A stretch of DNA of 64,000 nucleotides from Nostoc calcicola FACHB-3891 (GTDB taxonomy: Bacteria > Cyanobacteriota > Cyanobacteriia > Cyanobacteriales > Nostocaceae). This document shows positions 1 through 64,000 of the stretch, piece by piece (positions within the stretch are counted from its first letter, which is position 1; every line of letters starts with the position of its first letter). The notes below the pieces were generated by a model, which ran no database searches, was not told the DNA's origin, and saw only the letters and a list, made by a program, of their open reading frames with translations. The DNA lies in contig NZ_JACJRQ010000001.1 in NCBI RefSeq assembly GCF_014697355.1, positions 124,001 to 188,000 on the forward strand, given 5' to 3'. The position numbers were made by a program, and so were the translations under genes.

Positions 1-133
1 GCGACAGACCAGCAACGAGCTAATCACTGAATGGTAACGGAGAATGAATAATGAGCGATCGCTAAGCAAGTCGCTATTACCAATCACCAGTTACCGAGAA
101 TCAATTTGTAATTTGCCATCGACCTTGGGAACC

Positions 134-478
134 TTAACACTTCTTAGCAAGGGTTTTGGAGTCTGTATCAGTTTGCATAGATTGCTTGACAAGATTAGCC
201 AACTCCTGTAGCTGGTTAATTGCCTCCGCACCCTCTAGCTTCATTAATTCGCGGTCATCCCGCATTTCCGTCCAAGTAATTCCATAATCGGACACTAAAA
301 ACCGAATCAGGTGGTTATCACCCAAGCTAACCATAAATGATGCACTATTCATTTGGTCGCCACAGGTATAACAAGATGCAGGATAGCCACGCCGCTCCAG
401 TACAATCGCCAAGGCTTGCAGGTTCATCACTAAGTCTTGGACGAATTGTCGATGTTGATGTGCTAGTCTCAGAAACAC
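134..478 (-). CDS. DUF1815 family protein
   Basis: A 114-residue soluble protein of unknown function. The N-terminus (MFLRLAHQHRQFVQDLVMNL) and the following cysteine pair in ASCYTCGDQ match my memory of the cyanobacterial DUF1815 family. The start is GTG (read as Met), with a good Shine-Dalgarno sequence (TGGAGGAC) about 5 bases upstream, which supports this start. There is no signal peptide or membrane segment. It stands alone, facing away from a long non-coding stretch, so the context gives no functional clue. Family assignment is fairly firm; function is unknown. Confidence 0.7.
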   Translation of the reverse strand: MFLRLAHQHRQFVQDLVMNLQALAIVLERRGYPASCYTCGDQMNSASFMVSLGDNHLIRFLVSDYGITWTEMRDDRELMKLEGAEAINQLQELANLVKQSMQTDTDSKTLAKKC

Positions 479-1169
479 TTTTGTCCTCCAGACACCACAG
501 TCATTTGAGTTACTTTTATATTTTCTTTAGATTTTCCCATCCACTGGTATTGTAAACTATTCATTACAATAACCAGATAAATAAGATTGAGTCGTTAGTT
601 GACTACCTTGTTTAGGGTAGTAGATTACGGTTTTGAGTGCCGTATCAAACTATTCAATTTGCAAGTTCAAAATCTGGGACGGAATTGTTAAATTTAACTT
701 ATGTCTTTGTACACTTATGTGAAGGTAGATCCTTACACGAAGCGATCGCTTCAAGAGTAACTCAAATCTACCACTAGTCAACTACAGGAAAGCTGCATAT
801 TGCCTTTATATTAATGACATGCAGCTAAATTTACTGGTAACAGAAAGTCTAACGTAGTTTTGCGTCGTTATAGTACCCGTTGCTTGTATGTTTAATCTGT
901 TGGGTTTTTAGCGTAGATTTTGGTATGCACAGATTATTAGGTATACCAAATTTGTTCCTCCTAACTATATATATTTGAGCAGATTAAAGTGTAATTGGTA
1001 AATTCAGTAGTAAATTGCAGAGTAAATATAAATTCCGATACAAAAACTACGTACTTAAGAGATCGGTCTGAGTGGGGAATTGACAATGAATAAACTCAAC
1101 ACCGACAATACCTAAACTCAGGGAAACAATGTTGCCATTTAGGCAATACTTTCAGCTATCTGTTTATAT
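479..1169. other. Intergenic region without recognised gene
   Basis: About 690 AT-rich bases with no open frame of convincing composition on either strand, no recognisable tRNA and no strong terminator. It includes HIP1-like octamers, for example near 740. It probably holds the promoter of the leftward DUF1815 gene, but I could not assign -35/-10 boxes with confidence. Confidence 0.4.
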
Positions 1170-1373
1170 TTAAGCTCTGTAGGCGTGAAGTGACTTAAAA
1201 CTGCTGCTGATGGTCGATCCCATAAGTTTTATAAATGTATTTCTTAGTGCCACGCCAAAACGATGATGCAATTCACCCATTTTTCCTGCTCGTAAGGACT
1301 GCTCAACGATCGCCTTTATGTGGGGAAACCGTTCTAATTCATGGAATATGTGAATAAAAGTACAGTCGGGTAA
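1170..1373 (-). pseudogene. Short coding-like remnant, unknown family
   Basis: On the minus strand an uninterrupted 67-codon frame runs to a TAA at 1170-1172. The translation includes LPDCTFIHIFHELERFPHIK, then AIVEQSLRAGKMGELHHRFG, and reads like real protein (mixed amphipathic composition). It has no start codon: the frame is preceded by an in-frame stop. I do not recognise the family. It is most simply the decayed fragment of a former gene; a chance open frame is the alternative. Confidence 0.3.
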
Positions 1374-1539
1374 TTATATACTGCGGTTAAGTATTATTGC
1401 TGTGGGTAAAGTACTTTGAAGATAAAATGGCGATCGCATCTTAAACTAAAACCAAAGAAACGCCGCCCTACCTCAGAAGAAGACATACTTCACCTCAGAC
1501 GAACTCGACATTATATCCCACCACATCGGTGCAACAAAC

Positions 1540-1650
1540 TTACAGCTATTTTCAGGTAAATAGACCACACAGTAGGGGCACAGCAATGCTGTGCCCTTAC
1601 GACAGATGTGGTTCAAATACATGAAAACTGCTGTAACTTCTAAGCAGGTT
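1540..1650. repeat. Dispersed palindromic repeat, copy A
   Basis: Contains a perfect inverted repeat around the core GGGCACAGCAATGCTGTGCCC (written 5'-GGGCACAGCA and its complement), followed by a block found again, inverted, at 49608-49710. The shared block makes the same spurious frame appear at both places (VTAVFMYLNHIC), which shows that the small ORFs here are repeat-derived and not genes. Confidence 0.7.
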
Positions 1651-1677
1651 AAATCTGCTAAAAATTGGGAGCAAGCA

Positions 1678-3390
1678 TTAATAATGAGTTGCCGATTTGC
1701 GATGATGCACGGCTGTGACGCCATCAGTATCTAACAATTTGCCATTATCGACAGTTGCATAAACCAGCCAGTGGTCGCCAGATTCCATCCGATTTTTTAC
1801 AGAACATTCGAGATACGCTAAAGCGTCTGTCAGTATGGGAGAACCGTTTTCGGCTTCTTGGGAGGCAACATCAGCAAATCGGTCTTGTCCTGGGCCAAAG
1901 GGTTTGAGGAAATGCTTCATCAAGCCCAAATGATTGCCTTCTTTGAGGATATTCAGGACAAATTTATTTCCTGAATGTGTCAAACTTTCCACGGCGCGGT
2001 CTTTGGCAACAGCGATGGTTAAACCAGGGGGACTAAAGCTAGCCTGAGACACCCAAGAGGCTAACATGGCGCTGGATATATCGTCTTGTTTGGCTGTGAG
2101 AACGCACAATGAACCAACAATTCGCCCAACAGCTTGTTCAACGGTGGTGGCGGGAACACTTTGCGATCGCACTTTTTTCGCTTTCTTCAATGTTTGGGCA
2201 AAGTCAGTACCTGCTTGTTCGCACAATTGCAAAGTAGCGTCGTCGGGTTTAAATTTCACGCGAATGGCATCAAAACCAAACCGATAACCAGCGTCTTTCA
2301 ATTTGCCTTCAATTAAATCAACCGCTTCACCACTCCAACCAAAGGAACCAAACACACCAGCAAGTTTATTATTCGTAGCTGTGGCTAGCACAATTCCTAA
2401 AGCTGTTTGTATGGGTGTGGGTGCATGACCGCCAAGGGTAGGAGAACCCATAACGAAGCCAGCGGATTTTTCCACAGCAGCACGGATATCTTCTGGGTCG
2501 GTGAATTCACAGTTAATGGATTCTACCGCGACGCCAGCTTTGGTGATGCCACGAGCGATCGCCTGGGCTAAGGTGGCTGTATTTCCATAGGCTGATGCAT
2601 AAATCAACGCTATTGTCAAGTCAGCAGAAGTTTGCTGCTGGCTCCATTGGCGGTAAGCTTTGGTCAGTTCGATTAAGCCGTAGCGCACCAAAGCACCATG
2701 TCCAGTGGCGTACATTCGCACGGGAAAATCTGCAACTTTTTCCAGCGCTGTTTCAACTTGACGGGCGTGGGGAGCCATGAGGCAATCAAAATAATAGCGT
2801 CGGTCTTCGTTATAAATTTCCCAGCCTTCATCAAATACCTGATCTCCGCAAACATGCGCCCCAAATAACTTATCTGAGTAGAGAATTTCTGTTTGCGGAT
2901 CGTAAGTGCAAAGGTGGTCTGCATAACGAGGATTGGGTGTGGGAATAAATTGTAAATTATGCCCATTGCCCAAATCGAGAGTTTCTTCACCCCGCATCAC
3001 CAGAATTTGCAAATCTGGATTTTCCAGCGCCCCGCGTAAATTTATCGCCCCTGGATTAGAACAGACAAAGGTGATTTGTGGTGCAATTTCTAGTAAAGCT
3101 TTTAAAGTTGCAGCCCGGTTGGGATTCACATGTCCCAAAATTACATAATCTAGTTTTGTCACATCAAAACGCTGCTGCAACGCTGCTAAATAAATTTCTG
3201 TAAACGTTTCCCCAGGAGGGTCAATCAAAGCATTTTTATCGCTTTCAATTAAATAAGAATTAGCAGTTGTACCCTTAGCCAGAGCATATTCTATTTCAAA
3301 TCTCAGCCTTGACCAACTGCGCGATCGCAATATTTTTGTATCTGTAGCAATGGGGAAAACCTGAACGTCACGGGGTTTGTTTGTTGACAT
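1678..3390 (-). CDS. flv1B: Flavodiiron protein Flv1 type (probable heterocyst Flv1B)
   Basis: A 570-residue three-domain flavodiiron protein: metallo-beta-lactamase-like domain (about 30-250), flavodoxin domain (about 260-400, YASAYGNTATLAQAIA) and C-terminal flavin reductase domain (about 425-570, SSAMLASWVSQASFSPPG). These proteins reduce O2 to water with photosynthetic electrons. The diiron site is degenerate: the canonical H-x-E-x-D-H is H87-V-N89-P-N91-R92, the next His is R155 and the bridging Asp is K174, leaving H87 and H231. Such substitution is typical of Flv1/Flv2, which work with Flv3/Flv4 partners. It follows the Flv3-type gene in the same direction, the known order of flv3B-flv1B in Anabaena, where the pair is heterocyst-specific. 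The B assignment is inference. Confidence 0.8.
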   Translation of the reverse strand: MSTNKPRDVQVFPIATDTKILRSRSWSRLRFEIEYALAKGTTANSYLIESDKNALIDPPGETFTEIYLAALQQRFDVTKLDYVILGHVNPNRAATLKALLEIAPQITFVCSNPGAINLRGALENPDLQILVMRGEETLDLGNGHNLQFIPTPNPRYADHLCTYDPQTEILYSDKLFGAHVCGDQVFDEGWEIYNEDRRYYFDCLMAPHARQVETALEKVADFPVRMYATGHGALVRYGLIELTKAYRQWSQQQTSADLTIALIYASAYGNTATLAQAIARGITKAGVAVESINCEFTDPEDIRAAVEKSAGFVMGSPTLGGHAPTPIQTALGIVLATATNNKLAGVFGSFGWSGEAVDLIEGKLKDAGYRFGFDAIRVKFKPDDATLQLCEQAGTDFAQTLKKAKKVRSQSVPATTVEQAVGRIVGSLCVLTAKQDDISSAMLASWVSQASFSPPGLTIAVAKDRAVESLTHSGNKFVLNILKEGNHLGLMKHFLKPFGPGQDRFADVASQEAENGSPILTDALAYLECSVKNRMESGDHWLVYATVDNGKLLDTDGVTAVHHRKSATHY

Positions 3391-3401
3391 AAAACAAAAA
3401 A

Positions 3402-3716
3402 GAGTTAGGAGTTGGGAGTGAGGAGTTAGGAGTTGGGAGTTAGGAGTGAGGAGTTAGGAGTTGGGAGTGAGGAGTTAGGAGTGAGGAGTAAATACGGGAT
3501 TAATAGCATCTGTATAGGAGTTAAAAGTTAGGAGTGGTAAGGATGAGTTTAACAAAATATATTGTCTGCACGTAATCTCAGAGTGTTGAATTAATTACTT
3601 GCTTCAACTCCTAACTTTTAACTCCTAACTTTTAACTCCTAACTCCTAACTCCTAACTTTTAACTCCTAACTTTTAACTCCTAACTCCTAACTCCTAACT
3701 CCTAACTTTTAACTTT
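3402..3716. repeat. Inverted STRR clusters between flv3B and flv1B
   Basis: The left half (3402-3495) is built of AGGAGTTAGGAGT/GGGAGTGAGG heptad-like units. The right half (3604-3716) is built of the complement (AACTCCTAACTTTTAACTCC repeated). The two clusters are complementary over many units and are separated by about 110 unrelated bases, so a transcript reading through would form a long hairpin between the two flavodiiron genes. Confidence 0.8.
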
Positions 3717-5441
3717 TTAATAGTGGTTTCCAACTTTCCGATGATGCACAGCTGTCAGGGCATCTGGCTTAGAAACTCGTCCGGCGTAGACGGTGCTGTA
3801 TACTGCCCAGTGGTCGCCGCAGTCCATTCTGCTGACGACTTCGCACTCCATGTAGGCGAGGGCGTCGGTGAGGATGGGGGCACCATTTTCGGCTGCCTGG
3901 GTTCTGACTCCTTCAAAGCGATCGGCACCAGGGGCGAATCGTTTCAAAAAGTGCTTCATCAGTGGTTGAAAATTGGCTTCTTCTAAGACGTTGAGGACAA
4001 AGCGATCGCCTACTTGCATGAGTGATTCAATTGCTCTGTCTTTGGCGACTGCAATGGAAAATCCCAAGGGTTTGAAGCTGGCTTGAGCAACCCATGAAGC
4101 TAACATCGCACTGGAAACATCGCCTTTTTTGGCAGTGATGATGTATAGTCCGCCGCTGAGTCTACCTAGTGCTTTGTCTAAGTCCGCACCAAGAGATTTC
4201 ATGGCTTTGATGCTGCGATCGCGTGTTACCCATTGTCCTAAGTCTGTACCCGCTTCTTCACACAGCTTGTAGATGTTTTCTGTGGGTGTTTGCTTAATCC
4301 GAATTGCTGGGAAAACTGTTGTCAAACCCAAATTCCGGAATTTACTGAGCAAAGGATCTATCGGCTCATCATCGCCGCCGCCACTTTCAAATACGCCGAT
4401 GGCTTGCTTTTCTTTGGCAGATCCTAAAACTGTGCTGAGTGCAGCTTGGATACTAGCAGCGCCGGAAACGGGAGGTAGACCAACAATCAATCCCGCACAG
4501 CGGGCTACCAGTTCCCGCAACTCTTGTAAATCCACTTCCGATCCCAAATCGACGATTTCCACGGCGACACCGGTTTTAGCGATACCGTTGGCAATTGCTT
4601 GGGCGAGGCGATCGCTATAACCGTATTCGGAAACGTAAAATATCCCAATGGTTGTTTCTGGCTTGGCTTGGGTTTGGCTCCAAGTGCGGTAACGTCCAAC
4701 TAGTTCGTCAACATTGTGAGATAATAATGGCCCGTGACCAGTGGCGATCGTGGCGATGGTTTTTAATTCCCCCATTCGCTTGAGGGCAGACAGCACTGAC
4801 CGGGCGTTTGGCCCCATCAAACATTCGTAGTAATATTTAAAATCTGCTTCCAGAGTTTTTAAGTCTTCGTCGAAGGTGGTATCGGAACAATAATGCATCC
4901 CGAAAGCATCGCAGGTGAAGAGAATTTTGGTTTTGTGGTCGAAGCTGAAGATAGTGTCCGGCCAATGTAAATTTGGTGCAATCACAAATTCAAATTCATG
5001 ACCGTTACCCAAATCTAAGCGATCGCCATTTTTCACAATCCGCCGTTTAAATGGCTGATGTACCAAATCTTCCAAAAACTGAATTGCTACCTTAGAAGCA
5101 ACAACCGTAATATCCGGAGCCATTTGCAGCAAATCTTTCACTAAACCGCTGTGGTCTGGCTCGGTATGGCTGATAATCAAATAATCTATTTCTTTGGGGT
5201 TGATTAGTCCCGTGAGTGTATCAAAATATAGTTGACGAAACTTTTCGTGGGAAGTATCGACTAAGGCAGTTTGCTCTCCCCGGATGAGAAACGAGTTATA
5301 TGTAGTACCGTTTTGCAGACCGAACTCAATATCAAAGCGATCGCGATCCCAATCCAGCGATCGAATTGTCGTAGTCTCTTGAGCAATCTCTACAGTCTGT
5401 ATGGTGAGCCGTTTTTCAGTTTTTTCGGTGAGCGCTACCAT
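3717..5441 (-). CDS. flv3B: Flavodiiron protein Flv3 type (probable heterocyst Flv3B)
   Basis: A 574-residue flavodiiron protein with the same domain order as its downstream neighbour, but with a full set of diiron ligands: H92-T-E94-P-D96-H97, H159 (NLHWPD), D178 (CDAFG) and H236 (TGHG). The flavodoxin domain starts near 262 (FYVSEYGYSDRLAQAIA) and the flavin reductase domain near 430. Intact ligands mark the Flv3/Flv4 class; the absence of an sll0218-like gene between the pair argues for Flv3/Flv1 over Flv4/Flv2. The ATG start has a strong Shine-Dalgarno sequence (AAGGAGGGGG). It is transcribed before flv1B. Its role would be O2 photoreduction to water, protecting nitrogenase if expressed in heterocysts (known for the Anabaena orthologue, inferred here). 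Confidence 0.82.
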   Translation of the reverse strand: MVALTEKTEKRLTIQTVEIAQETTTIRSLDWDRDRFDIEFGLQNGTTYNSFLIRGEQTALVDTSHEKFRQLYFDTLTGLINPKEIDYLIISHTEPDHSGLVKDLLQMAPDITVVASKVAIQFLEDLVHQPFKRRIVKNGDRLDLGNGHEFEFVIAPNLHWPDTIFSFDHKTKILFTCDAFGMHYCSDTTFDEDLKTLEADFKYYYECLMGPNARSVLSALKRMGELKTIATIATGHGPLLSHNVDELVGRYRTWSQTQAKPETTIGIFYVSEYGYSDRLAQAIANGIAKTGVAVEIVDLGSEVDLQELRELVARCAGLIVGLPPVSGAASIQAALSTVLGSAKEKQAIGVFESGGGDDEPIDPLLSKFRNLGLTTVFPAIRIKQTPTENIYKLCEEAGTDLGQWVTRDRSIKAMKSLGADLDKALGRLSGGLYIITAKKGDVSSAMLASWVAQASFKPLGFSIAVAKDRAIESLMQVGDRFVLNVLEEANFQPLMKHFLKRFAPGADRFEGVRTQAAENGAPILTDALAYMECEVVSRMDCGDHWAVYSTVYAGRVSKPDALTAVHHRKVGNHY

Positions 5442-5547
5442 AACCCCCTCCTTGACAAATTGAGTATTTATTCCTCTTGTCTTATTCTGACACGGGTTAT
5501 ATGTAAATTTTTATTAAAAAATTTATATTCATGTTAAAAAAAATCAA

Positions 5548-6378
5548 ATGATCGAACCACAGAGGCACAGAGAAGGCAGAGAGAATATTTGGCTAGCTTT
5601 GGAGATTGGAAATTCTCGGTTGCACTGGGCGTTATTTGAGGGCGAAACTCTAGATCGTGCTTGGGATACTGACTATTTGCCTGAGTCTGTTCCATATCAG
5701 CTAGCTCAATCTCAAACACTGCACGACTTACTACTGCCAATTTTCCCAACCCAAAATCAAACCTCATCCCCCTCATCTCCCTCATCCCCCCTTCCCCTCC
5801 TCCTCGCTTCCGTAGTTCCCAGCCAAACAGCTATTTGGGAAACTTATCCCAACGTTCGTGTTATCACGTTAGACCAAGTACCACTCAAACGGATGTATCC
5901 AACATTAGGAATCGACCGTGCTTTAGCTTTGTGGGGTGCAGGGAAAACTTGGGGTTTTCCAATGTTGGTGATTGATGCAGGAACAGCGCTAACTTTTACG
6001 GCTGCGGATGCTAATCAGTGTTTAGTTGGAGGCGCAATTTTGCCGGGATTAGGCTTGCAATTTACAACTCTCGGTCAGCAAACAGGACAACTACCATTAG
6101 TTGAAATCCCAAATTTGGCATCTTTACCACCACGTTTTGCAGTCAATACAACCGAAGCAATTCAAAGTGGTGTGATTTACAGTTTTCTAGCTGGAATTAA
6201 AGATTTTATTGAGGCGTGGTGGAATTTATTTCCTGATGGCAAGATTGCAATTAAAGGTGGCGATCGCACTTTAATAATTAACTATCTGCAAGCCTTATAT
6301 CCTGACATTGGAACACATCTAATTGTGGAACCAAATTTAATTTTTTGGGGAATACGAGAAATAGTAAAACTGCTCTAA
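5548..6378 (+). CDS. coaX: Type III pantothenate kinase
   Basis: 276 residues of the ASKHA-fold CoaX family, which phosphorylates pantothenate in the first step of CoA synthesis. Motifs: N-terminal phosphate loop [13 protein letters not shown] (about 18-30), [14 protein letters not shown] (about 139-152), GGAILPGLG and the [11 protein letters not shown] helix near 200. Two oddities: the first dozen residues ([13 protein letters not shown]) come from a dispersed ACCACAGAGGCACAGAG-type repeat, and residues about 71-85 ([14 protein letters not shown]) are encoded by a CTCATCCCC/CTCATCTCC repeat inserted in frame. The gene diverges from flv3B. An alternative TTG start just before LEIGNSR cannot be excluded. 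Confidence 0.88.
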
Positions 6379-6394
6379 GTTAGACCTAGAGCAG
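6370..6394. terminator. Hairpin between convergent coaX and amidohydrolase
   Basis: Inverted repeat CTGCTCTA / TAGAGCAG with a 9-base loop overlaps the coaX stop codon and lies between two convergent genes. There is no long T-run, so it is a modest bidirectional terminator candidate. Confidence 0.4.
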
Positions 6395-6404
6395 CTGATA
6401 TTAA

Positions 6405-7859
6405 TTAATTAGAGGGTCGGAATTGAGCTTTTATCCTCTGACCAATAGAAGTAGCTTCACGGCGAATCTTTTCAGTATCAAGCGTAAGCATTTTACGTTT
6501 TTCCATTAGAACTTTCCCATTTACAACCACACTATCAACATCTTGGGCATCTGCTGCATAAACAAGATGGGAGACGACATCGTAAAGCGGGAGCAAGTGT
6601 GGTTCTTTAAACTGGACTTGAATCACGTCTGCTTGAAGTCCCACCTTAATCGCACCAATTTTATTTGATAAGCCCAATGCTTCTGCACTGCCAAGTGTTG
6701 CCATACGTAAAACTGTCTTAGCTGGTACAGCAGTGGGGTCAAGGGTAGTCCCTTTATGGATGAGAGCGGTGAGGCGAATTGCCTTCCACATATCAAGAAC
6801 GTTGTTTGACGCAGCTCCATCAGTGCCCAAACCAACTTTAACTCCGGCTTGCAGCATCGCCGGAATCGGCGCAAAGCCAGAAGCCAATTTCATATTCGAG
6901 TCAGGATTGTGGATAACACCAACACCGCGTTTCGCTAGCAGGTCGATTTCACTTGCGTTCGGCCAGACAACGTGTGCAGCAAATACACGCGGGTCTAGGA
7001 AGCCGAGGTTGTCTAGATGTTTCACAGGGGTTGCGTTATAGCGCTGCTGGATATCTTTAACTTCAGCTTGTGTTTCTGCCAGGTGAATTGTGAGTGGGAC
7101 ATCGTAATGACGCGCAGCTCGAATAGCCTGGGTGAGATGCTCTGGCGAGACAGTGTAGGGAGCGTGGGCAGCAATAGCTGGTATTATACGTTCGTTCTTA
7201 CCTTTCCAACGTTTGAGAAAATCGATCGCCAAGGCAAAGGCATCATCCCATCCTTTGAAACCAGGGCTGGGAAAATCTATTGACGAGGGCGCAATAATGG
7301 CGCGTAAGCCGCATTCATTAACAACTTGGGCAGCGACATCTGGCTCAAAGTACATATCAACAAATGTTGTTGTACCACTGCGTATCATCTCCCAACAAGC
7401 AAGTTGTTCGCCAACGCGGACAAAATTTTTATCAACGAACTGCCCTTCTGCTGGGAAGATGTAATTCTGGAGCCAATCGTTCAACGCTAAATCGTCTGCA
7501 AGACCACGAAACAGAACCATTGCTGAGTGAGAGTGACCGTTAACAAGACCCGGCATCAGCACCAGACCGTCGCCTGGGAGCGTCTTGTCGGCTCTGTATG
7601 ATGTCGTGATTTTGGATTGTGTGTCTACTGCAACAATTTTGCCATCCTTAATGGCGATCGCACCATTCTCGATAATCGGTTTTGCCTCGTTCATCGTTAC
7701 GATGAAATCGCCACCCACAATCAGTTCTACTCTTTGCTTCCCTTGAGTGCCTAGATTATAGTTACTCTGAGCAATAACTATCTGACCGAACAAGACAAAC
7801 AACGTCGTACAAAGAAAAAGAACTAATACCTTGTAGTATTTTGTCAGATGATATCTCAC
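6405..7859 (-). CDS. Exported amidohydrolase, MtaD/SAH deaminase-like
   Basis: About 484 residues of the metal-dependent amidohydrolase superfamily, closest by motif to 5-methylthioadenosine/S-adenosylhomocysteine deaminases and TRZ/ATZ hydrolases. Metal and active-site motifs: GHSHSAMVLFRGLADD (HxH), AHAPYTVSPE, HLAETQAEV and GLGTDGAASNN (Asp ligand). The N-terminus carries a hydrophobic stretch (VLVLFLCTTLFVLFGQIVIAQ) resembling a signal peptide, unusual for a nucleoside deaminase, so the substrate is uncertain. I chose GTG at 7857-7859 because AAGGA lies about 9 bases upstream; the TTG two codons earlier is too close to it. Confidence 0.78.
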   Translation of the reverse strand: MRYHLTKYYKVLVLFLCTTLFVLFGQIVIAQSNYNLGTQGKQRVELIVGGDFIVTMNEAKPIIENGAIAIKDGKIVAVDTQSKITTSYRADKTLPGDGLVLMPGLVNGHSHSAMVLFRGLADDLALNDWLQNYIFPAEGQFVDKNFVRVGEQLACWEMIRSGTTTFVDMYFEPDVAAQVVNECGLRAIIAPSSIDFPSPGFKGWDDAFALAIDFLKRWKGKNERIIPAIAAHAPYTVSPEHLTQAIRAARHYDVPLTIHLAETQAEVKDIQQRYNATPVKHLDNLGFLDPRVFAAHVVWPNASEIDLLAKRGVGVIHNPDSNMKLASGFAPIPAMLQAGVKVGLGTDGAASNNVLDMWKAIRLTALIHKGTTLDPTAVPAKTVLRMATLGSAEALGLSNKIGAIKVGLQADVIQVQFKEPHLLPLYDVVSHLVYAADAQDVDSVVVNGKVLMEKRKMLTLDTEKIRREATSIGQRIKAQFRPSN

Positions 7860-8134
7860 AGTCAAATATCCTTGTGGAATTTTTTTGCTGACTTTATCAT
7901 CCGTCTAATTGCTACCAATTCCACAATTAAAAAGTGTTGTTTATACCAAAGATATGTAAATATTCTTCACAAATTTTAGTCTTGAATAGCGCTATTTAAT
8001 CACTTCTTAATTACTCTCTATATAAAAAAACAATCTACAAATTAGGAAATAAATCTTCAAACACAGTTATTGTTTAAGGTTTAAAAGTTGGTTTTTAATT
8101 TTTTCTCCCAAAGTGATGAAAGCTGGTGACAGAC

Positions 8135-8264
8135 CAATACTACTCGGTTAAGGTGCATAGTCATCGGAGATCCCCCTTAGTCCCCCTTAAAAAGGGGGAA
8201 AATAAGGCATTTTTAGCCCCCCTTTTTAAGGTTGGGGGGATCGACTCTTAACCGAGCAGTATTG
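8135..8264. mobile_element. MITE-like element with 10-bp target duplication
   Basis: A 130-bp non-coding element bounded by 18-bp terminal inverted repeats, CAATACTACTCGGTTAAG and CTTAACCGAGCAGTATTG (one mismatch). It is flanked on both sides by the direct repeat GGTGACAGAC (8125-8134 and 8265-8274). The interior holds a second inverted repeat of CCCCCTTA/AAGGGGG type and no ORF. This is the layout of a miniature inverted-repeat transposable element mobilised in trans; no transposase is in the window. Confidence 0.75.
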
Positions 8265-8379
8265 GGTGACAGACGCTTTTGATGTCCGAGACCAGCTCTC
8301 ATCAGTCTGGAAAAAATTAACGAATTTTAATGTTTCAACCAACGAAAAATTAAAGTTTCATTCGAGTGACCCAAGAGGG

Positions 8380-8946
8380 TTATGCTTTGGGTTTCTCGGC
8401 AGAAACTTTTCCACCCTTCACCAACCAAGCGATACCAGCAGTGAAAACTATGCCACCTGTTGTAAATGGTTCAGGGATTGGGGTTGTAGAGGTAACATTA
8501 ATTAATCCATTGTTGTAATCTATTGTTCCCTGAATAGGATTTCTCAGACTCAGGCCTAAACCAACGGTTCCGAACAGATAATAATCTGTACTTTGTGCGT
8601 TATCCTGACCTACATCAAAGTACCCAAACAAAGACTTAGTGGCTGTATCGTAGTTAAAATCTAAAAAATCATAAACAATACTCCCATTAGTCACCGGAGC
8701 AAAACTATTCAACAATTTTTTACTTGGGTCAAAAAAAGAAACTGCAATGGATTGAAGTTTTGAAGTGTCTATGGTTGTGTAACCTTGAGTTTCATCATAA
8801 GAAAACGAGCCTTTAGCTGAATACCCAGCATCACCAGTCCAATCAAAGTTGAGTGTAACCGCGTGAACTGGGGCAGCTTTTAGTAAACCCAGGCTCATCA
8901 CTACCCCAGCAGTAGTAGCAATACAAAGCTTTTGAGTTAATTTCAT
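8380..8946 (-). CDS. PEP-CTERM sorting domain protein
   Basis: 188 residues with an N-terminal signal peptide (TTAGVVMSLGLLKAAPVHA, cleavage near residue 29) and a C-terminal PEP-CTERM-like tail: IPEPFTTGG, a hydrophobic stretch and a short basic end (VKGGKVSAEK). Such proteins are exported and processed by the EpsH/exosortase system. The mature part is rich in Asp, Tyr and Gly, with no enzymatic motif I recognise. It ends just beyond the MITE-like element. No exosortase gene is present in the window. Family is fairly clear, function unknown. Confidence 0.72.
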   Translation of the reverse strand: MKLTQKLCIATTAGVVMSLGLLKAAPVHAVTLNFDWTGDAGYSAKGSFSYDETQGYTTIDTSKLQSIAVSFFDPSKKLLNSFAPVTNGSIVYDFLDFNYDTATKSLFGYFDVGQDNAQSTDYYLFGTVGLGLSLRNPIQGTIDYNNGLINVTSTTPIPEPFTTGGIVFTAGIAWLVKGGKVSAEKPKA

Positions 8947-9110
8947 CAGAAAGGTTTTTCCAATTTAAGGATCTGTATAAAGCCGTATTGCAGATTATTG
9001 CATTTATTTGTTAAATAGATGTTAAATGCATCTTAATTGATAATTGGCATAACATAACTCTTGCCATTACAGCTAAATTGCGATCGCAGTTAAGACCAAT
9101 AAAGAGTAAG

Positions 9111-9935
9111 TCAAAATAACGCCCAATTGCCTTTCACAAACTCTCGAATATCCATCGCTACATCCCCAGCACAAGATTGTGGTAAGTCATTTCCAGCATG
9201 GGCAATCATTTTCAACTCGATTTTTGGAGTTAGTTGGGCATAAACTTGACTCTTGGCTAAAGCATCTGGTGTATCAAGGCCACCTTGTAAAATTAACACT
9301 GGGACTTCGATCGCGTAAAGCCGTTTTTGTAATAATTCCGCCTCAATTTCTGCTTGTCGCCGTTTGAAAAGCAACTGACAAGCTATCGGGTAACGCAACA
9401 AATCTTGACGTAATTGCAAATCCTGTGTAATTTTTTCATGCCAACCCAGGATTTTAGTTAAGGTAATTAGCGATCGCAACAATTTAATCACTAATGGTGA
9501 ATAATTCAATAATCGCCGCATCTTCCGACAATACTCTTCTTGCCCTGCTATCTCTACACCCTCAGGCGCTAACAACACCATACCATTAACTTTCTCTGGA
9601 TACTTTAGGGCATAGCTAGCAGCAATCCAAGCCCCAAGAGAATGCCCCACTAAATAAACTTTTTCTAGCTTGACAGCTTGCACGAACTCAGCTAGACACT
9701 CAACTTGTAAATCAATCGAATGATGAATATTAGGATTCTCCGACTCACCAAAGCCTAATAAATCAGGTGCGAAGCAATGGAAATTTTCTGCAAGAAACTC
9801 CATCACAGATAACCATTGACTGCTATCATTCCAAGCACCATGTAAAAAAATTACAGGAATTTCTGCACCGGCTTCACGCCAAAATAATAGCCCTTGAGAA
9901 AGCTTTCTTCGGGAGTTACGGAATAATGTATCCAT
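9111..9935 (-). CDS. Alpha/beta hydrolase
   Basis: 274 residues of the alpha/beta hydrolase fold. The oxyanion-hole motif FLHGAWNDSSQW is near residue 30. The nucleophile elbow VGHSLGAWIA places the catalytic Ser near residue 98. The likely acid lies after LILQGGLDTPDA near residue 220 and the catalytic His in MIAHAGNDLPQS near the C-terminus. The sequence resembles haloperoxidase or meta-cleavage-type hydrolases; substrate cannot be inferred. ATG start; it stands alone between a PEP-CTERM gene and a Nudix gene, all on the same strand but separated by non-coding gaps. Confidence 0.78.
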   Translation of the reverse strand: MDTLFRNSRRKLSQGLLFWREAGAEIPVIFLHGAWNDSSQWLSVMEFLAENFHCFAPDLLGFGESENPNIHHSIDLQVECLAEFVQAVKLEKVYLVGHSLGAWIAASYALKYPEKVNGMVLLAPEGVEIAGQEEYCRKMRRLLNYSPLVIKLLRSLITLTKILGWHEKITQDLQLRQDLLRYPIACQLLFKRRQAEIEAELLQKRLYAIEVPVLILQGGLDTPDALAKSQVYAQLTPKIELKMIAHAGNDLPQSCAGDVAMDIREFVKGNWALF

Positions 9936-9954
9936 TTTAATTTAGTAGTTAACC

Positions 9955-10065
9955 TTAGCACCATAATAAATAGTCATTAGTCATTGGTCATTAGTCATTA
10001 ATCTTTCGTGAACAAACAAAGGACAAATGACAAATGACAAATAACTAATAACTAATAACCAAATA
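9955..10065. repeat. STRR block of TAGTCATT / CAAATGA units
   Basis: Short tandem heptad-like repeats (TAGTCATTGGTCATTAGTCATT, then ACAAATGACAAATGAC and AACTAATAACTAATAAC) between two genes. The same family recurs at 10755-10840, 14225-14325, 16850-16885 and 48430-48515. Confidence 0.75.
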
Positions 10066-10068
10066 TTA

Positions 10069-10563
10069 TTATGCCAATGTTGTCAAGCCATTCAAGTAGT
10101 CTTGCAACTGTCGAGTATGGTCGTGAGACATCTCTCCTGGAGGTAGAAAGTTGAGATCGAAAGCTTGGATTTCCATCACTTCCAAAACATCTTTAACTTC
10201 CATTGTCCCACGTACTTCAGCTTCAACCACAACACAAATTGAATGCATTCTAGGATCGCGGTCTGGAGAGGAGTAAACCCCTACTAAACGGTTGATTTTC
10301 ACTAATTCGAGTCCAGTTTCCTCCATCAATTCCCGGCGGACTGTGTTGGGAACATCTTCTCCCCAATCCACAATACCTCCAGGTAATGACCAAAGGCCAT
10401 TGTCGCGCCGTCGGATCAGTACGATCCGACCATCAGGTAAAATTGGGATGATACTAGTCCCAGTAATGGGATGACGAAATATAATACCCAATACTGTTTG
10501 TCCAATACGCCATAAGTTACGTGTGGACTGGACAGCTGAAGGAAAAAAAGCAATAACGTTCAA
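10069..10563 (-). CDS. Nudix hydrolase
   Basis: 164 residues with a complete Nudix box: GGIVDWGEDVPNTVRRELMEETGLE, which fits G-x5-E-x7-R-E-U-x-E-E-x-G-U at about residues 66-88. These enzymes hydrolyse nucleoside diphosphates linked to another moiety; substrate is not predictable. The frame begins at TTG (read as Met) and no closer ATG precedes the conserved core, so the exact start is uncertain. It has the same direction as the upstream and downstream genes, but a repeat block separates it from the hydrolase gene. Confidence 0.75.
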   Translation of the reverse strand: MNVIAFFPSAVQSTRNLWRIGQTVLGIIFRHPITGTSIIPILPDGRIVLIRRRDNGLWSLPGGIVDWGEDVPNTVRRELMEETGLELVKINRLVGVYSSPDRDPRMHSICVVVEAEVRGTMEVKDVLEVMEIQAFDLNFLPPGEMSHDHTRQLQDYLNGLTTLA

Positions 10564-10925
10564 TCTTCAAAATTAATGTGTTGTATTTAATATTTCTCTA
10601 CCACTGACATCGGCTCAACTAATTAAAATTATGTCGAGTTTTATTTTATACAAAAATGTTTGTGGTTTGAGATTTAATTCCCACGATTTACGTAGAACAC
10701 TCCCAATTCTAACATCAAGTTTCCAAACAAGCACTGTATTTATATATACATAATATTTGTTATTAGTTATTAGTTCTTTGTCCTTTGTTTATTCAGTAAT
10801 GACCAATAACTAATGACAAAGGACAAATGACCAATCATTTAGTAATCTACATATATTTGAGATATTTAAATCTCAGAAACAATATTTTTTATCTAGGCTG
10901 CCAGCCAGATAATTCAATATTATTA
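10564..10925. other. Intergenic region with STRR block
   Basis: No coding frame. Bases 10755-10840 are tandem repeats of the TTAGTTATTAGT / TTTGTCCTTTG family, partly self-complementary (CTTTGTCC against GGACAAAG). The remainder is AT-rich and probably carries divergent promoters for the leftward Nudix gene and the rightward small protein gene. Confidence 0.5.
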
Positions 10926-10955
10926 TTGACATAATAAGGTTGAATGCGGTAGACT
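10926..10955 (+). promoter_or_regulatory. Putative sigma-70 promoter of small basic protein
   Basis: TTGACA at 10926-10931 and TAGACT at 10950-10955 are separated by 18 bases, about 125 bases upstream of the ATG at 11079. Consensus-like -35 with an imperfect -10. Confidence 0.4.
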
Positions 10956-11078
10956 AGAACACTGTTTAAAGCGTATAGATTAGTCACTAGGCTACAAGTA
11001 TATCAATAACATTAGTAGCTGATATTGCCTACGTTATGCCTAGTTGCGATTTTTTTGTTGTTTATTAATGAGGTGAAC

Positions 11079-11243
11079 ATGGCTAAGCGCCGTAACCCGA
11101 AAAAAGAAAAGGCGCTACGGAACCAGGCATATGCCCGGAAGTTTCGTAAACGGACTACCACAGGAAGAATGCAAAGAAGGTTCCAACAAAGACCACCGAA
11201 GAGTGAGGAAGATGAGGGCGCAGCAGCAATTGATGCTGAGTAA
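11079..11243 (+). CDS. Small highly basic conserved protein
   Basis: 54 residues: MAKRRNPKKEKALRNQAYAR, then an Arg-rich middle and an acidic C-terminus (SEEDEGAAAIDAE). I place the start at 11079 and not at the upstream in-frame ATG because GAGGTG lies just before it and the upstream residues are hydrophobic and unlike the rest. Basic body plus acidic tail suggests a nucleic-acid or ribosome binder, but that is inference. I recall similar short proteins in many cyanobacteria but no named function. Confidence 0.65.
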   Translation: MAKRRNPKKEKALRNQAYARKFRKRTTTGRMQRRFQQRPPKSEEDEGAAAIDAE

Positions 11244-11319
11244 GTTGCCTGTTAATATACTTACTTTTTAAGTCTTTTAGAATTTGGGGGCGTACACTTG
11301 TACGCCCTCAATTATTTTG

Positions 11320-11505
11320 GATTTTGGGGAGTAGGGAGTCGGGAGTCGGGAATGGGGCATTGGGGACTGGGGAAGAGGTGTGTCCGGTGTTGGAGGAAGG
11401 GGAGGAAGCATAAATTCTCTTTCCCCATTCTCTTTCCCCCCACACTCCCTCATCCCCCTCATCCCCCTCATCCCCCCACTCCCTACTCCCTCTCTTCCCC
11501 AATTT
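11320..11505. repeat. STRR block downstream of argH
   Basis: GGGAGTCGGGAGTCGGG-type and CATCCCCCTCATCCCCCTCATCC-type short repeats, partly complementary to each other, fill the space between the convergent small-protein gene and argH. Confidence 0.7.
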
Positions 11506-12877
11506 CAGCGCGGGCGGCTATGAGTGCTTCACGTACCTGTGTAAAGCCGGTGCCACCGTAACTGTTGCGGGCAGCCACGACTTGGCGGGGGGATATGGCT
11601 TGATAAATATCTGGGGCAAATGCTGGATGTAGTTGTTGCCACTCGTCCAATGTCAAATCTTTCAGGAGTTTACCTGCGGCAATACTGGTTTTTACGACTT
11701 TACCCACGAGATTGTAAGCTTCCCGGAAAGGGACACCCCGTGCTGCTAGATAATCTGCGACATCGGTGGCATTGGAAAAATCTTCGGTTACGGCTTCGGC
11801 TAAGCGCTGGGTACGAAATTCTAAGCCTTCCCCTAGCAAAATTGTCATTGCTTCTAGAGAGGCTTTGACCGTATTGACGCTATCAAATAAACCTTCTTTA
11901 TCTTCTTGCAGGTCTTTGTTATATGCCAGGGGTAACCCTTTCATAATCACCAGCATTGCCTGGAGATGACCGAATACACGCCCTGTTTTTCCCCGCACCA
12001 ATTCTGGGACATCGGGATTTTTCTTTTGGGGCATGATACTGGAACCAGTTGCACAGCTATCTTTGAGGGTGACAAAGCGAAATTCTTCAGATGACCAAAG
12101 AATCACTTCTTCTGCAAGGCGGCTGAGGTGAACCATGATTATGCTAGCAGCACACAAGAATTCGATCGCAAAATCGCGATCGCTCACTCCATCGAGGCTA
12201 TTAGCATAAATTTTGTCAAAACTCAATAGTTTGGCTGTGTAATGGCGGTCAATGGGGAAAGTAGTTCCGGCTAAAGCACCACATCCCAAAGGTGAAATAT
12301 TCACGCGGCGAGAAACATCACTGAGGCGTTCCCAATCGCGTTGTGCCATTTGAAAGTATGCCAGGAGATGGTGAGCTAAACTCACAGGTTGGGCGCGTTG
12401 CAGATGTGTATAGCCAGGAATTAAAGTTTCAACGTGTTTTTCAGCTATATTTAGCAGAATATCTTGAAATTGCCGCAATTGGCTTTTGATTTGTTGGATT
12501 TGGTCGCGGAGGTAGAGTCTAGTATCGGTGCCAACTTGGTCATTACGCGATCGCGCTGTATGCAGTTTTTTACCCACATCGCCGACAATTTCCGTCAATC
12601 GTCGTTCAACTGCAAAATGCACATCCTCAGCATCCACACCAGGCTGAAATTTTCCCTGGCGGTACTCTTGGCGAACTTCTTCTAACCCTGCAACTAGTTG
12701 CTCACCTTCTTCTTTGGAGATAATGCCCGTGTGAGCTAGCATCTTCGCATGAGCTTGAGAACCAGTCAAGTCATATTCGATTAATTCAATATCAAAATTT
12801 ATACTGGCATTAAAACGAGCGATCGCTGGATGTAATGCTGATTCAAACCGCTGACTCCAAGTTTGTTCTTTAGTCAT
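11483..12877 (-). CDS. argH: Argininosuccinate lyase
   Basis: 464 residues of the fumarase/aspartase superfamily. ArgH splits argininosuccinate to arginine and fumarate, the last step of arginine synthesis. The family signature [12 protein letters not shown] is near residue 283 with the catalytic Ser inside it. Other conserved blocks are [31 protein letters not shown] and [20 protein letters not shown]. Length is normal for the family. ATG start. The C-terminal end borders a repeat block ([16 protein letters not shown]). It supplies arginine, the side-chain residue of the cyanophycin made by cphA elsewhere in the window. Confidence 0.95.
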
Positions 12878-12893
12878 AGATATGAGGGGAATG

Positions 12894-13032
12894 AGGGAGA
12901 GTTAGGAGTTAGGAGTTAGGAGTTAAGAGTTATAAATTTTTGACTTCTAACTCTGTACAGACGCGATTAATCGCGTCTCTACTTCTAACTCTTGTACAGA
13001 CGCGATTAATCGCGTCTCTACTCCTAACTTTT
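12894..13032. repeat. STRR block and two copies of a GACGCGATTAATCGCGTC palindrome
   Basis: AGTTAGGAGTTAGGAGTTAGG units are followed by two tandem copies of a palindrome, GACGCGATTAATCGCGTC, each preceded by TGTACA and followed by TCTACT. The same palindrome occurs at 50863-50885. Related GTAGAGACG...CGTCTCTAC palindromes with other centres are at 37540-37570, 37594-37622 and 60160-60187. Confidence 0.8.
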
Positions 13033-13036
13033 AAAT

Positions 13037-13243
13037 TTAACCGTAGCTAGTTAGATTCCGAATGATATAGCCAATGACTAAACCAATCAACAATGCCCAC
13101 ACTTGACCTGTTTGTATAAAATGGTTCCAAGATTTTTGCATCTGACCCATCAAATCTGGGTCAGTAATTGTTTGGGCTAGTACTGTCAAATTTACAGGCA
13201 AATTCCAAAGAAACTGAGATATCAAATCGCTGTAATGGCTCAT
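13037..13243 (-). CDS. Small membrane protein, unknown
   Basis: 68 residues, ATG start. A polar N-terminal part (MSHYSDLISQFLWNLPVNLT) is followed by an amphipathic middle and one C-terminal transmembrane segment (VWALLIGLVIGYIIRNLTSY). Composition and a plausible helix pattern suggest a real gene in the same direction as argH and larB. I do not recognise the family. It could be a thylakoid or plasma-membrane anchored small protein. Confidence 0.5.
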   Translation of the reverse strand: MSHYSDLISQFLWNLPVNLTVLAQTITDPDLMGQMQKSWNHFIQTGQVWALLIGLVIGYIIRNLTSYG

Positions 13244-13452
13244 ATTTGGTGATTGAGGAGTTGGTTAGCAAATTTCAGTCTCAGTTTATTTATGAAAAAA
13301 TTACTGATACAGCAGATTTCAAGGAAAGTGAAATACATCACGATTCGTCTGTTACCCAGGTATAAAGCGTGTTTTACTCCTGAATTCTGTATTCTGAATT
13401 CTGAATTCTGCTGTAAATACTGAAATCTTGGGTATGACTTTAATGTCTTAAC

Positions 13453-14241
13453 TCAAGATTCAAGGGATGCCAACCGCAATTTCTCGGCTGTCCGCAAAAT
13501 TTGCCCTGCCAAAACTGCTGCGCCAAAACCATTATCGATATTCACTACACCTACTCCTGCTGCACAAGAGTTGAGCATTGTCAAGAGTGGTGCTAAACCG
13601 CCAAAACTTGCACCATAACCAATGCTGGTGGGTACGGCTATCACGGGACAATTCGCTAAACCAGCAACAACGCTGGGTAAAGCGCCTTCCATCCCCGCCA
13701 CGACAATTAACACCGATGCCGAATCGATGAAGTGACGATTACTTAATAAACGGTGAATCCCTGCAACGCCCACATCCCAGAGGCGCTGTACTCGAAAACC
13801 AGAAAGTTCAGCGGTGATGGCGGCTTCTTCCGCAACGGCTAAATCGGCGGTACCAGCAGAAAGAATGCCGATTTCGCCGTGAAATTGTGGTTCGATGATA
13901 GGAGGAGCGATCGCACAAATTCGCGCCAATTCGTAATATCGCAAACCAGTAACTTTTGCTTGCAGTGCGCCATAAACTGCACTTTCAATGCGAGTCGCCA
14001 TCACAACTGGGTTGCGGAGGCGCATCACCTCGATAATTTGAGCAATTTGATCGGGTGTTTTCCCAGGGCCCCAAATTACCTCCGGGAAACCGGTTCTGAT
14101 TTGGCGATGGTGGTCAATTTTGGCAAATTCACCCACACTTTCATAGGTTAAGTCTTTGAGAGAGTCTAAGGCTATATCTGGAGAAACTTTACCATTGGCA
14201 ACCGCTTCTAAGAGCGATCGCAAATTTTTTTCATTGGTCAT
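13453..14241 (-). CDS. larB: Nickel pincer cofactor biosynthesis protein LarB
   Basis: About 262 residues of the LarB/PurE-like family. In lactobacilli LarB carboxylates and hydrolyses nicotinic acid adenine dinucleotide in making the nickel-pincer cofactor. Conserved parts: LDSLKDLTYESVGEFAKIDHHR, GFPEVIWGPGKTPDQI and the PurE-like core TAELSGFRVQRLWDVGVAGIHRLL, VVAGMEGALPSVVAGLA, VPTSIGYGASFGG. The frame is open to a TTG at 14283, but those extra residues (TNDKLQRTKDKAQ) are translated from a CAAATGACAAAGGAC repeat, so I use ATG 14239-14241. No larA, larC or larE is visible; in cyanobacteria the role of isolated larB is unclear. Confidence 0.85.
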   Translation of the reverse strand: MTNEKNLRSLLEAVANGKVSPDIALDSLKDLTYESVGEFAKIDHHRQIRTGFPEVIWGPGKTPDQIAQIIEVMRLRNPVVMATRIESAVYGALQAKVTGLRYYELARICAIAPPIIEPQFHGEIGILSAGTADLAVAEEAAITAELSGFRVQRLWDVGVAGIHRLLSNRHFIDSASVLIVVAGMEGALPSVVAGLANCPVIAVPTSIGYGASFGGLAPLLTMLNSCAAGVGVVNIDNGFGAAVLAGQILRTAEKLRLASLES

Positions 14242-14315
14242 TTGTGCTTTGTCCTTTGTCCTTTGTAATTTATCATTTGTCAAATAACTAATGACTAATG
14301 ACCAATGACTAATGA

Positions 14316-16106
14316 CTAATCAGTTACTTTCAGTTCGTAGAGGTTCCAGAATGGTCCACCAAGAGCAGTATACCGAATCCCTTGGAAGCGATCGCGGACT
14401 CCTTGCAAATTCAATCTTTCCACCAAATGAATAAACGGCAACTGTTCTGAAGCGATGCGCTGATATTCGTAGTAAATTTCTTTCCGCTTGTTTTCATCTA
14501 ATACCTGTGCGCCTTTAATATAAAGGCTATCAATTTGTTTTTCCCAATCAGAAACTTCCCAGCCAGTTAGCGGCGGATCTCCAGGTTGTGCCCCTTGATT
14601 AAATGCGTGAGATGCTCCAGCAATTCTCCAGATATTGCTAGCACCGTGGGGTTCAATACCCCCTCCAGCAAACCCTCCAAGGTAACAATCCCAATTTTGT
14701 GTAACTTTCAGTTTTTCTAAATAAGAATTGAAACTGAGGATTTGCAAATCAACCTGAATCCCGATTCTAGCGAGATCTCGTTGAATTTGAGCAGCCATAT
14801 CTCCTCTCACTTTTCTTTCGGAATTCGTCAAGAGTGTAAATCTGACTCGGTTGCCATCAGCATCCAAAAGTTGATTTTGGGCATTATATTTAAACCCAGC
14901 ATCTAACAGTAACTTTTTCGATTTTTCTGGTTCATAATTATATACCTTTAACCCTTTTTCTGGAGGAAGAAAGTAGGGACTTTTCACATAAACAAATGAA
15001 TTTTGTAACTCACCCAATCCTCGGTAAGCATTTATTTTCATTGTTTCGCGGTCTAGTGCATAGGCTATAGCCTGTCTAAATTCCTTTTGATTAAACCAGC
15101 GGGATTTGATGGGATCTACTAAAAAATTACCCTGAGAATTCTTAGCTTTATTGAGATTAAAAGAAATAAAAGTTGTACTTGTATCTGGTCCACCGTTATA
15201 AATTTTAAACTTCGCTCGTTTTTCTTCTCGTTTCAGCAAACTAAAACCTTCAGGAGGAATTTCTAAATCATCTAATTGTCCAGAGCGAAAACTAATCAAT
15301 TGGTTTTCAGTGGATTCAATAATTTGCCAAACAATACGCTCAATATAAGGCTGAGGATTCCCCTGAGCATCTTTGCGCCAGTAGTATGGATTCCGTCGAA
15401 ATATAACTCGCTGACTAGGAACATAACTTTCCATTACATAGGGGCCATTGCCAACAATTTGTTTCGGGTCAGTGCCTGTTCCCCACATAGAAATAAACTT
15501 AGGATTTCCACCAGATTCAGTTGTGCGAATCGCTTCCTGTAGAACGTGGGCTGGCATAATTGGGATACCACCTACATATCTTAAAAAAGGAGCAAATGGT
15601 TCTTGTATGGTGAATTCAACTCGACGTTCATCGATTTTTTTCACATTTGGTAAAGTGCCCTTTTCCCCAACTCTTAAAGCATCTTTTAAAGAAGTAGGAA
15701 TTTTCGGATTGAGGTAGATTTCGTTATAAGTAAAGACAACATCATCAGTAGTCATTGGCTTACCATCTGACCACTTAATTCCTTCTCGCAGGGTGATTAC
15801 AACCCGCTGTGCATCTTGAGAAACTTCCCAAGATTCTGCTAAACCAGGTTCTAGATTTGTAGTGATGGGATTTTCATTAATCAGTGAGTCATAGATAAAA
15901 CCAAAAACGCTGTATGCTGACTCATTCAGAGCATAATTAAAAGTTGAAGGTTCACTCAAAACTGCGGTAACGAGTTGTGGCACTTGAGCAGCTGCGGTTT
16001 TGAAGTTACTTGGGTTGCAGGCAGTAAGTGTGAATGCTATTGTTGAAGTCAGAATTATTGACAACCAAAAATGTTTAATTTTAAAAAAGATGGATGATGA
16101 TTTCAT
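14316..16106 (-). CDS. ABC transporter substrate-binding lipoprotein, family 5 (peptide type)
   Basis: About 596 residues of the SBP_bac_5 family, which binds oligopeptides, nickel or related ligands outside the membrane for an ABC importer. It has a lipoprotein signal peptide with lipobox LTAC (Cys near residue 30 from the chosen start). Family landmarks include LVTAVLSEPSTFNYAL, LEPGLAESWEVSQDAQRVVI, LREGIKWSDGKPMTTDDVVFTYN, GNGPYVMESYVPSQRV and FRQAIAYALDRETM. I chose ATG 16104-16106 (MKSSSIFFKIKHF) because it begins a canonical signal peptide; the upstream in-frame start is TTG. No permease or ATPase genes are adjacent. Ligand is unknown. Confidence 0.85.
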   Translation of the reverse strand: MKSSSIFFKIKHFWLSIILTSTIAFTLTACNPSNFKTAAAQVPQLVTAVLSEPSTFNYALNESAYSVFGFIYDSLINENPITTNLEPGLAESWEVSQDAQRVVITLREGIKWSDGKPMTTDDVVFTYNEIYLNPKIPTSLKDALRVGEKGTLPNVKKIDERRVEFTIQEPFAPFLRYVGGIPIMPAHVLQEAIRTTESGGNPKFISMWGTGTDPKQIVGNGPYVMESYVPSQRVIFRRNPYYWRKDAQGNPQPYIERIVWQIIESTENQLISFRSGQLDDLEIPPEGFSLLKREEKRAKFKIYNGGPDTSTTFISFNLNKAKNSQGNFLVDPIKSRWFNQKEFRQAIAYALDRETMKINAYRGLGELQNSFVYVKSPYFLPPEKGLKVYNYEPEKSKKLLLDAGFKYNAQNQLLDADGNRVRFTLLTNSERKVRGDMAAQIQRDLARIGIQVDLQILSFNSYLEKLKVTQNWDCYLGGFAGGGIEPHGASNIWRIAGASHAFNQGAQPGDPPLTGWEVSDWEKQIDSLYIKGAQVLDENKRKEIYYEYQRIASEQLPFIHLVERLNLQGVRDRFQGIRYTALGGPFWNLYELKVTD

Positions 16107-16372
16107 AGAATTAAATCTACTGTAATTGTGTCTAATTAGGGTCAATGCTCTGGGAGGTATAACGTGAGTTATTGCTGATACAAGATGGTTTGTAAATTAT
16201 TTTAAATTCGCCAATAATGCCCGAACAACCTAACTGGTCTTATTCATAAAAATGATAGTTCTAAAAAAGTAAAAAAAAGCGCAGCAGAGTTTGTTAATTA
16301 CTTTGCTTATCAATGATTTATTCTTCAAAAAAACCTCTAATATATTCTGTTTCTTTTGACATCATCCTATCG

Positions 16373-16855
16373 TTATTCTTGCAATAGTAAGACTACAGCA
16401 TAAGCACATATACCTTCTTCTCGTCCAACAGGACCTAATTTTTCATTGGTGGTAGCTTTGATACCAATTTGATTCGGTTCTAATTCTAAAACTGTTGCTA
16501 GTTTGTCGCGCATCTTGTGAATATGCGGTTTTAATTTTGGACGTTCTGCCACTACCACCGAGTCAATATTTCCCACCTGCCAACCTTGCTTCCGAATTAG
16601 TTGATTTACTTGAGTTAATAGTATTAAACTATCTGCTCCCGCCCATTGGGGATCGCTAGGGGGAAAATAATGACCAATATCCCCCAAAGATAATGCCCCA
16701 AGCATGGCATCCATAATGGCATGGGTAAGTACATCAGCATCACTGTGACCCAACAAACCGAGTTCATGGGGAATTTGAATTCCTCCTAAAATTAAAGCGC
16801 GATCGCTCACCAGTTGGTGAATATCGTAGCCGTTACCAATACGAATTTTAGTCAT
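16373..16855 (-). CDS. ispF: 2-C-methyl-D-erythritol 2,4-cyclodiphosphate synthase
   Basis: 160 residues, a normal length. IspF closes the cyclodiphosphate in the MEP isoprenoid pathway, which feeds carotenoid, phytol and quinone synthesis. Visible motifs: GNGYDIHQL (metal-binding D-x-H), [39 protein letters not shown] and the C-terminal [28 protein letters not shown] start. The gene lies downstream of trmD in the same direction, with a repeat-rich gap of 150 bases between them. Confidence 0.96.
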
Positions 16856-17006
16856 TTGTCATTTGTCATTTGTCATTTGTCATCGGGAAGAGGCAGGGGA
16901 GCAGGGGGCGGGGGGCAGAGGGGAAGATTTTTTCCCCTGCTCCCTGCTCCCCTGCCTCCTCATCTCCCTCATCTCCCTCATCTCCCCCTGCCCCATTCCC
17001 CATTCC
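16853..17006. repeat. STRR block between trmD and ispF
   Basis: Tandem CATTTGTCATTTGTCATTTG, then GGCAGGGGAGCAGGGGGCGGGG and CTCATCTCCCTCATCTCCC units. A nearly identical composite block (same order, including GAAGAGGCAGGGG...GATTTTTTCCCC) recurs at 30000-30140 and 56135-56290, so it behaves as one dispersed composite repeat. Confidence 0.8.
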
Positions 17007-17708
17007 CTATTCCCCATTCCCCTTCCCCTCCTCCCATTTTTCCAGGAGATCGGGACGGCGATCGCGTGTTTTTTGAATTTGTTGTTCGTAACGCCAGCGT
17101 GCAATAGCAGCGTGATTTCCAGACAGCAATACCTCAGGCACTTTCAAGCCCCGAAAATTTGCTGGGCGAGTATATTGGGGATAGTCTAATAACCCCTCCT
17201 CAAAACTTTCTGCTGTCAAGGACTCTGTTTTGGCTACGGTTCCTGGTAAAAGACGCACTACGCCATTAATTAAAGCCATTGCTGGAATTTCACCACCAGT
17301 CAGAATAAAATCTCCTAAAGATACCTCACGAGTCACCAAATGCAGTACCCTGTCATCTACTCCTTCGTAATGCCCGCAAATCAGTACTAACTGATCGTAA
17401 TTTGTTGCTAATTCTCGCAACAAAGGTTGATTAATCGTTTGGCCTTGTGGACTCATCAAAATCACTTCTCTTCGAGGTAGAGTCGGCAGCGACTCCACAG
17501 CATTGAAGATTGGCTCTGGCTTCATTAGCATCCCTACGCCGCCACCGTAGGGTTCATCATCGACCTTACGGTGTTTGTCAGTTGTAAAGTCCCGCGGATT
17601 AATCAGATGCACTTGGGCAATCTGTTTGGCTAAGGCTTTACCCAGCAACCCAGAGTTGAGAACCGAGTGAAAACAGTCAGGAAAAAGTGTAACTATATCA
17701 AAACGCAC
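17007..17708 (-). CDS. trmD: tRNA (guanine-N1)-methyltransferase
   Basis: 233 residues of the SPOUT-class TrmD, which makes m1G37 in tRNA and prevents frameshifting. Motifs: MRFDIVTLFPDCF at the N-terminus, DDEPYGGGVGMLMKPEPIF, LICGHYEGVDDRVLH, the trefoil-knot SAM site EVSLGDFILTGGEIPAM and LDYPQYTRPANFRG. The start is GTG. The last residues (EEGKGNGE) run into a GC-rich repeat, so the native C-terminus may have been altered slightly. Confidence 0.95.
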   Translation of the reverse strand: MRFDIVTLFPDCFHSVLNSGLLGKALAKQIAQVHLINPRDFTTDKHRKVDDEPYGGGVGMLMKPEPIFNAVESLPTLPRREVILMSPQGQTINQPLLRELATNYDQLVLICGHYEGVDDRVLHLVTREVSLGDFILTGGEIPAMALINGVVRLLPGTVAKTESLTAESFEEGLLDYPQYTRPANFRGLKVPEVLLSGNHAAIARWRYEQQIQKTRDRRPDLLEKWEEGKGNGE

Positions 17709-17951
17709 AGTAATTCGTATTCAAGGACACTAATCTTAAATTTGAATGTCTAGCAAACACAAGAAGCCAATGTTGGGTCAAACTACAGTTAAACTTTATC
17801 AATAGTATCTAAAAGTACCAGGAGTCTTGGATTTTAGATGGGATCTAAAGTTTTTCTAATTACTTAATTTATGTTTAAATGTTGTCACAACTACATTTAA
17901 ATTAATAATCATATCAAGTTAACAACTTTCAGGATGCATCGAGCCAGCCTC

Positions 17952-18357
17952 AGAAAAAAGCGTGGTCTTACCTGTTCATCCCCAATGCCAAAGGGGAAAA
18001 CTGACAATTTCATGCCAGTTTATTCTCTGGACTCAAATGCTAGGCAAACAAGTCGGCAGAACCGACGGCACTTGCTAACCTTTGGGAATACTAAGGGCGA
18101 ACAACTTTGCGAAAGTTCAAGGGCGCAATGTCTCTCCAACGCACTGGCTCAAAAATGGGGGCAACCCCACCAAAGAAGTGTCCTCCCCAGCCTACTAAGT
18201 AAGGACTATTTTGCCAGTCTGGAAGTAGAAAGGTGAAAAACAAGGCGCTAGCAGCGGAGTTAGGGCAGCGGACACGTTTAAACTGAGGCATCGTGTGCGT
18301 TAAACAAGAATTTGGAACTGTAGCCCAGGAGAATCCAAACTTCACAAAAGTGTCCTC
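17952..18357 (+). ncRNA. Structured RNA candidate upstream of cphB (HEARO/omega-RNA-like?)
   Basis: About 400 GC-richer bases with a dense set of hairpins: 17980-17996 (CCCC/GGGG), 17998-18021 (AAACTG/CAGTTT), 18041-18077 (TAGGCAA/TTGCTA around GTCGG/CCGAC), 18079-18096, 18103-18117 (AACTTT/AAAGTT). A long stem, 18143-18156 with 18208-18218 (ACTGGC/GCCAGT, AAAAT/ATTTT), encloses a GNRA-capped hairpin (GGGG-GCAA-CCCC, 18157-18168) and GTCCT/AGGAC. GTTTAA/TTAAAC is at 18276-18305. The plus-strand frame here (100 codons) looks like a by-product. From memory the sequence resembles the HEARO RNAs of IscB elements, which often occur without an ORF in cyanobacteria; this is unverified. A cphB leader RNA is the alternative. 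Confidence 0.5.
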
Positions 18358-18438
18358 TCAAAAGTTGCAAAGCGCAAAAATCATGGCTGCTTCTGATCTT
18401 GTTTAAATTCACCTGAAGTTGTTGACAGGAGAAACACA

Positions 18439-19302
18439 ATGCCGGAATTAAAAGCTAAATCGCTGGAAATGAGGACACCCCAAGCAACTAAAACCGCCGT
18501 TCTAGTTATCGGAGGCGCAGAAGACAAAGTTCACGGGCGCGACATCCTAAGAACTTTTTTTGGACGTGCCGGTGCTAGTAAAGGCTATATTACAATTATT
18601 CCATCTGCCTCTCGTGAACCCGCTATCATCGGTGGTCGGTATATTCGGATTTTTGAAGAAATGGGTGCCCAGAAGGTAGAGATTTTAGACATCCGCGAAC
18701 GGGAACAGTGTGAAGCCTCCCAAATCAAAGCATCCTTAGAAGCCTGTAGTGGGGTATTTTTGACAGGAGGAGACCAACTGCGTCTCTGTGGCGTATTGGC
18801 AGATACGCCAGCGATGGAAATTATCCGGCAGCGGGTAAGGTCGGGGCAACTGACCTTAGCAGGCACCAGTGCCGGAGCGGCAGTGATGGGGCATCATATG
18901 ATTGCTGGCGGCGGTAGTGGAGAGTCGCCAAATCGTTCTTTAGTGGATATGGCAACGGGTTTGGGATTTATTCCTGAAGTCATTGTTGACCAACACTTTC
19001 ATAACCGCAATCGGATGGGACGGCTGATTAGTGCGATCGCAGCTCATCCCGATCGCTTAGGTATTGGCATTGACGAAGATACTTGTGCTGTGTTTGAACG
19101 TGATGGCTGGCTACAAGTTATGGGTAAAGGCAGTGTCACCATTGTCGATCCCACTGAGCTAACCCACACCAACGAACCTCACGTCGGTGCTAACGAACCC
19201 CTAACGGTGCATAACTTACGTCTGCATATCCTCAGCTATGGCGATCGCTTCCACCTGTACCAGCGCACTGTATTGCCTGCTGTACACCGAATCTCCAGCT
19301 GA
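18439..19302 (+). CDS. cphB: Cyanophycinase
   Basis: 287 residues of peptidase family S51. CphB degrades the nitrogen reserve cyanophycin to beta-Asp-Arg dipeptides in the cytoplasm. The nucleophile is Ser144 in LAGTSAGAAVMG. Other family blocks are VIGGAEDKVHGRDILRTFFG, IPSASREPAIIGGRYI, FLTGGDQLRL and IVDQHFHNRNRMGRL. An AGGAG sequence sits about 8 bases before the ATG. It is slightly longer than I recall for other cyanophycinases, because of the N-terminal MPELKAKSLE segment; the internal Met11 is an alternative start. cphA follows about 400 bases downstream in the same direction, the usual cyanobacterial cluster. Confidence 0.96.
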   Translation: MPELKAKSLEMRTPQATKTAVLVIGGAEDKVHGRDILRTFFGRAGASKGYITIIPSASREPAIIGGRYIRIFEEMGAQKVEILDIREREQCEASQIKASLEACSGVFLTGGDQLRLCGVLADTPAMEIIRQRVRSGQLTLAGTSAGAAVMGHHMIAGGGSGESPNRSLVDMATGLGFIPEVIVDQHFHNRNRMGRLISAIAAHPDRLGIGIDEDTCAVFERDGWLQVMGKGSVTIVDPTELTHTNEPHVGANEPLTVHNLRLHILSYGDRFHLYQRTVLPAVHRISS

Positions 19303-19700
19303 CGGGATAAAGTATCTGAGGTTACACTGAGTTGACCAGAAATTTTAGATTTGGGATTGGGGATTTTAGATTAAAACAGCTTTTTGGTTTATGGTTCGCC
19401 ACAAAGTCGGCGAAACAAATCTCAAAAAAGCTCGTTTTGCTGCGTAGCGTTATCCCGACTCGGCTGACCTACGCTATCGTAAATCTAATGATTCAGAAAG
19501 CTAAGTACCCTTATGGTCTCTTTCAATCCAAAATCATCAATCTAAAATCCAAAATTGGTTGACCGCTCATTTATTTCTTGTTGTAGAAAAATGATGAGAA
19601 TACCATGTAAAAAGAAAAAACTGTTTGCGATGAACAGTTTAGCGGTCAATTCCAGTAAGAAACTAGAATTTTGGTTCCGAATCTCCATCTACCTATTCCC
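19303..19700 (+). other. cphB-cphA intergenic region
   Basis: About 400 bases holding dispersed repeat sequence (TTTAGATTTGGGATTGGGGATTTTAGATT and CAAAATCATCAATCTAAAATCC, partly complementary) and a small hairpin at about 19618-19642 (AAACTGTT/AACAGTTT). A 76-codon frame lies inside the repeats and is not convincing. A separate cphA promoter probably lies here, but I could not define it. Confidence 0.45.
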
Positions 19701-22406
19701 ATGAGAATCCTCAAGATCCAGACCTTACGCGGCCCAAACTACTGGAGCATTCGACGCCACAAGCTGATCGTCATGCGCCTCGATTTAGAAAACCTTGCCG
19801 AGACGCCCTCGAATGAAATCCCTGGCTTTTACGAAGGATTAGTTGAGGCGCTGCCAAGTCTGGAGGGTCACTATTGTTCCCCTGGCTGTCGTGGTGGTTT
19901 TCTGATGCGAGTGAGAGAAGGCACGATGATGGGCCACATCGTGGAACATGTAGCACTAGAACTCCAAGAATTAGCCGGGATGCATGTCGGCTTTGGCCGG
20001 ACTCGTGAAACTGCTACCCCTGGAATTTACCAAGTAGTGATTGAGTACTTGAATGAGGAAGCAGGACGTTACGCAGGACGAGCAGCGGTGCGGCTGTGCC
20101 AGAGTATCGTCGATCGCGGCCGCTATCCCAAAGCAGAACTAGAGCAAGATATCCAAGACCTGAAAGACTTCAGCCGTGATGCTTCCTTGGGCCCTTCTAC
20201 GGAAGCGATCGTCAAAGAAGCCGAAAAAAGAGGTATTCCTTGGATGGCTCTAGAAGCCCGCTTTTTGATTCAGCTAGGCTACGGCGTCAACCAGAAGCGG
20301 ATGCAGGCAACAATGACTGACAACACCAGCATTCTGGGCGTAGAACTAGCTTGCGACAAAGAAGCCACCAAACGCATCCTCGCAGCCGCTGGTGCCCCAG
20401 TACCCAGAGGCACAACGATCAACTTCTTGGACGATTTGGAAGAAGCCATTGAATACGTCGGCGGCTATCCCATTGTGATTAAGCCCCTTGATGGTAATCA
20501 CGGACGCGGTATCACCATTGATATCAGAACTTGGGAAGAAGCTGAAGCCGCCTATGAAGCTGCTAGACAAGTTTCTCGCTCAATTATTATCGAAAGATAC
20601 TATGTTGGCCGCGACCACAGGGTACTGGTAGTAAACGGCAAAGTAGTCGCAGTAGCCGAACGCGTCCCAGCTCATGTCATTGGTAATGGCAGATCCACTG
20701 TCGCCGAATTGATTGAAGAAACAAACCTTGACCCAAATCGCGGCGAAGGACACGATAACGTCCTGACCAAAATTGAACTAGACCGCACCAGCTATCAACT
20801 CCTAGAAAGGCAAGGCTATACCTTAAACAGCGTTCCCCCAAAAGGTAGTATTTGTTACTTGCGTGCAACCGCCAATTTGAGTACAGGTGGCATTGCCGTA
20901 GACCGCACCGACGAAATCCACCCAGAAAATATCTGGTTGGCACAAAGGGTGGTAAAGATTATCGGTTTGGACATCGCTGGCTTGGATATTGTCACCTCCG
21001 ACATTAGCCGTCCCCTACGAGAAGTCGATGGCGTGATTGTTGAAGTTAACGCTGCTCCGGGCTTTAGGATGCACGTCGCCCCTAGCGTTGGCATTCCCCG
21101 CAACGTCGCTGGCGCGGTGATGGATATGCTGTTTCCCAACGAACAATCTAGCCAAATTCCGATTCTCAGCGTCACGGGTACTAATGGCAAAACCACTACT
21201 ACTCGACTCCTAGCACATATTTATAAGCAGACTGGAAAAGTAGTAGGTTATACGACTACTGACGGAACTTATATCGGTGATTACTTAGTAGAATCTGGCG
21301 ATAACACAGGTCCCCAAAGTGCCCACCTGATCCTGCAAGACCCCACAGTGGAAGTAGCAGTACTAGAAACCGCTCGCGGTGGGATTCTCCGCTCTGGACT
21401 GGGTTTTGAAGCTGCAAATGTGGGTGTAGTGTTAAATGTAGCCGCTGACCACTTAGGAATAGGCGATATAGACACCATCGAGCAGTTAGCTAACCTGAAG
21501 AGCGTAGTCGCAGAAGCCGTATTTCCTGATGGCTATGCAGTGCTGAACGCCGACGATCGCCGCGTCGCCGCCATGTCAGAAAAAACTAAAGCCAACATTG
21601 CTTACTTCACCATGAATCCCGACTCGGACTTGGTGCGGAAGCACATTCAAAAGGGCGGAGTCGCAGCGGTATATGAAAATGGCTATCTGTCCATTGTCAA
21701 AGGCGATTGGACACACCGTATAGAAAGAGCAGAAAATATACCTTTAACAATGGGCGGGCGGGCGCCATTTATGATTGCCAACGCCTTAGCAGCAAGTTTG
21801 GCAGCCTTCGTGCAAAACGTCACAATTGAGCAAATTCGTGCTGGTTTGAAGACCTTCCGGGCTTCCGTGAGTCAAACACCGGGACGGATGAATTTGTTTA
21901 ATTTAGGCAATTACCACGCCTTGGTGGACTATGCCCACAACCCCGCCAGCTACGAAGCTGTCGGTGCTTTCGTGCGGAATTGGACTACCGGACAGCGCAT
22001 TGGCGTAGTTGGTGGTCCTGGCGATCGCCGTGATGAAGATTTTGTCACCTTAGGCAAACTAGCAGCGCAAATTTTTGATTACATCATCGTCAAAGAAGAT
22101 GATGACACTAGGGGAAGGGCGCGGGGATCGGCAGCCCAGTTGATTATTCAAGGCATTAACGAAGTCAAGCCTGAGAGTCGCTATGAATCAATTTTGGATG
22201 AGACACAAGCGATTAACAAAGGCTTAGACATGGCACCAGATAATAGCCTGGTGGTGATTTTACCAGAAAGCGTGAATCGGGCAATTAAATTAATTAGAGG
22301 GCGTGGTGTAGTTAAAGAAGAGACACACCAACAAAATACTAGTACAGCGATCGTTGATTCCCAAAATGGAGTTGCACCTTCTTCTGTAGTCAACACATTG
22401 CTGTAG
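19701..22406 (+). CDS. cphA: Cyanophycin synthetase
   Basis: 901 residues. CphA polymerises aspartate and arginine into cyanophycin using ATP. Three parts are visible: the N-terminal domain (about 1-160, MRILKIQTLRGPNYWSIRR); an ATP-grasp domain (about 210-480, YPIVIKPLDGNHGRGITIDI) that adds Arg; and a Mur-ligase-like domain (about 485-870) with P-loop VTGTNGKTTTTRLL and DYAHNPASYEAV. I use the ATG at 19701 because MRILK is the usual cyanobacterial N-terminus; the frame is open 10 codons further upstream. The complete domain set suggests an active enzyme. It works with cphB and draws on arginine made by argH. Confidence 0.96.
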   Translation: MRILKIQTLRGPNYWSIRRHKLIVMRLDLENLAETPSNEIPGFYEGLVEALPSLEGHYCSPGCRGGFLMRVREGTMMGHIVEHVALELQELAGMHVGFGRTRETATPGIYQVVIEYLNEEAGRYAGRAAVRLCQSIVDRGRYPKAELEQDIQDLKDFSRDASLGPSTEAIVKEAEKRGIPWMALEARFLIQLGYGVNQKRMQATMTDNTSILGVELACDKEATKRILAAAGAPVPRGTTINFLDDLEEAIEYVGGYPIVIKPLDGNHGRGITIDIRTWEEAEAAYEAARQVSRSIIIERYYVGRDHRVLVVNGKVVAVAERVPAHVIGNGRSTVAELIEETNLDPNRGEGHDNVLTKIELDRTSYQLLERQGYTLNSVPPKGSICYLRATANLSTGGIAVDRTDEIHPENIWLAQRVVKIIGLDIAGLDIVTSDISRPLREVDGVIVEVNAAPGFRMHVAPSVGIPRNVAGAVMDMLFPNEQSSQIPILSVTGTNGKTTTTRLLAHIYKQTGKVVGYTTTDGTYIGDYLVESGDNTGPQSAHLILQDPTVEVAVLETARGGILRSGLGFEAANVGVVLNVAADHLGIGDIDTIEQLANLKSVVAEAVFPDGYAVLNADDRRVAAMSEKTKANIAYFTMNPDSDLVRKHIQKGGVAAVYENGYLSIVKGDWTHRIERAENIPLTMGGRAPFMIANALAASLAAFVQNVTIEQIRAGLKTFRASVSQTPGRMNLFNLGNYHALVDYAHNPASYEAVGAFVRNWTTGQRIGVVGGPGDRRDEDFVTLGKLAAQIFDYIIVKEDDDTRGRARGSAAQLIIQGINEVKPESRYESILDETQAINKGLDMAPDNSLVVILPESVNRAIKLIRGRGVVKEETHQQNTSTAIVDSQNGVAPSSVVNTLL

Positions 22407-22463
22407 TCAAAAGTCAAGGGTTAAAAGTCAAGCAGCTAAAAGTTTTTCACCCTTGACCCTTGA

Positions 22464-22637
22464 CTATTGTTTGTCTTGTTCCGGATTGGTTTCCTCACTG
22501 GGAGTTTTCATCTCCTCTTTAAAGCCGCGTAGGGTTTTACCCAGTGCAGTTCCCAGTTCCGGAATTTTTTTTGGACCAAAAATTAGAATAGCTACTATGG
22601 CAATTACACTTATTTCCGGCCATCCCAGTCCAAACAT
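22464..22637 (-). CDS. tatA: Sec-independent translocase subunit TatA/E
   Basis: 57 residues, too short for most gene finders: MFGLGWPEISVIAIVAILIF, then GPKKIPELGTALGKTLRGFK and an acidic tail ending NPEQDKQ. It has the TatA pattern: short periplasmic N-terminus, one transmembrane helix, the FGPKKIPELG hinge and an amphipathic helix. TatA/E proteins form the pore that exports folded proteins bearing twin-arginine signals across plasma and thylakoid membranes. It faces cphA convergently. A repeat-derived AAAGTCAAGGGTTAAAAGTCAAG stretch lies between the two stops. Confidence 0.9.
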   Translation of the reverse strand: MFGLGWPEISVIAIVAILIFGPKKIPELGTALGKTLRGFKEEMKTPSEETNPEQDKQ

Positions 22638-22713
22638 ATAAGTTTCCTCTAGACTACCTGTAATTAACTATAAACATTCATGGGGAAAGAGGGTCTGAGA
22701 ATGTGGATTCGGG

Positions 22714-23109
22714 CTAACCGCTAATCACAGCGATACATTCAATTTCCACCAACACATCCTTAGGTAACCGCGATACCTGGACACAAGCCCGCGCTGGGGC
22801 TGTATTTTCCGGGAAATATTTAGCATAAACGGCATTCACCGCCGCAAAATCATTCATATCAGCCAAAAAAACAGTAGTTTTCACCACATCTTCAAAAGTC
22901 GCCCCAGCTGCTGTGAGGATGGCTTCGAGATTAGCTATTACTTGCTCAGTTTGCTTTTTGACATCATCAGTGTAAACCACATCACCAAGGCGGGGATCGA
23001 TCGCAATTTGTCCAGCTACGAATACAAATTCACCAGAAGCGGCGATCGCTTGATTATAAGGGCCGACTGGTGCGGGTGCGTTATCAGTACGAATTACTTT
23101 ACGAGTCAT
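22714..23109 (-). other. ridA: Possible independent RidA start within the fusion
   Basis: If translation also begins at the internal ATG 23107-23109, a 131-residue standard RidA results. The Shine-Dalgarno upstream (GAGAAAG) is weak. Listed as an alternative reading of the fusion gene and not as a second gene. Confidence 0.4.
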
Positions 23110-23838
23110 AGATATCACTTTCTCTAACGATGCTACCTGTTTACCGATTTCTATTTGGGAGGCGATCGGTTTATAAACCTCTCCATCAGGCATTATCGCA
23201 CCAGTTAGGTCAGCATCTTTAAACGTTGCCCCATAGATATTTGCGCCAGTTAAATTTGCCTTCTTCAGATTTGCACCATCAAGGTTTGCCATCATCAAGT
23301 TTGCATCTGAAAGACAGGCTCTTTCTAGATTTGCTCTTTGGAGACAAGCTTTATTAAGGTTTGCTTCTTTGAAGGAAACCCTGACTAAATCTGCCTCAGC
23401 TAAATCTACCTCTGATAAATTACATTTCTCTAAAGTGACTCCCCGAAGTTTAGCTTTCTGGAGATTTGCACCAGAAAAATTGACTTCAGTTAGCTTTACC
23501 TGAGTAAAGTTTACTCTAGTCAAGTCTGCCCCACTCAGGTTTGCATTATTCAAATTTGCACAACTTAAGTCGGCATCACTCAAATCTGCCCAACTAAGAT
23601 TGGTTGAACAACCCTCTATTCCAACCAAATTTGCATTTGTTAGAGATGCTCTACTGAGATTAGTATTATTAAATTTTGCCCTAGTCAGAGTTGCCTCACT
23701 CAAATCTGCTCCATTCCAATTTGCACCAGATATGTTTATATCACTTAGGTCTGCACCTTTAAGGTCTATGCCTTGCCGATTTTTATCAAACTGCCGTCCC
23801 CCTGCTGCGTATTTTTCCAACAATTCCTCAGCATCCAT
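22714..23838 (-). CDS. Pentapeptide-repeat / RidA fusion protein
   Basis: 374 residues in one frame. Residues about 20-215 are pentapeptide repeats of A(D/N)LXX type ([20 protein letters not shown]), predicted to fold as a right-handed beta-helix. Residues about 244-374 are a complete RidA/YjgF domain ([20 protein letters not shown], later [27 protein letters not shown] and [12 protein letters not shown] with the conserved Arg). RidA deaminates reactive enamines from amino acid metabolism. The RidA part starts with its own Met (ATG 23107-23109) at the standard RidA N-terminus and is full length by itself. This may be a genuine fusion or an upstream gene that lost its stop. Confidence 0.85.
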
Positions 23839-23890
23839 AATGCACCTTTAAATACCACTGACACAGTATAATCACAAAAACTTTGTGTCA

Positions 23891-24005
23891 CAGATATTCT
23901 TCTCCCCTCTTCCTTTGCGTCCTTTGCGTCCTTGGCGGTATCCTTCGGGAAGCCGCTTCGCGTCTACGTTCCCCTACCCGAACCTCGGACGTATCCCATA
24001 ATGCC
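23891..24005. repeat. Left copy of a duplicated flank around the VapBC module
   Basis: Begins CAGATATTCTTCTCCCCTCTT and ends ACCTCGGACGTATCCCATAA plus TGCC. The same two blocks in the same order are found at 24900-24988, where the second block is the 3' end of the Nudix gene. This copy has an extra internal insert with GGGAAGCCGCTTCGCGTCTAC. The toxin-antitoxin pair lies exactly between the two copies. Confidence 0.75.
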
Positions 24006-24082
24006 ATCAGTTCAGCATCTCGATCGCACTCGTATAATACTGTTACGACAGACTGCAAAACATCATTTATGAATAAACCAGA

Positions 24083-24391
24083 ATGAATATTAAAGAATTA
24101 CTCCTCCAAGAAATTGAATCATCCTCAGATGTTCTACTAGCTCAAACCCTAGATTTTTTGCGTTTTCTCAAAACAAAACCAACAAGCGAGGAAATATCTC
24201 TTGACCTGTCAACGGAAAAAAATGATGATACTTCCAATCATCAAACGAAACCGGAAATACAGGAAGCAAGACCAATTCTTAGAGGCTCTAAAGCAGAAGA
24301 CTTGCTAAAATTTGCCGGAACCTGGCAAGGGGATGACTTTGAGAAGTGCTTGCAGCTGGTTTACGAAACCCGTTCCCAGGCTGAATTTTAG
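24083..24391 (+). CDS. Putative VapB-like antitoxin
   Basis: 102 residues, acidic and Ser/Thr-rich in the middle. The N-terminal helix MNIKELLLQEIESSSDVLLA followed by LDFLRFLKTK resembles DUF2281-type cyanobacterial antitoxins. The C-terminal part (ILRGSKAEDLLKFAGTWQGD) is of the kind that binds a PIN toxin. The stop is 2 bases from the toxin ATG, indicating an operon. No DNA-binding motif is obvious. Identification rests on gene pairing and the N-terminal motif. Confidence 0.7.
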   Translation: MNIKELLLQEIESSSDVLLAQTLDFLRFLKTKPTSEEISLDLSTEKNDDTSNHQTKPEIQEARPILRGSKAEDLLKFAGTWQGDDFEKCLQLVYETRSQAEF

Positions 24392-24393
24392 CG

Positions 24394-24837
24394 ATGTACC
24401 TCCTAGATACCAACCATTGTAGCCGGATCATTTTTGGAGAAACAAACGTCATTCGTCGCTTACAAGAACACATCGGCTTAGGGGTTGCAACTAGCGTTAT
24501 TGTGCAAGGTGAACTCCTTTACATGGTGCAAAAATCTTCTCAACAACAAACAAATCTTCGCTTTGTCAGAACTTTTCTGCAAACCATTGATCTTTATCCT
24601 ATTAGTAGAGAGGTTGCCGATATTTACGGTAGCCTCAAAGGAGAAATTGTCGAACATTTTGGTCCCAAAGACAAAGCAAAGCGTAGAAAGTTTACAGTTC
24701 AAGATTTAGGTTTTAGCGATAACGACTTGTGGATAGCATCAACTGCTCTGCACTATCACCTTATCGTTGTCTCAGGGGACAGCGATTTTCAAAGGATACA
24801 ACAGGTGCAAGCCTTAGCATTAGAATCTTGGCTTTGA
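24394..24837 (+). CDS. vapC: PIN-domain toxin (VapC family)
   Basis: 147 residues with a PIN nuclease fold. Acidic metal ligands are D5 (MYLLDTN), E40 (VQGELLYMV), D111 (SDNDLWIA) and D129/D131 (SGDSDF). VapC toxins cleave RNA, often initiator tRNA or rRNA, when released from antitoxin. All catalytic residues are present, so the toxin should be active. It is preceded directly by the antitoxin gene. The pair sits between duplicated flanking sequences, consistent with insertion. Confidence 0.88.
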   Translation: MYLLDTNHCSRIIFGETNVIRRLQEHIGLGVATSVIVQGELLYMVQKSSQQQTNLRFVRTFLQTIDLYPISREVADIYGSLKGEIVEHFGPKDKAKRRKFTVQDLGFSDNDLWIASTALHYHLIVVSGDSDFQRIQQVQALALESWL

Positions 24838-24899
24838 CATCCTCCCAACACCAACCGATTCCTACAGAACATTTACCCAAACTGTATGGTAGAGAACGC

Positions 24900-24988
24900 C
24901 AGATATTCTTCTCCCCTCTTCTCTCTGCGCTCTCTGCGCCTCTGCGGTTCGTCCCTCTACCCCAACCTCGGACGTATCCCATAATGCC
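24900..24988. repeat. Right copy of the duplicated flank around the VapBC module
   Basis: Matches 23891-24005 at both ends (CAGATATTCTTCTCCCCTCTT and AACCTCGGACGTATCCCATA). Its right part codes for the last ten or so residues of the Nudix protein (HYGIRPRLG), so this copy is likely the original locus. Confidence 0.75.
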
Positions 24989-25388
24989 GATATCGCCAAT
25001 AATCCTGCAAAATGCGATCGTGGTCAAAACATAAATTACTCGGCACACGCCAAGACTCAAAAATTCCTACACCCTTAGCATCATCCCCAGCTAGAGGTTC
25101 CCCCATCGCCGTCGCCAAAAACACAATGCTAATGGTATGCTGACGCGGATCGCGATTGGGGTCAGAATACACCAGTAATTGTTCAATTAATTCCACCTGC
25201 AAACCCGTTTCTTCCTCAGCTTCCCGCCGTGCCGCCACTTCCACCGCTTCTCCATAATCCACAAAACCGCCAGGAATAGCCCAACCTAAGGGTGAATTAT
25301 GTCTTTCAATTAACACTATTGGCCGATGAGGTCGATCTACTAGTTCAATGATGATATCAACTGTCGGTGCAGGATTTCGGTAAGACAT
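24957..25388 (-). CDS. Nudix hydrolase
   Basis: 143 residues with a full Nudix box [25 protein letters not shown] at about residues 40-64. The segment [20 protein letters not shown] is typical of ADP-ribose pyrophosphatase-like or NadM-associated Nudix proteins; substrate is not certain. ATG start. Its 3' end is duplicated on the other side of the VapBC module, so the local end of the gene has been involved in a rearrangement but remains intact. Confidence 0.82.
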
Positions 25389-25526
25389 GGAATTTTAGAT
25401 TTTGGATTTTGGATTTTGGATTAATCGGGTTTGAGGCAAATGACAAATGACAAATGACAAATGACCTGACTTGATTCACCCTGCAAATACTGATGTGTGA
25501 TAAATTCGATGCGATCGCGTAGCATT

Positions 25527-25555
25527 TTGTTGTGGCGATCGCTTGCTCCTATAAT
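25527..25555 (+). promoter_or_regulatory. Putative malQ promoter
   Basis: TTGTTG at 25527-25532 and a perfect TATAAT at 25550-25555 with 17-base spacing, 12 bases upstream of the malQ ATG. The short leader leaves little room for a ribosome site, so the true start of transcription may differ. Confidence 0.4.
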
Positions 25556-25566
25556 TCAGGTTAAAT

Positions 25567-27075
25567 ATGCCTTTTCCTAGATCTAGTGGCATTTTGCTGC
25601 ATCCTACTTCTTTTCCCAGTCGATTTGGCATTGGGGATTTAGGTTTAGAAGCTTATCGCTTCATTGATTTTCTCAAAGAAAGCTATCAACAATATTGGCA
25701 AGTTTTACCTTTAGGACCCACCGGATACGGCAATTCCCCGTATATGTGCTACTCAGCAATGGCGGGAAATCCTCTACTCGTTAGCCCAGAAAAATTGCTA
25801 GAAGAGGGTTTGCTAGTTGAAGAAGACTTTGCTAATTTACCAGCATTTCCGGTGGAAAAGGTAGATTTCGATCGGGTTGTCTCAATTAAAATTGGGCTAC
25901 TCAAAAAAGCCTGTGAAAACTTTAGAGCCAATGCTACGCCTATCCAGCAGAAAGAATTTGCAGGTTTTTGCGACAGCAAAGCTTATTGGCTAGATAATTA
26001 TGCCTTATTTATGGCATTGAAGGATGCTAACGAGGGTGCAAGCTGGCATACATGGGAGCCAGAATTTGTCAAGCGTGAACCCGAAGCATTAGATCGGGTA
26101 CAGCGTCGCCTCAATGGAGAAATTTTTTATTACAAGTTCATCCAATTTGAATTTTTCCGCCAGTGGTCTGACCTGAAAAGTTACGCGAACATGCGCGGTA
26201 TAGACATTATCGGCGATATCCCCATTTACGTAGCTCACGATAGTGCCGATGTATGGGCGCATCCCGAAATTTTTGTCTTAGACGAAGAGACAGGAGTTGC
26301 AGCTCAAATGGCGGGAGTTCCACCAGATTACTTTAGCGCCACCGGTCAATTGTGGGGTAACCCGGTTTATAACTGGGAGGAATTGCAAAAACAAGACTTT
26401 AAGTGGTGGGTACAGCGCTTTGAGGCCATGCTGGATTATGTGGATATAATTCGCATTGACCACTTCCGAGGCTTCGAGGCTTATTGGTCAGTACCCCAAG
26501 GTGAAGAAACAGCCATGAATGGCGAATGGGTGGAAGCGCCTGGAGAAGCTTTTTTTGAAGTGATTAGGCAGAAGTTGGGCAAGCTACCCGTATTGGCCGA
26601 AGATTTGGGAGTAATTACACCAGAGGTAGAAGCACTCCGAGACAAGTTTGAATTTCCCGGAATGAAAGTTTTGCAATTTGCCTTTGGTTCCGATCCCACT
26701 AATCCGTTTTTACCATTCAATTACCCGCGAAATGCTGTAGTTTATACCGGGACTCACGATAATGACACAACCATAGGCTGGTTCAACAGTGCTAATGACA
26801 ACGAAAAGCAAAACTTATTGCTTTATTTAGGTTGTATCAGTCCCGAAGGGGTCCACTGGGATTTAATTCGACTAGCATTGAGTTCCATAGCCAATCAAGC
26901 GATTATTCCTTTGCAAGATGTTTTTGGATTAGGAAACGAAGCGCGGATGAATTTTCCTAGTACCGCTGAGGGTAACTGGGGATGGCGCTATCAAGCAGGG
27001 GCGCTAACAGAGGAATTAAGCTCAAGGCTAAAAGTTCTCACCAGACTTAATGGACGCGCCCCGGAAGAACACTGA
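25567..27075 (+). CDS. malQ: 4-alpha-glucanotransferase (amylomaltase)
   Basis: 502 residues of glycoside hydrolase family 77. It transfers alpha-1,4-glucan segments in glycogen and maltodextrin metabolism. Visible blocks: RSSGILLHPTSFPSRFGIGD at the N-terminus, LPLGPTGYGNSPYMCYSAMAGNP, the nucleophile region IIRIDHFRGFEAYW, the acid/base region PVLAEDLGVITPEVEALRD and the third acidic residue in YTGTHDNDTTIGW. All three catalytic acids are present. Length is standard for plastid/cyanobacterial DPE1-type enzymes. Confidence 0.96.
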   Translation: MPFPRSSGILLHPTSFPSRFGIGDLGLEAYRFIDFLKESYQQYWQVLPLGPTGYGNSPYMCYSAMAGNPLLVSPEKLLEEGLLVEEDFANLPAFPVEKVDFDRVVSIKIGLLKKACENFRANATPIQQKEFAGFCDSKAYWLDNYALFMALKDANEGASWHTWEPEFVKREPEALDRVQRRLNGEIFYYKFIQFEFFRQWSDLKSYANMRGIDIIGDIPIYVAHDSADVWAHPEIFVLDEETGVAAQMAGVPPDYFSATGQLWGNPVYNWEELQKQDFKWWVQRFEAMLDYVDIIRIDHFRGFEAYWSVPQGEETAMNGEWVEAPGEAFFEVIRQKLGKLPVLAEDLGVITPEVEALRDKFEFPGMKVLQFAFGSDPTNPFLPFNYPRNAVVYTGTHDNDTTIGWFNSANDNEKQNLLLYLGCISPEGVHWDLIRLALSSIANQAIIPLQDVFGLGNEARMNFPSTAEGNWGWRYQAGALTEELSSRLKVLTRLNGRAPEEH

Positions 27076-27154
27076 GGAATAGGTGATAGGGAGAGGGGGG
27101 AGAGGAGGGAGATGAGGGAGAAAATACTACATCATCCCCCTCATTCCCCTCATC

Positions 27155-27973
27155 TCAGAACTTAGGTTTAGCAGCCGCAATCCTAATTTCTTCTTCTTTC
27201 CCCAGTTCTCCCATTTCTTTGGCTTTCTCCTGATTAACGCTCATCAAGACACCACCAGCATTATCAGTTTTAACTGTTAATTGCTCTTGGGCTTTCCAAA
27301 TCCGGTGAGTACCCTCTGGTAGAGTACCCTCAAACTCGGTTTTGCCATCAGCTACTACGCGAATCCATGATGACGCTTTCAAGGTAACACCAATTTGTAC
27401 AGCCTCTTTCTGTTTGGTGTCGCTGACAGGTTGAACTTGTAGTGACTGTTTTGGTTTGGTTAGTTCTGGTTTAACTATTTCTGGTTTAACAATGGGCTTT
27501 TGTTGTGGGTATGGCCCAGTTTCGCTATTACTTGCTTGTAGTACGGCGTTATTTAATAAATGAGATAAGCCATTCACAGAGCATAAAATTAGCAATATGT
27601 AAAGAAAGTAAAGATGAATAGGACGTAGTTGATTCAAAGGTGAAGTATTAGCCGTAGGTAGGGAGTTTACCTGTGCAGAATCGATCGGAAAAGTGTCAGC
27701 AAATTCGGCTCCATTCAAGCCCAGTGCGTCAGCAAATTGTCTGATTAAACCCTGAATATAAACTGGTTCTGGGAGATCGTTTAAATTACCTTCTTCGATC
27801 GCCTGCAATAATCGTCGGGGAATCATGGTCAATATAACCACTTGTTCTAGAGATAGACCCTGTTCTTGACGTGATGCCCAAAGTTGAGCGCCTATTTCTG
27901 CCAACTTTTGAGATCTTTGTTGCTCTAATGAAAGTGGTAGCTGCTGATTATTTTTCTTTCTTGGCCATTTCAT
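27155..27973 (-). CDS. RodZ-like helix-turn-helix membrane protein
   Basis: About 272 residues. An N-terminal HTH_25-type domain (about 20-90, LAEIGAQLWASRQEQGLSLEQV ... GNLNDLPEPVYIQGLIRQFAD) is followed by a linker, one transmembrane segment (LRPIHLYFLYILLILCSVNG, about 145-165) and a C-terminal DUF4115 domain (SWIRVVADGKTEFEGTLPEGT). This is the layout of RodZ, which links MreB to the membrane and affects cell shape. I chose ATG 27971-27973, since AAGGAG lies about 11 bases upstream; GTG four codons earlier is the alternative. Confidence 0.75.
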   Translation of the reverse strand: MKWPRKKNNQQLPLSLEQQRSQKLAEIGAQLWASRQEQGLSLEQVVILTMIPRRLLQAIEEGNLNDLPEPVYIQGLIRQFADALGLNGAEFADTFPIDSAQVNSLPTANTSPLNQLRPIHLYFLYILLILCSVNGLSHLLNNAVLQASNSETGPYPQQKPIVKPEIVKPELTKPKQSLQVQPVSDTKQKEAVQIGVTLKASSWIRVVADGKTEFEGTLPEGTHRIWKAQEQLTVKTDNAGGVLMSVNQEKAKEMGELGKEEEIRIAAAKPKF

Positions 27974-28289
27974 GCCTTCTGACACTCCTTAACTCAACTA
28001 AATCTTTAATAGGTTGCTTGAACAAGAATTCAGAAGCTAGAATTCAGAATTCAGAATTCAGAATTCAGAATCCAGTATAAATTTGTAGCTCTTTTTATGA
28101 AGAATAAACCGGTTTAAAACCCCTAAACAAATCTACGATTTGGTGAGCCATTACTGCAAGAAAATTTCCTTGTGTAGGTGATTAGCGCATTTAAGCGCTA
28201 CTAAGTCAGACCCTACGCATAGTTGCTAACACAACGCTTACAAGCGTCACCCAAAGGGCGATCTACAATTTGGCAGTCTCAAGCCCCAC
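27974..28289. repeat. Intergenic region with AGAATTC STRR and dispersed repeats
   Basis: Bases 28023-28075 are tandem units of CAGAATTCAGAATTCAGAATTC. The rest contains dispersed elements (TTAGCGCATTTAAGCGCTA, CAAGCGTCACCCAAAGGGCG). No gene is seen. Confidence 0.65.
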
Positions 28290-29138
28290 CTACTTAAATT
28301 CCGAATTCTGACTTTTGTTAGCGCAGCGGGGCGTAGCCCATTCTGACTCCTGAATTCTGAATTCTGAATTCTGACTCCTGAATTCTGACTCCTGGCTTAT
28401 TTGCTCTCGCAAAAAGTCAATTTCACGATCTTTAAGGAAACGATATTTACCCTCTGACAAAAAGGGTTCTTTTGGTGTTTGTAATTGAATTGAGCCGATC
28501 GCACTCCGATGCAGTTGGATTACTGGGTATCCTAATTGTTCTGCTATCCGGCGAATTTGGCGATTTCTTCCCTCCTGTAAGACAATTTCTAAAAGACTTC
28601 CTTCTCCACAACGTTTTATCATCTGTACCTTAGCGGTTCGTGTTTTTCTACCATCCAATACCACACCCTGACGCCACATCCGCAATACTGCTTCTGGAGG
28701 ATTTCCTTTTACCAAAACGCGATATGTCTTGGAAATGCTGTGACGTGGATGAGTTAGTCCAAATGTCAAGTCTCCGTCATTTGTCAGGATTAATGCTCCT
28801 GTGGAGTCTGCATCTAGACGCCCAACTGGATGAATACCTGAACCCTCTCGTAATTTTTTCGGTAATAGATCCAGAACTGTTGGTCTTTGGTGAGGATCGT
28901 AGCAAGTTGAAACGACTCCAGCGGGTTTGTGCAACAACAGATAAATCAAAGCTGGACGCTGCTTTGGTGATACAAGCTTGCCATCAATAGCGATCGCATC
29001 TTTTTCGGGATCAACTTTTTGACCTAAATGTGCCAATACCCCATTGATCCGCACCCGTGATTGCCTAATCATTTCTTCAGCTTCACGACGTGAGGCAATA
29101 CCCCATTGAGCGAGAATTTTTTGTAACCGTGCCTCCAT
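28290..29138 (-). CDS. rluB: 23S rRNA pseudouridine synthase, RsuA/RluB family
   Basis: 282 residues. An N-terminal S4 RNA-binding domain (MEARLQKILAQWGIASRREAE, about 1-60) is followed by the RsuA/RluB catalytic domain with the active-site Asp in GRLDADSTGALILTNDG (near residue 102) and the C-terminal motif GRNRQIRRIAEQLGYPVIQL. It modifies uridine in rRNA; RluB versus RluE/RsuA cannot be separated safely. The last 30-odd residues (SQNSEFRIQESEW ... KSQNSEFK) are translated from the GAATTCTGA-type repeat, so the native C-terminus has been extended or replaced by repeat sequence. Confidence 0.88.
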   Translation of the reverse strand: MEARLQKILAQWGIASRREAEEMIRQSRVRINGVLAHLGQKVDPEKDAIAIDGKLVSPKQRPALIYLLLHKPAGVVSTCYDPHQRPTVLDLLPKKLREGSGIHPVGRLDADSTGALILTNDGDLTFGLTHPRHSISKTYRVLVKGNPPEAVLRMWRQGVVLDGRKTRTAKVQMIKRCGEGSLLEIVLQEGRNRQIRRIAEQLGYPVIQLHRSAIGSIQLQTPKEPFLSEGKYRFLKDREIDFLREQISQESEFRSQNSEFRIQESEWATPRCANKSQNSEFK

Positions 29139-29273
29139 GTAGAAATTGCTGATTTACTATTAACTATTAAATGATATTTGCATTTTGTAGTGACTAGGCA
29201 TAAATGTTACATTTAAGGGCAAGTTTTAAATTCCTCAGTTGTTGAGCAAATACTTATAAACTCCAGTGGTTAG

Positions 29274-29987
29274 ATGTCAGAGCAAAATTCCCAAACAACA
29301 AATGTAAACAAAATCCGAATAATTACGCAAGTACTCACGACAGCATTAAAGCTGTGGTTGAGGGCGCAAGTCAGCCAGATATCTGAACTAGAAGTAGAGA
29401 TTAAAGCCAGCGATCGGCAAATTATCTCTGGACGGATTCCTTCGGTATCTATTTTTGCTAGTCATGCAGTTTATCAAGGACTCCTTATTACAGAAATTCG
29501 ATTAATCGCAGAAAATATTCAGGTCAACATCGGGTCAATACTCAAGGGAAAGCCGTTGCGACTGTTACAAATAGTACCAGTTGTTGGCGATTTGACCATA
29601 GACGAGAAAGATCTCAATGCTTCTCTCTCATCTGAATTATTATCGACTGCTTTAAGCGATCTACTGGTTAAGGTTTTACCAACATATTGCCCAAAAACGC
29701 AACCTATTAATTGGCAAGAAATTATTCTTGAGAACAACCGAATTATACTGCTCGGTTTTAGAGTCACCAATAGTGAAACAACACCTCTCAAAATCTGTCT
29801 AGGCTTGCAGTTACTCAATGGTCATGAGTTGCAACTGACACATATCCAAATCAAGGATGACCAGAAAGATTTATTCCAAGACAATCACGAGTACAATTTC
29901 GATCTTGGCTCAGATGTTGATATCCAAGAACTAACGCTGATCCCAGGTAAGTTATTGTGTCGTGGGCGGATTAACGTTAATCCGTAA
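29274..29987 (+). CDS. DUF2993 (LmeA-like) protein
   Basis: 237 residues. The central part (LKLWLRAQVSQISELEVEIK, then GRIPSVSIFASHAVYQGLLI and EIRLIAENIQVNIGSILKGK) matches the DUF2993 family, related to mycobacterial LmeA and predicted to bind phospholipid or polyprenyl-phosphate. Unlike many homologues it shows no clear signal peptide. It faces away from the rluB gene and converges on cdsA. Function in cyanobacteria is unknown. Confidence 0.75.
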   Translation: MSEQNSQTTNVNKIRIITQVLTTALKLWLRAQVSQISELEVEIKASDRQIISGRIPSVSIFASHAVYQGLLITEIRLIAENIQVNIGSILKGKPLRLLQIVPVVGDLTIDEKDLNASLSSELLSTALSDLLVKVLPTYCPKTQPINWQEIILENNRIILLGFRVTNSETTPLKICLGLQLLNGHELQLTHIQIKDDQKDLFQDNHEYNFDLGSDVDIQELTLIPGKLLCRGRINVNP

Positions 29988-29989
29988 AA

Positions 29990-30143
29990 GGGCATTGGGC
30001 ATTGGGAAGAAGCAGGGGGGCAGGGGGCGGGGGGCAGAGGGGAAAATTTTCTCCCCAAGCTTTGAGCAAGAACTGCTCCCCATCTCCCTCATCTCCCTCA
30101 TCTCCCTCATCTCCCTCATCTCCCTCATCTCCCCCTGCCCATC
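29990..30143. repeat. Composite STRR block between DUF2993 gene and cdsA
   Basis: Same composite as at 16853-17006 and 56135-56290: GGGAAGAAGCAGGGGGGCAGG, then GGGGAAAATTTTCTCCCC and five tandem CTCATCTCC units. Confidence 0.8.
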
Positions 30144-31031
30144 TCATTCTACGATCAGCGGCAAAAGTAGGGTTACGAAATAGTAAACCAAAGGTGCTGT
30201 AAAAATATAACTATCAGTACGGTCTAAAATACCACCGTGGCCAGGGATTAATTGTCCAGAATCCTTGACTCCAGCATCGCGCTTGAGCATAGACTCGGTA
30301 AGATCCCCTAAAAGGCTAGCAATGCCAATCAGCAAACCCAATGCTAAGCCAGTAAATACAGATCTAGGCAAGTGCAGATAATAGGCTCCAGCTAAAGCTA
30401 CAGCAACACTGGAAGTAATACCAAAGACAGCACCTTCTACGGTTTTTTTCGGACTAATCTCAGACAAACGGGTTTTGCCAAAGAATTTGCCGATTGTGTA
30501 AGCACCGATATCAGCTGCCCAAATACATAACAAAGTCAGCAGTGTTGCCGTCAAACCTTGTGGTAGAGAGGTGGAATTTGCCTTTTGCCAGAAATCTCCC
30601 CAGGTTGTAGGCCAGTAAGCTCCTAAAGGGAGATTGCTAAAAGCGGCACTATCAATTGCTCGCAACCGCACCCAATAACTCGGTAAATAACCTACGTAAA
30701 ATAGCCCCATAATCGAAGCGGAAATGTCGGCAATGGTGGCAAATTTCGGTTGAAACAGCAGGTAAAAACAAATCAGCGTGCCTGCTATTGGCATCACAGC
30801 ATCAGCTAAACTGCCATCAAGGGTACAAATCACCAGCAAGACTTGGCTAGCAGCCATAGTGGTTTTAGCAGCGGGAGCAATGCCTCTGGCTCGCACCAAA
30901 TTAAAATATTCTTGTTGACCCAAAAAGACAACAACTGCAAACATGATGGTAAAGTACCAACCCCCCAAAAGGGTTGCAGACAGAGCAAGAGCGATCGCAA
31001 TAATTCCACTAATAATCCGAGACCAAGGCAT
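30144..31031 (-). CDS. cdsA: Phosphatidate cytidylyltransferase
   Basis: About 295 residues, an integral membrane enzyme that makes CDP-diacylglycerol from phosphatidate and CTP for phosphatidylglycerol synthesis. Several transmembrane stretches are visible (IISGIIAIALALSATLLGGW and others). The CDP-DAG synthase signature is near the C-terminus: SLLGDLTESMLKRDAGVKDS ... PGHGGILDRTDSYIF. I use ATG 31029-31031 (MPWSRIIS). The open frame extends 17 codons upstream, but those residues (MPQSPIPNPQSPVPN) are translated from a CCCAATCCCCAATCCCC repeat. Confidence 0.93.
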   Translation of the reverse strand: MPWSRIISGIIAIALALSATLLGGWYFTIMFAVVVFLGQQEYFNLVRARGIAPAAKTTMAASQVLLVICTLDGSLADAVMPIAGTLICFYLLFQPKFATIADISASIMGLFYVGYLPSYWVRLRAIDSAAFSNLPLGAYWPTTWGDFWQKANSTSLPQGLTATLLTLLCIWAADIGAYTIGKFFGKTRLSEISPKKTVEGAVFGITSSVAVALAGAYYLHLPRSVFTGLALGLLIGIASLLGDLTESMLKRDAGVKDSGQLIPGHGGILDRTDSYIFTAPLVYYFVTLLLPLIVE

Positions 31032-31049
31032 AGAAGTATTGGGTACTGG

Positions 31050-31223
31050 GGATTGGGGATTGGGGATTGGGGACTGAGGCATGGGGCGTTGGGTACGATG
31101 AGTGCTGAGTTAGGAGTTAGGAGTTAGGAGTTAGGAGTTAAAAGTTAGGAGTTAAGAGTTAGGAATTCTCCCCATCTCCCCATCTCCCCATCTCCCTATG
31201 CCCCATGCCCTAGTCCCCACTCC
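31050..31223. repeat. STRR block between cbiT and cdsA
   Basis: GGGGATTGGGGATTGGGGA, GAGTTAGGAGTTAGGAGTTAGG and CCCCATCTCCCCATCTCCCC units in succession. No gene; the cdsA upstream region is almost entirely repeat. Confidence 0.75.
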
Positions 31224-31826
31224 CTAATCCAGTTTCTCACCACTGAGGATAAAAATGGGATCGACGGCGATAAAGGTTTGAGAAAAGCCGCGCGTTTCTA
31301 GGCGGTTAACGGCAGATTGAACGACTTCGATATTTCTAGCCCTTAATAGGGAAAAACTCTGGGAAATGGCATACAGACTTTCTAGATTAGCAGCTGTGGC
31401 TACAACCCGACCTGATGGCGGTAAATATTGCCAAGCAGCTTGCAGAATTTCTTGAATGGGGCGTCCTCCCTCAATACAAACCCGGTGAGGGGTTACCTTG
31501 AGATCCTGCAAACACTCTGGGGCACTACCTTCAATGACTTCGACGTTTTTCACTTCAAAGCGATCGCAGTTACGCTTAATTAGATTAGCTACTTCTTCAT
31601 CCCTTTCGACAGCGATAATCTTTCCTTTTGGACACAGCAATCCCACTTCTACAGGAATTGTACCCGTTCCAGCACCAATGTCCCACAACACCGAATCTGG
31701 TTGTAGCCGCAGTTGAGAAATTAACAACAGTCGGACTTCTCGCTGGCTCAGGGGAATTCCTGGCAAATGCTCGAATAATTCATCGGGAATACCAGGAGTA
31801 ATATAAGGCCAAAGTTGGGAAGGCAT
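31224..31826 (-). CDS. cbiT: Precorrin-6B C15-methyltransferase/decarboxylase domain CbiT
   Basis: 200 residues of the class I SAM methyltransferase fold: glycine-rich motif LWDIGAGTGTIPVEVGLL (about 47-64), acidic AVERDEEVANLI and CIEGGRPIQEIL. The N-terminal PGIPDELFEHLPGIPLSQRE is characteristic of CbiT/CobL C-terminal domains. CbiT methylates C15 and decarboxylates precorrin in cobalamin synthesis. A separate CbiE would be needed; none is in the window. ATG start. Confidence 0.85.
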   Translation of the reverse strand: MPSQLWPYITPGIPDELFEHLPGIPLSQREVRLLLISQLRLQPDSVLWDIGAGTGTIPVEVGLLCPKGKIIAVERDEEVANLIKRNCDRFEVKNVEVIEGSAPECLQDLKVTPHRVCIEGGRPIQEILQAAWQYLPPSGRVVATAANLESLYAISQSFSLLRARNIEVVQSAVNRLETRGFSQTFIAVDPIFILSGEKLD

Positions 31827-31921
31827 AGAATTACGTAATTATACTAAAGATATTGGCAAACCAAATTGAAAAGCCATAAGCTATGAAGATTTTTCTTTCT
31901 TTAGCCTCATAACAAACCATA

Positions 31922-33337
31922 ATGATTGGCGAAATATTAGGCGAACTTTACGAAGTTCAGCAGCTATTAGGAAAAAAAGCAGGGCGGCGGACGCTGTTAG
32001 CTCGTGACTTGAAAACTCAGAAATTAGTCGTTATCAAGTTACTCTCTTTTAATAGTGACTTTGAATGGGATGATCTCAAGCTGTTTGAGCGGGAAGCCCA
32101 AACCCTAAAATCTTTATCACATCCCTCTATTCCTGAGTATTTAGACTATTTTGAAGTAAATTTACCTACAATCAAAGGATTTGCTCTAGTACAGAGTTAT
32201 ATCCCAGCACAAACTTTAGAGCAATACTTACAAACTGGGCAGACTTTTACGGAAGCTGAAATCAAACAGATAGCCAAAGCTGTTTTAGAAATTCTTATTT
32301 ACTTACATGGGTTGCATCCGCCTGTAATCCATCGCGATCTTAAGCCTAGCAATATTTTATTGGGCAATCGCTCTGGGAATAGTGTCGGTGAAGTTTATCT
32401 GATCGATTTTGGTTCGGTGCAGACTATCCTCGCTACAGAAGGTGGGACTAGGACTGTGGTGGGAACCTATGGCTATATGCCACAGGAGCAATTTGGTGGG
32501 CGCACCGTTCCGGCTTCCGATCTTTATAGTTTAGGCGCGACGTTAATTTATTTGGTGACGGGTACTCACCCAGCGGATTTACCCCAAAAGGATTTTCGCA
32601 TTCAGTTTGAACAAGTGGCTAATCTCAGTCCCAGCTTTACCAATTGGTTAAAGTGGATGGTTGAACCCAGTTTAGAACGGCGTTTGAGTTCTGCATCTGT
32701 GGCGATGTCTACGACGGGCTTTGCCTACGCAGTTTTAGAGAAACCAGAGTCGAGAAACTCGCCTGTTTTGGTTATTGGCAAGCCACATGGGAGTAAAATT
32801 CAATTAACAAAAAATCAGGATTCTCTAGAAATTATCATTCCACCAGCTGGTTTTGATTTATCAATAGCATTCACCGGTTTATTTGCGATCGCCTGGAATT
32901 CATTTATCCTATTTTGGACAATTGGCGTTCTCTCGACCCCCTTTCCCGCCAACATTCCCTTTGCTTTGTTCTCGCTTCCCTTTTGGGGCGCTGGATTTTT
33001 TATGGTGTACACATTTTTCTTTCATTTATTTGGACGCATTTGCTTACGCCTAAATTCCCAGCAAATTACTCTAACCGGAGAGTTGTTTGCTTGGAAATTT
33101 TATCGTCCCCAGAAATCCCCAACAAAAAGTATTACCAAGTTGGTTTACATTCCAAAACATTTTACTCAAGACTCCCAAGGCACTAGAATTGCCGTTCCAA
33201 CACAATTGGATATTTGGACAGGAGTAAAAAAATATCAACTTGGGAATATTACTGCTGCTATTAAATCTGAAGCGGAACTGGAATGGTTAGCTTATGAATT
33301 AAGCGATTGGTTGGGCATACCAATTACTAGAGCATAG
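31922..33337 (+). CDS. Serine/threonine protein kinase with C-terminal membrane segments
   Basis: 471 residues. Kinase domain about 1-270: glycine loop region LLGKKAGRRTLLARD, catalytic loop HRDLKPSNILLGN, DFGSVQ (DFG) and GTYGYMPQEQFGG with the APE-like PQEQ. The glycine loop is less canonical than usual. After the kinase come two hydrophobic segments (FTGLFAIAWNSFILFWTIGV and IPFALFSLPFWGAGFFMVYTF, about 315-375), then a soluble C-terminal domain. It is therefore probably a membrane-anchored Hanks-type kinase; the substrate is unknown. ATG start. Confidence 0.85.
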   Translation: MIGEILGELYEVQQLLGKKAGRRTLLARDLKTQKLVVIKLLSFNSDFEWDDLKLFEREAQTLKSLSHPSIPEYLDYFEVNLPTIKGFALVQSYIPAQTLEQYLQTGQTFTEAEIKQIAKAVLEILIYLHGLHPPVIHRDLKPSNILLGNRSGNSVGEVYLIDFGSVQTILATEGGTRTVVGTYGYMPQEQFGGRTVPASDLYSLGATLIYLVTGTHPADLPQKDFRIQFEQVANLSPSFTNWLKWMVEPSLERRLSSASVAMSTTGFAYAVLEKPESRNSPVLVIGKPHGSKIQLTKNQDSLEIIIPPAGFDLSIAFTGLFAIAWNSFILFWTIGVLSTPFPANIPFALFSLPFWGAGFFMVYTFFFHLFGRICLRLNSQQITLTGELFAWKFYRPQKSPTKSITKLVYIPKHFTQDSQGTRIAVPTQLDIWTGVKKYQLGNITAAIKSEAELEWLAYELSDWLGIPITRA

Positions 33338-33535
33338 AGCAAAAATCACTCTTAAATTTAATTTTTAACGTTACGTGTAAGTCAGCACCCCCAATGTATT
33401 TATAGGTTGGGGATATATTTAGTTCGGGGAATGTCAAAAATCTAGATAAAACTCAGTTAATTATCTCTCAACAAACGCGATCGCCTCTACAACTTTGGGA
33501 ATACTGAAATTAAGTACCCTAGAGGAGTATTAAAA

Positions 33536-34009
33536 ATGGCAGAAAATCGCGTCAGTGCCAGCTTAACCCCAGCAGATAAGTATGCAGTCATGCAAGCGAT
33601 ATCCACTATTCGGGAAAAGTTACCATTTTTGATTGATTTGACCCCCGAAGACCGAAGAACAATGCTAAAAATGGGAGATAAAAGTCGGGCTTTTGTTAGC
33701 AAAGCCTTGGAAGTAGCGACACAAAACCCTAACTTTTTGCCTCGTTCTTTTGATTTGGAAGAGATGCGCCGGGACTTGGAAATATATGAGGATTTGTATC
33801 CCGTACTTTTGTCTCTAACACAACTACAAGAATTGGTAGATGACACCTGTATAGCCGCTGCTAGCGAAGCTTACGCCGCAGCATTAGCAGTTTATAGCTA
33901 TGCCAAAGCTAGCGGTGATGTCACAGGATTAGATGCAGTAATTGATGAGATGGGACGCAGGTTTAACCGCCGTTCTAAGAAAAAGCAACCCGAAGTCCCA
34001 GTAAGCTAA
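33536..34009 (+). CDS. Conserved hypothetical protein
   Basis: 157 residues, mostly helical, charged, no signal peptide or membrane segment. It begins MAENRVSASLTPADKYAVMQ and ends with a basic tail (RFNRRSKKKQPEVPVS). Sequence quality and the ATG with AGAGGAG about 9 bases upstream argue for a real gene. I do not recognise a domain with confidence. It lies between the membrane kinase and the first 21-bp array, in the same direction. Confidence 0.65.
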   Translation: MAENRVSASLTPADKYAVMQAISTIREKLPFLIDLTPEDRRTMLKMGDKSRAFVSKALEVATQNPNFLPRSFDLEEMRRDLEIYEDLYPVLLSLTQLQELVDDTCIAAASEAYAAALAVYSYAKASGDVTGLDAVIDEMGRRFNRRSKKKQPEVPVS

Positions 34010-34324
34010 AGTCTAAACTAGACAATTACAGCAGTTGTCAATTTCGATAGAATACACGTTATTTGTAGGGGCGCACAGCTGTGCGCCCCTACCACGTTTT
34101 GTATCCAAAGATTTTTAAAACCCGCCTGCGCGGATTTTGTCTCTGTAGCGGCAATTTCTATAGCGCATCTCGTTTATCTAAAATACACTTTGACCTCTCT
34201 CCAAACCTCACCCCTACAAGGAGAAAGGCTTTGAATCTTACTCCCCTTCCCTTGTAGGGAAGGGGCTGGGGGTTAGGTTTATATTAGACTCCACCGAGAA
34301 GCGCTAAGTCGCCAGGGCATTTTT
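34010..34324. repeat. Intergenic region with palindromic dispersed repeats
   Basis: Bases 34065-34092 form a perfect palindrome of the GTAGGGGCGCACAG / CTGTGCGCCCCTAC type. Bases 34195-34280 contain a CCTCTCTCC...CCCCTTCCCTTGTAGGG element common in cyanobacterial spacers. No gene is seen. Confidence 0.65.
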
Positions 34325-34572
34325 GAGCCTCAGAAGGTCAACTTTGAGCCTCAGAAGGTCAACGTCGAGCCTCAGAAGGTCAACGTCGAGCCTCAGAAGG
34401 TCAACGTCGAGCCTCAAAAGGTCAACGTCGAGCCTCAGAAGGTCAACGTCGAGCCTCAGAAGGTCAACGTCGAGCCTCAGAAGGTCAACGTTGAGCCTCA
34501 GAAGGTCAAAGTTGAGCCTCAGAAGGTCAAAGTTGAGCCTCAGAAGGTCAACATTGAGCCTCAGAAGGTCAA
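34325..34572 (+). repeat. 21-bp tandem array 1 (12 units) upstream of STAND gene 1
   Basis: Twelve units with an exact period of 21 bases. Each begins GAGCCTCAGAAGGTCAAC, followed by three variable bases (GTC, TTT, GTT or ATT). The array ends 102 bases before the ATG of the STAND gene. A multiple of three keeps several frames open on both strands: a SLRRST heptapeptide on one plus frame and EPQKVN on another. Neither has a good start codon, so I treat it as DNA or RNA repeat and not protein. Confidence 0.92.
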
Positions 34573-34674
34573 TGCATAAAAATTATCTAAAAAAAATTTC
34601 ATAAATTCCGAAATACACCTTGTATATTTAGTAATTATTTTGTAAGCATTAGCACCCCAAGATTTAATCTTGTA
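34573..34674 (+). promoter_or_regulatory. Conserved leader of STAND gene 1
   Basis: This 100-base segment is closely similar to 37921-38034 upstream of STAND gene 2 (shared: ATAAATTCCGAAATA, TGTAT-TTTAGTA-TTAT, CATTAGC, then AATCT-GTAATG). Two paralogues keeping the same leader suggests a shared promoter or regulatory site. No canonical ribosome site is seen before the ATG. Confidence 0.6.
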
Positions 34675-37371
34675 ATGAACCCACAAAACAAGCCCAAAAA
34701 CCTACAAGATATTATTAAGCAACGTCAGCAATTAGGTTTTGTGGGTCGTGAAGACCAAATAAACCAATTTCGGCAAAATCTAACATTACCCCCAGAAGAC
34801 ACTCGCCGTCATTTTTTGTATAACATTTGGGGTGAAGGCGGGGTTGGTAAAAGCACACTTGTACGACAGTTTCGCAAAATTGCTGAAGAAGCAAAAAATA
34901 TTACGGCTTATATAGATGAAGCCGAGAAAACTGTACCAGAAGTTATGGGTCGTCTAGCTGAAGACTTGGAACGGCAAGGTCATAAGTTGCCGCAGTTTGC
35001 CGAACGCTACAAAGTTTACCGTCAGAAGCGCCAAGAATTAGAAACCGATCCCGATGCTCCTCAAGGTTTTTCGGCTTTTGTGGGAAAAACTGTAGTTAAA
35101 ACTGGTGTGCGTCTGGCGCGTCGAGTTCCCGTTGGCGGTGCTGTATTTGACTTTGTAGATGAGGATGCTTTGGCTAGCCAAGCTGGAGAATGGGCTTCTT
35201 ATGTTGCTAAGAAAATCACAAATAAAGATGAGGTGCGGTTAGTTCAAGAACCTGTGGAAGTCCTGACCCCACTATTTTTACGAGATATTTTTAAAATTTG
35301 TGAGAAAACTGCTATTGCCTTGTTTTTTGATACTTATGAACGCACCGGGGAATTCTTAGATAACTGGTTACGAGAAATTCTAGAGGGTCGCCACGGTGAA
35401 GTATCTTTCAATATATTGATAACTATTGCTGGTCGGCAGGAATTAGATAAAAATTTTTGGACAAGCAACGAGGGGTTAATAGTTAGTTTTCCTCTGGAAC
35501 CTTTTACAGAAGAAGAAACCCGAAAATATCTCACTCGCAAAGGCATCACTAACAGTCAGCACGTTGAAGAGATTTTACGCCTTTCTGGAAACTTGCCCTT
35601 ACTAGTGGCAATGCTAACAGACGCTTATCAAAATAACCCTAACCAAATAATTGAGCCGAGCAGCAGTGCTGTAGAAAGATTTTTAAAATGGGTTGATGAA
35701 CCCAAACGGCGACAAATTGCTCTCGATGCTGCCATTGCTCGGTGCTTGAATCGGGATATTATCGCTCAGTTGAGAGGAGAACAAGAAGCTGATGAGCTAT
35801 TTACTTGGCTCAAAGAAATATCCTTTGTCAACGAACGTACCGACGGCTGGGCTTATCACGATGTCGTCAAAATGCTAATGTTACGCCACAAGCGCCTATC
35901 ATCACCGCAGGGTTGGGCTGAGATACATGGCAAGCTGGCAAATTACTACGACACCCTGCGGAACGATCTGCAATTAGAAGAAGAGAACAAACAGCGCGAT
36001 CCTAGCTGGCAAAGTCACACTTTAAATGTGTTGTACCACAGCTTATGTCAGTCACCGCAAAGGAATTTATCTGTAGCTCTCAATGAATTTCTTGCTGCAC
36101 TCAACAATCAACGCAAATTTGCCCAACAATGGGCAGAAACAATGTTTCAGGCTGGTAAAGATGTGGATTCTTCTGAAATTCAGCATTGGGGTGAGCAATT
36201 AACTAATGGGTTAAAAGCCTTTGAGGAAAAATTTTACCCAGTTACATTAGAAATGTTTACCGCAGTCGTACAAAATTCTAGGATTGAAGTTAAATGGCAA
36301 CCTATTGCTTTAGGTTGGCGCGGTATAACTTACCGTAACATGGAGCGTTACGCAGAAGCTCTACAAGATTTTGACCACGCAATTGAACTTAACCCCAAAG
36401 ATGACTGGGCGATTGCATGTCGCGGTGTAACTTACCGTAACATGGAGCGTTACGCAGAAGCTCTACAAGATTTTGACCGCGCAATTGAACTTAACCCTAA
36501 AGATGACTGGGCAATGGCAAGTCGCGGTGTAACTTACCGTTTAATGGGGCGTTACGCAGAAGCTCTACAAGACTTTAACCGTGCAATTGAACTTAACCCC
36601 AATGAACTTAACCCCAAATTTGACTGGACGATGGCAAATCGCGGTCAAACTTACCGTTTAATGGGGCGTTACGCAGAAGCTCTACAAGACTTTGACCGTG
36701 CTATTAAACTTAACCCCAAATTTGACTGGGCGATAGCAAATCGCGGTGAAACTTACTGTTTCATGGAGCGTTACGCAGAAGCTCTACAAGACTTTGACCG
36801 TGCTATTAAACTTAACCCCAAATCTTACTGGGCGACCAGACATCGCGGTATAACTTACCTTAACATGAAGCGTTACCCACAAGCCCTAAAAGATTTTGAC
36901 CGCGCCATTGAACTTAACCCCAAATCTGACTGGGCGATCGCACTTCGTGGTCAAACTTACTTAATGCTTAAACTGTACACTGAAGCTTTTGCAGATTTCA
37001 ATTGCGCTATTGATTTAAAATCTGAAAGTAATTGGTATTTATATAATCGCGCTTTAACTTACCTAGCCCTTAATCAACCAGACAAAGCACGAACTGACCT
37101 AGTGCTTGCCATCAATCTTGCTAAACAGCATTACGAAAAAGATCCTAAAGACTGGTGTAATGCGTTTAACTTAGCCCTTTACTATTTGGCTGCTCAATAT
37201 AATCAACCAGCAGAGCAGTTATATCGCTATGTTTTATCTCAAGGTGCTTCCTTAAAGCGTATTCATGGAGCTATCCAAGACCTAAATAATTTTTTAACTG
37301 TGTTTCCTAACCACGTGCAGGCTACATCTATGGGAGAGTTGTTGCAGTCTTCTCTAACTGAGGTCGTGTAA
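34675..37371 (+). CDS. STAND-type NTPase with TPR sensor, copy 1
   Basis: 898 residues. The N-terminal GFVGREDQINQF motif is followed by the P-loop GEGGVGKS (53-60), a Walker B region IALFFDTYERTG (near 222) and the GLPL-like motif LSGNLPLLVAML (near 308). This is the NB-ARC/AAA-like core of STAND signalling ATPases. Residues about 545-830 are tandem 34-residue TPR repeats (YAEALQDFDRAIELNPKDDW), encoded by nearly identical 102-bp DNA units. The C-terminal tail is shared with copy 2. STAND proteins act as ligand-triggered switches, several of them in phage defence or regulated cell death. No fused effector is visible. Function is inferred only to this level. Confidence 0.82.
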   Translation: MNPQNKPKNLQDIIKQRQQLGFVGREDQINQFRQNLTLPPEDTRRHFLYNIWGEGGVGKSTLVRQFRKIAEEAKNITAYIDEAEKTVPEVMGRLAEDLERQGHKLPQFAERYKVYRQKRQELETDPDAPQGFSAFVGKTVVKTGVRLARRVPVGGAVFDFVDEDALASQAGEWASYVAKKITNKDEVRLVQEPVEVLTPLFLRDIFKICEKTAIALFFDTYERTGEFLDNWLREILEGRHGEVSFNILITIAGRQELDKNFWTSNEGLIVSFPLEPFTEEETRKYLTRKGITNSQHVEEILRLSGNLPLLVAMLTDAYQNNPNQIIEPSSSAVERFLKWVDEPKRRQIALDAAIARCLNRDIIAQLRGEQEADELFTWLKEISFVNERTDGWAYHDVVKMLMLRHKRLSSPQGWAEIHGKLANYYDTLRNDLQLEEENKQRDPSWQSHTLNVLYHSLCQSPQRNLSVALNEFLAALNNQRKFAQQWAETMFQAGKDVDSSEIQHWGEQLTNGLKAFEEKFYPVTLEMFTAVVQNSRIEVKWQPIALGWRGITYRNMERYAEALQDFDHAIELNPKDDWAIACRGVTYRNMERYAEALQDFDRAIELNPKDDWAMASRGVTYRLMGRYAEALQDFNRAIELNPNELNPKFDWTMANRGQTYRLMGRYAEALQDFDRAIKLNPKFDWAIANRGETYCFMERYAEALQDFDRAIKLNPKSYWATRHRGITYLNMKRYPQALKDFDRAIELNPKSDWAIALRGQTYLMLKLYTEAFADFNCAIDLKSESNWYLYNRALTYLALNQPDKARTDLVLAINLAKQHYEKDPKDWCNAFNLALYYLAAQYNQPAEQLYRYVLSQGASLKRIHGAIQDLNNFLTVFPNHVQATSMGELLQSSLTEVV
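36318..36960 (+). repeat. In-gene 102-bp TPR DNA repeats
   Basis: Consecutive TPR codons share near-identical DNA (GAAGCTCTACAAGA-TTTGACC and GAACTTAACCCCAAA recur in each unit), more than protein conservation would need. One unit carries a 12-base duplication giving ELNPNELNPK. This indicates recent repeat expansion or gene conversion within the sensor domain. Confidence 0.8.
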
Positions 37372-37641
37372 TTTCTACTACAAATATTAAGCGATGCCTG
37401 GGTTGAGCTACGCCCAATACGTTTTGGTTAAGGTTTTTTCATCAAAATTCTAGATCCCAAAGACCCGATAAATCGCCGTCTCTACAAAGGATTGATTATT
37501 AGACATCTGGTGAAATTAATTCTGTGTTACCCGAAACCCTTGTAGAGACGTAGCATTGCTACGTCTCTACATTCATTTTCACGCCTATGTCTATTGTAGA
37601 GACGGCGATTTATCGCGTCTCTTACTCAATTGCTCAACTTT
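37372..37641. other. Spacer between STAND copy 1 and array 2
   Basis: Contains GTAGAGACG-type palindromes at about 37540-37570 (centre TAGCATTGCTA) and 37594-37622. Apart from the first bases after the stop, which still resemble those after copy 2, no gene is seen. Confidence 0.55.
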
Positions 37642-37920
37642 GAACCTCAGAAGCTCAACTTTAAGCCTCAGAAGGTCAACGTCGAGCCTTAGAAGCTCAA
37701 CCTTGAGCCTCAGAAGGTCAACGTCGAGCCTTAGAAGGTCAACCTTGAGCCTCAGAAGGTCAACTTTGAGCCTCAGAAGCTCAACTTTGAGCCTCAGAAG
37801 CTCAACTTTGAACCTCAGAAGGTCAACTTTGAGCCTCAGAAGGTCAACTTTGAACCTCAGAAGCTCAACCTCGAGCCTCAGAAGGTCAACCTTGAGCTTC
37901 AGAAGGTCAACTTTGAGCTT
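37642..37920 (+). repeat. 21-bp tandem array 2 (13 units plus a partial) upstream of STAND gene 2
   Basis: Thirteen full 21-base units and a truncated one, same period and consensus as array 1 but more degenerate: GAGCCTCAGAAG(G/C)TCAAC, with GAACCT, GAGCCTTAG and GAGCTTCAG variants. It ends 114 bases before the STAND copy 2 ATG. The unit is not found elsewhere in the window, so the array is specific to these two genes. Confidence 0.92.
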
Positions 37921-38034
37921 AAATCAATTTTAAATGCCAAAATTATGTAAAAAAAGTCCGATAAATTCCGAAATAGAGCCTGTATCTTTAGTAGTTATCT
38001 AGTAAACATTAGCGCCTCAAAATTAAATCTGGTA
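37921..38034 (+). promoter_or_regulatory. Conserved leader of STAND gene 2
   Basis: Counterpart of 34573-34674: shares ATAAATTCCGAAATA, TGTAT-TTTAGTA-TTAT, the CATTAGC block and the sequence just before the ATG. The array-leader-gene order is the same in both modules. Confidence 0.6.
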
Positions 38035-40893
38035 ATGAACCCACAAAACAAGCCCAAGAGTTTACAAGATATTCTTAAGCAACGTCAACAATCGGGTTTT
38101 GTGGGTCGTGAAGACCAAGTAAACCAATTTCGTGAAAACTTGGCTTTACCGTTAGAGAATGACCGCCGTCGTTTTTTGTTTAACGTTTGGGGAGAAGGCG
38201 GGGTTGGTAAAAGTACACTGTTACGCCAGTTTCGCAAAATTGCCGATGAAGCAAAAATTATCTCGGCTTACATCGATGAAGCTGAAAAAACTGTACCAGA
38301 AATTATGGGGCGTTTGGCCCAAGAGTTAGAACGCCAAGGTCACAAACTACCGCAGTTTACAGAACGCTACAAAGTTTACCGTCAAAAGCGCCACGAATTA
38401 GAAACCGATCCTCAAGCTCCTCAAGGCTTTTCGGCGTTTGTCGGCAAAACTATGGTAAAAACAGGCGTGCGTCTAGCGCGTCGAGTTCCCGTTAGTGGTG
38501 CTGTATTTGATTTTGTAGATGAGGATGCTTTGGCTAGCCAAGCGGGAGAATGGGCATCATATATTGCAAAAAAAATTACCAATAAAGATGAAGTGCTATT
38601 AGTTCAAGAACCTGAACAAGTGCTGACCCCGCTATTTTTGCAAGATATTTTTCAAATTGCTGACAAAACTGCTATTGCCTTGTTTTTTGATACTTACGAA
38701 CGCACGGGAGAATTTCTAGATAACTGGCTGCGGGAAATTTTGGACGAACGCCACGGTGAAGTATCTCTCAATATATTGATAACTATTGCCGGTCGCCATG
38801 AATTAGATAAAAATCATTGGGCACCTTACGAGGGGTTAATGATTCGTTTCCCTCTGGAACCGTTTACAGAAGAAGAAGCCCAACAATATTTAACTCGCAA
38901 AGGCATTACTAACAGTCGCGTTGTTGAAGTAATTTTGCGCCTTTCTGGAAACTTGCCCCTGCTAGTAGGAATGCTAGCAGATGCTCATCCCAATGACCCG
39001 AACCAAGTATTTGAACCTAGCAGTAGTGCTGTAGAAAGATTTTTAAAATGGGTTGATGACCCCAAACGGCGACAAGTTGCTCTCGATGCTGCCATTCCTC
39101 GGTGTTTGAATCGAGATGTGATAGCCAAGTTAAGAGGAGAAAAAGAAGCAGATGAGCTATTTACTTGGCTCAAAGAAACATCCTTTGTCAACGAACGTAC
39201 CGATGGCTGGGCTTATCATGATGTGGTGAAAACGCAAATGTTACGCCACAAGCGCCTTTCATCGCCGCAAAGTTGGGCTGAGATACATAGTAAATTGGCA
39301 GACTATTACGACACGCTAGGTAACCAATTGCAATTGGAGGAAGTAAAAGCTTGGCGCGATAAAACTTGGCAAACCTATAAGCTCAATGTTTTGTATCACC
39401 GCTTATGCCAATCACCACAAAAGTACTTACCTGTAGCTCTCAATGAATTCCTTGCTGCTCTCAAAAATCAACGGAATTTTGCCCAATTGTGGGCAGCAAC
39501 AATGCTTCAGGCTGGTAAAGATGTCGATTGTAGCGAAGTTCAGCGTTGGGGCGAGCAACTAGCCAATTGGTTAAAAGCCTATGAAGACAAACATTATGAA
39601 GCTGCGGCTCAAATGCTCACAACCCTGTTGAGCGATGCTAGCCTTGAGGACAAATGGCGTGCAGTAGCTTTAGATTGGCGGAGTTATATTTACTCTCAAT
39701 CTAATCAATACTCAAAAGCTTTAGAAGATTTAACCCAGGCGATAAAGTTAGTGCCTGAAGAAGTTGAGTATTTAACGGTTCGAGGGATGACTTATTCCCA
39801 AATGCAGCGCTACCAAGAAGCACTACTAGACTTTAATCGTGTTATTGAGCTTAACCCGAATTATCAATGGGCGATCGCAAGTAGAGGTGTGACTTACCGC
39901 CTGATGTACCAATATGATAAAGCACTACAAGACTTTAACCGCGCTATTGAACTTGACCCTAATGACCAATGGGCGCTGGCACATCGGGGTTCAACTTACT
40001 GCTATATGCACCAATATGAAGAATCACTGCAAAACTTAAACCGCGCCATCGAACTTGACCACAATTACCAATGGGCGATCGCAACTAGAGGTGATACTTA
40101 CCGCTATATGCGCCGATATGAGGAAGCACTGCAAGACTTCAACCGCGCCATTGAACTTGATGTCGATTACCAATGGACACCAGCCACGGGATTTAGGGGT
40201 TTTATTTACCGACGAATGCAACGCTACCATGAAGCACCGCCGCAAAGCTTAAACCATAGCATTGTACTTAACCCTAATTACCAATGGGTGCTGGCACGTC
40301 GTGGTTATACTTACCGCCAAATGCAGCGCTACAGTGAAGCATTACAAGATTTAGACCGTGCTATTCAACTCGATCCCAAAGATGACTGGTCACTGATAAA
40401 TAGAGGATATACGCATCTGATGCTTAAGCGCTACAATGAGTCTCTTGCAGATTTCACTCGTGCTGTTAACTTAAAATCTGATGTCGTTTTTCCTCACAGA
40501 CCTGAAGCCAGTGGGTTTCCAAACTCCCACCAGGTTTTTTATGATTGGTATTTGTATAATCGCGCTTTAGCCTACCTAGCCCTAAACCAACCAGACAAAG
40601 CACGGGCTGACTTGGAACTTGCAATGAAGCTTGCTAAAGAGCATTACGAAAAAGATCCTAAAAACTGGCGTAATGCCTTTAACTTAGCTCTTTACTATTT
40701 GGCTGCTCAATATAATCAACCAGCAGAGCAATTATATCGGCGTATCTTATCTCAAGGTGCTTCCTTAAATATCCGTATAGCAATCCAAATAGCAATCCAA
40801 GACCTGAATAACTTTTTAGCCGTCTTCCCTAACCACGTGCAGGCTACATCTATGCGACAGTTGTTGCAGTCTTCTCTAACCGAGGTTGTGTAA
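38035..40893 (+). CDS. STAND-type NTPase with TPR sensor, copy 2
   Basis: 952 residues, paralogue of the upstream gene. The NTPase half is strongly conserved: P-loop GEGGVGKS (53-60), ALFFDTYERTG, LSGNLPLLVGML and long identical blocks such as DEDALASQAGEWASY. The TPR half (about 560-800) has a different consensus (YQWAIASRGVTYRLMYQYDK), more units and less DNA-level identity, with an insert PHRPEASGFPNSHQV near 820. The tail (LALYYLAAQYNQPAEQLY) is again shared. The pattern of a conserved motor and tail with a divergent sensor suggests that the two copies detect different ligands. It is a tandem duplicate and includes the upstream array. Confidence 0.82.
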   Translation: MNPQNKPKSLQDILKQRQQSGFVGREDQVNQFRENLALPLENDRRRFLFNVWGEGGVGKSTLLRQFRKIADEAKIISAYIDEAEKTVPEIMGRLAQELERQGHKLPQFTERYKVYRQKRHELETDPQAPQGFSAFVGKTMVKTGVRLARRVPVSGAVFDFVDEDALASQAGEWASYIAKKITNKDEVLLVQEPEQVLTPLFLQDIFQIADKTAIALFFDTYERTGEFLDNWLREILDERHGEVSLNILITIAGRHELDKNHWAPYEGLMIRFPLEPFTEEEAQQYLTRKGITNSRVVEVILRLSGNLPLLVGMLADAHPNDPNQVFEPSSSAVERFLKWVDDPKRRQVALDAAIPRCLNRDVIAKLRGEKEADELFTWLKETSFVNERTDGWAYHDVVKTQMLRHKRLSSPQSWAEIHSKLADYYDTLGNQLQLEEVKAWRDKTWQTYKLNVLYHRLCQSPQKYLPVALNEFLAALKNQRNFAQLWAATMLQAGKDVDCSEVQRWGEQLANWLKAYEDKHYEAAAQMLTTLLSDASLEDKWRAVALDWRSYIYSQSNQYSKALEDLTQAIKLVPEEVEYLTVRGMTYSQMQRYQEALLDFNRVIELNPNYQWAIASRGVTYRLMYQYDKALQDFNRAIELDPNDQWALAHRGSTYCYMHQYEESLQNLNRAIELDHNYQWAIATRGDTYRYMRRYEEALQDFNRAIELDVDYQWTPATGFRGFIYRRMQRYHEAPPQSLNHSIVLNPNYQWVLARRGYTYRQMQRYSEALQDLDRAIQLDPKDDWSLINRGYTHLMLKRYNESLADFTRAVNLKSDVVFPHRPEASGFPNSHQVFYDWYLYNRALAYLALNQPDKARADLELAMKLAKEHYEKDPKNWRNAFNLALYYLAAQYNQPAEQLYRRILSQGASLNIRIAIQIAIQDLNNFLAVFPNHVQATSMRQLLQSSLTEVV

Positions 40894-40910
40894 TTTTCAG
40901 TGGAAATATA

Positions 40911-40964
40911 AAGCGATCGCCTTTACAATATGCCCGTTTGATGACATTGTGTGGGCGATCGCTT
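40911..40964. terminator. HIP1-based hairpin after STAND copy 2
   Basis: AAGCGATCGCC and GGGCGATCGCTT form an 11-bp stem with a loop of about 30 bases, 18 bases after the stop codon. The loop is large and there is no T-run, so termination is possible but weakly supported. Confidence 0.35.
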
Positions 40965-41077
40965 CATTTGAGATTCTTGCAAAAATCTTGCAAACATTAC
41001 TGCCGAGTATCCAGGGAACACACTCAAAACTTACTATTAAATTTTCTCATTAATCAGTTAAGATTTTCCTCTCAACT

Positions 41078-41734
41078 TCAGCAAAACTTGGGATTAACCA
41101 TTGGTACTTCTCTGAAACTCTCTAGTTGTGGTGCTAAACCTTTGTCAGCAAAATGCTTATTCATCAGCGCCGGGATTTGTGGTGCTTGAATCTGGCTGTA
41201 GCGGGTTTTATCGGGCATAACTAGGTTTGGCCCGGCTTTGCAGTTTTTCATACAACCAGTGCCCTTGATTGTAACTTGGTCTTCTAAACCGCGATCGCTC
41301 AAAGCAGCCTCCAACGCCTGACAAACGGCTTTACCACCGCGTTTCATGCAATCAGACTTTTGACATACCAAAATAGTTGCTTTCGTCTTCGCTGGTTTTA
41401 CCTTGGCATTATCAATTGATGGTGGTTCTTGTGGTGCAGCGATAGTTTTCACTGTCGCCATTTCCGAACGCGCCGCCATCACACGTTCAGCTTTGAGTGT
41501 AACCTTGTCTTTTTTTATATCGTATTGTTTATAACCAACAACTTGTAGCCAAGTACCTGGTGATAGCCGCAAATCAAAAGTAGCCCGTAAATGCTTAGCC
41601 AGTTTAACGTAGCATTCACCCTCATGAGTCCCCAGCAGTAAACCTTTGAGCTTATACCCATCTTTAATAACAAAATCTATAAATCTGCCCTCAAGGCAAA
41701 ATTCTGATACTTCCAGACTATGACATGCACCCAT
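41078..41734 (-). CDS. Thioredoxin-like [2Fe-2S] ferredoxin-domain protein
   Basis: 218 residues. The C-terminal half (about 118-195) is a thioredoxin-like [2Fe-2S] domain: ILVCQKSDCMKRGG and KGTGCMKNCKAGPNLVM supply the four-cysteine pattern of the NuoE/HoxE-like family. The N-terminal half (about 1-90, LEGRFIDFVIKDGYKLKGLL) is a separate, probably beta-rich domain. It is likely an electron-transfer protein of unknown partner. A strong AGGAGG precedes the ATG. The gene converges on STAND copy 2. Confidence 0.75.
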   Translation of the reverse strand: MGACHSLEVSEFCLEGRFIDFVIKDGYKLKGLLLGTHEGECYVKLAKHLRATFDLRLSPGTWLQVVGYKQYDIKKDKVTLKAERVMAARSEMATVKTIAAPQEPPSIDNAKVKPAKTKATILVCQKSDCMKRGGKAVCQALEAALSDRGLEDQVTIKGTGCMKNCKAGPNLVMPDKTRYSQIQAPQIPALMNKHFADKGLAPQLESFREVPMVNPKFC

Positions 41735-41811
41735 TTTTTAACCTCCTCTTAACTAATACAAGCTATCTACAGTGATACTTTCAGCACCGGGTTGAAAATT
41801 GGCGATGTAGA

Positions 41812-42084
41812 TTAGAACTTTTGGTAACGACTTTTCCAGCAGCATTCAAGAGTCCAAATCTGGTCTTGACGAGAGGCTGTGAATCGCCGTATCACACTCC
41901 AAAGTTGGACAGCCCCAGTAGCAGAGGTAATTTCAACTTGTAGCGGCTGATTAGTCAGACAACTACACGGAATATCTAACTCCTTTAGGCGTTGATAGAC
42001 TTGCCAGCGGTCTGCCCAATTCACTTCTACAACGTGCTTGCTTTCTGTTTCTGAACTAAACGATTTCAAGAGAATTGCCCTCAA
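41812..42084 (-). CDS. Small conserved protein, Asr1405/Asl0597-like
   Basis: About 90 residues with VNWADRWQVYQRLKELDIPC and LQVEITSATGAVQLWSVIRR. This resembles, from memory, the Asr1405/Asl0597 family of small cyanobacterial proteins of unknown function. The frame opens with TTG; a later GTG near HVVEVNW could be the true start, which would give about 71 residues. It lies upstream of the ferredoxin-like gene on the same strand. Confidence 0.55.
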   Translation of the reverse strand: MRAILLKSFSSETESKHVVEVNWADRWQVYQRLKELDIPCSCLTNQPLQVEITSATGAVQLWSVIRRFTASRQDQIWTLECCWKSRYQKF

Positions 42085-42212
42085 AGTGCAACAAACTTGC
42101 AGTAAATACCGCGATCTAACTTCTAACTTTTGAAAGTCTTAAGAGTTTAGCCTCTTAAAACCAGCATACCTTAAGTGCAAACAATTCTCATTAACTTTGG
42201 AAAAAAATAATT

Positions 42213-42325
42213 ACTGGCTATGGGGCATGGGGCAAGGGAGAGAATGAAAAATTACCTCTTTCCCCTCTGCTCCCTGCTCCCCTGCTCCCCTGCTCCCCTG
42301 CTTCCCCACCTCCCCACTCCCCTTC
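42213..42325. repeat. STRR block upstream of dps
   Basis: GGGGCATGGGGCAAGGG and tandem CCCCTGCTCCCCTGCTCCCC units. The remainder of 42085-42477 is AT-rich and probably carries the dps promoter; AGCAGTTA...TGTAACTGCT at about 42439-42463 is a small inverted repeat in the dps leader. Confidence 0.6.
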
Positions 42326-42477
42326 ACATTATTCAACGAACAAATAAACTGGAGAATTTTTGTAGCCTACAATTCAAAATTTACTCATAGAGAATAGGCC
42401 TTGCCATTATTGTGAAAATGTTAATATATAAAGACTAAGCAGTTAAAAACTGTAACTGCTAAAGAGCGAGGAGAACA

Positions 42478-43032
42478 ATGTCTGAAACGCAAACTTTGTT
42501 ACGAAATTTTGGTCATGTATATGACAATCCCGTACTCTTGGATCACAGCGTAACTGCCCCAGTTACAGAAGGATTCAACGTTGTATTAGCTAGTTTCCAA
42601 GCACTTTACTTGCAGTACCAAAAACATCATTTTGTAGTTGAAGGTGCAGAATTTTACTCTCTGCATGAATTTTTTAACGAAAGCTACAAAGAAGTACAAG
42701 ACCACATCCATGAAATTGGAGAGCGCTTGGATGGGCTAGGTGGTGTGCCAGTTGCAACTTTCAGTAAACTAGCAGAATTAACCTGTTTTGAACAAGAATC
42801 CGAAGGCGTATATTCGGCCCGCCAAATGGTAGAAAATGACCTAGCTGCCGAACAAGCAATCATTGGCGTAATTCGTCGCCAAGCTGCTCAGGCAGAGAGT
42901 CTAGGCGATCGTGGCACACGCTATCTCTACGAAAAGATTTTGTTAAAAACTGAGGAACGTGCTTATCATTTGTCTCACTTCCTCGCCAAAGACAGCTTAA
43001 CCTTAGGGTTTGTCCAAGCTGCTCAAAGCTAA
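42478..43032 (+). CDS. dps: Dps-family ferritin-like protein with a His-substituted ferroxidase centre
   Basis: 184 residues, a dodecamer-forming Dps that oxidises and stores iron and protects DNA. The helix A/B ferroxidase region reads [20 protein letters not shown] then [18 protein letters not shown]. Compared with E. coli Dps (HWN...LHEMLD...HLDTMAER), the two His and the final Glu are kept. The Asp67 position is Asn and the Asp78 position is His. This matches what I recall of the Nostoc punctiforme NpDps4 type, a His-type centre using O2. AGGAG lies before the ATG and a strong terminator follows. It precedes carB as in Anabaena (from memory). Confidence 0.88.
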
Positions 43033-43105
43033 AACTCTCATAATCTAGATTTTTCTACCTAGACCAAAAGAAAAAGTCTGTCGCATTAACTCTTAAAATA
43101 TTATA

Positions 43106-43148
43106 AAAAATGGCAGAGAGTAGTATATCTATACTTTCTGCCATTTTT
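43106..43148 (+). terminator. Rho-independent terminator of dps
   Basis: AAAAATGGCAGAGAGTA pairs with TACTTTCTGCCATTTTT, a 17-bp stem with one G-U pair and a 6-8 base loop, ending in a T-run. It lies about 75 bases after the dps stop. Confidence 0.85.
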
Positions 43149-43378
43149 AATCTAAGTCAACATATTTACATCATATTTAACATTGAAAATAATTAGCAAT
43201 TAGTTAGCTAATATATATCTCGATCTCAGTAATATATTTGTCTTAAATAAACAGACATATATCTACCGTAGAAAATCAGCATTTGTTGAAAATTATCATC
43301 AAATTAAATAAAAAATATTTCCAAGAGACAGAAAAAATTGAGCATCATAATTCAATAAAATTAGAAATACAAAATAAT

Positions 43379-43520
43379 GAAGGAGATGAGGGAGTGGGGA
43401 GTGTGGGGAGTGTGGGGAGTGTGGGGAGATGGGGGGAGAAAGAGAATTTATACTTCCCCCTGCTCCCCCTGCTCCCACAGCTCCCACAGCCTCAATGCCC
43501 CAATTCCCAATCCTCATTTC
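43379..43520. repeat. STRR block upstream of carB
   Basis: GGGGAGTGTGGGGAGTGTGGGGAG units followed by CCCCCTGCTCCCCCTGCTCCC and CACAGCTCCCACAGC, partly complementary. The rest of 43149-43620 is AT-rich with no gene. Confidence 0.7.
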
Positions 43521-43620
43521 CCCCTATCAAGTTAGAAAACTTAATAATAAAAAGCACGATCGCGGGTAAACACCCTTAAAATAATCAGGATTTATATTCT
43601 CGTACTCCAAGGCAACTACT

Positions 43621-46600
43621 ATGCCCCGCCGTGATGACCTCCGGAAGATTCTACTGTTAGGCTCTGGTCCAATTGTGATCGGACAAGCCTGTGAGTTTGA
43701 CTACTCTGGCACTCAAGCCTGCAAAGCGCTGCGAGAAGAAGGCTATGAAGTGGTGTTGGTCAACTCTAACCCTGCAACGATTATGACTGACCCGGAAACG
43801 GCCGATCGCACTTACATTGAGCCGCTGACTCCGGAATTAGTCGAAAAAGCGATCGCCAAAGAACGCCCTGATGCCCTACTCCCAACGATGGGAGGACAAA
43901 CCGCCCTGAATCTCGCTGTTGCTTTAGCCAAAAATGGCGCATTGGAAAAGTACGGTGTTGAGTTAATCGGCGCTAAACTACCAGCCATTGAAAAAGCCGA
44001 AGACAGAAAACTTTTTGGTGAAGCAATGGCAAGGATTGGGGTAGCTGTGTGTCCCAGCGGCACAGCCGAATCCTTAGAAGAAGCAAAAGCCATCGCTCGC
44101 CAAATTGGCACTTATCCCCTAATTATTCGTCCTGCCTTCACAATGGGTGGAAGTGGCGGTGGTATTGCCTATAACCAAGAAGAATTTGAAGAAATGGCAC
44201 AGGTGGGTATAGATGCCAGCCCTGTTTCCCAAATTCTCATTGACCAGTCTTTACTCGGCTGGAAAGAATACGAACTCGAAGTGATGCGTGATTTGGCAGA
44301 TAACGTGGTGATTATCTGCTCCATCGAAAACCTTGACCCTATGGGCATCCACACTGGAGACTCCATTACCGTCGCTCCCGCGCAAACCCTCACTGATAAA
44401 GAATATCAAAGGCTGCGGGATATGGCAATTAAAATCATCCGCGAGATAGGTGTGGAAACTGGCGGTTCTAATATCCAATTTGCCGTTAATCCTGTGACTG
44501 GAGATGTGGTGGTAATTGAAATGAACCCCCGCGTTTCCCGTAGTTCGGCTTTGGCTTCTAAAGCTACGGGTTTCCCAATCGCTAAAATGGCAGCAAAGCT
44601 GGCAGTGGGCTACACCTTGGATGAAATTAAAAATGACATCACCAAAAAAACTCCAGCATCATTTGAACCGACAATTGACTACGTAGTTACAAAAATCCCC
44701 CGCTTCGCCTTTGAAAAGTTCCCCGGTTCCGAACCAGTGCTGACAACCCAAATGAAGTCAGTGGGAGAAGCAATGGCAATTGGGCGGACTTTCAACGAAT
44801 CCTTCCAAAAGGCGCTGCGTTCTCTGGAAACCGGACGTGCTGGCTGGGGTTGCGACAAAGCCGAAAAATTACCCAGTGGCGAACAAATTCGTGCCCTGCT
44901 GCGGACACCGAATCCCGATCGCATTTTTGCTCTACGTCATGCCCTACAGTTAGGAATCAGTGCTGAGGAAATCTATGAACTCACTGGTATTGACCCGTGG
45001 TTCTTGGATAAAATGCAGCAAATTTTGGATGTGGAGAAATTCCTCAAGCGCACATCCTTAAAAGAATTGACAAAAGAGCAACTTTATGAAGTGAAGAGGA
45101 ATGGATTTAGCGATCGCCAGATTGCCTATGCCACCAAAACCACCGAAGATGAAGTCCGCGCTTATCGCAAACAACTAGAAGTCATCCCAGTTTACAAAAC
45201 TGTAGACACCTGTGCAGCGGAGTTTGAAGCGTTTACTCCTTACTACTATTCTACCTACGAAGAAGAAACAGAAGTTTTACCAACAACTAAGCCCAAAGTC
45301 ATGATTTTGGGTGGTGGCCCTAACCGCATTGGCCAGGGAATTGAGTTTGACTATTGTTGTTGTCACGCCGCCTATGCTTTGAAAGCTGCTGGGTACGAGA
45401 CGATTATGGTCAACTCCAACCCAGAGACAGTTTCCACAGATTATGATACCAGCGATCGCCTTTATTTCGAGCCTTTAACAAAAGAAGATGTCCTGAATAT
45501 CATCGAAACCGAAAATCCTGTAGGCATAATCATCCAGTTTGGCGGACAAACACCCTTGAAGTTGGCTATTCCCCTCCAAGAATATTTGCAGAAATTGGAA
45601 ACAGAGGATAATAGCCAATCCCCACTCCCCAAAATTTGGGGTACATCGCCAGATTCTATCGATATGGCAGAAAACCGAGAGCGATTTGAGAAGATTCTCA
45701 AGGAGTTGAATATTGCTCAACCACCCAATGGTATTGCTCGGAGTTACGAAGATGCCCTGATTGTCGCCAAACGTATTGGCTATCCGGTGGTGGTGCGTCC
45801 CAGCTATGTTTTAGGGGGGCGGGCGATGGAAATCGTCTATTCTGATGCCGAGTTAGAACGCTACATGACCTTCGCGGTGCAGGTAGAACCAGACCATCCA
45901 ATTTTAATTGATAAGTTTTTAGAAAATGCCATTGAAGTCGATGTTGATGCGATCGCCGATCGTACAGGACGGGTAGTGATTGGTGGTATCATGGAACACA
46001 TAGAGCAAGCTGGAATTCACTCAGGAGACTCCGCTTGTTCCTTACCTTCGATTTCTTTGCCACCAGCAGTTCTCAATCAAATTCGTACATGGACAGTGCA
46101 ACTAGCCCAAGCCCTGTCAGTCATAGGGTTAATGAATATTCAGTTTGCCGTCGTTGGCGCAAGCGGGTATTCTCCCCAAGTTTACATTTTAGAAGCCAAT
46201 CCCCGCGCCTCCCGCACGGTGCCGTTTGTTTCTAAAGCAACGGGTGTCCAGTTAGCCAAACTAGCATCCTTAATTATGTCAGGTAAAACCTTAGAGGAGC
46301 TACACTTCACCGAGGAAGTCATCCCAACCCACATTGCCGTCAAAGAAGCGGTATTACCCTTTAATAAATTCCCTGGAACTGATACAATACTAGGACCAGA
46401 AATGCGCTCCACTGGTGAGGTGATGGGGATTGACAGCGACTTTGGACGAGCTTTTGCCAAAGCCGAAATAGGCGCAGGTGAGCGTTTACCCTTAACGGGA
46501 ACCGTCTTTGTATCAATGAGCGATCGCGATAAAACAGCTGCTGCGATCGTGGTAAAGGAATTTATCGATTTGGGCTTTACCGTGATGGCCACACTTGGTA

Positions 46601-46902
46601 CACGCCGGGTCCTTCTCGAACAGGGGTTAAAGGTTGAATTAGTACTTAAACTCCATGAAGGGCGACCTCACGTCCTAGATGCAATCAAAAACCAGAAAAT
46701 CCAACTGATTATCAACACACCCTCAGGGGAAGAAGCCCAGACCGATGCGAGGTTAATCCGCCGCACAGCCTTAGCTTACAAAATTCCCATTATAACTACC
46801 ATCGCTGGTGCAAAAGCCACCGTCGCTGCCATCCGTTCCTTACAAAATACGACCTTGGATGTAAAAGTCATCCAAGATTACTGCAAGGTTGTGAGGGAGT
46901 AG
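43621..46902 (+). CDS. carB: Carbamoyl-phosphate synthase large subunit
   Basis: 1093 residues, near the usual length. CarB uses ammonia from CarA, bicarbonate and two ATP to make carbamoyl phosphate for arginine and pyrimidines. Both ATP-grasp halves are visible: [25 protein letters not shown] with [17 protein letters not shown] in the first, and [20 protein letters not shown] with [16 protein letters not shown] in the second. The C-terminal MGS-like allosteric domain is near 950-1093 ([20 protein letters not shown]). The ATG start is preceded by CCAAGGCAACT. carA is not in the window. Confidence 0.97.
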
Positions 46903-47025
46903 GGAGTAGGGAGCAGGGGGAGCAGGGGGAGCAGGGGGAGCAGGGGGAGCAGGGGGAGAATAACTCTTAACTCCTAACTCCTAACTCTTAACTCCCCACT
47001 CCCCATTCCCCACTCCCCAAAAATT
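46898..47025. repeat. STRR block after carB
   Basis: Five tandem GGGAGCAGG-type units, then AACTCCTAACTCC and CCCCACTCCCCATTCCCC units. The following 47026-47386 is AT-rich with no gene and presumably includes the sigma factor promoter. Confidence 0.7.
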
Positions 47026-47479
47026 AAACAATTGTTATAAGAGAATGACTATAGTTCTCATTGAGATATTTTAACAAATATGAGGAAGTTTTTTTGAGTC
47101 GCATAAGTTGTGAAATCTGCTTTTAGACGCGCTTGAAAGGAAAAATACTATCCCATCAACTGGAACAACCAGGAAATTTCTCCAGGTATATAGCCAAAAC
47201 CTTCTCATAAAGGTTACAATTATTAATATTAATCCAATAGAAGAATGTTTAAGAAATTACCTTTTATCTAACTGTAGATACTTGTGGAAAGCAGGAAATA
47301 ACTGTAACTTTTAGCAGTTAAGAAGCTCAATTTTGATTATTTATGAGCAGCCGAATTTATCGGGCGCGTAAGTTGCAAACCATAGCATGGGTTCCCAGCC
47401 TGACTGGATAGCACCCATACAGAGCATCTATCCCTTAATGACCCTACCGTCAAACCCATCATTATCAAAGAGTAGCGCC

Positions 47480-48436
47480 ATGAAGACCGCTCAGACAGCC
47501 ACAGACCTCGTGCGGACTTACCTGCGTGAGATTGGCCGTGTGCCACTCTTAACCCACGAGGAAGAAATTTCCTATGGTAAGCAGGTGCAACGTTCAACGG
47601 CCTTGCACGAATCGCGGGAAAATCTTGCCACCCAGTTAGGTCGCCAACCAACTCTCGAAGAGTGGGCGAAAGCGACAAAATTAGAACCAACAGAGTTGAA
47701 CGAAGCGATCGCCGATGGTGAAATTGCTAAGCGCAAAATGGTAGAAGCCAATTTGCGCCTAGTGGTTTCCGTTGCCAAAAAATACATCAAGCGCAACGTC
47801 GATTTACTGGACTTGATCCAAGAAGGTAGTATCGGAATGCAACGCGGCGTGGAAAAGTTTGACCCCACGAAAGGCTACAGGTTTTCTACCTATGCCTATT
47901 GGTGGATTCGCCAAGCGATTACCCGTGCTATAGCCGAAAAAGCTCGTACCATTCGGCTGCCTATCCACATAACCGAAAAATTAAATAAAATTAAAAAGGC
48001 ACAGCGGCAATTGTCTCAAAAGTTGGGACGCGCTCCCACAGCTGGTGAGCTAGCTGAAGAATTAGAATTGACACCAAAGCAAGTGCGAGAGTATTTGGAA
48101 AAGGCGCGTTTGCCTCTTTCTTTAGATTTGCGCTTGGGTGATAACTACGACACCGAACTTGGAGAAATGCTGGAAGATCCAGGAGCTTCTCCAGAAGAGT
48201 TTGTGATGCAATCTTCCCTATCTTATGACTTAGAGCGCCTGATGGGTGACCTGACGCCACAACAGAGGGAAGTAATCACGCTGCGCTTTGGTTTAACTGA
48301 CGGGCAAGCCCTGACTCTGGCAAGAATCGGTGAAATTCTCAACATTAGTCGGGAACGAGTCCGGCAAATCGAGCGGGAAGCCTTAACAAAACTTCGCAAA
48401 TCTAAAGCCAACATGGATGAATATTTGGCAAGTTAG
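47480..48436 (+). CDS. sigD: Group 2 sigma-70 factor (SigD-like)
   Basis: About 318 residues from the chosen start. Regions in order: 1.2 ([21 protein letters not shown]), 2.1-2.4 ([61 protein letters not shown], given here in its known order), 3 and 4.2 ([20 protein letters not shown]). The lack of a long region 1.1 marks a non-essential group 2 factor. The frame is open to ATG 47387 with possible starts at 47438 and 47480. I use 47480 because [15 protein letters not shown] begins the conserved part. SigD naming rests on gene order next to carB, recalled from Anabaena. Confidence 0.85.
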
Positions 48437-48520
48437 TCATTTGTCATTTGTCCTTTGTCATTCGTGCTTTGTCCAGAGTTTAATGGCTAATGACTAATGA
48501 CTAATGACTACTGACCAATT
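48430..48520. repeat. STRR block after the sigma factor gene
   Basis: CATTTGTCATTTGTCCTTTGTC units and GGCTAATGACTAATGACTAATGAC units of the family also seen at 9955 and 14225. Confidence 0.7.
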
Positions 48521-48692
48521 GGTGAGAAAATACGCTGCTCTAGGTACGGTTACGCCCACTTTCATCAGCAAGCTAGCCTGTTACATTATTTTACAGGAAG
48601 ACCAAATAGCCAGCTAAGCCAAATCCCAAAAAGGCATTTAGTCTCCAAATCACGAATACCTAAGCTAGAAATGGTAGTCAAGGAGATAAAAA

Positions 48693-49037
48693 ATGAGTAA
48701 TCCATCCAATCGCGTCTCAGAATTTTTCAATGGTGAATCAGAAACTAGCGATTTGCTATGGCAGTACGTAAAATCTTTGAGTCCTGAGACAGTTACCCAA
48801 CTATCTAAACCTACTTCTGCCGAAGTTTTTCAAGTGATGGAACGTAACATTACAGGATTGTTGGGAAACTTGCCTTCAGAACACTTTGGCGTTACTGTAA
48901 CCACCAGTCGGGAAAGTCTCGGTCGGCTTTTGGCTTCTGCGATGATTAGCGGTTATTTCTTGCGTAACGCTGAGCAAAGAATGAATTTTGAAATCGCCCT
49001 ACAAGGAACTGAAAGCAACAATAGCGAAATTGACTAG
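48693..49037 (+). CDS. DUF760 domain protein
   Basis: 114 residues. The core LLWQYVKSLSPETVTQLSKP and RNITGLLGNLPSEHFGVTVTTSRESLG (continuing LGRLLASAMISGYFLRNAEQ) matches the DUF760 family found in cyanobacteria and chloroplasts. Function is unknown. AAGGAG lies just before the ATG. It follows the sigma factor gene in the same direction, with a repeat block between. Confidence 0.78.
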   Translation: MSNPSNRVSEFFNGESETSDLLWQYVKSLSPETVTQLSKPTSAEVFQVMERNITGLLGNLPSEHFGVTVTTSRESLGRLLASAMISGYFLRNAEQRMNFEIALQGTESNNSEID

Positions 49038-49510
49038 AAATGTTAGAGCAGAATTCAGAATTCAGAATTCAGAATTCAGAATTTAGAAGTAAGAATGGGC
49101 TACGCCCCGCTGCACTAGCAGAAGTAAAATAGGTTTTACACTGGGGTTTGAGACGAATGCTTGTGTAATTTTCCCTACTTAAAACGTGCTGTAAAAATTA
49201 GGAAATTCAATATTGTTGGGCTGAAGCTACTCACAGTTATGGCTGCACCAGTAGTAAAATAGGCATCTGCGAAATGCTTGTATGAAATTTCCAATCATGC
49301 ATCACGTCAATATTTGACAATATCCAAGATACAAGCGAATTTGGATTGAAATTGATACCCAAAGAGTGCAGGGGAAGGCAGAAATTTTTAATTTGTTTTT
49401 CTCTAAACCTACGTAATTTGGGAATTAGTGAAACCAGAGGCATATTTTTAAATGAATAATAAAAACGGGTGGATAAACAAACAGCGATAGACAATATTCG
49501 CAATAAATAC
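49038..49510. other. Non-coding region between DUF760 gene and an orphan terminator
   Basis: Starts with AGAATTCAGAATTCAGAATTC repeats (49048-49085). A 91-codon minus-strand frame (49237-49512) has weak composition and no convincing ribosome site. A strong hairpin follows at 49511-49547, so an untranslated plus-strand RNA may end there. Confidence 0.4.
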
Positions 49511-49547
49511 AAACTCGGCAGGGTTAAAAGCAGTCTGCCGAGTTTTG
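49511..49547 (+). terminator. Strong hairpin terminator without an obvious gene
   Basis: AACTCGGCAG and CTGCCGAGTT form a perfect 10-bp stem with a 13-base loop and a following TTTTG. The nearest upstream gene on this strand ends 470 bases earlier. Confidence 0.7.
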
Positions 49548-49607
49548 TTATAGGGAATGGGGCATTGGGAATGCTGTTAGCGGTAGCGGGGCGTTGAGCC
49601 AGTTAGG

Positions 49608-49710
49608 AGTTACAGCAGTTTTCATGTATTTGAACCACATCTGTCCCAAGGGCACAGCATTGCTGTGCCCCTACCGCGTGGTCTATTTACCTGAAAATAG
49701 CTGTAAGATT
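49608..49710. repeat. Dispersed palindromic repeat, copy B
   Basis: Inverted copy of the block at 1540-1650, with the same AAGGGCACAGCA / TGCTGTGCCCCT palindrome and flanks. Further GGGGCACAG-type palindromes lie at 55115-55145 and 55236-55264. Confidence 0.7.
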
Positions 49711-49772
49711 TATTTTCCCCCATCTCTTCCATGTCCATACTCCCCACTCCCTACTCCCCATTCCGATAAACC

Positions 49773-50210
49773 ATGAGTCAAACAAGTTCTTTCCCACCAC
49801 ATAAAATCATTGGCGTTGCCGTAATTTGGAACGATCGAAAGCAAATCTTAATCGATCGCCGTCGTCCAGAAGGAGCGATGGGTGGTTTGTGGGAATTTCC
49901 TGGTGGCAAAATTGAGCCTGGTGAAACCATCCAAGAGTGTATTCAACGAGAAATAAAAGAAGAATTGGGAATAGCGATCGAAGTGGGAGAGCATTTAATC
50001 ACTATTGACCACACCTATACAGACTTGCGTGTTACCCTCACAGTACATCACTGCCGCCACGTTGCAGGTGTTCCCCAACCTTTAGAATGCGATGAAATTC
50101 GCTGGGTAAACTTGGAAGAACTCGAAAAGTTTACTTTTCCGAAAGCAAATATTCAAATTATTGCTGCACTCAAGGGGAGTGGGGAGCACAGGGGAAGGGG
50201 AAAAGGTTAA
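49773..50210 (+). CDS. mutT: 8-oxo-dGTP diphosphatase (MutT-type Nudix)
   Basis: 145 residues. Nudix box GGKIEPGETIQECIQREIKEELGI (about 47-70), preceded by the MutT-like GLWEFPGGK. MutT removes 8-oxo-dGTP from the nucleotide pool. The strands after the box (HTYTDLRVTLTVHHC) and ending EEIRWVNLEELEKFTFPKAN type also fit MutT. The last residues (GSGEHRGRGKG) are repeat-derived, as the stop lies within a GGGGAAGGGG stretch. Confidence 0.85.
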   Translation: MSQTSSFPPHKIIGVAVIWNDRKQILIDRRRPEGAMGGLWEFPGGKIEPGETIQECIQREIKEELGIAIEVGEHLITIDHTYTDLRVTLTVHHCRHVAGVPQPLECDEIRWVNLEELEKFTFPKANIQIIAALKGSGEHRGRGKG

Positions 50211-50380
50211 AGGTTAAAGGGAAAAGGAATAAATTTAATCTTTCCCCTTTTCCCCTTACCCCTTTCCCTTTCCCCATGCCCTATTCCCATTCCCGTAACA
50301 ATCTATTAATTGCATCAGGTTGAGTCTCGCAATTTTCTACAATAATCGCAGAGACTTTGATAAATGGTATCAGTAAACAA

Positions 50381-50845
50381 ATGCCTAAAACCGTTGCCGA
50401 CGTGATGAGCCGCGATCCGATTGTGGTTCGGGCAGAAACTCCACTCAAGGAAGCTATCCAAATTCTCGCAGAACGCCACATCAGCGGGCTACCTGTTGTG
50501 GATGATGGCGGTAAATTGGTGGGCATTATCTCGGAAACCGATTTGATGTGGCAAGAAACTGGTGTAACTCCACCTGCATACATCATGTTTCTTGATAGTG
50601 TTATCTATTTGAAAAACCCTGCTACATATGAACGTGATTTACATAAAGCATTAGGGCAAACCGTTGGGGAAGTGATGAGTAAAAACCCCATTAGTATTTC
50701 CCCTGAGAAAACTTTAAGGGAAGCTGCTACAGTTATGCACGATCGCAGTGTTCACCGCTTGCCAGTACTTGACAGCACGGGCCAAGTAATTGGTATCCTC
50801 ACTCGTGGTGATATTATTCGGGCAATGGCAGCAAGTCAAGACTAG
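50381..50845 (+). CDS. CBS-domain pair protein
   Basis: 154 residues comprising two CBS motifs: PKTVADVMSRDPIVVRAETP through ISGLPVVDDGGKLVGIISETDLM, and TVGEVMSKNPISISPEKTLR through VHRLPVLDSTGQVIGILTRGDII. CBS pairs bind adenosyl ligands and regulate partner proteins. A central loop (TPPAYIMFLDSVIYLKNPAT) separates the motifs. I use ATG 50381 because the frame upstream opens only with TTG. No fused effector is present; the partner is unknown. Confidence 0.85.
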   Translation: MPKTVADVMSRDPIVVRAETPLKEAIQILAERHISGLPVVDDGGKLVGIISETDLMWQETGVTPPAYIMFLDSVIYLKNPATYERDLHKALGQTVGEVMSKNPISISPEKTLREAATVMHDRSVHRLPVLDSTGQVIGILTRGDIIRAMAASQD

Positions 50846-50948
50846 TCATTAGTCATTAGTAGAGACGCGATTAATCGCGTCTGTACATTAGTCAAGAGTT
50901 TTTGACCCTTGACTCTTTTTTATACGTTTGAAAATCAAGGATAATTAA

Positions 50949-51614
50949 ATGAGTATTACTCCAGAGTCTGTTAAGCAATTGCTTAGTTCTCAGGATTTGG
51001 GCGATCGCTTGCGTGCAGTAAATCAAATCCGTCAACTAGAACCAGCCATCGGTTTTGAATTGATTCAAAGTGCCATTGCTGATAGCAACTCCCGTGTCCG
51101 GTATTCAGCGGTGAGTCAAATGGATACACTCGGAAAACAGGATTTACAGTTATCTTTGGATATTCTACGCGATCGCTTGCTCAATGACTCCGAAATAGAT
51201 GTACAAGCAGCAGCAGCAGATTGCTTGGGCGCTCTGAAGTTACATGAAGCTTTTGAAGATTTGCAGAAACTCTATAATACAACCGATGAATGGCTAATAC
51301 AATTTAGTATCATTGCTACACTAGGTGAGTTAGGCGATCCACGAGCTTTTGAACTACTTAAACAGGCACTCTCTTCAGACAATGAATTAGTCCAAACTGC
51401 GGCTATTAGTTCTTTGGGTGAGTTGGGCGATACACAAGCGATTCCCCTTTTAGCTCCTTTTGCTACCCATCCAGATTCGCAAATCCGTTACAGACTCGTA
51501 CAAGCTTTGATTCATTTGGGTAGTCCAGAAGCCAAATCTATATTAGAAACTCTGGTTAACGATGGTGTAGAAGCGATCGCTACTGAAGCTAGAAAATATT
51601 TGCAATCAGCTTAA
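50949..51614 (+). CDS. nblB: HEAT-repeat phycobilisome degradation protein NblB
   Basis: 221 residues made of about six HEAT-like helical repeats (LSSQDLGDRLRAVNQIRQLE, SRVRYSAVSQMDTLG, ELVQTAAISSLGELGD). Length and the N-terminal MSITPESVKQLLSSQDLGDR match my recollection of the cyanobacterial NblB, which is related to phycobilin lyases of the CpcE/F type and takes part in phycobilisome disassembly during nutrient starvation. ATG start. Other HEAT-repeat lyase relatives are the alternative, but none of the CpcE/CpcF neighbours are present. Confidence 0.78.
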   Translation: MSITPESVKQLLSSQDLGDRLRAVNQIRQLEPAIGFELIQSAIADSNSRVRYSAVSQMDTLGKQDLQLSLDILRDRLLNDSEIDVQAAAADCLGALKLHEAFEDLQKLYNTTDEWLIQFSIIATLGELGDPRAFELLKQALSSDNELVQTAAISSLGELGDTQAIPLLAPFATHPDSQIRYRLVQALIHLGSPEAKSILETLVNDGVEAIATEARKYLQSA

Positions 51615-51629
51615 GCCTACCTGAGTTCG

Positions 51630-51775
51630 ATGAACCTCTCCCCAACCTCTCTCCGAGGCGGAGAGGGGCAGAAATATTTTTAGTTTCCAACGAAAAAATT
51701 ACGGTTTCACAGCCTCTCTCCCTGTGGGGGAGAGGAATGGAAGCGGGGTTTTTAGAGCCGTCGAACTCACGTTAA
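51630..51775. repeat. CTCTCCCC/GGGGAGAG dispersed palindromes after nblB
   Basis: Two palindromic elements: ACCTCTCTCCGAGGCGGAGAGG and CTCTCTCCCTGTGGGGGAGAG, flanked by TGAGTTCGA...TCGAACTCA, which makes the whole segment an inverted repeat about 140 bases long. No gene in 51841-52161, which is AT-rich and probably promoter of the next gene. Confidence 0.65.
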
Positions 51776-51804
51776 GCCTATACCTTTGACAACAGCCCTA
51801 TTGT

Positions 51805-51840
51805 AAAACCCTCTCCCATTGTGGAGGGGTTTTTATTTTT
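51805..51840 (+). terminator. Terminator-like hairpin
   Basis: AAAACCCTCTCC pairs with GGAGGGGTTTT (loop CATTGT) and is followed by TTTTATTTTT. Confidence 0.65.
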
Positions 51841-52161
51841 CACAAGACGGGGTAGAAGAAGTACTGTAATTTTACTTAGAATATTGTTAGAAAAAACTTG
51901 TAATTTCTAAGTACAAATAAAGTTGAAAATTCAGTATCAGTGTTTTTTGCTACTTTTATTTAAACTTATTAGTATAAAAAATTACTCTTGTTTTATATAC
52001 TTCTAAAAATATTCATATAGAGCAATTTACTCATAAAGATTAGGTAAATTCAGACGCGAGTAGATGCACTTACGTAATTGCCCGGTTAATATACAAATAC
52101 AGAGAAAAAAGAAAACAAAACTTTTCATCCAAAGCATTACTAATTAGAGGAAAAAAGTCTA

Positions 52162-52890
52162 ATGAAAAAGTTTACTATTCTAGCAACAACACTTGCAGCA
52201 TCTACTATAAGTTTAAATGTAGTTGGTGGTATATCTAAAGCTCAAGCTGCTTCTTTAGTTCCTCCAGTAGAAGGAGAAATTCAACTGACAAATGTTGCTT
52301 GTTTGACTGGTAGCTGTATTGATACAACTGCTTATGGTTACACAGTCACCAGTCAGAATTACAACGCTGATTACCTGCCAAGTTTATTATTTAGTGATGA
52401 TAGTTCAACGCCAAATTCTTATGGTTTTGGTATTTCCTTCAGTAAACCAGATGGAGGAACTAATACAATTGCAGGTCAAAACTGGTTCCGTCCTGTAGCT
52501 AGAAGAACTAACGGTAAACTACCTGAAAATGGTCAATTAGAAGTTGGTCAGTTCAAGTTTGATTTTGCTAGTACAATTAGCGAGTTAGTACTATCATTCT
52601 TTGATGTGGAAGATATAGGTACTTCGATTCTCAGTGTTAATGGTGTTGCTTATGGAGGAACAATTACTCCAGGAAGTGACGCGAATATCAAGAAAGTTAC
52701 CTTGACAAATGTCAATTCATTGGAGATAAAACTGGGTAATATCGGTGGTAGATTTGCCACTGGCGATGGTGTACGTTTGGATGTTAACCAAACTGTACCT
52801 GAACCAGCAACCACTATGAGCTTAGGTGTTTTGGGATTAGTAGCTTTGTTCGGTTTACAGAAGCGGAAAAAATCCTCACAAGCAGTTTAA
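52162..52890 (+). CDS. LEVG-type PEP-CTERM protein
   Basis: 242 residues: signal peptide (ILATTLAASTISLNVVGGIS, cleavage after AQA near 29), a beta-rich domain containing NGQLEVGQFKFDFASTISEL, the motif for which the LEVG family of PEP-CTERM proteins is named, and a C-terminal VPEPATTMSLGVLGLVALFG with basic KRKK end. It is expected to be exported and processed by exosortase. ATG with AGAGGAAAA upstream. A strong hairpin follows it. Function beyond sorting is unknown. Confidence 0.82.
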   Translation: MKKFTILATTLAASTISLNVVGGISKAQAASLVPPVEGEIQLTNVACLTGSCIDTTAYGYTVTSQNYNADYLPSLLFSDDSSTPNSYGFGISFSKPDGGTNTIAGQNWFRPVARRTNGKLPENGQLEVGQFKFDFASTISELVLSFFDVEDIGTSILSVNGVAYGGTITPGSDANIKKVTLTNVNSLEIKLGNIGGRFATGDGVRLDVNQTVPEPATTMSLGVLGLVALFGLQKRKKSSQAV

Positions 52891-53032
52891 TTTTCACCAT
52901 AGCTGCCATAAAAGTCAAGATGAAAAATTCAAACAATCAATGATTAATTTTGAATTCTAAATCTTGTATACAAAACATTAATATTTGCATGTATATTTGA
53001 CTAGCAAATAGATTTTTTCACCGTTAATTAAT

Positions 53033-53091
53033 TTGAGTAAATAAAATAACTGATTATCCAAGTTAGTTATTTTTATCTACTCAATTTTTTT
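53033..53091 (+). terminator. Terminator after the LEVG PEP-CTERM gene
   Basis: TTGAGTA...AATAACT and AGTTATT...TACTCAA make an interrupted stem of about 15-19 bp, followed by TTTTTTT. It lies between convergent genes and could serve both. Confidence 0.75.
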
Positions 53092-53125
53092 ATGTGGGTA
53101 AATTCAGTGAATTTCCCATTAAATA

Positions 53126-53644
53126 TTAAGCGCCGTATACCTGTGACCAAGTTGTGATGATAAATACTGTAACTGCTGCGATCGCCAACAATCCTTGAAT
53201 CAAATTTCCAACCAGTGTCCCCACGACAATTCCGATACCCGCCTTAACCGCTAATCCTAATTCACGTCGGTAAAGATACTCACCAATAATTGCTCCCAAC
53301 AGCGGCCCTAGTAAAATTCCTAACAGTGGGCCTCCAAAAGGTAAAGCTGGTAATAATCCCAAAAATCCCAATACCAAACCGACAATCGCGCCAATTTGTC
53401 CCCACTTACTAGCTCCAGCTTGTCTTGCTCCTATATAACTAGCTAAAAAATCCACTCCGATACTGAGTAACAAAACAATAATCGTCACAATTAATGGAAT
53501 CTTGATAGCTGCGAAGGAACTGCTAACAATTCCCCAGATGATAATTGCAATTAAAATTAAGCTCGCACCAGGAATCGCAGGAACTACAGCGCCGATAATA
53601 CCCACAAACATTACGGCAAGTAATAGCCAATAGATAATTTGCAT
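53126..53644 (-). CDS. DUF456 family membrane protein
   Basis: 172 residues, almost entirely hydrophobic with about four to five transmembrane helices (IIYWLLLAVMFVGIIGAVVP, LILIAIIIWGIVSSSFAAIK, and Gly-rich LGFLGLLPALPFGGPLLGIL). Glycine-zipper-like repeats and the PAIPGASLI motif are typical of DUF456. Function is unknown. ATG start. Confidence 0.82.
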   Translation of the reverse strand: MQIIYWLLLAVMFVGIIGAVVPAIPGASLILIAIIIWGIVSSSFAAIKIPLIVTIIVLLLSIGVDFLASYIGARQAGASKWGQIGAIVGLVLGFLGLLPALPFGGPLLGILLGPLLGAIIGEYLYRRELGLAVKAGIGIVVGTLVGNLIQGLLAIAAVTVFIITTWSQVYGA

Positions 53645-53679
53645 AGATAAAATTTGAAATTTCCAAATCAGTTAGTCAT

Positions 53680-53960
53680 TTGTAGGGTAGCACCGCTGTG
53701 CTACCAAAGCCCGTGTTGCATCCAAAACAGAACTGCTCTAAGATTTATATTTAAATTTTGAACAAAATCTAAGTATTGTAGTGGCGTGACACAGCGAAAA
53801 TAGTGCATTAGATGTAGGTTAAGTTGAGCAACGCTAAACCCAACATTTGGCTCGTCTTGGTCATTATAGCGATTCTAGTTTGGATGCAATACGCTGTAGG
53901 GTAGCACAGCTGTGCTACCCTACGAACGGGCGTATTTTACCCAAGTGAGAAGCGCTATAG
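53680..53960. repeat. GTAGGGTAGCACAG palindromes
   Basis: Two members of one palindrome family, TAGGGTAGCACCGCTGTGCTAC (53685-53705) and GTAGGGTAGCACAGCTGTGC plus TACCCTAC (53896-53923), lie in the 395-base spacer between DUF456 and the M48-like gene. The second is a perfect inverted repeat. No gene is seen. Confidence 0.75.
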
Positions 53961-54039
53961 TTGCTGGGCAAATAAGATTTATACTTTTTAATAAACTAAG
54001 CAGCAGGTAAAAGCACTTAGCCCTGGGGATTATAAATCA

Positions 54040-54945
54040 ATGGCAAGAAAAATATTAACTGGACTAAGTTCACAAACCTACGAACACCCTTTCGATCGCA
54101 AAGCCTTAGCATCTTTGCAAAAAATGCCTGGTGTATCCCTGCTACTCAAAAAAATTAACGAGTACGGTATCGATCGCCTACTCCGTTTGCAAAGCCTTGG
54201 CAGTAGTATCAGAATTACCCCTCGTAATTTTCCCCAATTACATCAGGCATTAGTAGAAACCTGTGAAATTGTTGATGTTAACCCACTTCCTGAACTATAT
54301 TTGTTTCGAGGCACAGGTCACATTCAAAGCTACATTGTTGGAGTAGAAAAACCACTCATTAGTATCAATTTAGATGCAATGGAGTGGCTCGACACAGATG
54401 AGTTAGTTTATGTTTTGGGACATGAAGTTGCTCGGATTAAGAGTCAGCATATGGTGTATCACCAAATGGCATTTGTGATGCCGACTTTAAAAAATTTGCT
54501 GAGCAGTACTACATTGGGGGTTGGCGGCTTGGTAGCTGGTGGCATGGAATTAGCTTTATATAATTGGCAGATGATGGCTAGATTCACCGCCGATCGCGCT
54601 GGTTTGTTGGCTTGTCAGGATATTGATGTCGCAACCACCGCACTGATAAAACTTGCAGGTTTACCAGATGAATACTTAACTACTGCTGTAATTGAAGATT
54701 TCTTAATTCAAGCGCGTGAGTTTGCATCCCAGAATCTTGATACCGCCGATCGGGTAACCAAAATATTAAGTTATACAGAATCTGGACTTTCTTGGGTAGT
54801 GATGCGGGCTGGCGAGTTATTAAAATGGGTTGATTCTGGAGATTATGATAATATCATTCAACAGAAAAATTTAAATACACCAGAAGAACAAGAAGAAAAT
54901 ACACCAGAAGAAAAAGAAGGCTGGAATTTTTTAACTTCTTGGTGA
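54040..54945 (+). CDS. M48-like peptidase homologue with lost zinc ligands
   Basis: 301 residues. The fold around LDTDELVYVLGHEVARIKSQ corresponds to the M48 active-site helix, but HExxH reads H128-E-V-A-R132, so the second His is Arg. The ExxxD third-ligand motif reads RFTADRAG, with Arg in place of Glu. Two hydrophobic segments flank (PTLKNLLSSTTLGVGGLVAG). It is most likely a catalytically inactive M48 relative with a structural or regulatory role. The C-terminal tail is acidic with a doubled TPEEQEEN/TPEEKEG repeat. ATG start. Confidence 0.75.
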   Translation: MARKILTGLSSQTYEHPFDRKALASLQKMPGVSLLLKKINEYGIDRLLRLQSLGSSIRITPRNFPQLHQALVETCEIVDVNPLPELYLFRGTGHIQSYIVGVEKPLISINLDAMEWLDTDELVYVLGHEVARIKSQHMVYHQMAFVMPTLKNLLSSTTLGVGGLVAGGMELALYNWQMMARFTADRAGLLACQDIDVATTALIKLAGLPDEYLTTAVIEDFLIQAREFASQNLDTADRVTKILSYTESGLSWVVMRAGELLKWVDSGDYDNIIQQKNLNTPEEQEENTPEEKEGWNFLTSW

Positions 54946-55492
54946 TTCAATTTTAGATTTTAGATTTTGGATTTTAGATTGGGAATTTCCAAATAAAAAA
55001 ATATCTAACTAGGACTTAAGTAAGTCGGTGCTAATATTTCCACCTAAGGCACTGAAGCCTGAAACCGCTATCCCCCCTAACCCCCCTTAAAAAAGCTACC
55101 GTGTATACACATCTGTGGTAAGGGCACGGCAGTGCCGTGCCCCTACGAGAAATCTATCTGTATCTGGGTTTTCGTGAAATCCTATTAGGCATTCACAGGA
55201 AATACCAAACATCGATAATTCAAAAACCACATCTTTCGTAGGGGCACAGCACTGCTGTGCCCTTTATTGAAGACTCATAATCACAATTTATTAGGTCTAG
55301 AAAGCTTTAAACCTTTACAGATAGCACTTGTGTATACACCGTAGCTTAAAAAAGGGGGGAATAACCTTTTTTAAGTCCTCCTTTTTAAGGAGGATCTAAA
55401 GTTTTGGATACCTCAGGCATCACTTTTCAAACACCCTCTAAGTCCTATGAGTATGTAGTCAATCTAAAATCCAAAATCTAAAATTGGCTCAT
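54946..55492. repeat. Intergenic mosaic of dispersed repeats
   Basis: Holds TTTTAGATTTTAGATTTTGG units at both ends in opposite orientation (54950-54975 and 55462-55490). It has a CCCCCCTTAAAAAAG element split by two GGGGCACAG-type palindromes, and the terms ACCGTGTATACACATCTG and GTGTATACACCGTAGCTTAA mirroring each other (55090-55110 and 55330-55350). This appears to be one repeat inserted into another. No gene. Confidence 0.65.
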
Positions 55493-56134
55493 CTAAAATT
55501 GACTCAGAGTAACGGCTAATTTATCAGCAATTCCTGCAATCCAGTTTTCATCTTGTTTGGTGTAACTGCGAGGAGCATTTGCTCCCAAAATCAGGACACC
55601 TCGATCGCCAATAGGTTGACAAATTACACCTTGAGTATTTTCGGGTAAATAATCAAATTCAATCCTACCTGGATATACTTTTAGCGCCACTAAATAAATC
55701 GGCTTTTGTTTTTCGAGTACCTGTTTTAAAATTGCTCCTGGTACAACCTCAGATTTCGTAGCCAAAATACCGCGACGTAACAAAACTTTACCTTGATAAA
55801 AAACTACTAGCGATCGCGTTACTGTATTAGTCAACAATAAATGAGACGCCCAAGCTAGTTCAGTTTTCACGGCTTCTGGTAAGTCTGGTGCTAATACAAA
55901 ACCCTCTTCTCCAATTAGTTCTACAGTATCAGGCGATCGGGGTTGTACCTGCTGCCAAATTAAGCCCGTCAAAATTAACACCGCACTCAAAATCACACCC
56001 AGCACATCACCACGCGCTTGAGATTCCGTTAGTTGCGGTGTCAACAAGCGGTTAATTAGCAAAAGTACAGCGCCTAGTCCACCTACAACAATGGGTAGAC
56101 GCCGCAAAACTCGATTTGGATCGGGTTTAGTCAT
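55493..56134 (-). CDS. Cofactor assembly of complex C subunit B (CCB2/CCB4 family)
   Basis: 213 residues. Two N-terminal transmembrane segments (LPIVVGGLGAVLLLINRLL and VLGVILSAVLILTGLIWQQV) are followed by a soluble GAF-like domain (about 75-213) containing GEEGFVLAPDLPEAVKTELA and GVLILGANAPRSYTKQDENW. This fits the CCB2/CCB4 family, which in chloroplasts helps attach haem ci to cytochrome b6 of the b6f complex. It is on the same strand as rpaB and downstream of it, separated by a composite repeat. Confidence 0.8.
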   Translation of the reverse strand: MTKPDPNRVLRRLPIVVGGLGAVLLLINRLLTPQLTESQARGDVLGVILSAVLILTGLIWQQVQPRSPDTVELIGEEGFVLAPDLPEAVKTELAWASHLLLTNTVTRSLVVFYQGKVLLRRGILATKSEVVPGAILKQVLEKQKPIYLVALKVYPGRIEFDYLPENTQGVICQPIGDRGVLILGANAPRSYTKQDENWIAGIADKLAVTLSQF

Positions 56135-56292
56135 TTGTCATTTGTCATTAGTCATTGGGCATGGGAAGAAGCAGGGGGGCAGGGGGCGGGGGGCAGAGGG
56201 GAAGATTTTCTCCCCTGCTCCCTGCTCCCTGCCTCCCCATCTCCCCATCTCCCCATCTCCCCACGTCCCCGCGTCCCCGCGTCCCCCTCATC
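56135..56292. repeat. Composite STRR block between rpaB and the CCB gene
   Basis: Third copy of the composite seen at 16853 and 29990: CATTTGTCATTTG, GGAAGAAGCAGGGGGGCAGG, GAGGGGAAGATTTTCTCCCC, then tandem CCCCATCTCCCCATCTCCCC and CCCCGCGTCCCCGCGTCCCC units. Confidence 0.8.
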
Positions 56293-57021
56293 TCACTCCT
56301 CCCCTGGTTCAATAATTCGCTGGAAAAGATAACCAGTACCTCTGGCTGTTAATATTAATTCTGGATTGCTGGGATCGTCTTCTAATTTTGCCCGCAAACG
56401 GGATATATGCACATCTACTACACGGGTATCTACATGGCGTTCTGGTGTGTAACCCCAAACTTCCTGCAAAATTTCGGAACGGGAAAAGGCTTCTCCTGAG
56501 CGACTGACTAACAACTCTAGTAAACTAAATTCCATACCCGTCAATCGAATTCGCTCGTCGCCTTTATAAACTTGTCGCTTATTTGTATCGATTTTAATGT
56601 TAGCGACATGAATCACCCCAGAACTAGGAATGCCTGTAGCACTAGTTTTGTCTACTCGGCGCAGCACTGAGCGAATCCGGGCTTCTAACTCTTTGGGGGA
56701 AAATGGCTTAACTACGTAGTCGTCAGCACCTAATTCTAGTCCGGTAATGCGATCGGCTACATCCCCCAAGGCTGTTAGCATAATAATTGGGACATCTGAT
56801 TCCTTGCGTAATTCTTGACAAACACCGTAGCCATCTAGCTTTGGCATCATCACATCTAAAACTACCAAGTCAGGATCGGCTTTGCGAAAAGTATCCAAAG
56901 CTTCTTCGCCATCGCCAGCCGTCACTACATCGTAGCCAATCATCGAAAGGCGCGTTTCCAAAATTCGGCGAATGCTGGCTTCATCGTCCACTACCAAGAT
57001 TTTTTCTTTATGACTTTCCAA
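56293..57021 (-). CDS. rpaB: OmpR-type response regulator RpaB
   Basis: 242 residues. The receiver domain (about 1-125) has KILVVDDEASIRRILETRLS, phosphoacceptor Asp in DLVVLDVMMPKLDGYG and Lys in YVVKPFSPKELEAR. The winged-helix DNA-binding domain is about 140-236 (RLTGMEFSLLELLVSRSGEA, HVDTRVVDVHISRLRAKLED). The near-identity to RpaB/Ycf27, as I recall it, suggests the essential high-light response regulator. The start is TTG with GAAGGAG about 11 bases upstream. It diverges from radA. Confidence 0.9.
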   Translation of the reverse strand: MESHKEKILVVDDEASIRRILETRLSMIGYDVVTAGDGEEALDTFRKADPDLVVLDVMMPKLDGYGVCQELRKESDVPIIMLTALGDVADRITGLELGADDYVVKPFSPKELEARIRSVLRRVDKTSATGIPSSGVIHVANIKIDTNKRQVYKGDERIRLTGMEFSLLELLVSRSGEAFSRSEILQEVWGYTPERHVDTRVVDVHISRLRAKLEDDPSNPELILTARGTGYLFQRIIEPGEE

Positions 57022-57191
57022 GTTAATCGAGGCTCCTTCACTAAAAATTTACATGATTAATTTTTAATACCATAATATTAAGATATCATTCCATGAATTG
57101 ATTTGGAAAAAGCTCTAACTACTACTATTATTGGATTTTAGTTTTCTCCAAGAATTAAGCAAATATTAAGATTATTTAATAAGATTTACGA

Positions 57192-58718
57192 ATGGCAAAG
57201 CCAAAAACTTTTTACGTTTGTAACGATTGTGGGGCGGAATCCCCTCAATGGTTTGGTAAGTGTCCAGCCTGTGGTACTTACAATTCTTTAGAAGAGCAAA
57301 TCAGTATTCAATCTTCTGTAGATGTACCTAGTCGGGGAGGAGTGAGTAGTTGGCAATCAGCTCCAACGAATGGCAAATCTCACTCTAAACCAGCTAAAGC
57401 ACGAGCCTCCTTAACATTTGACCAAATTACCGATCGCCAAATTGCCCGCTGGGAGTCTGGTTATGAAGAATTGGATCGGGTGCTTGGTGGTGGAGTTGTT
57501 CCAGGTTCTATGGTGCTAATTGGTGGCGATCCAGGTATCGGGAAATCGACTTTATTACTGCAAGTATCAAATCAACTAGCGCAGAAATATCGCATCCTTT
57601 ACGTAACTGGTGAAGAATCGGGACAGCAGGTAAAATTACGAGCTTCTCGTTTGGGAGTATCCAAACCCGTAAATGTCGTTAGTGAAGAGAATGTTACGGT
57701 AGTAGTAGATAATACACTTCCCATCGACCCTGACAGTATAGGTGCAGATTTATATGTACTGCCTGAAACAGATTTAGAAGAAATTTTACGGGAAATAGAC
57801 TCTCTAAAACCGAATGTAGCTGTAATTGATAGTATTCAAACAGTGTTTTTTCCCGCTTTGACTTCTGCGCCTGGTTCGGTGGCTCAGGTACGTGAATGTA
57901 CTGCGGCTTTGATGAAGGTGGCAAAACATGAAGATATTACCATGTTGATTGTCGGACACGTCACCAAAGAAGGAGCGATCGCCGGGCCGAAAGTCTTAGA
58001 ACATTTAGTAGATACAGTGTTGTATTTTGAAGGCGATCGCTTTGCCTCCCATCGGTTATTACGGACAGTGAAAAACCGCTTCGGCGCAACACATGAAATC
58101 GGCATATTTGAAATGGTGGCACACGGATTGCGGGAAGTTCCTAACCCCTCAGAGTTATTTTTAGGAAATCGTGACGATCCAGCGCCAGGTACGGCAATTG
58201 TAGTGGCTTGCGAAGGTACTCGCCCGATTGTTGTAGAATTACAAGCCCTTGTCAGTCCCACCAGCTACCCCTCCCCTCGGCGTGCAGGTACTGGCGTAGA
58301 CTACAACCGCCTCGTGCAAATTCTCGCCGTCTTAGAAAAACGCGTGGGGATTCCCATGTCGAAATTAGATTCTTATGTTGCTTCTGCTGGGGGATTGAGT
58401 GTAGTAGAACCAGCAGTAGATTTAGGAGTAGCGATCGCCATCGTTGCGAGTTTCCGCGATCGCATTGTCGATCCCGGTACAGTTTTGATTGGGGAAGTTG
58501 GCTTAGGTGGACAAGTGCGATCGGTTTCCCAAATGGAACTGCGGTTGAAAGAAGCAGCCAAATTGGGATTTAAAAGAGCGATCGTCCCCAAAGGCACAAA
58601 ATTTCCCGATCTGAATATTGAGATTTTACCAGTCTCTAAAGTCATAGATGCAATTATCGCCGCCATCCCCCATCAAGAACTGACAGCCGACGATTTAGAA
58701 CCTGATGAAGACGAGTAA
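57192..58718 (+). CDS. radA: DNA repair protein RadA
   Basis: 508 residues. Order: N-terminal C4 zinc finger (FYVCNDCGAESPQWFGKCPACG, about 8-29), RecA-like ATPase with Walker A IGGDPGIGKSTLLLQ (about 113-128), the RadA KNRFG motif (VKNRFGATHEIGIF, near 297) and a C-terminal Lon-protease-like domain (about 360-500). RadA drives branch migration in homologous recombination. All key motifs are present. The C-terminus ends acidic (DDLEPDEDE). Confidence 0.96.
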   Translation: MAKPKTFYVCNDCGAESPQWFGKCPACGTYNSLEEQISIQSSVDVPSRGGVSSWQSAPTNGKSHSKPAKARASLTFDQITDRQIARWESGYEELDRVLGGGVVPGSMVLIGGDPGIGKSTLLLQVSNQLAQKYRILYVTGEESGQQVKLRASRLGVSKPVNVVSEENVTVVVDNTLPIDPDSIGADLYVLPETDLEEILREIDSLKPNVAVIDSIQTVFFPALTSAPGSVAQVRECTAALMKVAKHEDITMLIVGHVTKEGAIAGPKVLEHLVDTVLYFEGDRFASHRLLRTVKNRFGATHEIGIFEMVAHGLREVPNPSELFLGNRDDPAPGTAIVVACEGTRPIVVELQALVSPTSYPSPRRAGTGVDYNRLVQILAVLEKRVGIPMSKLDSYVASAGGLSVVEPAVDLGVAIAIVASFRDRIVDPGTVLIGEVGLGGQVRSVSQMELRLKEAAKLGFKRAIVPKGTKFPDLNIEILPVSKVIDAIIAAIPHQELTADDLEPDEDE

Positions 58719-58735
58719 GGATAACGGGGGAGATG

Positions 58736-58850
58736 AAGTGGCAGGCGGCAGGGGGCAGGGGGCAGGGAGCAGAGGTGAGAATTCCAAACTCCAAACTCCA
58801 AACTCCAAACTCCAAACTCCAAACTCCAAACTCCTAACTCAACAGTCCCC
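58736..58850. repeat. STRR block with AACTCCAAA tandem units
   Basis: GGCAGGGGGCAGGGGGCAGG units followed by eight or so tandem 9-base CCAAACTCCAAACTCCAAAC units, between radA and the Uma2 gene. Confidence 0.8.
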
Positions 58851-58873
58851 TTTACACCAAAGGAAAACCCGCC

Positions 58874-59602
58874 ATGACAACCCTCACCCAAGACTACCAA
58901 ATCACTTGGGAAAAACTACCCGATGATTACAAACTCCCAGACGATCCAGTGGACAACATCAACCAACCAGCCTTAGCCGCTGCACTCACAGAAAGCCTAC
59001 AATTAGCCGGAAAAATTTCAGCTAATTCTCTGACAACAACTAATTACGGCATTTGTGCGACTCTAAATAATAAAATAGTCATTAAAGCCCCTGATTGGGC
59101 TTTTATTGCCAAAATTAATGTTAACAGAGAAGAAGTAATACGCAGTTACACACCTCAATTACAGGGTGATATTCCTCTAATTGTGATGGAATTTGTTTCT
59201 GATACACAAGAGACAGAATATTCGATCAAAGCCACATATCCTCCAGGAAAATGGTTTTTCTACGAGCGCATTTTAAAAGTACCAAACTACATCATTTTTG
59301 AGCCAGAAAGCGGTAGTTTCGAGATGTACCGCTTACAAAACACAGAACATTACATTTTGCAAGAGCCTGATGAAAATCAACGCTACTGGATAGCAGAAAT
59401 GAATCTTTACCTTGGAGTGTCGCAAGGTACTCGTGAAAACCGCACAGGAAAGTGGTTAAGGTGGTGGGATGAACAAGGAAACTTACTACTTTGGGGTACA
59501 GAATTAGCCGAACAAGAACGCCAACGCACCGAACAAGAACGCCAACGCGCTGAACGACTAGCAGCACAACTGCGGGCTGCGGGAATTGAACCTGAAAATT
59601 AG
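58874..59602 (+). CDS. Uma2-family (DUF820) putative endonuclease
   Basis: 242 residues. The PD-(D/E)XK-like core of Uma2 is visible: the Asp of APDWAFIAKINV (about 76), Glu of LIVMEFVSDT (about 112) and the later Tyr-rich KWFFYERILKVPNYIIFEPES. The N-terminal MTTLTQDYQITWEKLPDDYK and the C-terminal charged coiled coil (AEQERQRTEQERQRAERLAA) are typical of the many cyanobacterial copies. These proteins are expanded in cyanobacteria; function is unproven. ATG start. Confidence 0.82.
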   Translation: MTTLTQDYQITWEKLPDDYKLPDDPVDNINQPALAAALTESLQLAGKISANSLTTTNYGICATLNNKIVIKAPDWAFIAKINVNREEVIRSYTPQLQGDIPLIVMEFVSDTQETEYSIKATYPPGKWFFYERILKVPNYIIFEPESGSFEMYRLQNTEHYILQEPDENQRYWIAEMNLYLGVSQGTRENRTGKWLRWWDEQGNLLLWGTELAEQERQRTEQERQRAERLAAQLRAAGIEPEN

Positions 59603-59875
59603 ACTTCTTGTAAATAATTTAGGATTGCTAGGTTTAGTTAAAAATTTGCTAAATCTAGCATTTTTTTTAGAGGAATGAAAATTTAAATAACTCGAATTAA
59701 GTCTAATTTATTGCCGTTAAAAATTGGGAATTATTGATAGAAATTTTTGATTTTGTAGTTGACAAGTATAAAATTATACATTAATATCAAAGCATGATAA
59801 AGGCGATCGCCCAATCCCGCAAAAGATGAATGCGATCGCCCTTATCGGTCCCCTTATCAGGAGATAAATACAATC

Positions 59876-60151
59876 ATGGCACAACAAGAAGATTCCGCCC
59901 AGTCAAAGTTAGAACAGTTCTTAGGTGAATATTTAGATACACCAAGCGTCAAACAATCGCTTCAACAGCCACTTCCCAAGAGAAAACCAATTAAGCATAT
60001 ACTGATTGGTTCTCTTGAAGTTGTTACTAGTACAATCCACCACTTGCAGATAATTGGCTACGCCAGCGTAGGAGATTGGAGTCCACTACTACCAACCGGC
60101 AACCCAGATGAGGTAATGAGTATTTTAATCCGGCAAATTCTAATTCAATAA
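59876..60151 (+). CDS. Hypothetical protein
   Basis: 91 residues, MAQQEDSAQSKLEQFLGEYL, then SVKQSLQQPLPKRKP and a more ordered C-terminal half (HILIGSLEVVTSTIHHLQII). No domain recognised. AGGAG lies about 11 bases before the ATG, and the composition looks coding. The preceding spacer (59603-59875) is AT-rich with two HIP1-like sites and no gene. Confidence 0.55.
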   Translation: MAQQEDSAQSKLEQFLGEYLDTPSVKQSLQQPLPKRKPIKHILIGSLEVVTSTIHHLQIIGYASVGDWSPLLPTGNPDEVMSILIRQILIQ

Positions 60152-60159
60152 ACCAAATG

Positions 60160-60248
60160 TAGAGACGTTGCAATGCAACGTCTCTACTGTTTCCCAGATA
60201 GAAAGCGTATTTTAGTCCTGAATTCTGAATTCTGAATTCTGAATTCTA
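60160..60248. repeat. GTAGAGACG palindrome and GAATTCTGA STRR
   Basis: Palindrome GTAGAGACGTTGCA / TGCAACGTCTCTAC at 60160-60187, then CTGAATTCTGAATTCTGAATTC units at 60218-60245. Confidence 0.8.
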
Positions 60249-60253
60249 CTCTA

Positions 60254-60571
60254 TTAATTTTTGTCTACTCCCATATCCCTGTTTTCTGGTTCGTTGGATT
60301 CTTGTGCTTCATTAGCAATCATTCCATTAATGTAAGTAACAATTATTACTAATTCTCCAATGGCTTCCAACTCAGCCTCTTCTTCTGGTGTCTGAGAATT
60401 AGCTGTTTTTTTATCTACAATTTCTTGCATTCGATCTGACAATTCATCTGTAATTTTAAACAGATTAATATTACTGACTTTTTGAAGTTGAATACCTTTC
60501 TCTAGCCAGGATGAGGGTTTAACCGCCATAAATTTATTACAATTGGATATATCGCTTATTGTAGACTCCAT
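60254..60571 (-). CDS. Hypothetical protein
   Basis: 105 residues, acidic and helical, with AVKPSSWLEKGIQLQKVSNI and TPEEEAELEAIGELVIIVTY. The alternative start Met15 would remove a poorly ordered N-terminus. It diverges from the hicB gene with 38 bases between starts. I do not recognise it; size and location in a toxin-antitoxin-rich cluster are suggestive only. Confidence 0.55.
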   Translation of the reverse strand: MESTISDISNCNKFMAVKPSSWLEKGIQLQKVSNINLFKITDELSDRMQEIVDKKTANSQTPEEEAELEAIGELVIIVTYINGMIANEAQESNEPENRDMGVDKN

Positions 60572-60609
60572 CGATATTGCTTAAGTTTACCTTGCTAAAC
60601 ACACTAGTA

Positions 60610-60834
60610 ATGAGACAAATCAAAATTATTGTAGAAAAACATTCTGACGGTTATGTTGCTTATCCTATTGGTATAAAAGGAGCCATAGTTGGTCAAGGTG
60701 ACAGTTATGAGGAAGCTTTAGCCGATGTCAAGTCAGCTATTCGCTGCTATATCGAGATATTTGGCAAAGAAATGCTTGAAGATGAATCACCAGTAATCGA
60801 AGCTTTTTTGACAGAAGCAGAGGTGGCTATTTAA
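60610..60834 (+). CDS. hicB: HicB-family antitoxin
   Basis: 74 residues with the HicB-like fold: IKIIVEKHSDGYVAYPIGIK, GDSYEEALADVKSAIRCYIE, the partial RNase H-like pattern of HicB antitoxins. The C-terminal segment lacks an obvious DNA-binding domain. Its stop codon overlaps the ATG of the HicA frame (TAATG), the normal coupling. I use ATG 60610; the frame opens 11 codons earlier with TTG. Confidence 0.82.
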   Translation: MRQIKIIVEKHSDGYVAYPIGIKGAIVGQGDSYEEALADVKSAIRCYIEIFGKEMLEDESPVIEAFLTEAEVAI

Positions 60835-61073
60835 TGCCCAAGTTTCCTGTAAATGCTCCAAAGAAGAGAGTTATCAAAGCATTTGAGTTATTGGGGTTTC
60901 GCATTGTTCGGGAACGCGAACATATTGTTATGGTGCGAGAAAATGAAGATGGCTCGCAGACACCACTGGTAATGCCTAATCAATCCTAAATTAAATCAGG
61001 TACATTAAGAGCAATTTGCACTCAAGTAAGTATCTCGCGGGACGAATTCTTAACAGCCTATGAACAAAGTTGA
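60834..61073 (+). pseudogene. hicA: HicA-family toxin interrupted by an in-frame stop
   Basis: The frame starts with ATG overlapping the hicB stop: MPKFPVNAPKKRVIKAFELL, then GFRIVREREHIVMVRENEDG and MPNQS, where TAA (60987-60989) ends it after 51 residues. In the same frame the reading continues IKSGTLRAICTQVSISRDEF to TGA at 61071-61073, the expected second half of HicA. The full protein would be 79 residues. The site corresponds to the K of the usual NxPKIKxGTLR segment, so one AAA-to-TAA change would explain it. Toxin is probably dead, antitoxin intact. Confidence 0.88.
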
Positions 61074-61143
61074 GTAAAAATGCCAAAAACTGATATTTAT
61101 GATGTGCCAAAATAAAATATCAGTGAAACTACGGTTTTGACCA

Positions 61144-62943
61144 ATGGCGTGGAATCCAGGGCAGCAGTTGTTTGGCGATCGCTACATCATCGAGAGAAAA
61201 TTAGGCGAAGGTGGCATAGGCATAACCTATCTGGCAAAAAATCAACGCGGTGAGTTGCGTGTAATCAAAACCCTTAGAGAACAAATCCTGAATCATCCTG
61301 ATTGGATACCACATCAAGATAAATTACGGCACGACTTCCGGGATGAAGCTTTGCGACTGGCTTTGTGTCGCCATCCTCATATTATGCAGGTAGAAAATGC
61401 CTTTGATGAAGGTAATTTTCCCTGCATGGTGATGGAGTATATCGAAGGCGAAGATTTAGGGAAGCTGATAACCGAAAAAGGGGCATTACCAGAAGCAGAA
61501 GCACTACTATATATTAGGCAAATTGGCGAAGCTTTGACACTGGTTCACGAAAAAGGCTTACTACATCGGGATTTAAAGCCGGGTAACATTATGATGCGTG
61601 CGGGTAAACCAGAGGCCGTGCTAATTGACTTTGGTATTGCCAGACAATTTATTCCCGGTGGAGTTCAACAACACACACAAAATCTTACTCCTGGTTATGC
61701 ACCACCAGAACAGTATTTACCTGATGCCGAACGGGGAGAATATATTGATGTTTACGCCTTAGCTGCTACGTTATATTCTTTGCTGACTGGAGAGTTGCCT
61801 ATGGCAGTGCCAGTAAGACTGCAAAATTTTACCATGCGATCGCCTAAAGAATTGAATAGCAGTGTTAGCGATCAGGTGAATGAGGCAATTATGAAGGGGA
61901 TGGCGTTAAATTACAAATTTCGTCCCCAGTCGGTGCAAGAGTGGTTGGATTTGTTGGGTGAGGAGATAGTAGCACCAACACAACCTGTACCAACACAGTC
62001 AGTAAAATTTTCTACTCACATACCCCCATCTTGGCAATGCGCCCATATCATCCCAGGTGGTTACTCCAATAATTGGGTTAATTCCCTAGCCTTCAGTAAT
62101 GATGGTCAAATACTGGCTAGTGGTGGTGGTAATGGCGTTATCAAACTGTGGTCAGTGGCAACAGGGAGAGAAATTCGCACTCTCAGTGATCATTCCAACT
62201 GGGTTAATTCCTTAGACTTCAGTAGTGACGGGCAAATACTGGCTAGTTGTAGTAGAGACAGGACTATCAAACTGTGGTCAGTGACAACAGGGAGAGAAAT
62301 TCACACTTTCACTAGTCATTCCGATGAGGTTACTTTTGTAGCCTTCAGCAGTGATGGGCGAATTCTGGCTAGTGTTAGTGGGAACAAAAATATCGAACTG
62401 TGGGAAGTCAAACTGTGGGAAGTTGCAACAGGTAGTGAAATTCGTACCCTAGCTAGAGGTTCTGACCCTGTTTATTCCATTGCCTTTAGTAGTGATGGGC
62501 AAATGCTAGCTATTGGAGGAAAGAGCGTTATCAAACTGTGGTCACTTGCAACAGGTAGTGAAATTTACAGGCTGGCTGATGAGCCTTACGGAGACTTTAA
62601 ATCTGTCGTTTTCATTCATAATGGGGCAGGTCTGGCTAGTGCTGGAGACATGACTATCAAACTGTGGGAAGTCACAACAGGCAGAGAAATTCGCACTCTC
62701 TTTGTTCCTTTTTTGGAGTGGGTTACTTGCATAGCCTTCAGTAGTGATGGGCAAATACTGGCTAGGGGTAGTAGAGACAAAACCATCAAACTGTGGGAAG
62801 TCGCAACAGGGACAGAAATTTGCACCTTCAATCTTTTCGACTCAGTTTTTTCCGTTGCCTTTAGCTCCGATGGAGGTTGGCTGGCTGCTGGTGATGGTAG
62901 CGGAAATATCAAAATTTGGCGATCGCAGCTAGTTGTAGAATAA
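61144..62943 (+). CDS. Serine/threonine kinase with seven WD40 repeats
   Basis: 599 residues. Kinase domain (about 1-275): glycine loop LGEGGIGITYLAKNQ, ATP Lys in RVIKTL, catalytic loop LHRDLKPGNIMMR, DFGIARQF and APPEQYLPD. It is followed by a linker and a C-terminal seven-bladed WD40 propeller (about 305-599), each blade ending in IKLW-type DxxxW motifs (VNSLAFSNDGQILASGGGNG). Seven full blades allow a closed ring. In blade 3 the segment LWEVKLWEV is a local duplication. Such kinases are multi-copy in Nostoc; targets are unknown. Confidence 0.88.
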   Translation: MAWNPGQQLFGDRYIIERKLGEGGIGITYLAKNQRGELRVIKTLREQILNHPDWIPHQDKLRHDFRDEALRLALCRHPHIMQVENAFDEGNFPCMVMEYIEGEDLGKLITEKGALPEAEALLYIRQIGEALTLVHEKGLLHRDLKPGNIMMRAGKPEAVLIDFGIARQFIPGGVQQHTQNLTPGYAPPEQYLPDAERGEYIDVYALAATLYSLLTGELPMAVPVRLQNFTMRSPKELNSSVSDQVNEAIMKGMALNYKFRPQSVQEWLDLLGEEIVAPTQPVPTQSVKFSTHIPPSWQCAHIIPGGYSNNWVNSLAFSNDGQILASGGGNGVIKLWSVATGREIRTLSDHSNWVNSLDFSSDGQILASCSRDRTIKLWSVTTGREIHTFTSHSDEVTFVAFSSDGRILASVSGNKNIELWEVKLWEVATGSEIRTLARGSDPVYSIAFSSDGQMLAIGGKSVIKLWSLATGSEIYRLADEPYGDFKSVVFIHNGAGLASAGDMTIKLWEVTTGREIRTLFVPFLEWVTCIAFSSDGQILARGSRDKTIKLWEVATGTEICTFNLFDSVFSVAFSSDGGWLAAGDGSGNIKIWRSQLVVE

Positions 62944-62986
62944 CAGCGTCACAATAATATTAGAACTAGCACGCGATCAAAACAAC

Positions 62987-63208
62987 ATGAAAGCATACGA
63001 ATTTCCAGCGAATGTCACTACCGAAGGCAAAATAGAATTACCAGATGCGATTTTGCAACAGTTAGTAAATAAACAGCAGGTAAAAGTAATTATTCTTGTC
63101 AATGAACCCACAGAAGAAGAACAAGAAGAAGCAGCTTGGCATCGTCTTGCATCTGAGCAATTATTAAAAGGTTACAGCGAAGATGATGCTATCTACGACA
63201 CGATTTAA
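62987..63208 (+). CDS. Putative antitoxin of the MazF-like pair
   Basis: 73 residues: MKAYEFPANVTTEGKIELPD, then a basic/hydrophobic strand (VKVIILVNEP) and an acidic C-terminus (TEEEQEEAAW ... SEDDAIYDTI). The N-terminal SpoVT/AbrB-like pattern (T-x-E-G-K-I-x-L-P) and pairing with a MazF/PemK toxin three bases downstream identify it as an antitoxin. Exact family is uncertain. Confidence 0.72.
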   Translation: MKAYEFPANVTTEGKIELPDAILQQLVNKQQVKVIILVNEPTEEEQEEAAWHRLASEQLLKGYSEDDAIYDTI

Positions 63209-63211
63209 GCA

Positions 63212-63544
63212 ATGCAAAATTATCAATCTGGCTCAGTTCTTTTACTCAAATTGCCTTTTTCTGATGCAGTAACATTCAAACTGCGTCCGGTATTATTGCT
63301 TTTAGATACAGGAGATGATGATGTTATTGTGGCGCGGATTACCAGTCAAATAACTCAAACTGCTTTTGATGTTGAAATTATCGAATGGCAACAAGCAGGT
63401 TTAATGCGTCCGTCGGTAGTGAGATTGCATAAGATAAACACAGTAGAAAAGCGTCTATTAGAACGTCAATTAGGAACTTTACAACCAAATGATTGGACAA
63501 AAGTGCGTCAGCACATCCATCAAATATGGTCTTCCATTGAATAA
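63212..63544 (+). CDS. MazF/PemK-family toxin
   Basis: 110 residues of the MazF/PemK fold: GSVLLLKLPFSDAVTFKLRP VLLL type strands, VIVARITSQITQT, LMRPSVVRLHKINTVEK with the conserved RPS...RLxKI. MazF toxins cleave single-stranded mRNA. It is read in an operon with the antitoxin (3-base gap), and its stop overlaps the next ATG. No inactivating change is visible. Confidence 0.82.
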   Translation: MQNYQSGSVLLLKLPFSDAVTFKLRPVLLLLDTGDDDVIVARITSQITQTAFDVEIIEWQQAGLMRPSVVRLHKINTVEKRLLERQLGTLQPNDWTKVRQHIHQIWSSIE

Positions 63545-63677
63545 TGAAAATTACCTACAACCCAAGATACAACATAGCTTATATCATGTAATGGATGAAA
63601 ATCAGCAAGCGATCGCGGTACAAATTCCTATAGCTGACTTTGACAAAAATAAATCAGTGATACCTTTTTTACTATGA
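63544..63677 (+). pseudogene. Two overlapping mini-ORFs (DUF2283-like start and antitoxin-like remnant)
   Basis: ATG 63544 overlaps the MazF stop and encodes MKITYNPRYNIAYIM, the usual start of DUF2283 proteins, but ends after 15 residues (TAA 63589-63591). The next ATG 63591 overlaps that stop and encodes 28 residues, MDENQQAIAVQIPIADFDKN, resembling the start of cyanobacterial antitoxins. It ends at TGA 63675-63677, overlapping the ATG of the Uma2 gene. These look like remnants of two TA-related genes, though every junction keeps start-stop overlap. Confidence 0.6.
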
Positions 63678-64000
63678 CTTCTTCTCCCCACTATATCCCT
63701 CAATCTGATCCCCCCCTTCCTCCTTGGGAAACTCTACCAACGATGTATGATTTACCTAGTGACAACCCAGAGGAACCAGGTTTGCCAGACGATTTTCATT
63801 TTTTACAGCCTTTACTTTTATACTTAACTTTTCAGCCCATTAACTGGAATCCGGAACTAGTTTACAGTGCTGCTGACCTTAATCTCTACTATGATTTACA
63901 ACATCCTTTGTGGTACAAGCGCCCAGATTGGTTTGGTGTAGTAAGTGTAGGAAAATTATACAAAGGGCAAGACTTACGGTTAAGTTATGTAACTTGGCAA
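63674..64000 (+). CDS. Uma2-family protein, truncated by the window end
   Basis: The first 109 residues are present: MTSSPHYIPQSDPPLPPWET, a Pro-rich N-terminus, then DFHFLQPLLLYLTFQPINWN and DLQHPLWYKRPDWFGVVSVG, the Uma2 core up to the catalytic PDW. The rest lies beyond the window. The ATG overlaps the preceding stop (ATGA). It belongs to the same DUF820 family as the gene at 58874, but is of the longer, Pro-rich N-terminus type. Confidence 0.75.
   Translation, partial: MTSSPHYIPQSDPPLPPWETLPTMYDLPSDNPEEPGLPDDFHFLQPLLLYLTFQPINWNPELVYSAADLNLYYDLQHPLWYKRPDWFGVVSVGKLYKGQDLRLSYVTWQ

Follow-up and report, generated by a model that had tools for sequence, protein, structure and literature searches.

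Tandem arrays of 21-bp units that keep their position, but not their sequence, upstream of STAND-like NTPase-TPR genes in Nostoc and other genera

Elhai et al. in 2008 reportedly described short dispersed repeats of Nostoc punctiforme, 21–27 bp long, Nostoc-specific and in some cases sharing secondary structure. They are said to lie scattered as single elements, in contrast to the long head-to-tail arrays studied here. The heptamer repeats of Nostoc and Xanthomonas (STRR-type) are intergenic head-to-tail arrays like ours, and those of Xanthomonas lie mostly between the same genes in two genomes, with variable length and sequence, which again resembles the 21-bp arrays (PMC4692102). Their unit is 7 bp, whereas our arrays have units of 21 bp and no 7-bp sub-period (lag-7 identity 0.28 and 0.29), and heptamer identity was rejected on this ground. 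REP/BIME palindromes and REPINs are small, dispersed, and partly palindromic, with families that differ per genome, like the 21-bp arrays, but the units of our arrays have no flanking DNA between them (PMC3733652, PMC3116915). The REP/REPIN motifs did not fit either: among 80 phased array consensuses, read on either strand, 21 contained CGTC and none contained GTAG, and unit positions 18, 19, and 21, where CGTC would lie, were among the most variable. The NsiR1 array upstream of hetF also places tandem copies before a regulatory gene in Nostoc, but each copy is about 60 nt long with its own promoter (PMC9045159). A 21-bp unit is too short for that, which rules out a small-RNA array of this type, and head-to-tail units without spacers rule out a CRISPR array. 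Among the matches listed in our literature searches, titles and abstract openings did not describe 21-bp arrays in Nostocales.

The window, that is, the whole 64,000-nucleotide stretch of Nostoc calcicola FACHB-3891 DNA that was analyzed, had been given a preliminary description as containing, twice in tandem, a 21-bp array, a leader of about 100 bp, and a STAND-like NTPase-TPR gene. TRF, ORFs, and alignment confirmed all six features (Table 1). TRF assigned both arrays a period of 21, with 96% match in array 1, 87% in array 2, and 0% indels in each. In the lag test, identity at lag 21 was 0.96 and 0.88, respectively, and that at lags 3, 7, 9, 10, 11, 14, 20, and 22 was 0.20–0.30. The two leaders were alignable to each other and to those of orthologues, and both genes retained their own leader and full length. 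A promoter-like TTGTAT-17-TAAGCA was picked by eye in leader 1; a consensus promoter scan of this leader did not recover it.

Table 1. Features of the locus, in window coordinates
Feature	Position	Strand	Basis
Array 1, 21-bp tandem repeat, 11.8 units, consensus GAGCCTCAGAAGGTCAACGTC	34325..34572	+	TRF; lag test
Leader 1 (102 bp), from array 1 to the start codon, conserved in orthologues	34573..34674	+	Alignment
STAND-like NTPase with TPR repeats, copy 1, 898 aa	34675..37371	+	ORF, Pfam
Array 2, 21-bp tandem repeat, 13.6 units, consensus TCAACTTTGAGCCTCAGAAGG, same family as array 1	37634..37918	+	TRF; lag test
Leader 2 (116 bp), conserved	37919..38034	+	Alignment
STAND-like NTPase with TPR repeats, copy 2, 952 aa; clade other than that of copy 1	38035..40893	+	ORF, Pfam, tree

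STAND NTPases with TPR sensors (NB-ARC, NACHT, and nSTAND families) consist of a P-loop NTPase followed by a TPR superhelix. The same order is found here, but the NTPase part of our genes gave only weak Pfam matches. AAA_16 matched copy 1 above the cut-off of 32.6 bits (E 5.7e-8, 33.9 bits) and copy 2 below it (E 3.5e-7, 31.3 bits), and nSTAND_NTPase5 matched copy 2 below its cut-off (4.4e-4). Residues G53, G55, G56, G58, K59, and D219 were invariant across 40 sequences, and hhalign against an NB-ARC profile gave a probability of 77 (E 2e-5) over 44 columns, covering the P-loop part only. Judged from sequence, the proteins have the predicted P-loop NTPase core of this group, and they have its C-terminal repeat superstructure. 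Residues G305, L307, P308, L309, L310, Y394, and H395 were invariant in nine sequences, with no profile match backing domains there; the G305–L310 and Y394/H395 stretches are candidates for the GLPL/GxP, winged-helix, and MHD-like motifs. No separate N-terminal effector domain was among the Pfam matches of the two genes. Foldseek and VIA searches with the full-length model returned no NB-ARC or NACHT protein among the best 50 listed of either, both lists being filled by TPR proteins and hence uninformative about the NTPase fold.

Between the two copies, dN was 0.108 in the NTPase part, 0.328 in the TPR part, and 0.081 in the last 115 residues. The TPR part, which also differs in length, was the most diverged region and evolves faster, in agreement with the earlier statements that the NTPase part and tail are conserved and that the TPR half differs between the copies. 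The reading of the locus as a duplicated module survives as to tandem order, but a recent duplication is wrong, because the copies fall in different supported clades of the tree.

We then examined homologues whose match begins within 20 residues and reaches residue 500 (60 rows, 49 unique), taking 700 bp of upstream DNA (only 445–697 bp for 11 of the 49). A 21-bp array lay within this distance in 36 of the 44 homologues with at least 70% identity and in none of five more distant ones (56–62%); close homologues thus mostly carry an upstream array, as had been proposed. In the own genus, 26 of 30 had one, 23 of them at 100–117 bp from the start codon and three at 242–312 bp; in other genera it was present in 10 of 14, at 130–423 bp. 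Three of the eight array-less close homologues had a one-unit remnant (15–18 of 18 match) at 118–141 bp. G162, scored as array-less, has an array 1006 bp upstream. The paralogue on contig C60 of the own genome and four more distant paralogues (L109–L112) were without an array. Outside the set of 49, an array lay within 450 bp of the partial or broken homologues G132, G145, G110, G107, G112, G016, and G011; none was found within 700 bp of G193, G066, G033, G034, G035, G194, and G170:C12, and G108 had no DNA upstream of the homologue. In all, arrays were present at the STAND-TPR locus in seven genera, where g6 is represented by one genome, G011, with only a short homologous fragment, and g7 by a similar fragment in G016 and a full homologue in G015. 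All 33 phased Nostoc-type arrays at the locus share one orientation relative to the gene.

At this locus, arrays of the own genus and of two g27 genomes have GAGCCTCAGAAGG-type units, those of g3 have GAGTTCTGATCTCGG-type units, and those of g6, g7, g38, g53, and one g27 genome have AGAACGTT-like units. Period and position are conserved while unit sequence varies between genera, and in most cases the unit matches the host genus, not the gene clade. The clade of copy 2 contains Nostoc-type as well as g3-type arrays; copy 2 itself groups with genes of other genera, yet its array is Nostoc-type, so that arrays tend to resemble others of the host genome in sequence and to go with the gene in position. 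Unit sequence follows the genus non-strictly, since G078 and G080 of g27 have Nostoc-type units and G079 does not. Noncoding bacterial DNA does not usually combine such conservation of position and period with turnover of the sequence from one genus to the next.

The window arrays are members of a dispersed, strictly 21-bp tandem-array class. Their unit forms six more arrays elsewhere in the own genome (8 of the family in total), another unit family has 18 matches there at about 16 loci, and other families are likewise dispersed. Merging search matches by hand, with those of the own genome added, gave 41 array loci in 12 genomes that were not at the STAND-TPR gene, of which two very short ones (L125, L149) were unphased; three weak single matches (G104:C1:247754, G105:C1:6421784, G124:C1:3844215) were left out. 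Many of these loci adjoin VTT, GNAT, ABC-C39, FecCD, and other ordinary genes, contrary to the expectation that the array would rarely accompany unrelated genes. Because the genome has many arrays of this kind, the array is not private to the two STAND genes, and the proposal that it belongs to the STAND system holds only insofar as close homologues keep it. It is accordingly highly improbable that the array is a component dedicated to this system and duplicated with the gene: retention at 36 of 44 close homologues speaks for it, but the six arrays elsewhere in the own genome, the 41 other loci, and two window genes that are not sister copies speak against it.

The period was sampled in 400 kb of the own genome, counting noncoding arrays with at least 4 copies and a period of at least 10 and excluding heptamer-built ones; four of five had period 21. 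Two 47-bp arrays were excluded as heptamer-built with lag-7 identities (0.63, 0.65) only just above the cut-off of 0.6. For four other genomes, 400 kb yielded one period-21 and one period-11 array, a thin basis for a period-21 rule. Substitutions and indels numbered 1385:10 in 79 arrays of 21 bp, compared with 121:5 in 34 arrays of 7–9 bp and roughly 25:1 in pairwise comparisons of 22 leaders, although the low indel count may stem from array turnover or from the way TRF finds arrays.

Array loci also adjoin NB-ARC-TPR, NACHT/WD40, NACHT-pentapeptide, and CHAT-TPR genes. In other genera, a gene for a long-repeat protein lay beside 12 of 20 arrays versus 0 of 40 controls (P 9e-8, which is too small because five of the 12 enriched loci carry paralogues of one TPR family). 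These 20 loci comprise all matches away from the STAND-TPR gene in G158, G207, G039, and G011 and three of the four in G015, matches of the remaining searched genomes being left out; without one locus that has no TRF array (L187), the count was 11 of 19 versus 0 of 40 (P 2.7e-7). For Nostoc, it was 5 of 18 sites, hand-merged from the 41 loci (11 of 41 unmerged), versus 3 of 67 controls (P 0.009). A promoter element would not account for two other placements: six arrays of g38 and g53 lie 24–55 bp from the 3' end of a TPR gene, and nSTAND1-WD40 genes have the array within their reading frame, where it is in frame in five genomes. The in-frame nSTAND1-WD40 arrays represent one gene family.

Like arrays beside repeat-sensor genes could supply recombination homology by which sensors are duplicated, swapped, and juxtaposed. 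The variety of sensor genes beside arrays would fit such exchange, as would the array-gene-array-gene order with two genes from different clades and the contigs of G120, G125, G128, G133, and G143 that hold two homologues, both with an array of their own. We nevertheless regard it as unlikely, since the window genes retain their own leaders and full length and a fixed 21-bp period would be unnecessary.

The strongest rival is a functionless minisatellite class, in which slippage and unequal exchange create and maintain 21-bp arrays, ectopic gene conversion homogenizes them within a genome, and the STAND locus is an old site kept by descent. This is quite possible. The many unit families and loci would be expected from it, as would array sites that several strains share beside ordinary genes, and the Xanthomonas heptamers offer a parallel, being mostly kept between the same genes with varying length and sequence (PMC4692102). 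By itself it does not predict a single period of 21 or few indels, nor does it predict that arrays outlast the replacement of their sequence at one locus in seven genera or are enriched next to genes for long-repeat proteins.

We tentatively prefer, as a reading still short of probable, a phased DNA element, homogenized within each genome, that lies just upstream of the conserved leader and is probably bound by a putative host protein. Two turns of B-DNA make 21 bp, which places the units on one face of the helix. The element would act at the DNA level: a putative DNA-binding protein of the host, its preference differing by genus, would cover the array and adjust how the adjoining gene is expressed or locally structured, and at the window locus the ligand-triggered STAND switch would probably be held low or insulated. 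The likeness of units within a genome may be kept by exchange between arrays or by selection by the putative protein.

A dyad was considered as the signature of a protein site and rejected. Among 748 units of 72 arrays, a single outstanding axis had a complementarity of 0.64 (next best, 0.39), but the dyad is weak, the highest value among 300 column shuffles being 0.645. Variability showed no symmetry about the axis (P 0.27), and no dyad was found in F2–F7.

Transcription of the array as a structured RNA, for example an antisense transcript, appears quite improbable. Reverse-strand folds of 126-base window-array pieces were strong against dinucleotide shuffles (z –7.4 and –4.1, versus –1.5 and –1.8 on the plus strand), and A-C mismatches (G-U on the reverse strand) outnumbered G-T mismatches 1261 to 117, with better reverse-strand pairing in 72 of 72 arrays. 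Under a periodicity-keeping null, however, the mean reverse-strand z was only –1.4 over 68 non-independent arrays (reverse more stable in 59), the sense strand folded better in two arrays at the locus (g38 and g7), and the only match that Rfam gave up to E 1 fell far short of its gathering score. A coding array was rejected as well: in the 67 phased arrays that lie outside genes, stops interrupted three reading frames in 58–65 arrays and the other three in 3–13, so that open frames are a property of the unit, and no conserved start codon was seen for the array frames.

By a bolder and decidedly doubtful extension of the phased-element reading, Nostocaceae would use genus-specific recognition, in which fast-changing phased 21-bp arrays and a co-evolving putative DNA-binding protein mark and control NLR-like sensors (STAND-TPR, NB-ARC-TPR, NACHT/WD40, and nSTAND1-WD40) as a chromatin-like layer over the immune-receptor repertoire. 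If a host protein reads the arrays, this would offer a handle on how multicellular cyanobacteria restrain dozens of potentially dangerous STAND sensors; if none does, the arrays exemplify, in a clean natural setting, how short repeats evolve in concert across a genome.

The suggested co-occurrence with defence islands found little backing, as no clear island emerged among the 14 window proteins scanned with PADLOC. Neither STAND gene matched a defence STAND model; both matched only two generic TPR models (best 2.1e-11). Nine other scanned proteins had no PADLOC match, and two window kinases matched the PD-T4-6 and mad6 kinase models. The gene at 50949–51614 matched HEAT-ARM_XIII (2.8e-12), and that at 47387–48436, 6.5 kb from the STAND genes, gave a partial match to MzaA (1.5e-47).

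In the window, two STAND-like NTPase-TPR genes, copy 1 and copy 2, each follow a 21-bp tandem array and a leader, the stretch of about 100 bp from the array end to the start codon. Identity within the arrays was 0.96 and 0.88 at lag 21, and 0.20–0.30 at the tested lags except 21 and 42. Pfam detected AAA_16 near the N-terminus, as a weak match, and numerous TPRs. For copy 1, AlphaFold2 gave a model (mean pLDDT 81.6, pTM 0.60) that was of moderate confidence in the N-terminal alpha/beta part and confident in the helical-repeat part, and the result lists of fold searches with it were taken up by TPR proteins. The homologue search yielded 1091 proteins; where the 120 matches listed carried names, these were mostly 'tetratricopeptide repeat protein', from Nostoc and relatives. 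One of the matches listed is a close homologue (P0013, 85% identity) whose annotation places it on a plasmid of Nostoc linckia NIES-25.

Features of the window (window coordinates), and arrays and genes elsewhere in the same genome (contig or locus named)
Feature	Position	Remarks
Palindrome 1	34065-34092	Perfect, starts with GTAG, terminator-like; matches at other loci of own and one related genome
Array 1	34325-34572	21-bp tandem repeat, 11.8 units
Copy 1 gene	34675-37371	898 aa; behind array 1 and 102-bp leader
Palindrome 2	37541-37571	Terminator-like, directly upstream of array 2; matches in other loci
Array 2	37634-37918	21-bp tandem repeat, 13.6 units
Copy 2 gene	38035-40893	952 aa; behind array 2 and 116-bp leader
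MzaA-like gene	47387-48436	349 aa; matches C-terminal third of PADLOC model MzaA (1.5e-47); 6.5 kb from copy 2
Kinase-like gene	61144-62943	PADLOC kinase models
Tandem repeat in kinase-like gene	62074-62403	126-bp unit, 2.6 copies
Array, C7		Adjoins ABC-C39 transporter gene
Array, C9		Within nSTAND1-WD40 gene
Array, C15		TPR gene 125 bp away
Array, C18		NB-ARC-TPR gene about 1 kb away
Array, C40		Adjoins DUF3368 gene
Array, C45		NACHT gene 716 bp away
DUF3368 gene, array locus L010	7034-7519	Weak match, below cut-off; 151 bp from array
DUF3368 gene, array locus L011	6405-6932	Overlaps array by 3 bp

The preliminary description held that the sensor had diversified while the NTPase and tail were conserved, and dN/dS between the copies bore this out (NTPase 0.18, TPR 0.29, tail 0.19). 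Across five close-orthologue pairs, the values were 0.25–0.63 for the TPR part, whose alignment is blurred by repeat-number changes, and 0.10–0.36 for the NTPase part. The sensor half evolves faster, still with dN/dS below 1. The description had also called the pair a duplicated module, which would suggest a recent duplication, a view we abandoned: in the tree, copy 2 clusters with genes of four genomes (G126, G114, G128, G135) and of genera g3 and g15, and copy 1 with G120 and G124, so that the window genes are not a recent duplication.

The NTPase part was matched in 85 of the 217 genomes of the family, with many matches weak and distant; upstream arrays were counted for 49 unique homologues in which it is nearly complete. 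A 21-bp array was present within 700 bp upstream of 36 of them, namely 36/44 at at least 70% identity and 0/5 at 56–62%. The possibility that most homologues lack an upstream array thus does not hold for the closer group. Of the 44 close homologues, 30 belong to the own genus (g1) and 14 to other genera; an array was present in 26 of the former, 23 times at 100–117 bp from the start codon, and in 10 of the latter, at 130–423 bp. The genera with an array at this locus were g1, g3, g6 (solely at a gene fragment), g7, g27, g38, and g53. Among the eight close homologues without array, three still have a stretch at 118–141 bp that matches one unit in 15–18 of 18 positions. Seven partial or broken homologues had an array within 450 bp upstream, and seven partial or distant ones had none within 700 bp. 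At G107:C6, G112:C170, and G145:C44, the upstream array was retained although the homologue is broken by stops. Alignment showed that the leader is kept across own-genus loci and partly in other genera, even where the array is absent. By eye it contains TTGTAT-17-TAAGCA, a putative promoter that we infer only, since a consensus scan did not call it.

Array sequence mostly follows the genome. At STAND-TPR loci, units are GAGCCTCAGAAGGTCAACGTC-like in the own genus (Nostoc-type), GAGTTCTGATCTCGG-like in g3, and carry AGAACGTT or a near variant in g6, g7, g38, g53, and one g27 genome (G079); two further g27 genomes (G078, G080) have Nostoc-type units. Because copy 2 groups with Nostoc-array and g3 genes, its clade has both array types. 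The Nostoc-type and g3 units agree at 14/21 positions (shuffle P 0.005), and the latter may be a diverged version of the former. A cis DNA element whose period and place are kept while its sequence changes with the host genome would fit a protein-bound, helically phased array upstream of the STAND-TPR gene, the reading we tentatively favor. Functionless minisatellites kept alike by exchange would also fit and are only slightly less probable; they leave three features described below unaccounted for, namely the single period, the scarcity of indels, and the neighbor enrichment.

Substitutions and indels numbered 1385:10 in 79 arrays, against 121:5 in 34 arrays of 7–9 bp. In the Nostoc-type unit (72 arrays), positions 2, 6, 10, 16, 17, and 20 are nearly invariant, and 19 and 21 are most variable. 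One dyad axis stands out (complementarity 0.64, next 0.39; column shuffles mean 0.46, maximum 0.645), around which variability is not symmetric. With G-U allowed, reverse-strand pairing exceeded forward in 72/72 arrays, and reverse-strand folding energy had a modest advantage over a period-keeping null; that the arrays are structured RNA seems to us improbable.

The array is not private to the STAND-TPR gene. In the own genome, eight arrays are built of the Nostoc-type unit: two on C1 and one each on C7, C9, C15, C18, C40, and C45. The proposal that the array belongs to the STAND system therefore stood in part: the array is retained upstream of close homologues, but its unit also occurs at six other places in the genome. 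Over 12 near-complete genomes, the own one included, 41 array loci lie away from the STAND-TPR gene, at sites often common to several strains, and many adjoin unrelated genes (VTT, glycosyltransferase, GNAT, ABC-C39, FecCD, pentapeptide, etc.), an association that the preliminary description had named as counting against its reading. That the arrays serve as exchange handles is unlikely. Other genera have dispersed arrays of their own, and within the own genome another 21-bp family gave 18 matches, representing about 16 loci. A survey of noncoding arrays (at least 4 copies, period at least 10, heptamer-built ones excluded) found period 21 (four arrays) and 236 (one) in 400 kb of the own genome, and one array each of period 21 and 11 in 400 kb of four other genomes.

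Within 4 kb of array loci, and in control windows, we searched for genes whose coding sequence holds long tandem repeats. Such genes neighbored 12/20 loci in other genera versus 0/40 controls (P 9e-8, too small a value because 5 of the 12 loci carry paralogues of one TPR family), or 11/19 without L187, which has no TRF array, and 5/18 Nostoc sites versus 3/67 controls (P 0.009). Their Pfam identities were NB-ARC-TPR, NACHT followed by a WD40 ORF, kinase-WD40, CHAT-TPR, NACHT-pentapeptide, and nSTAND1-WD40. Five genomes have an nSTAND1-WD40 cluster gene with an array inside its reading frame (loci L013, L116, L126, L139, L142). The in-frame array contributes a peptide of 7-residue repeats, about 43–113 residues long, and it falls within the NTPase match in all three of the five genes checked by Pfam. 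At six g38/g53 loci (L178, L179, L181, L182, L185, L186), TPR genes that belong to a single cluster have an array 24–55 bp from their 3' end; NB-ARC is present in 2 of the 3 genes scanned.

No description of 21-bp Nostocales arrays was found in the largely open-access literature searched. Xanthomonas heptamer repeats (PMC4692102) resemble these arrays in positional behavior, and REPs and REPINs (PMC3733652, PMC3116915) and NsiR1 (PMC9045159) differ from them in defining features. Palindrome 1 of the window itself looks like a dispersed GTAG-type REP.
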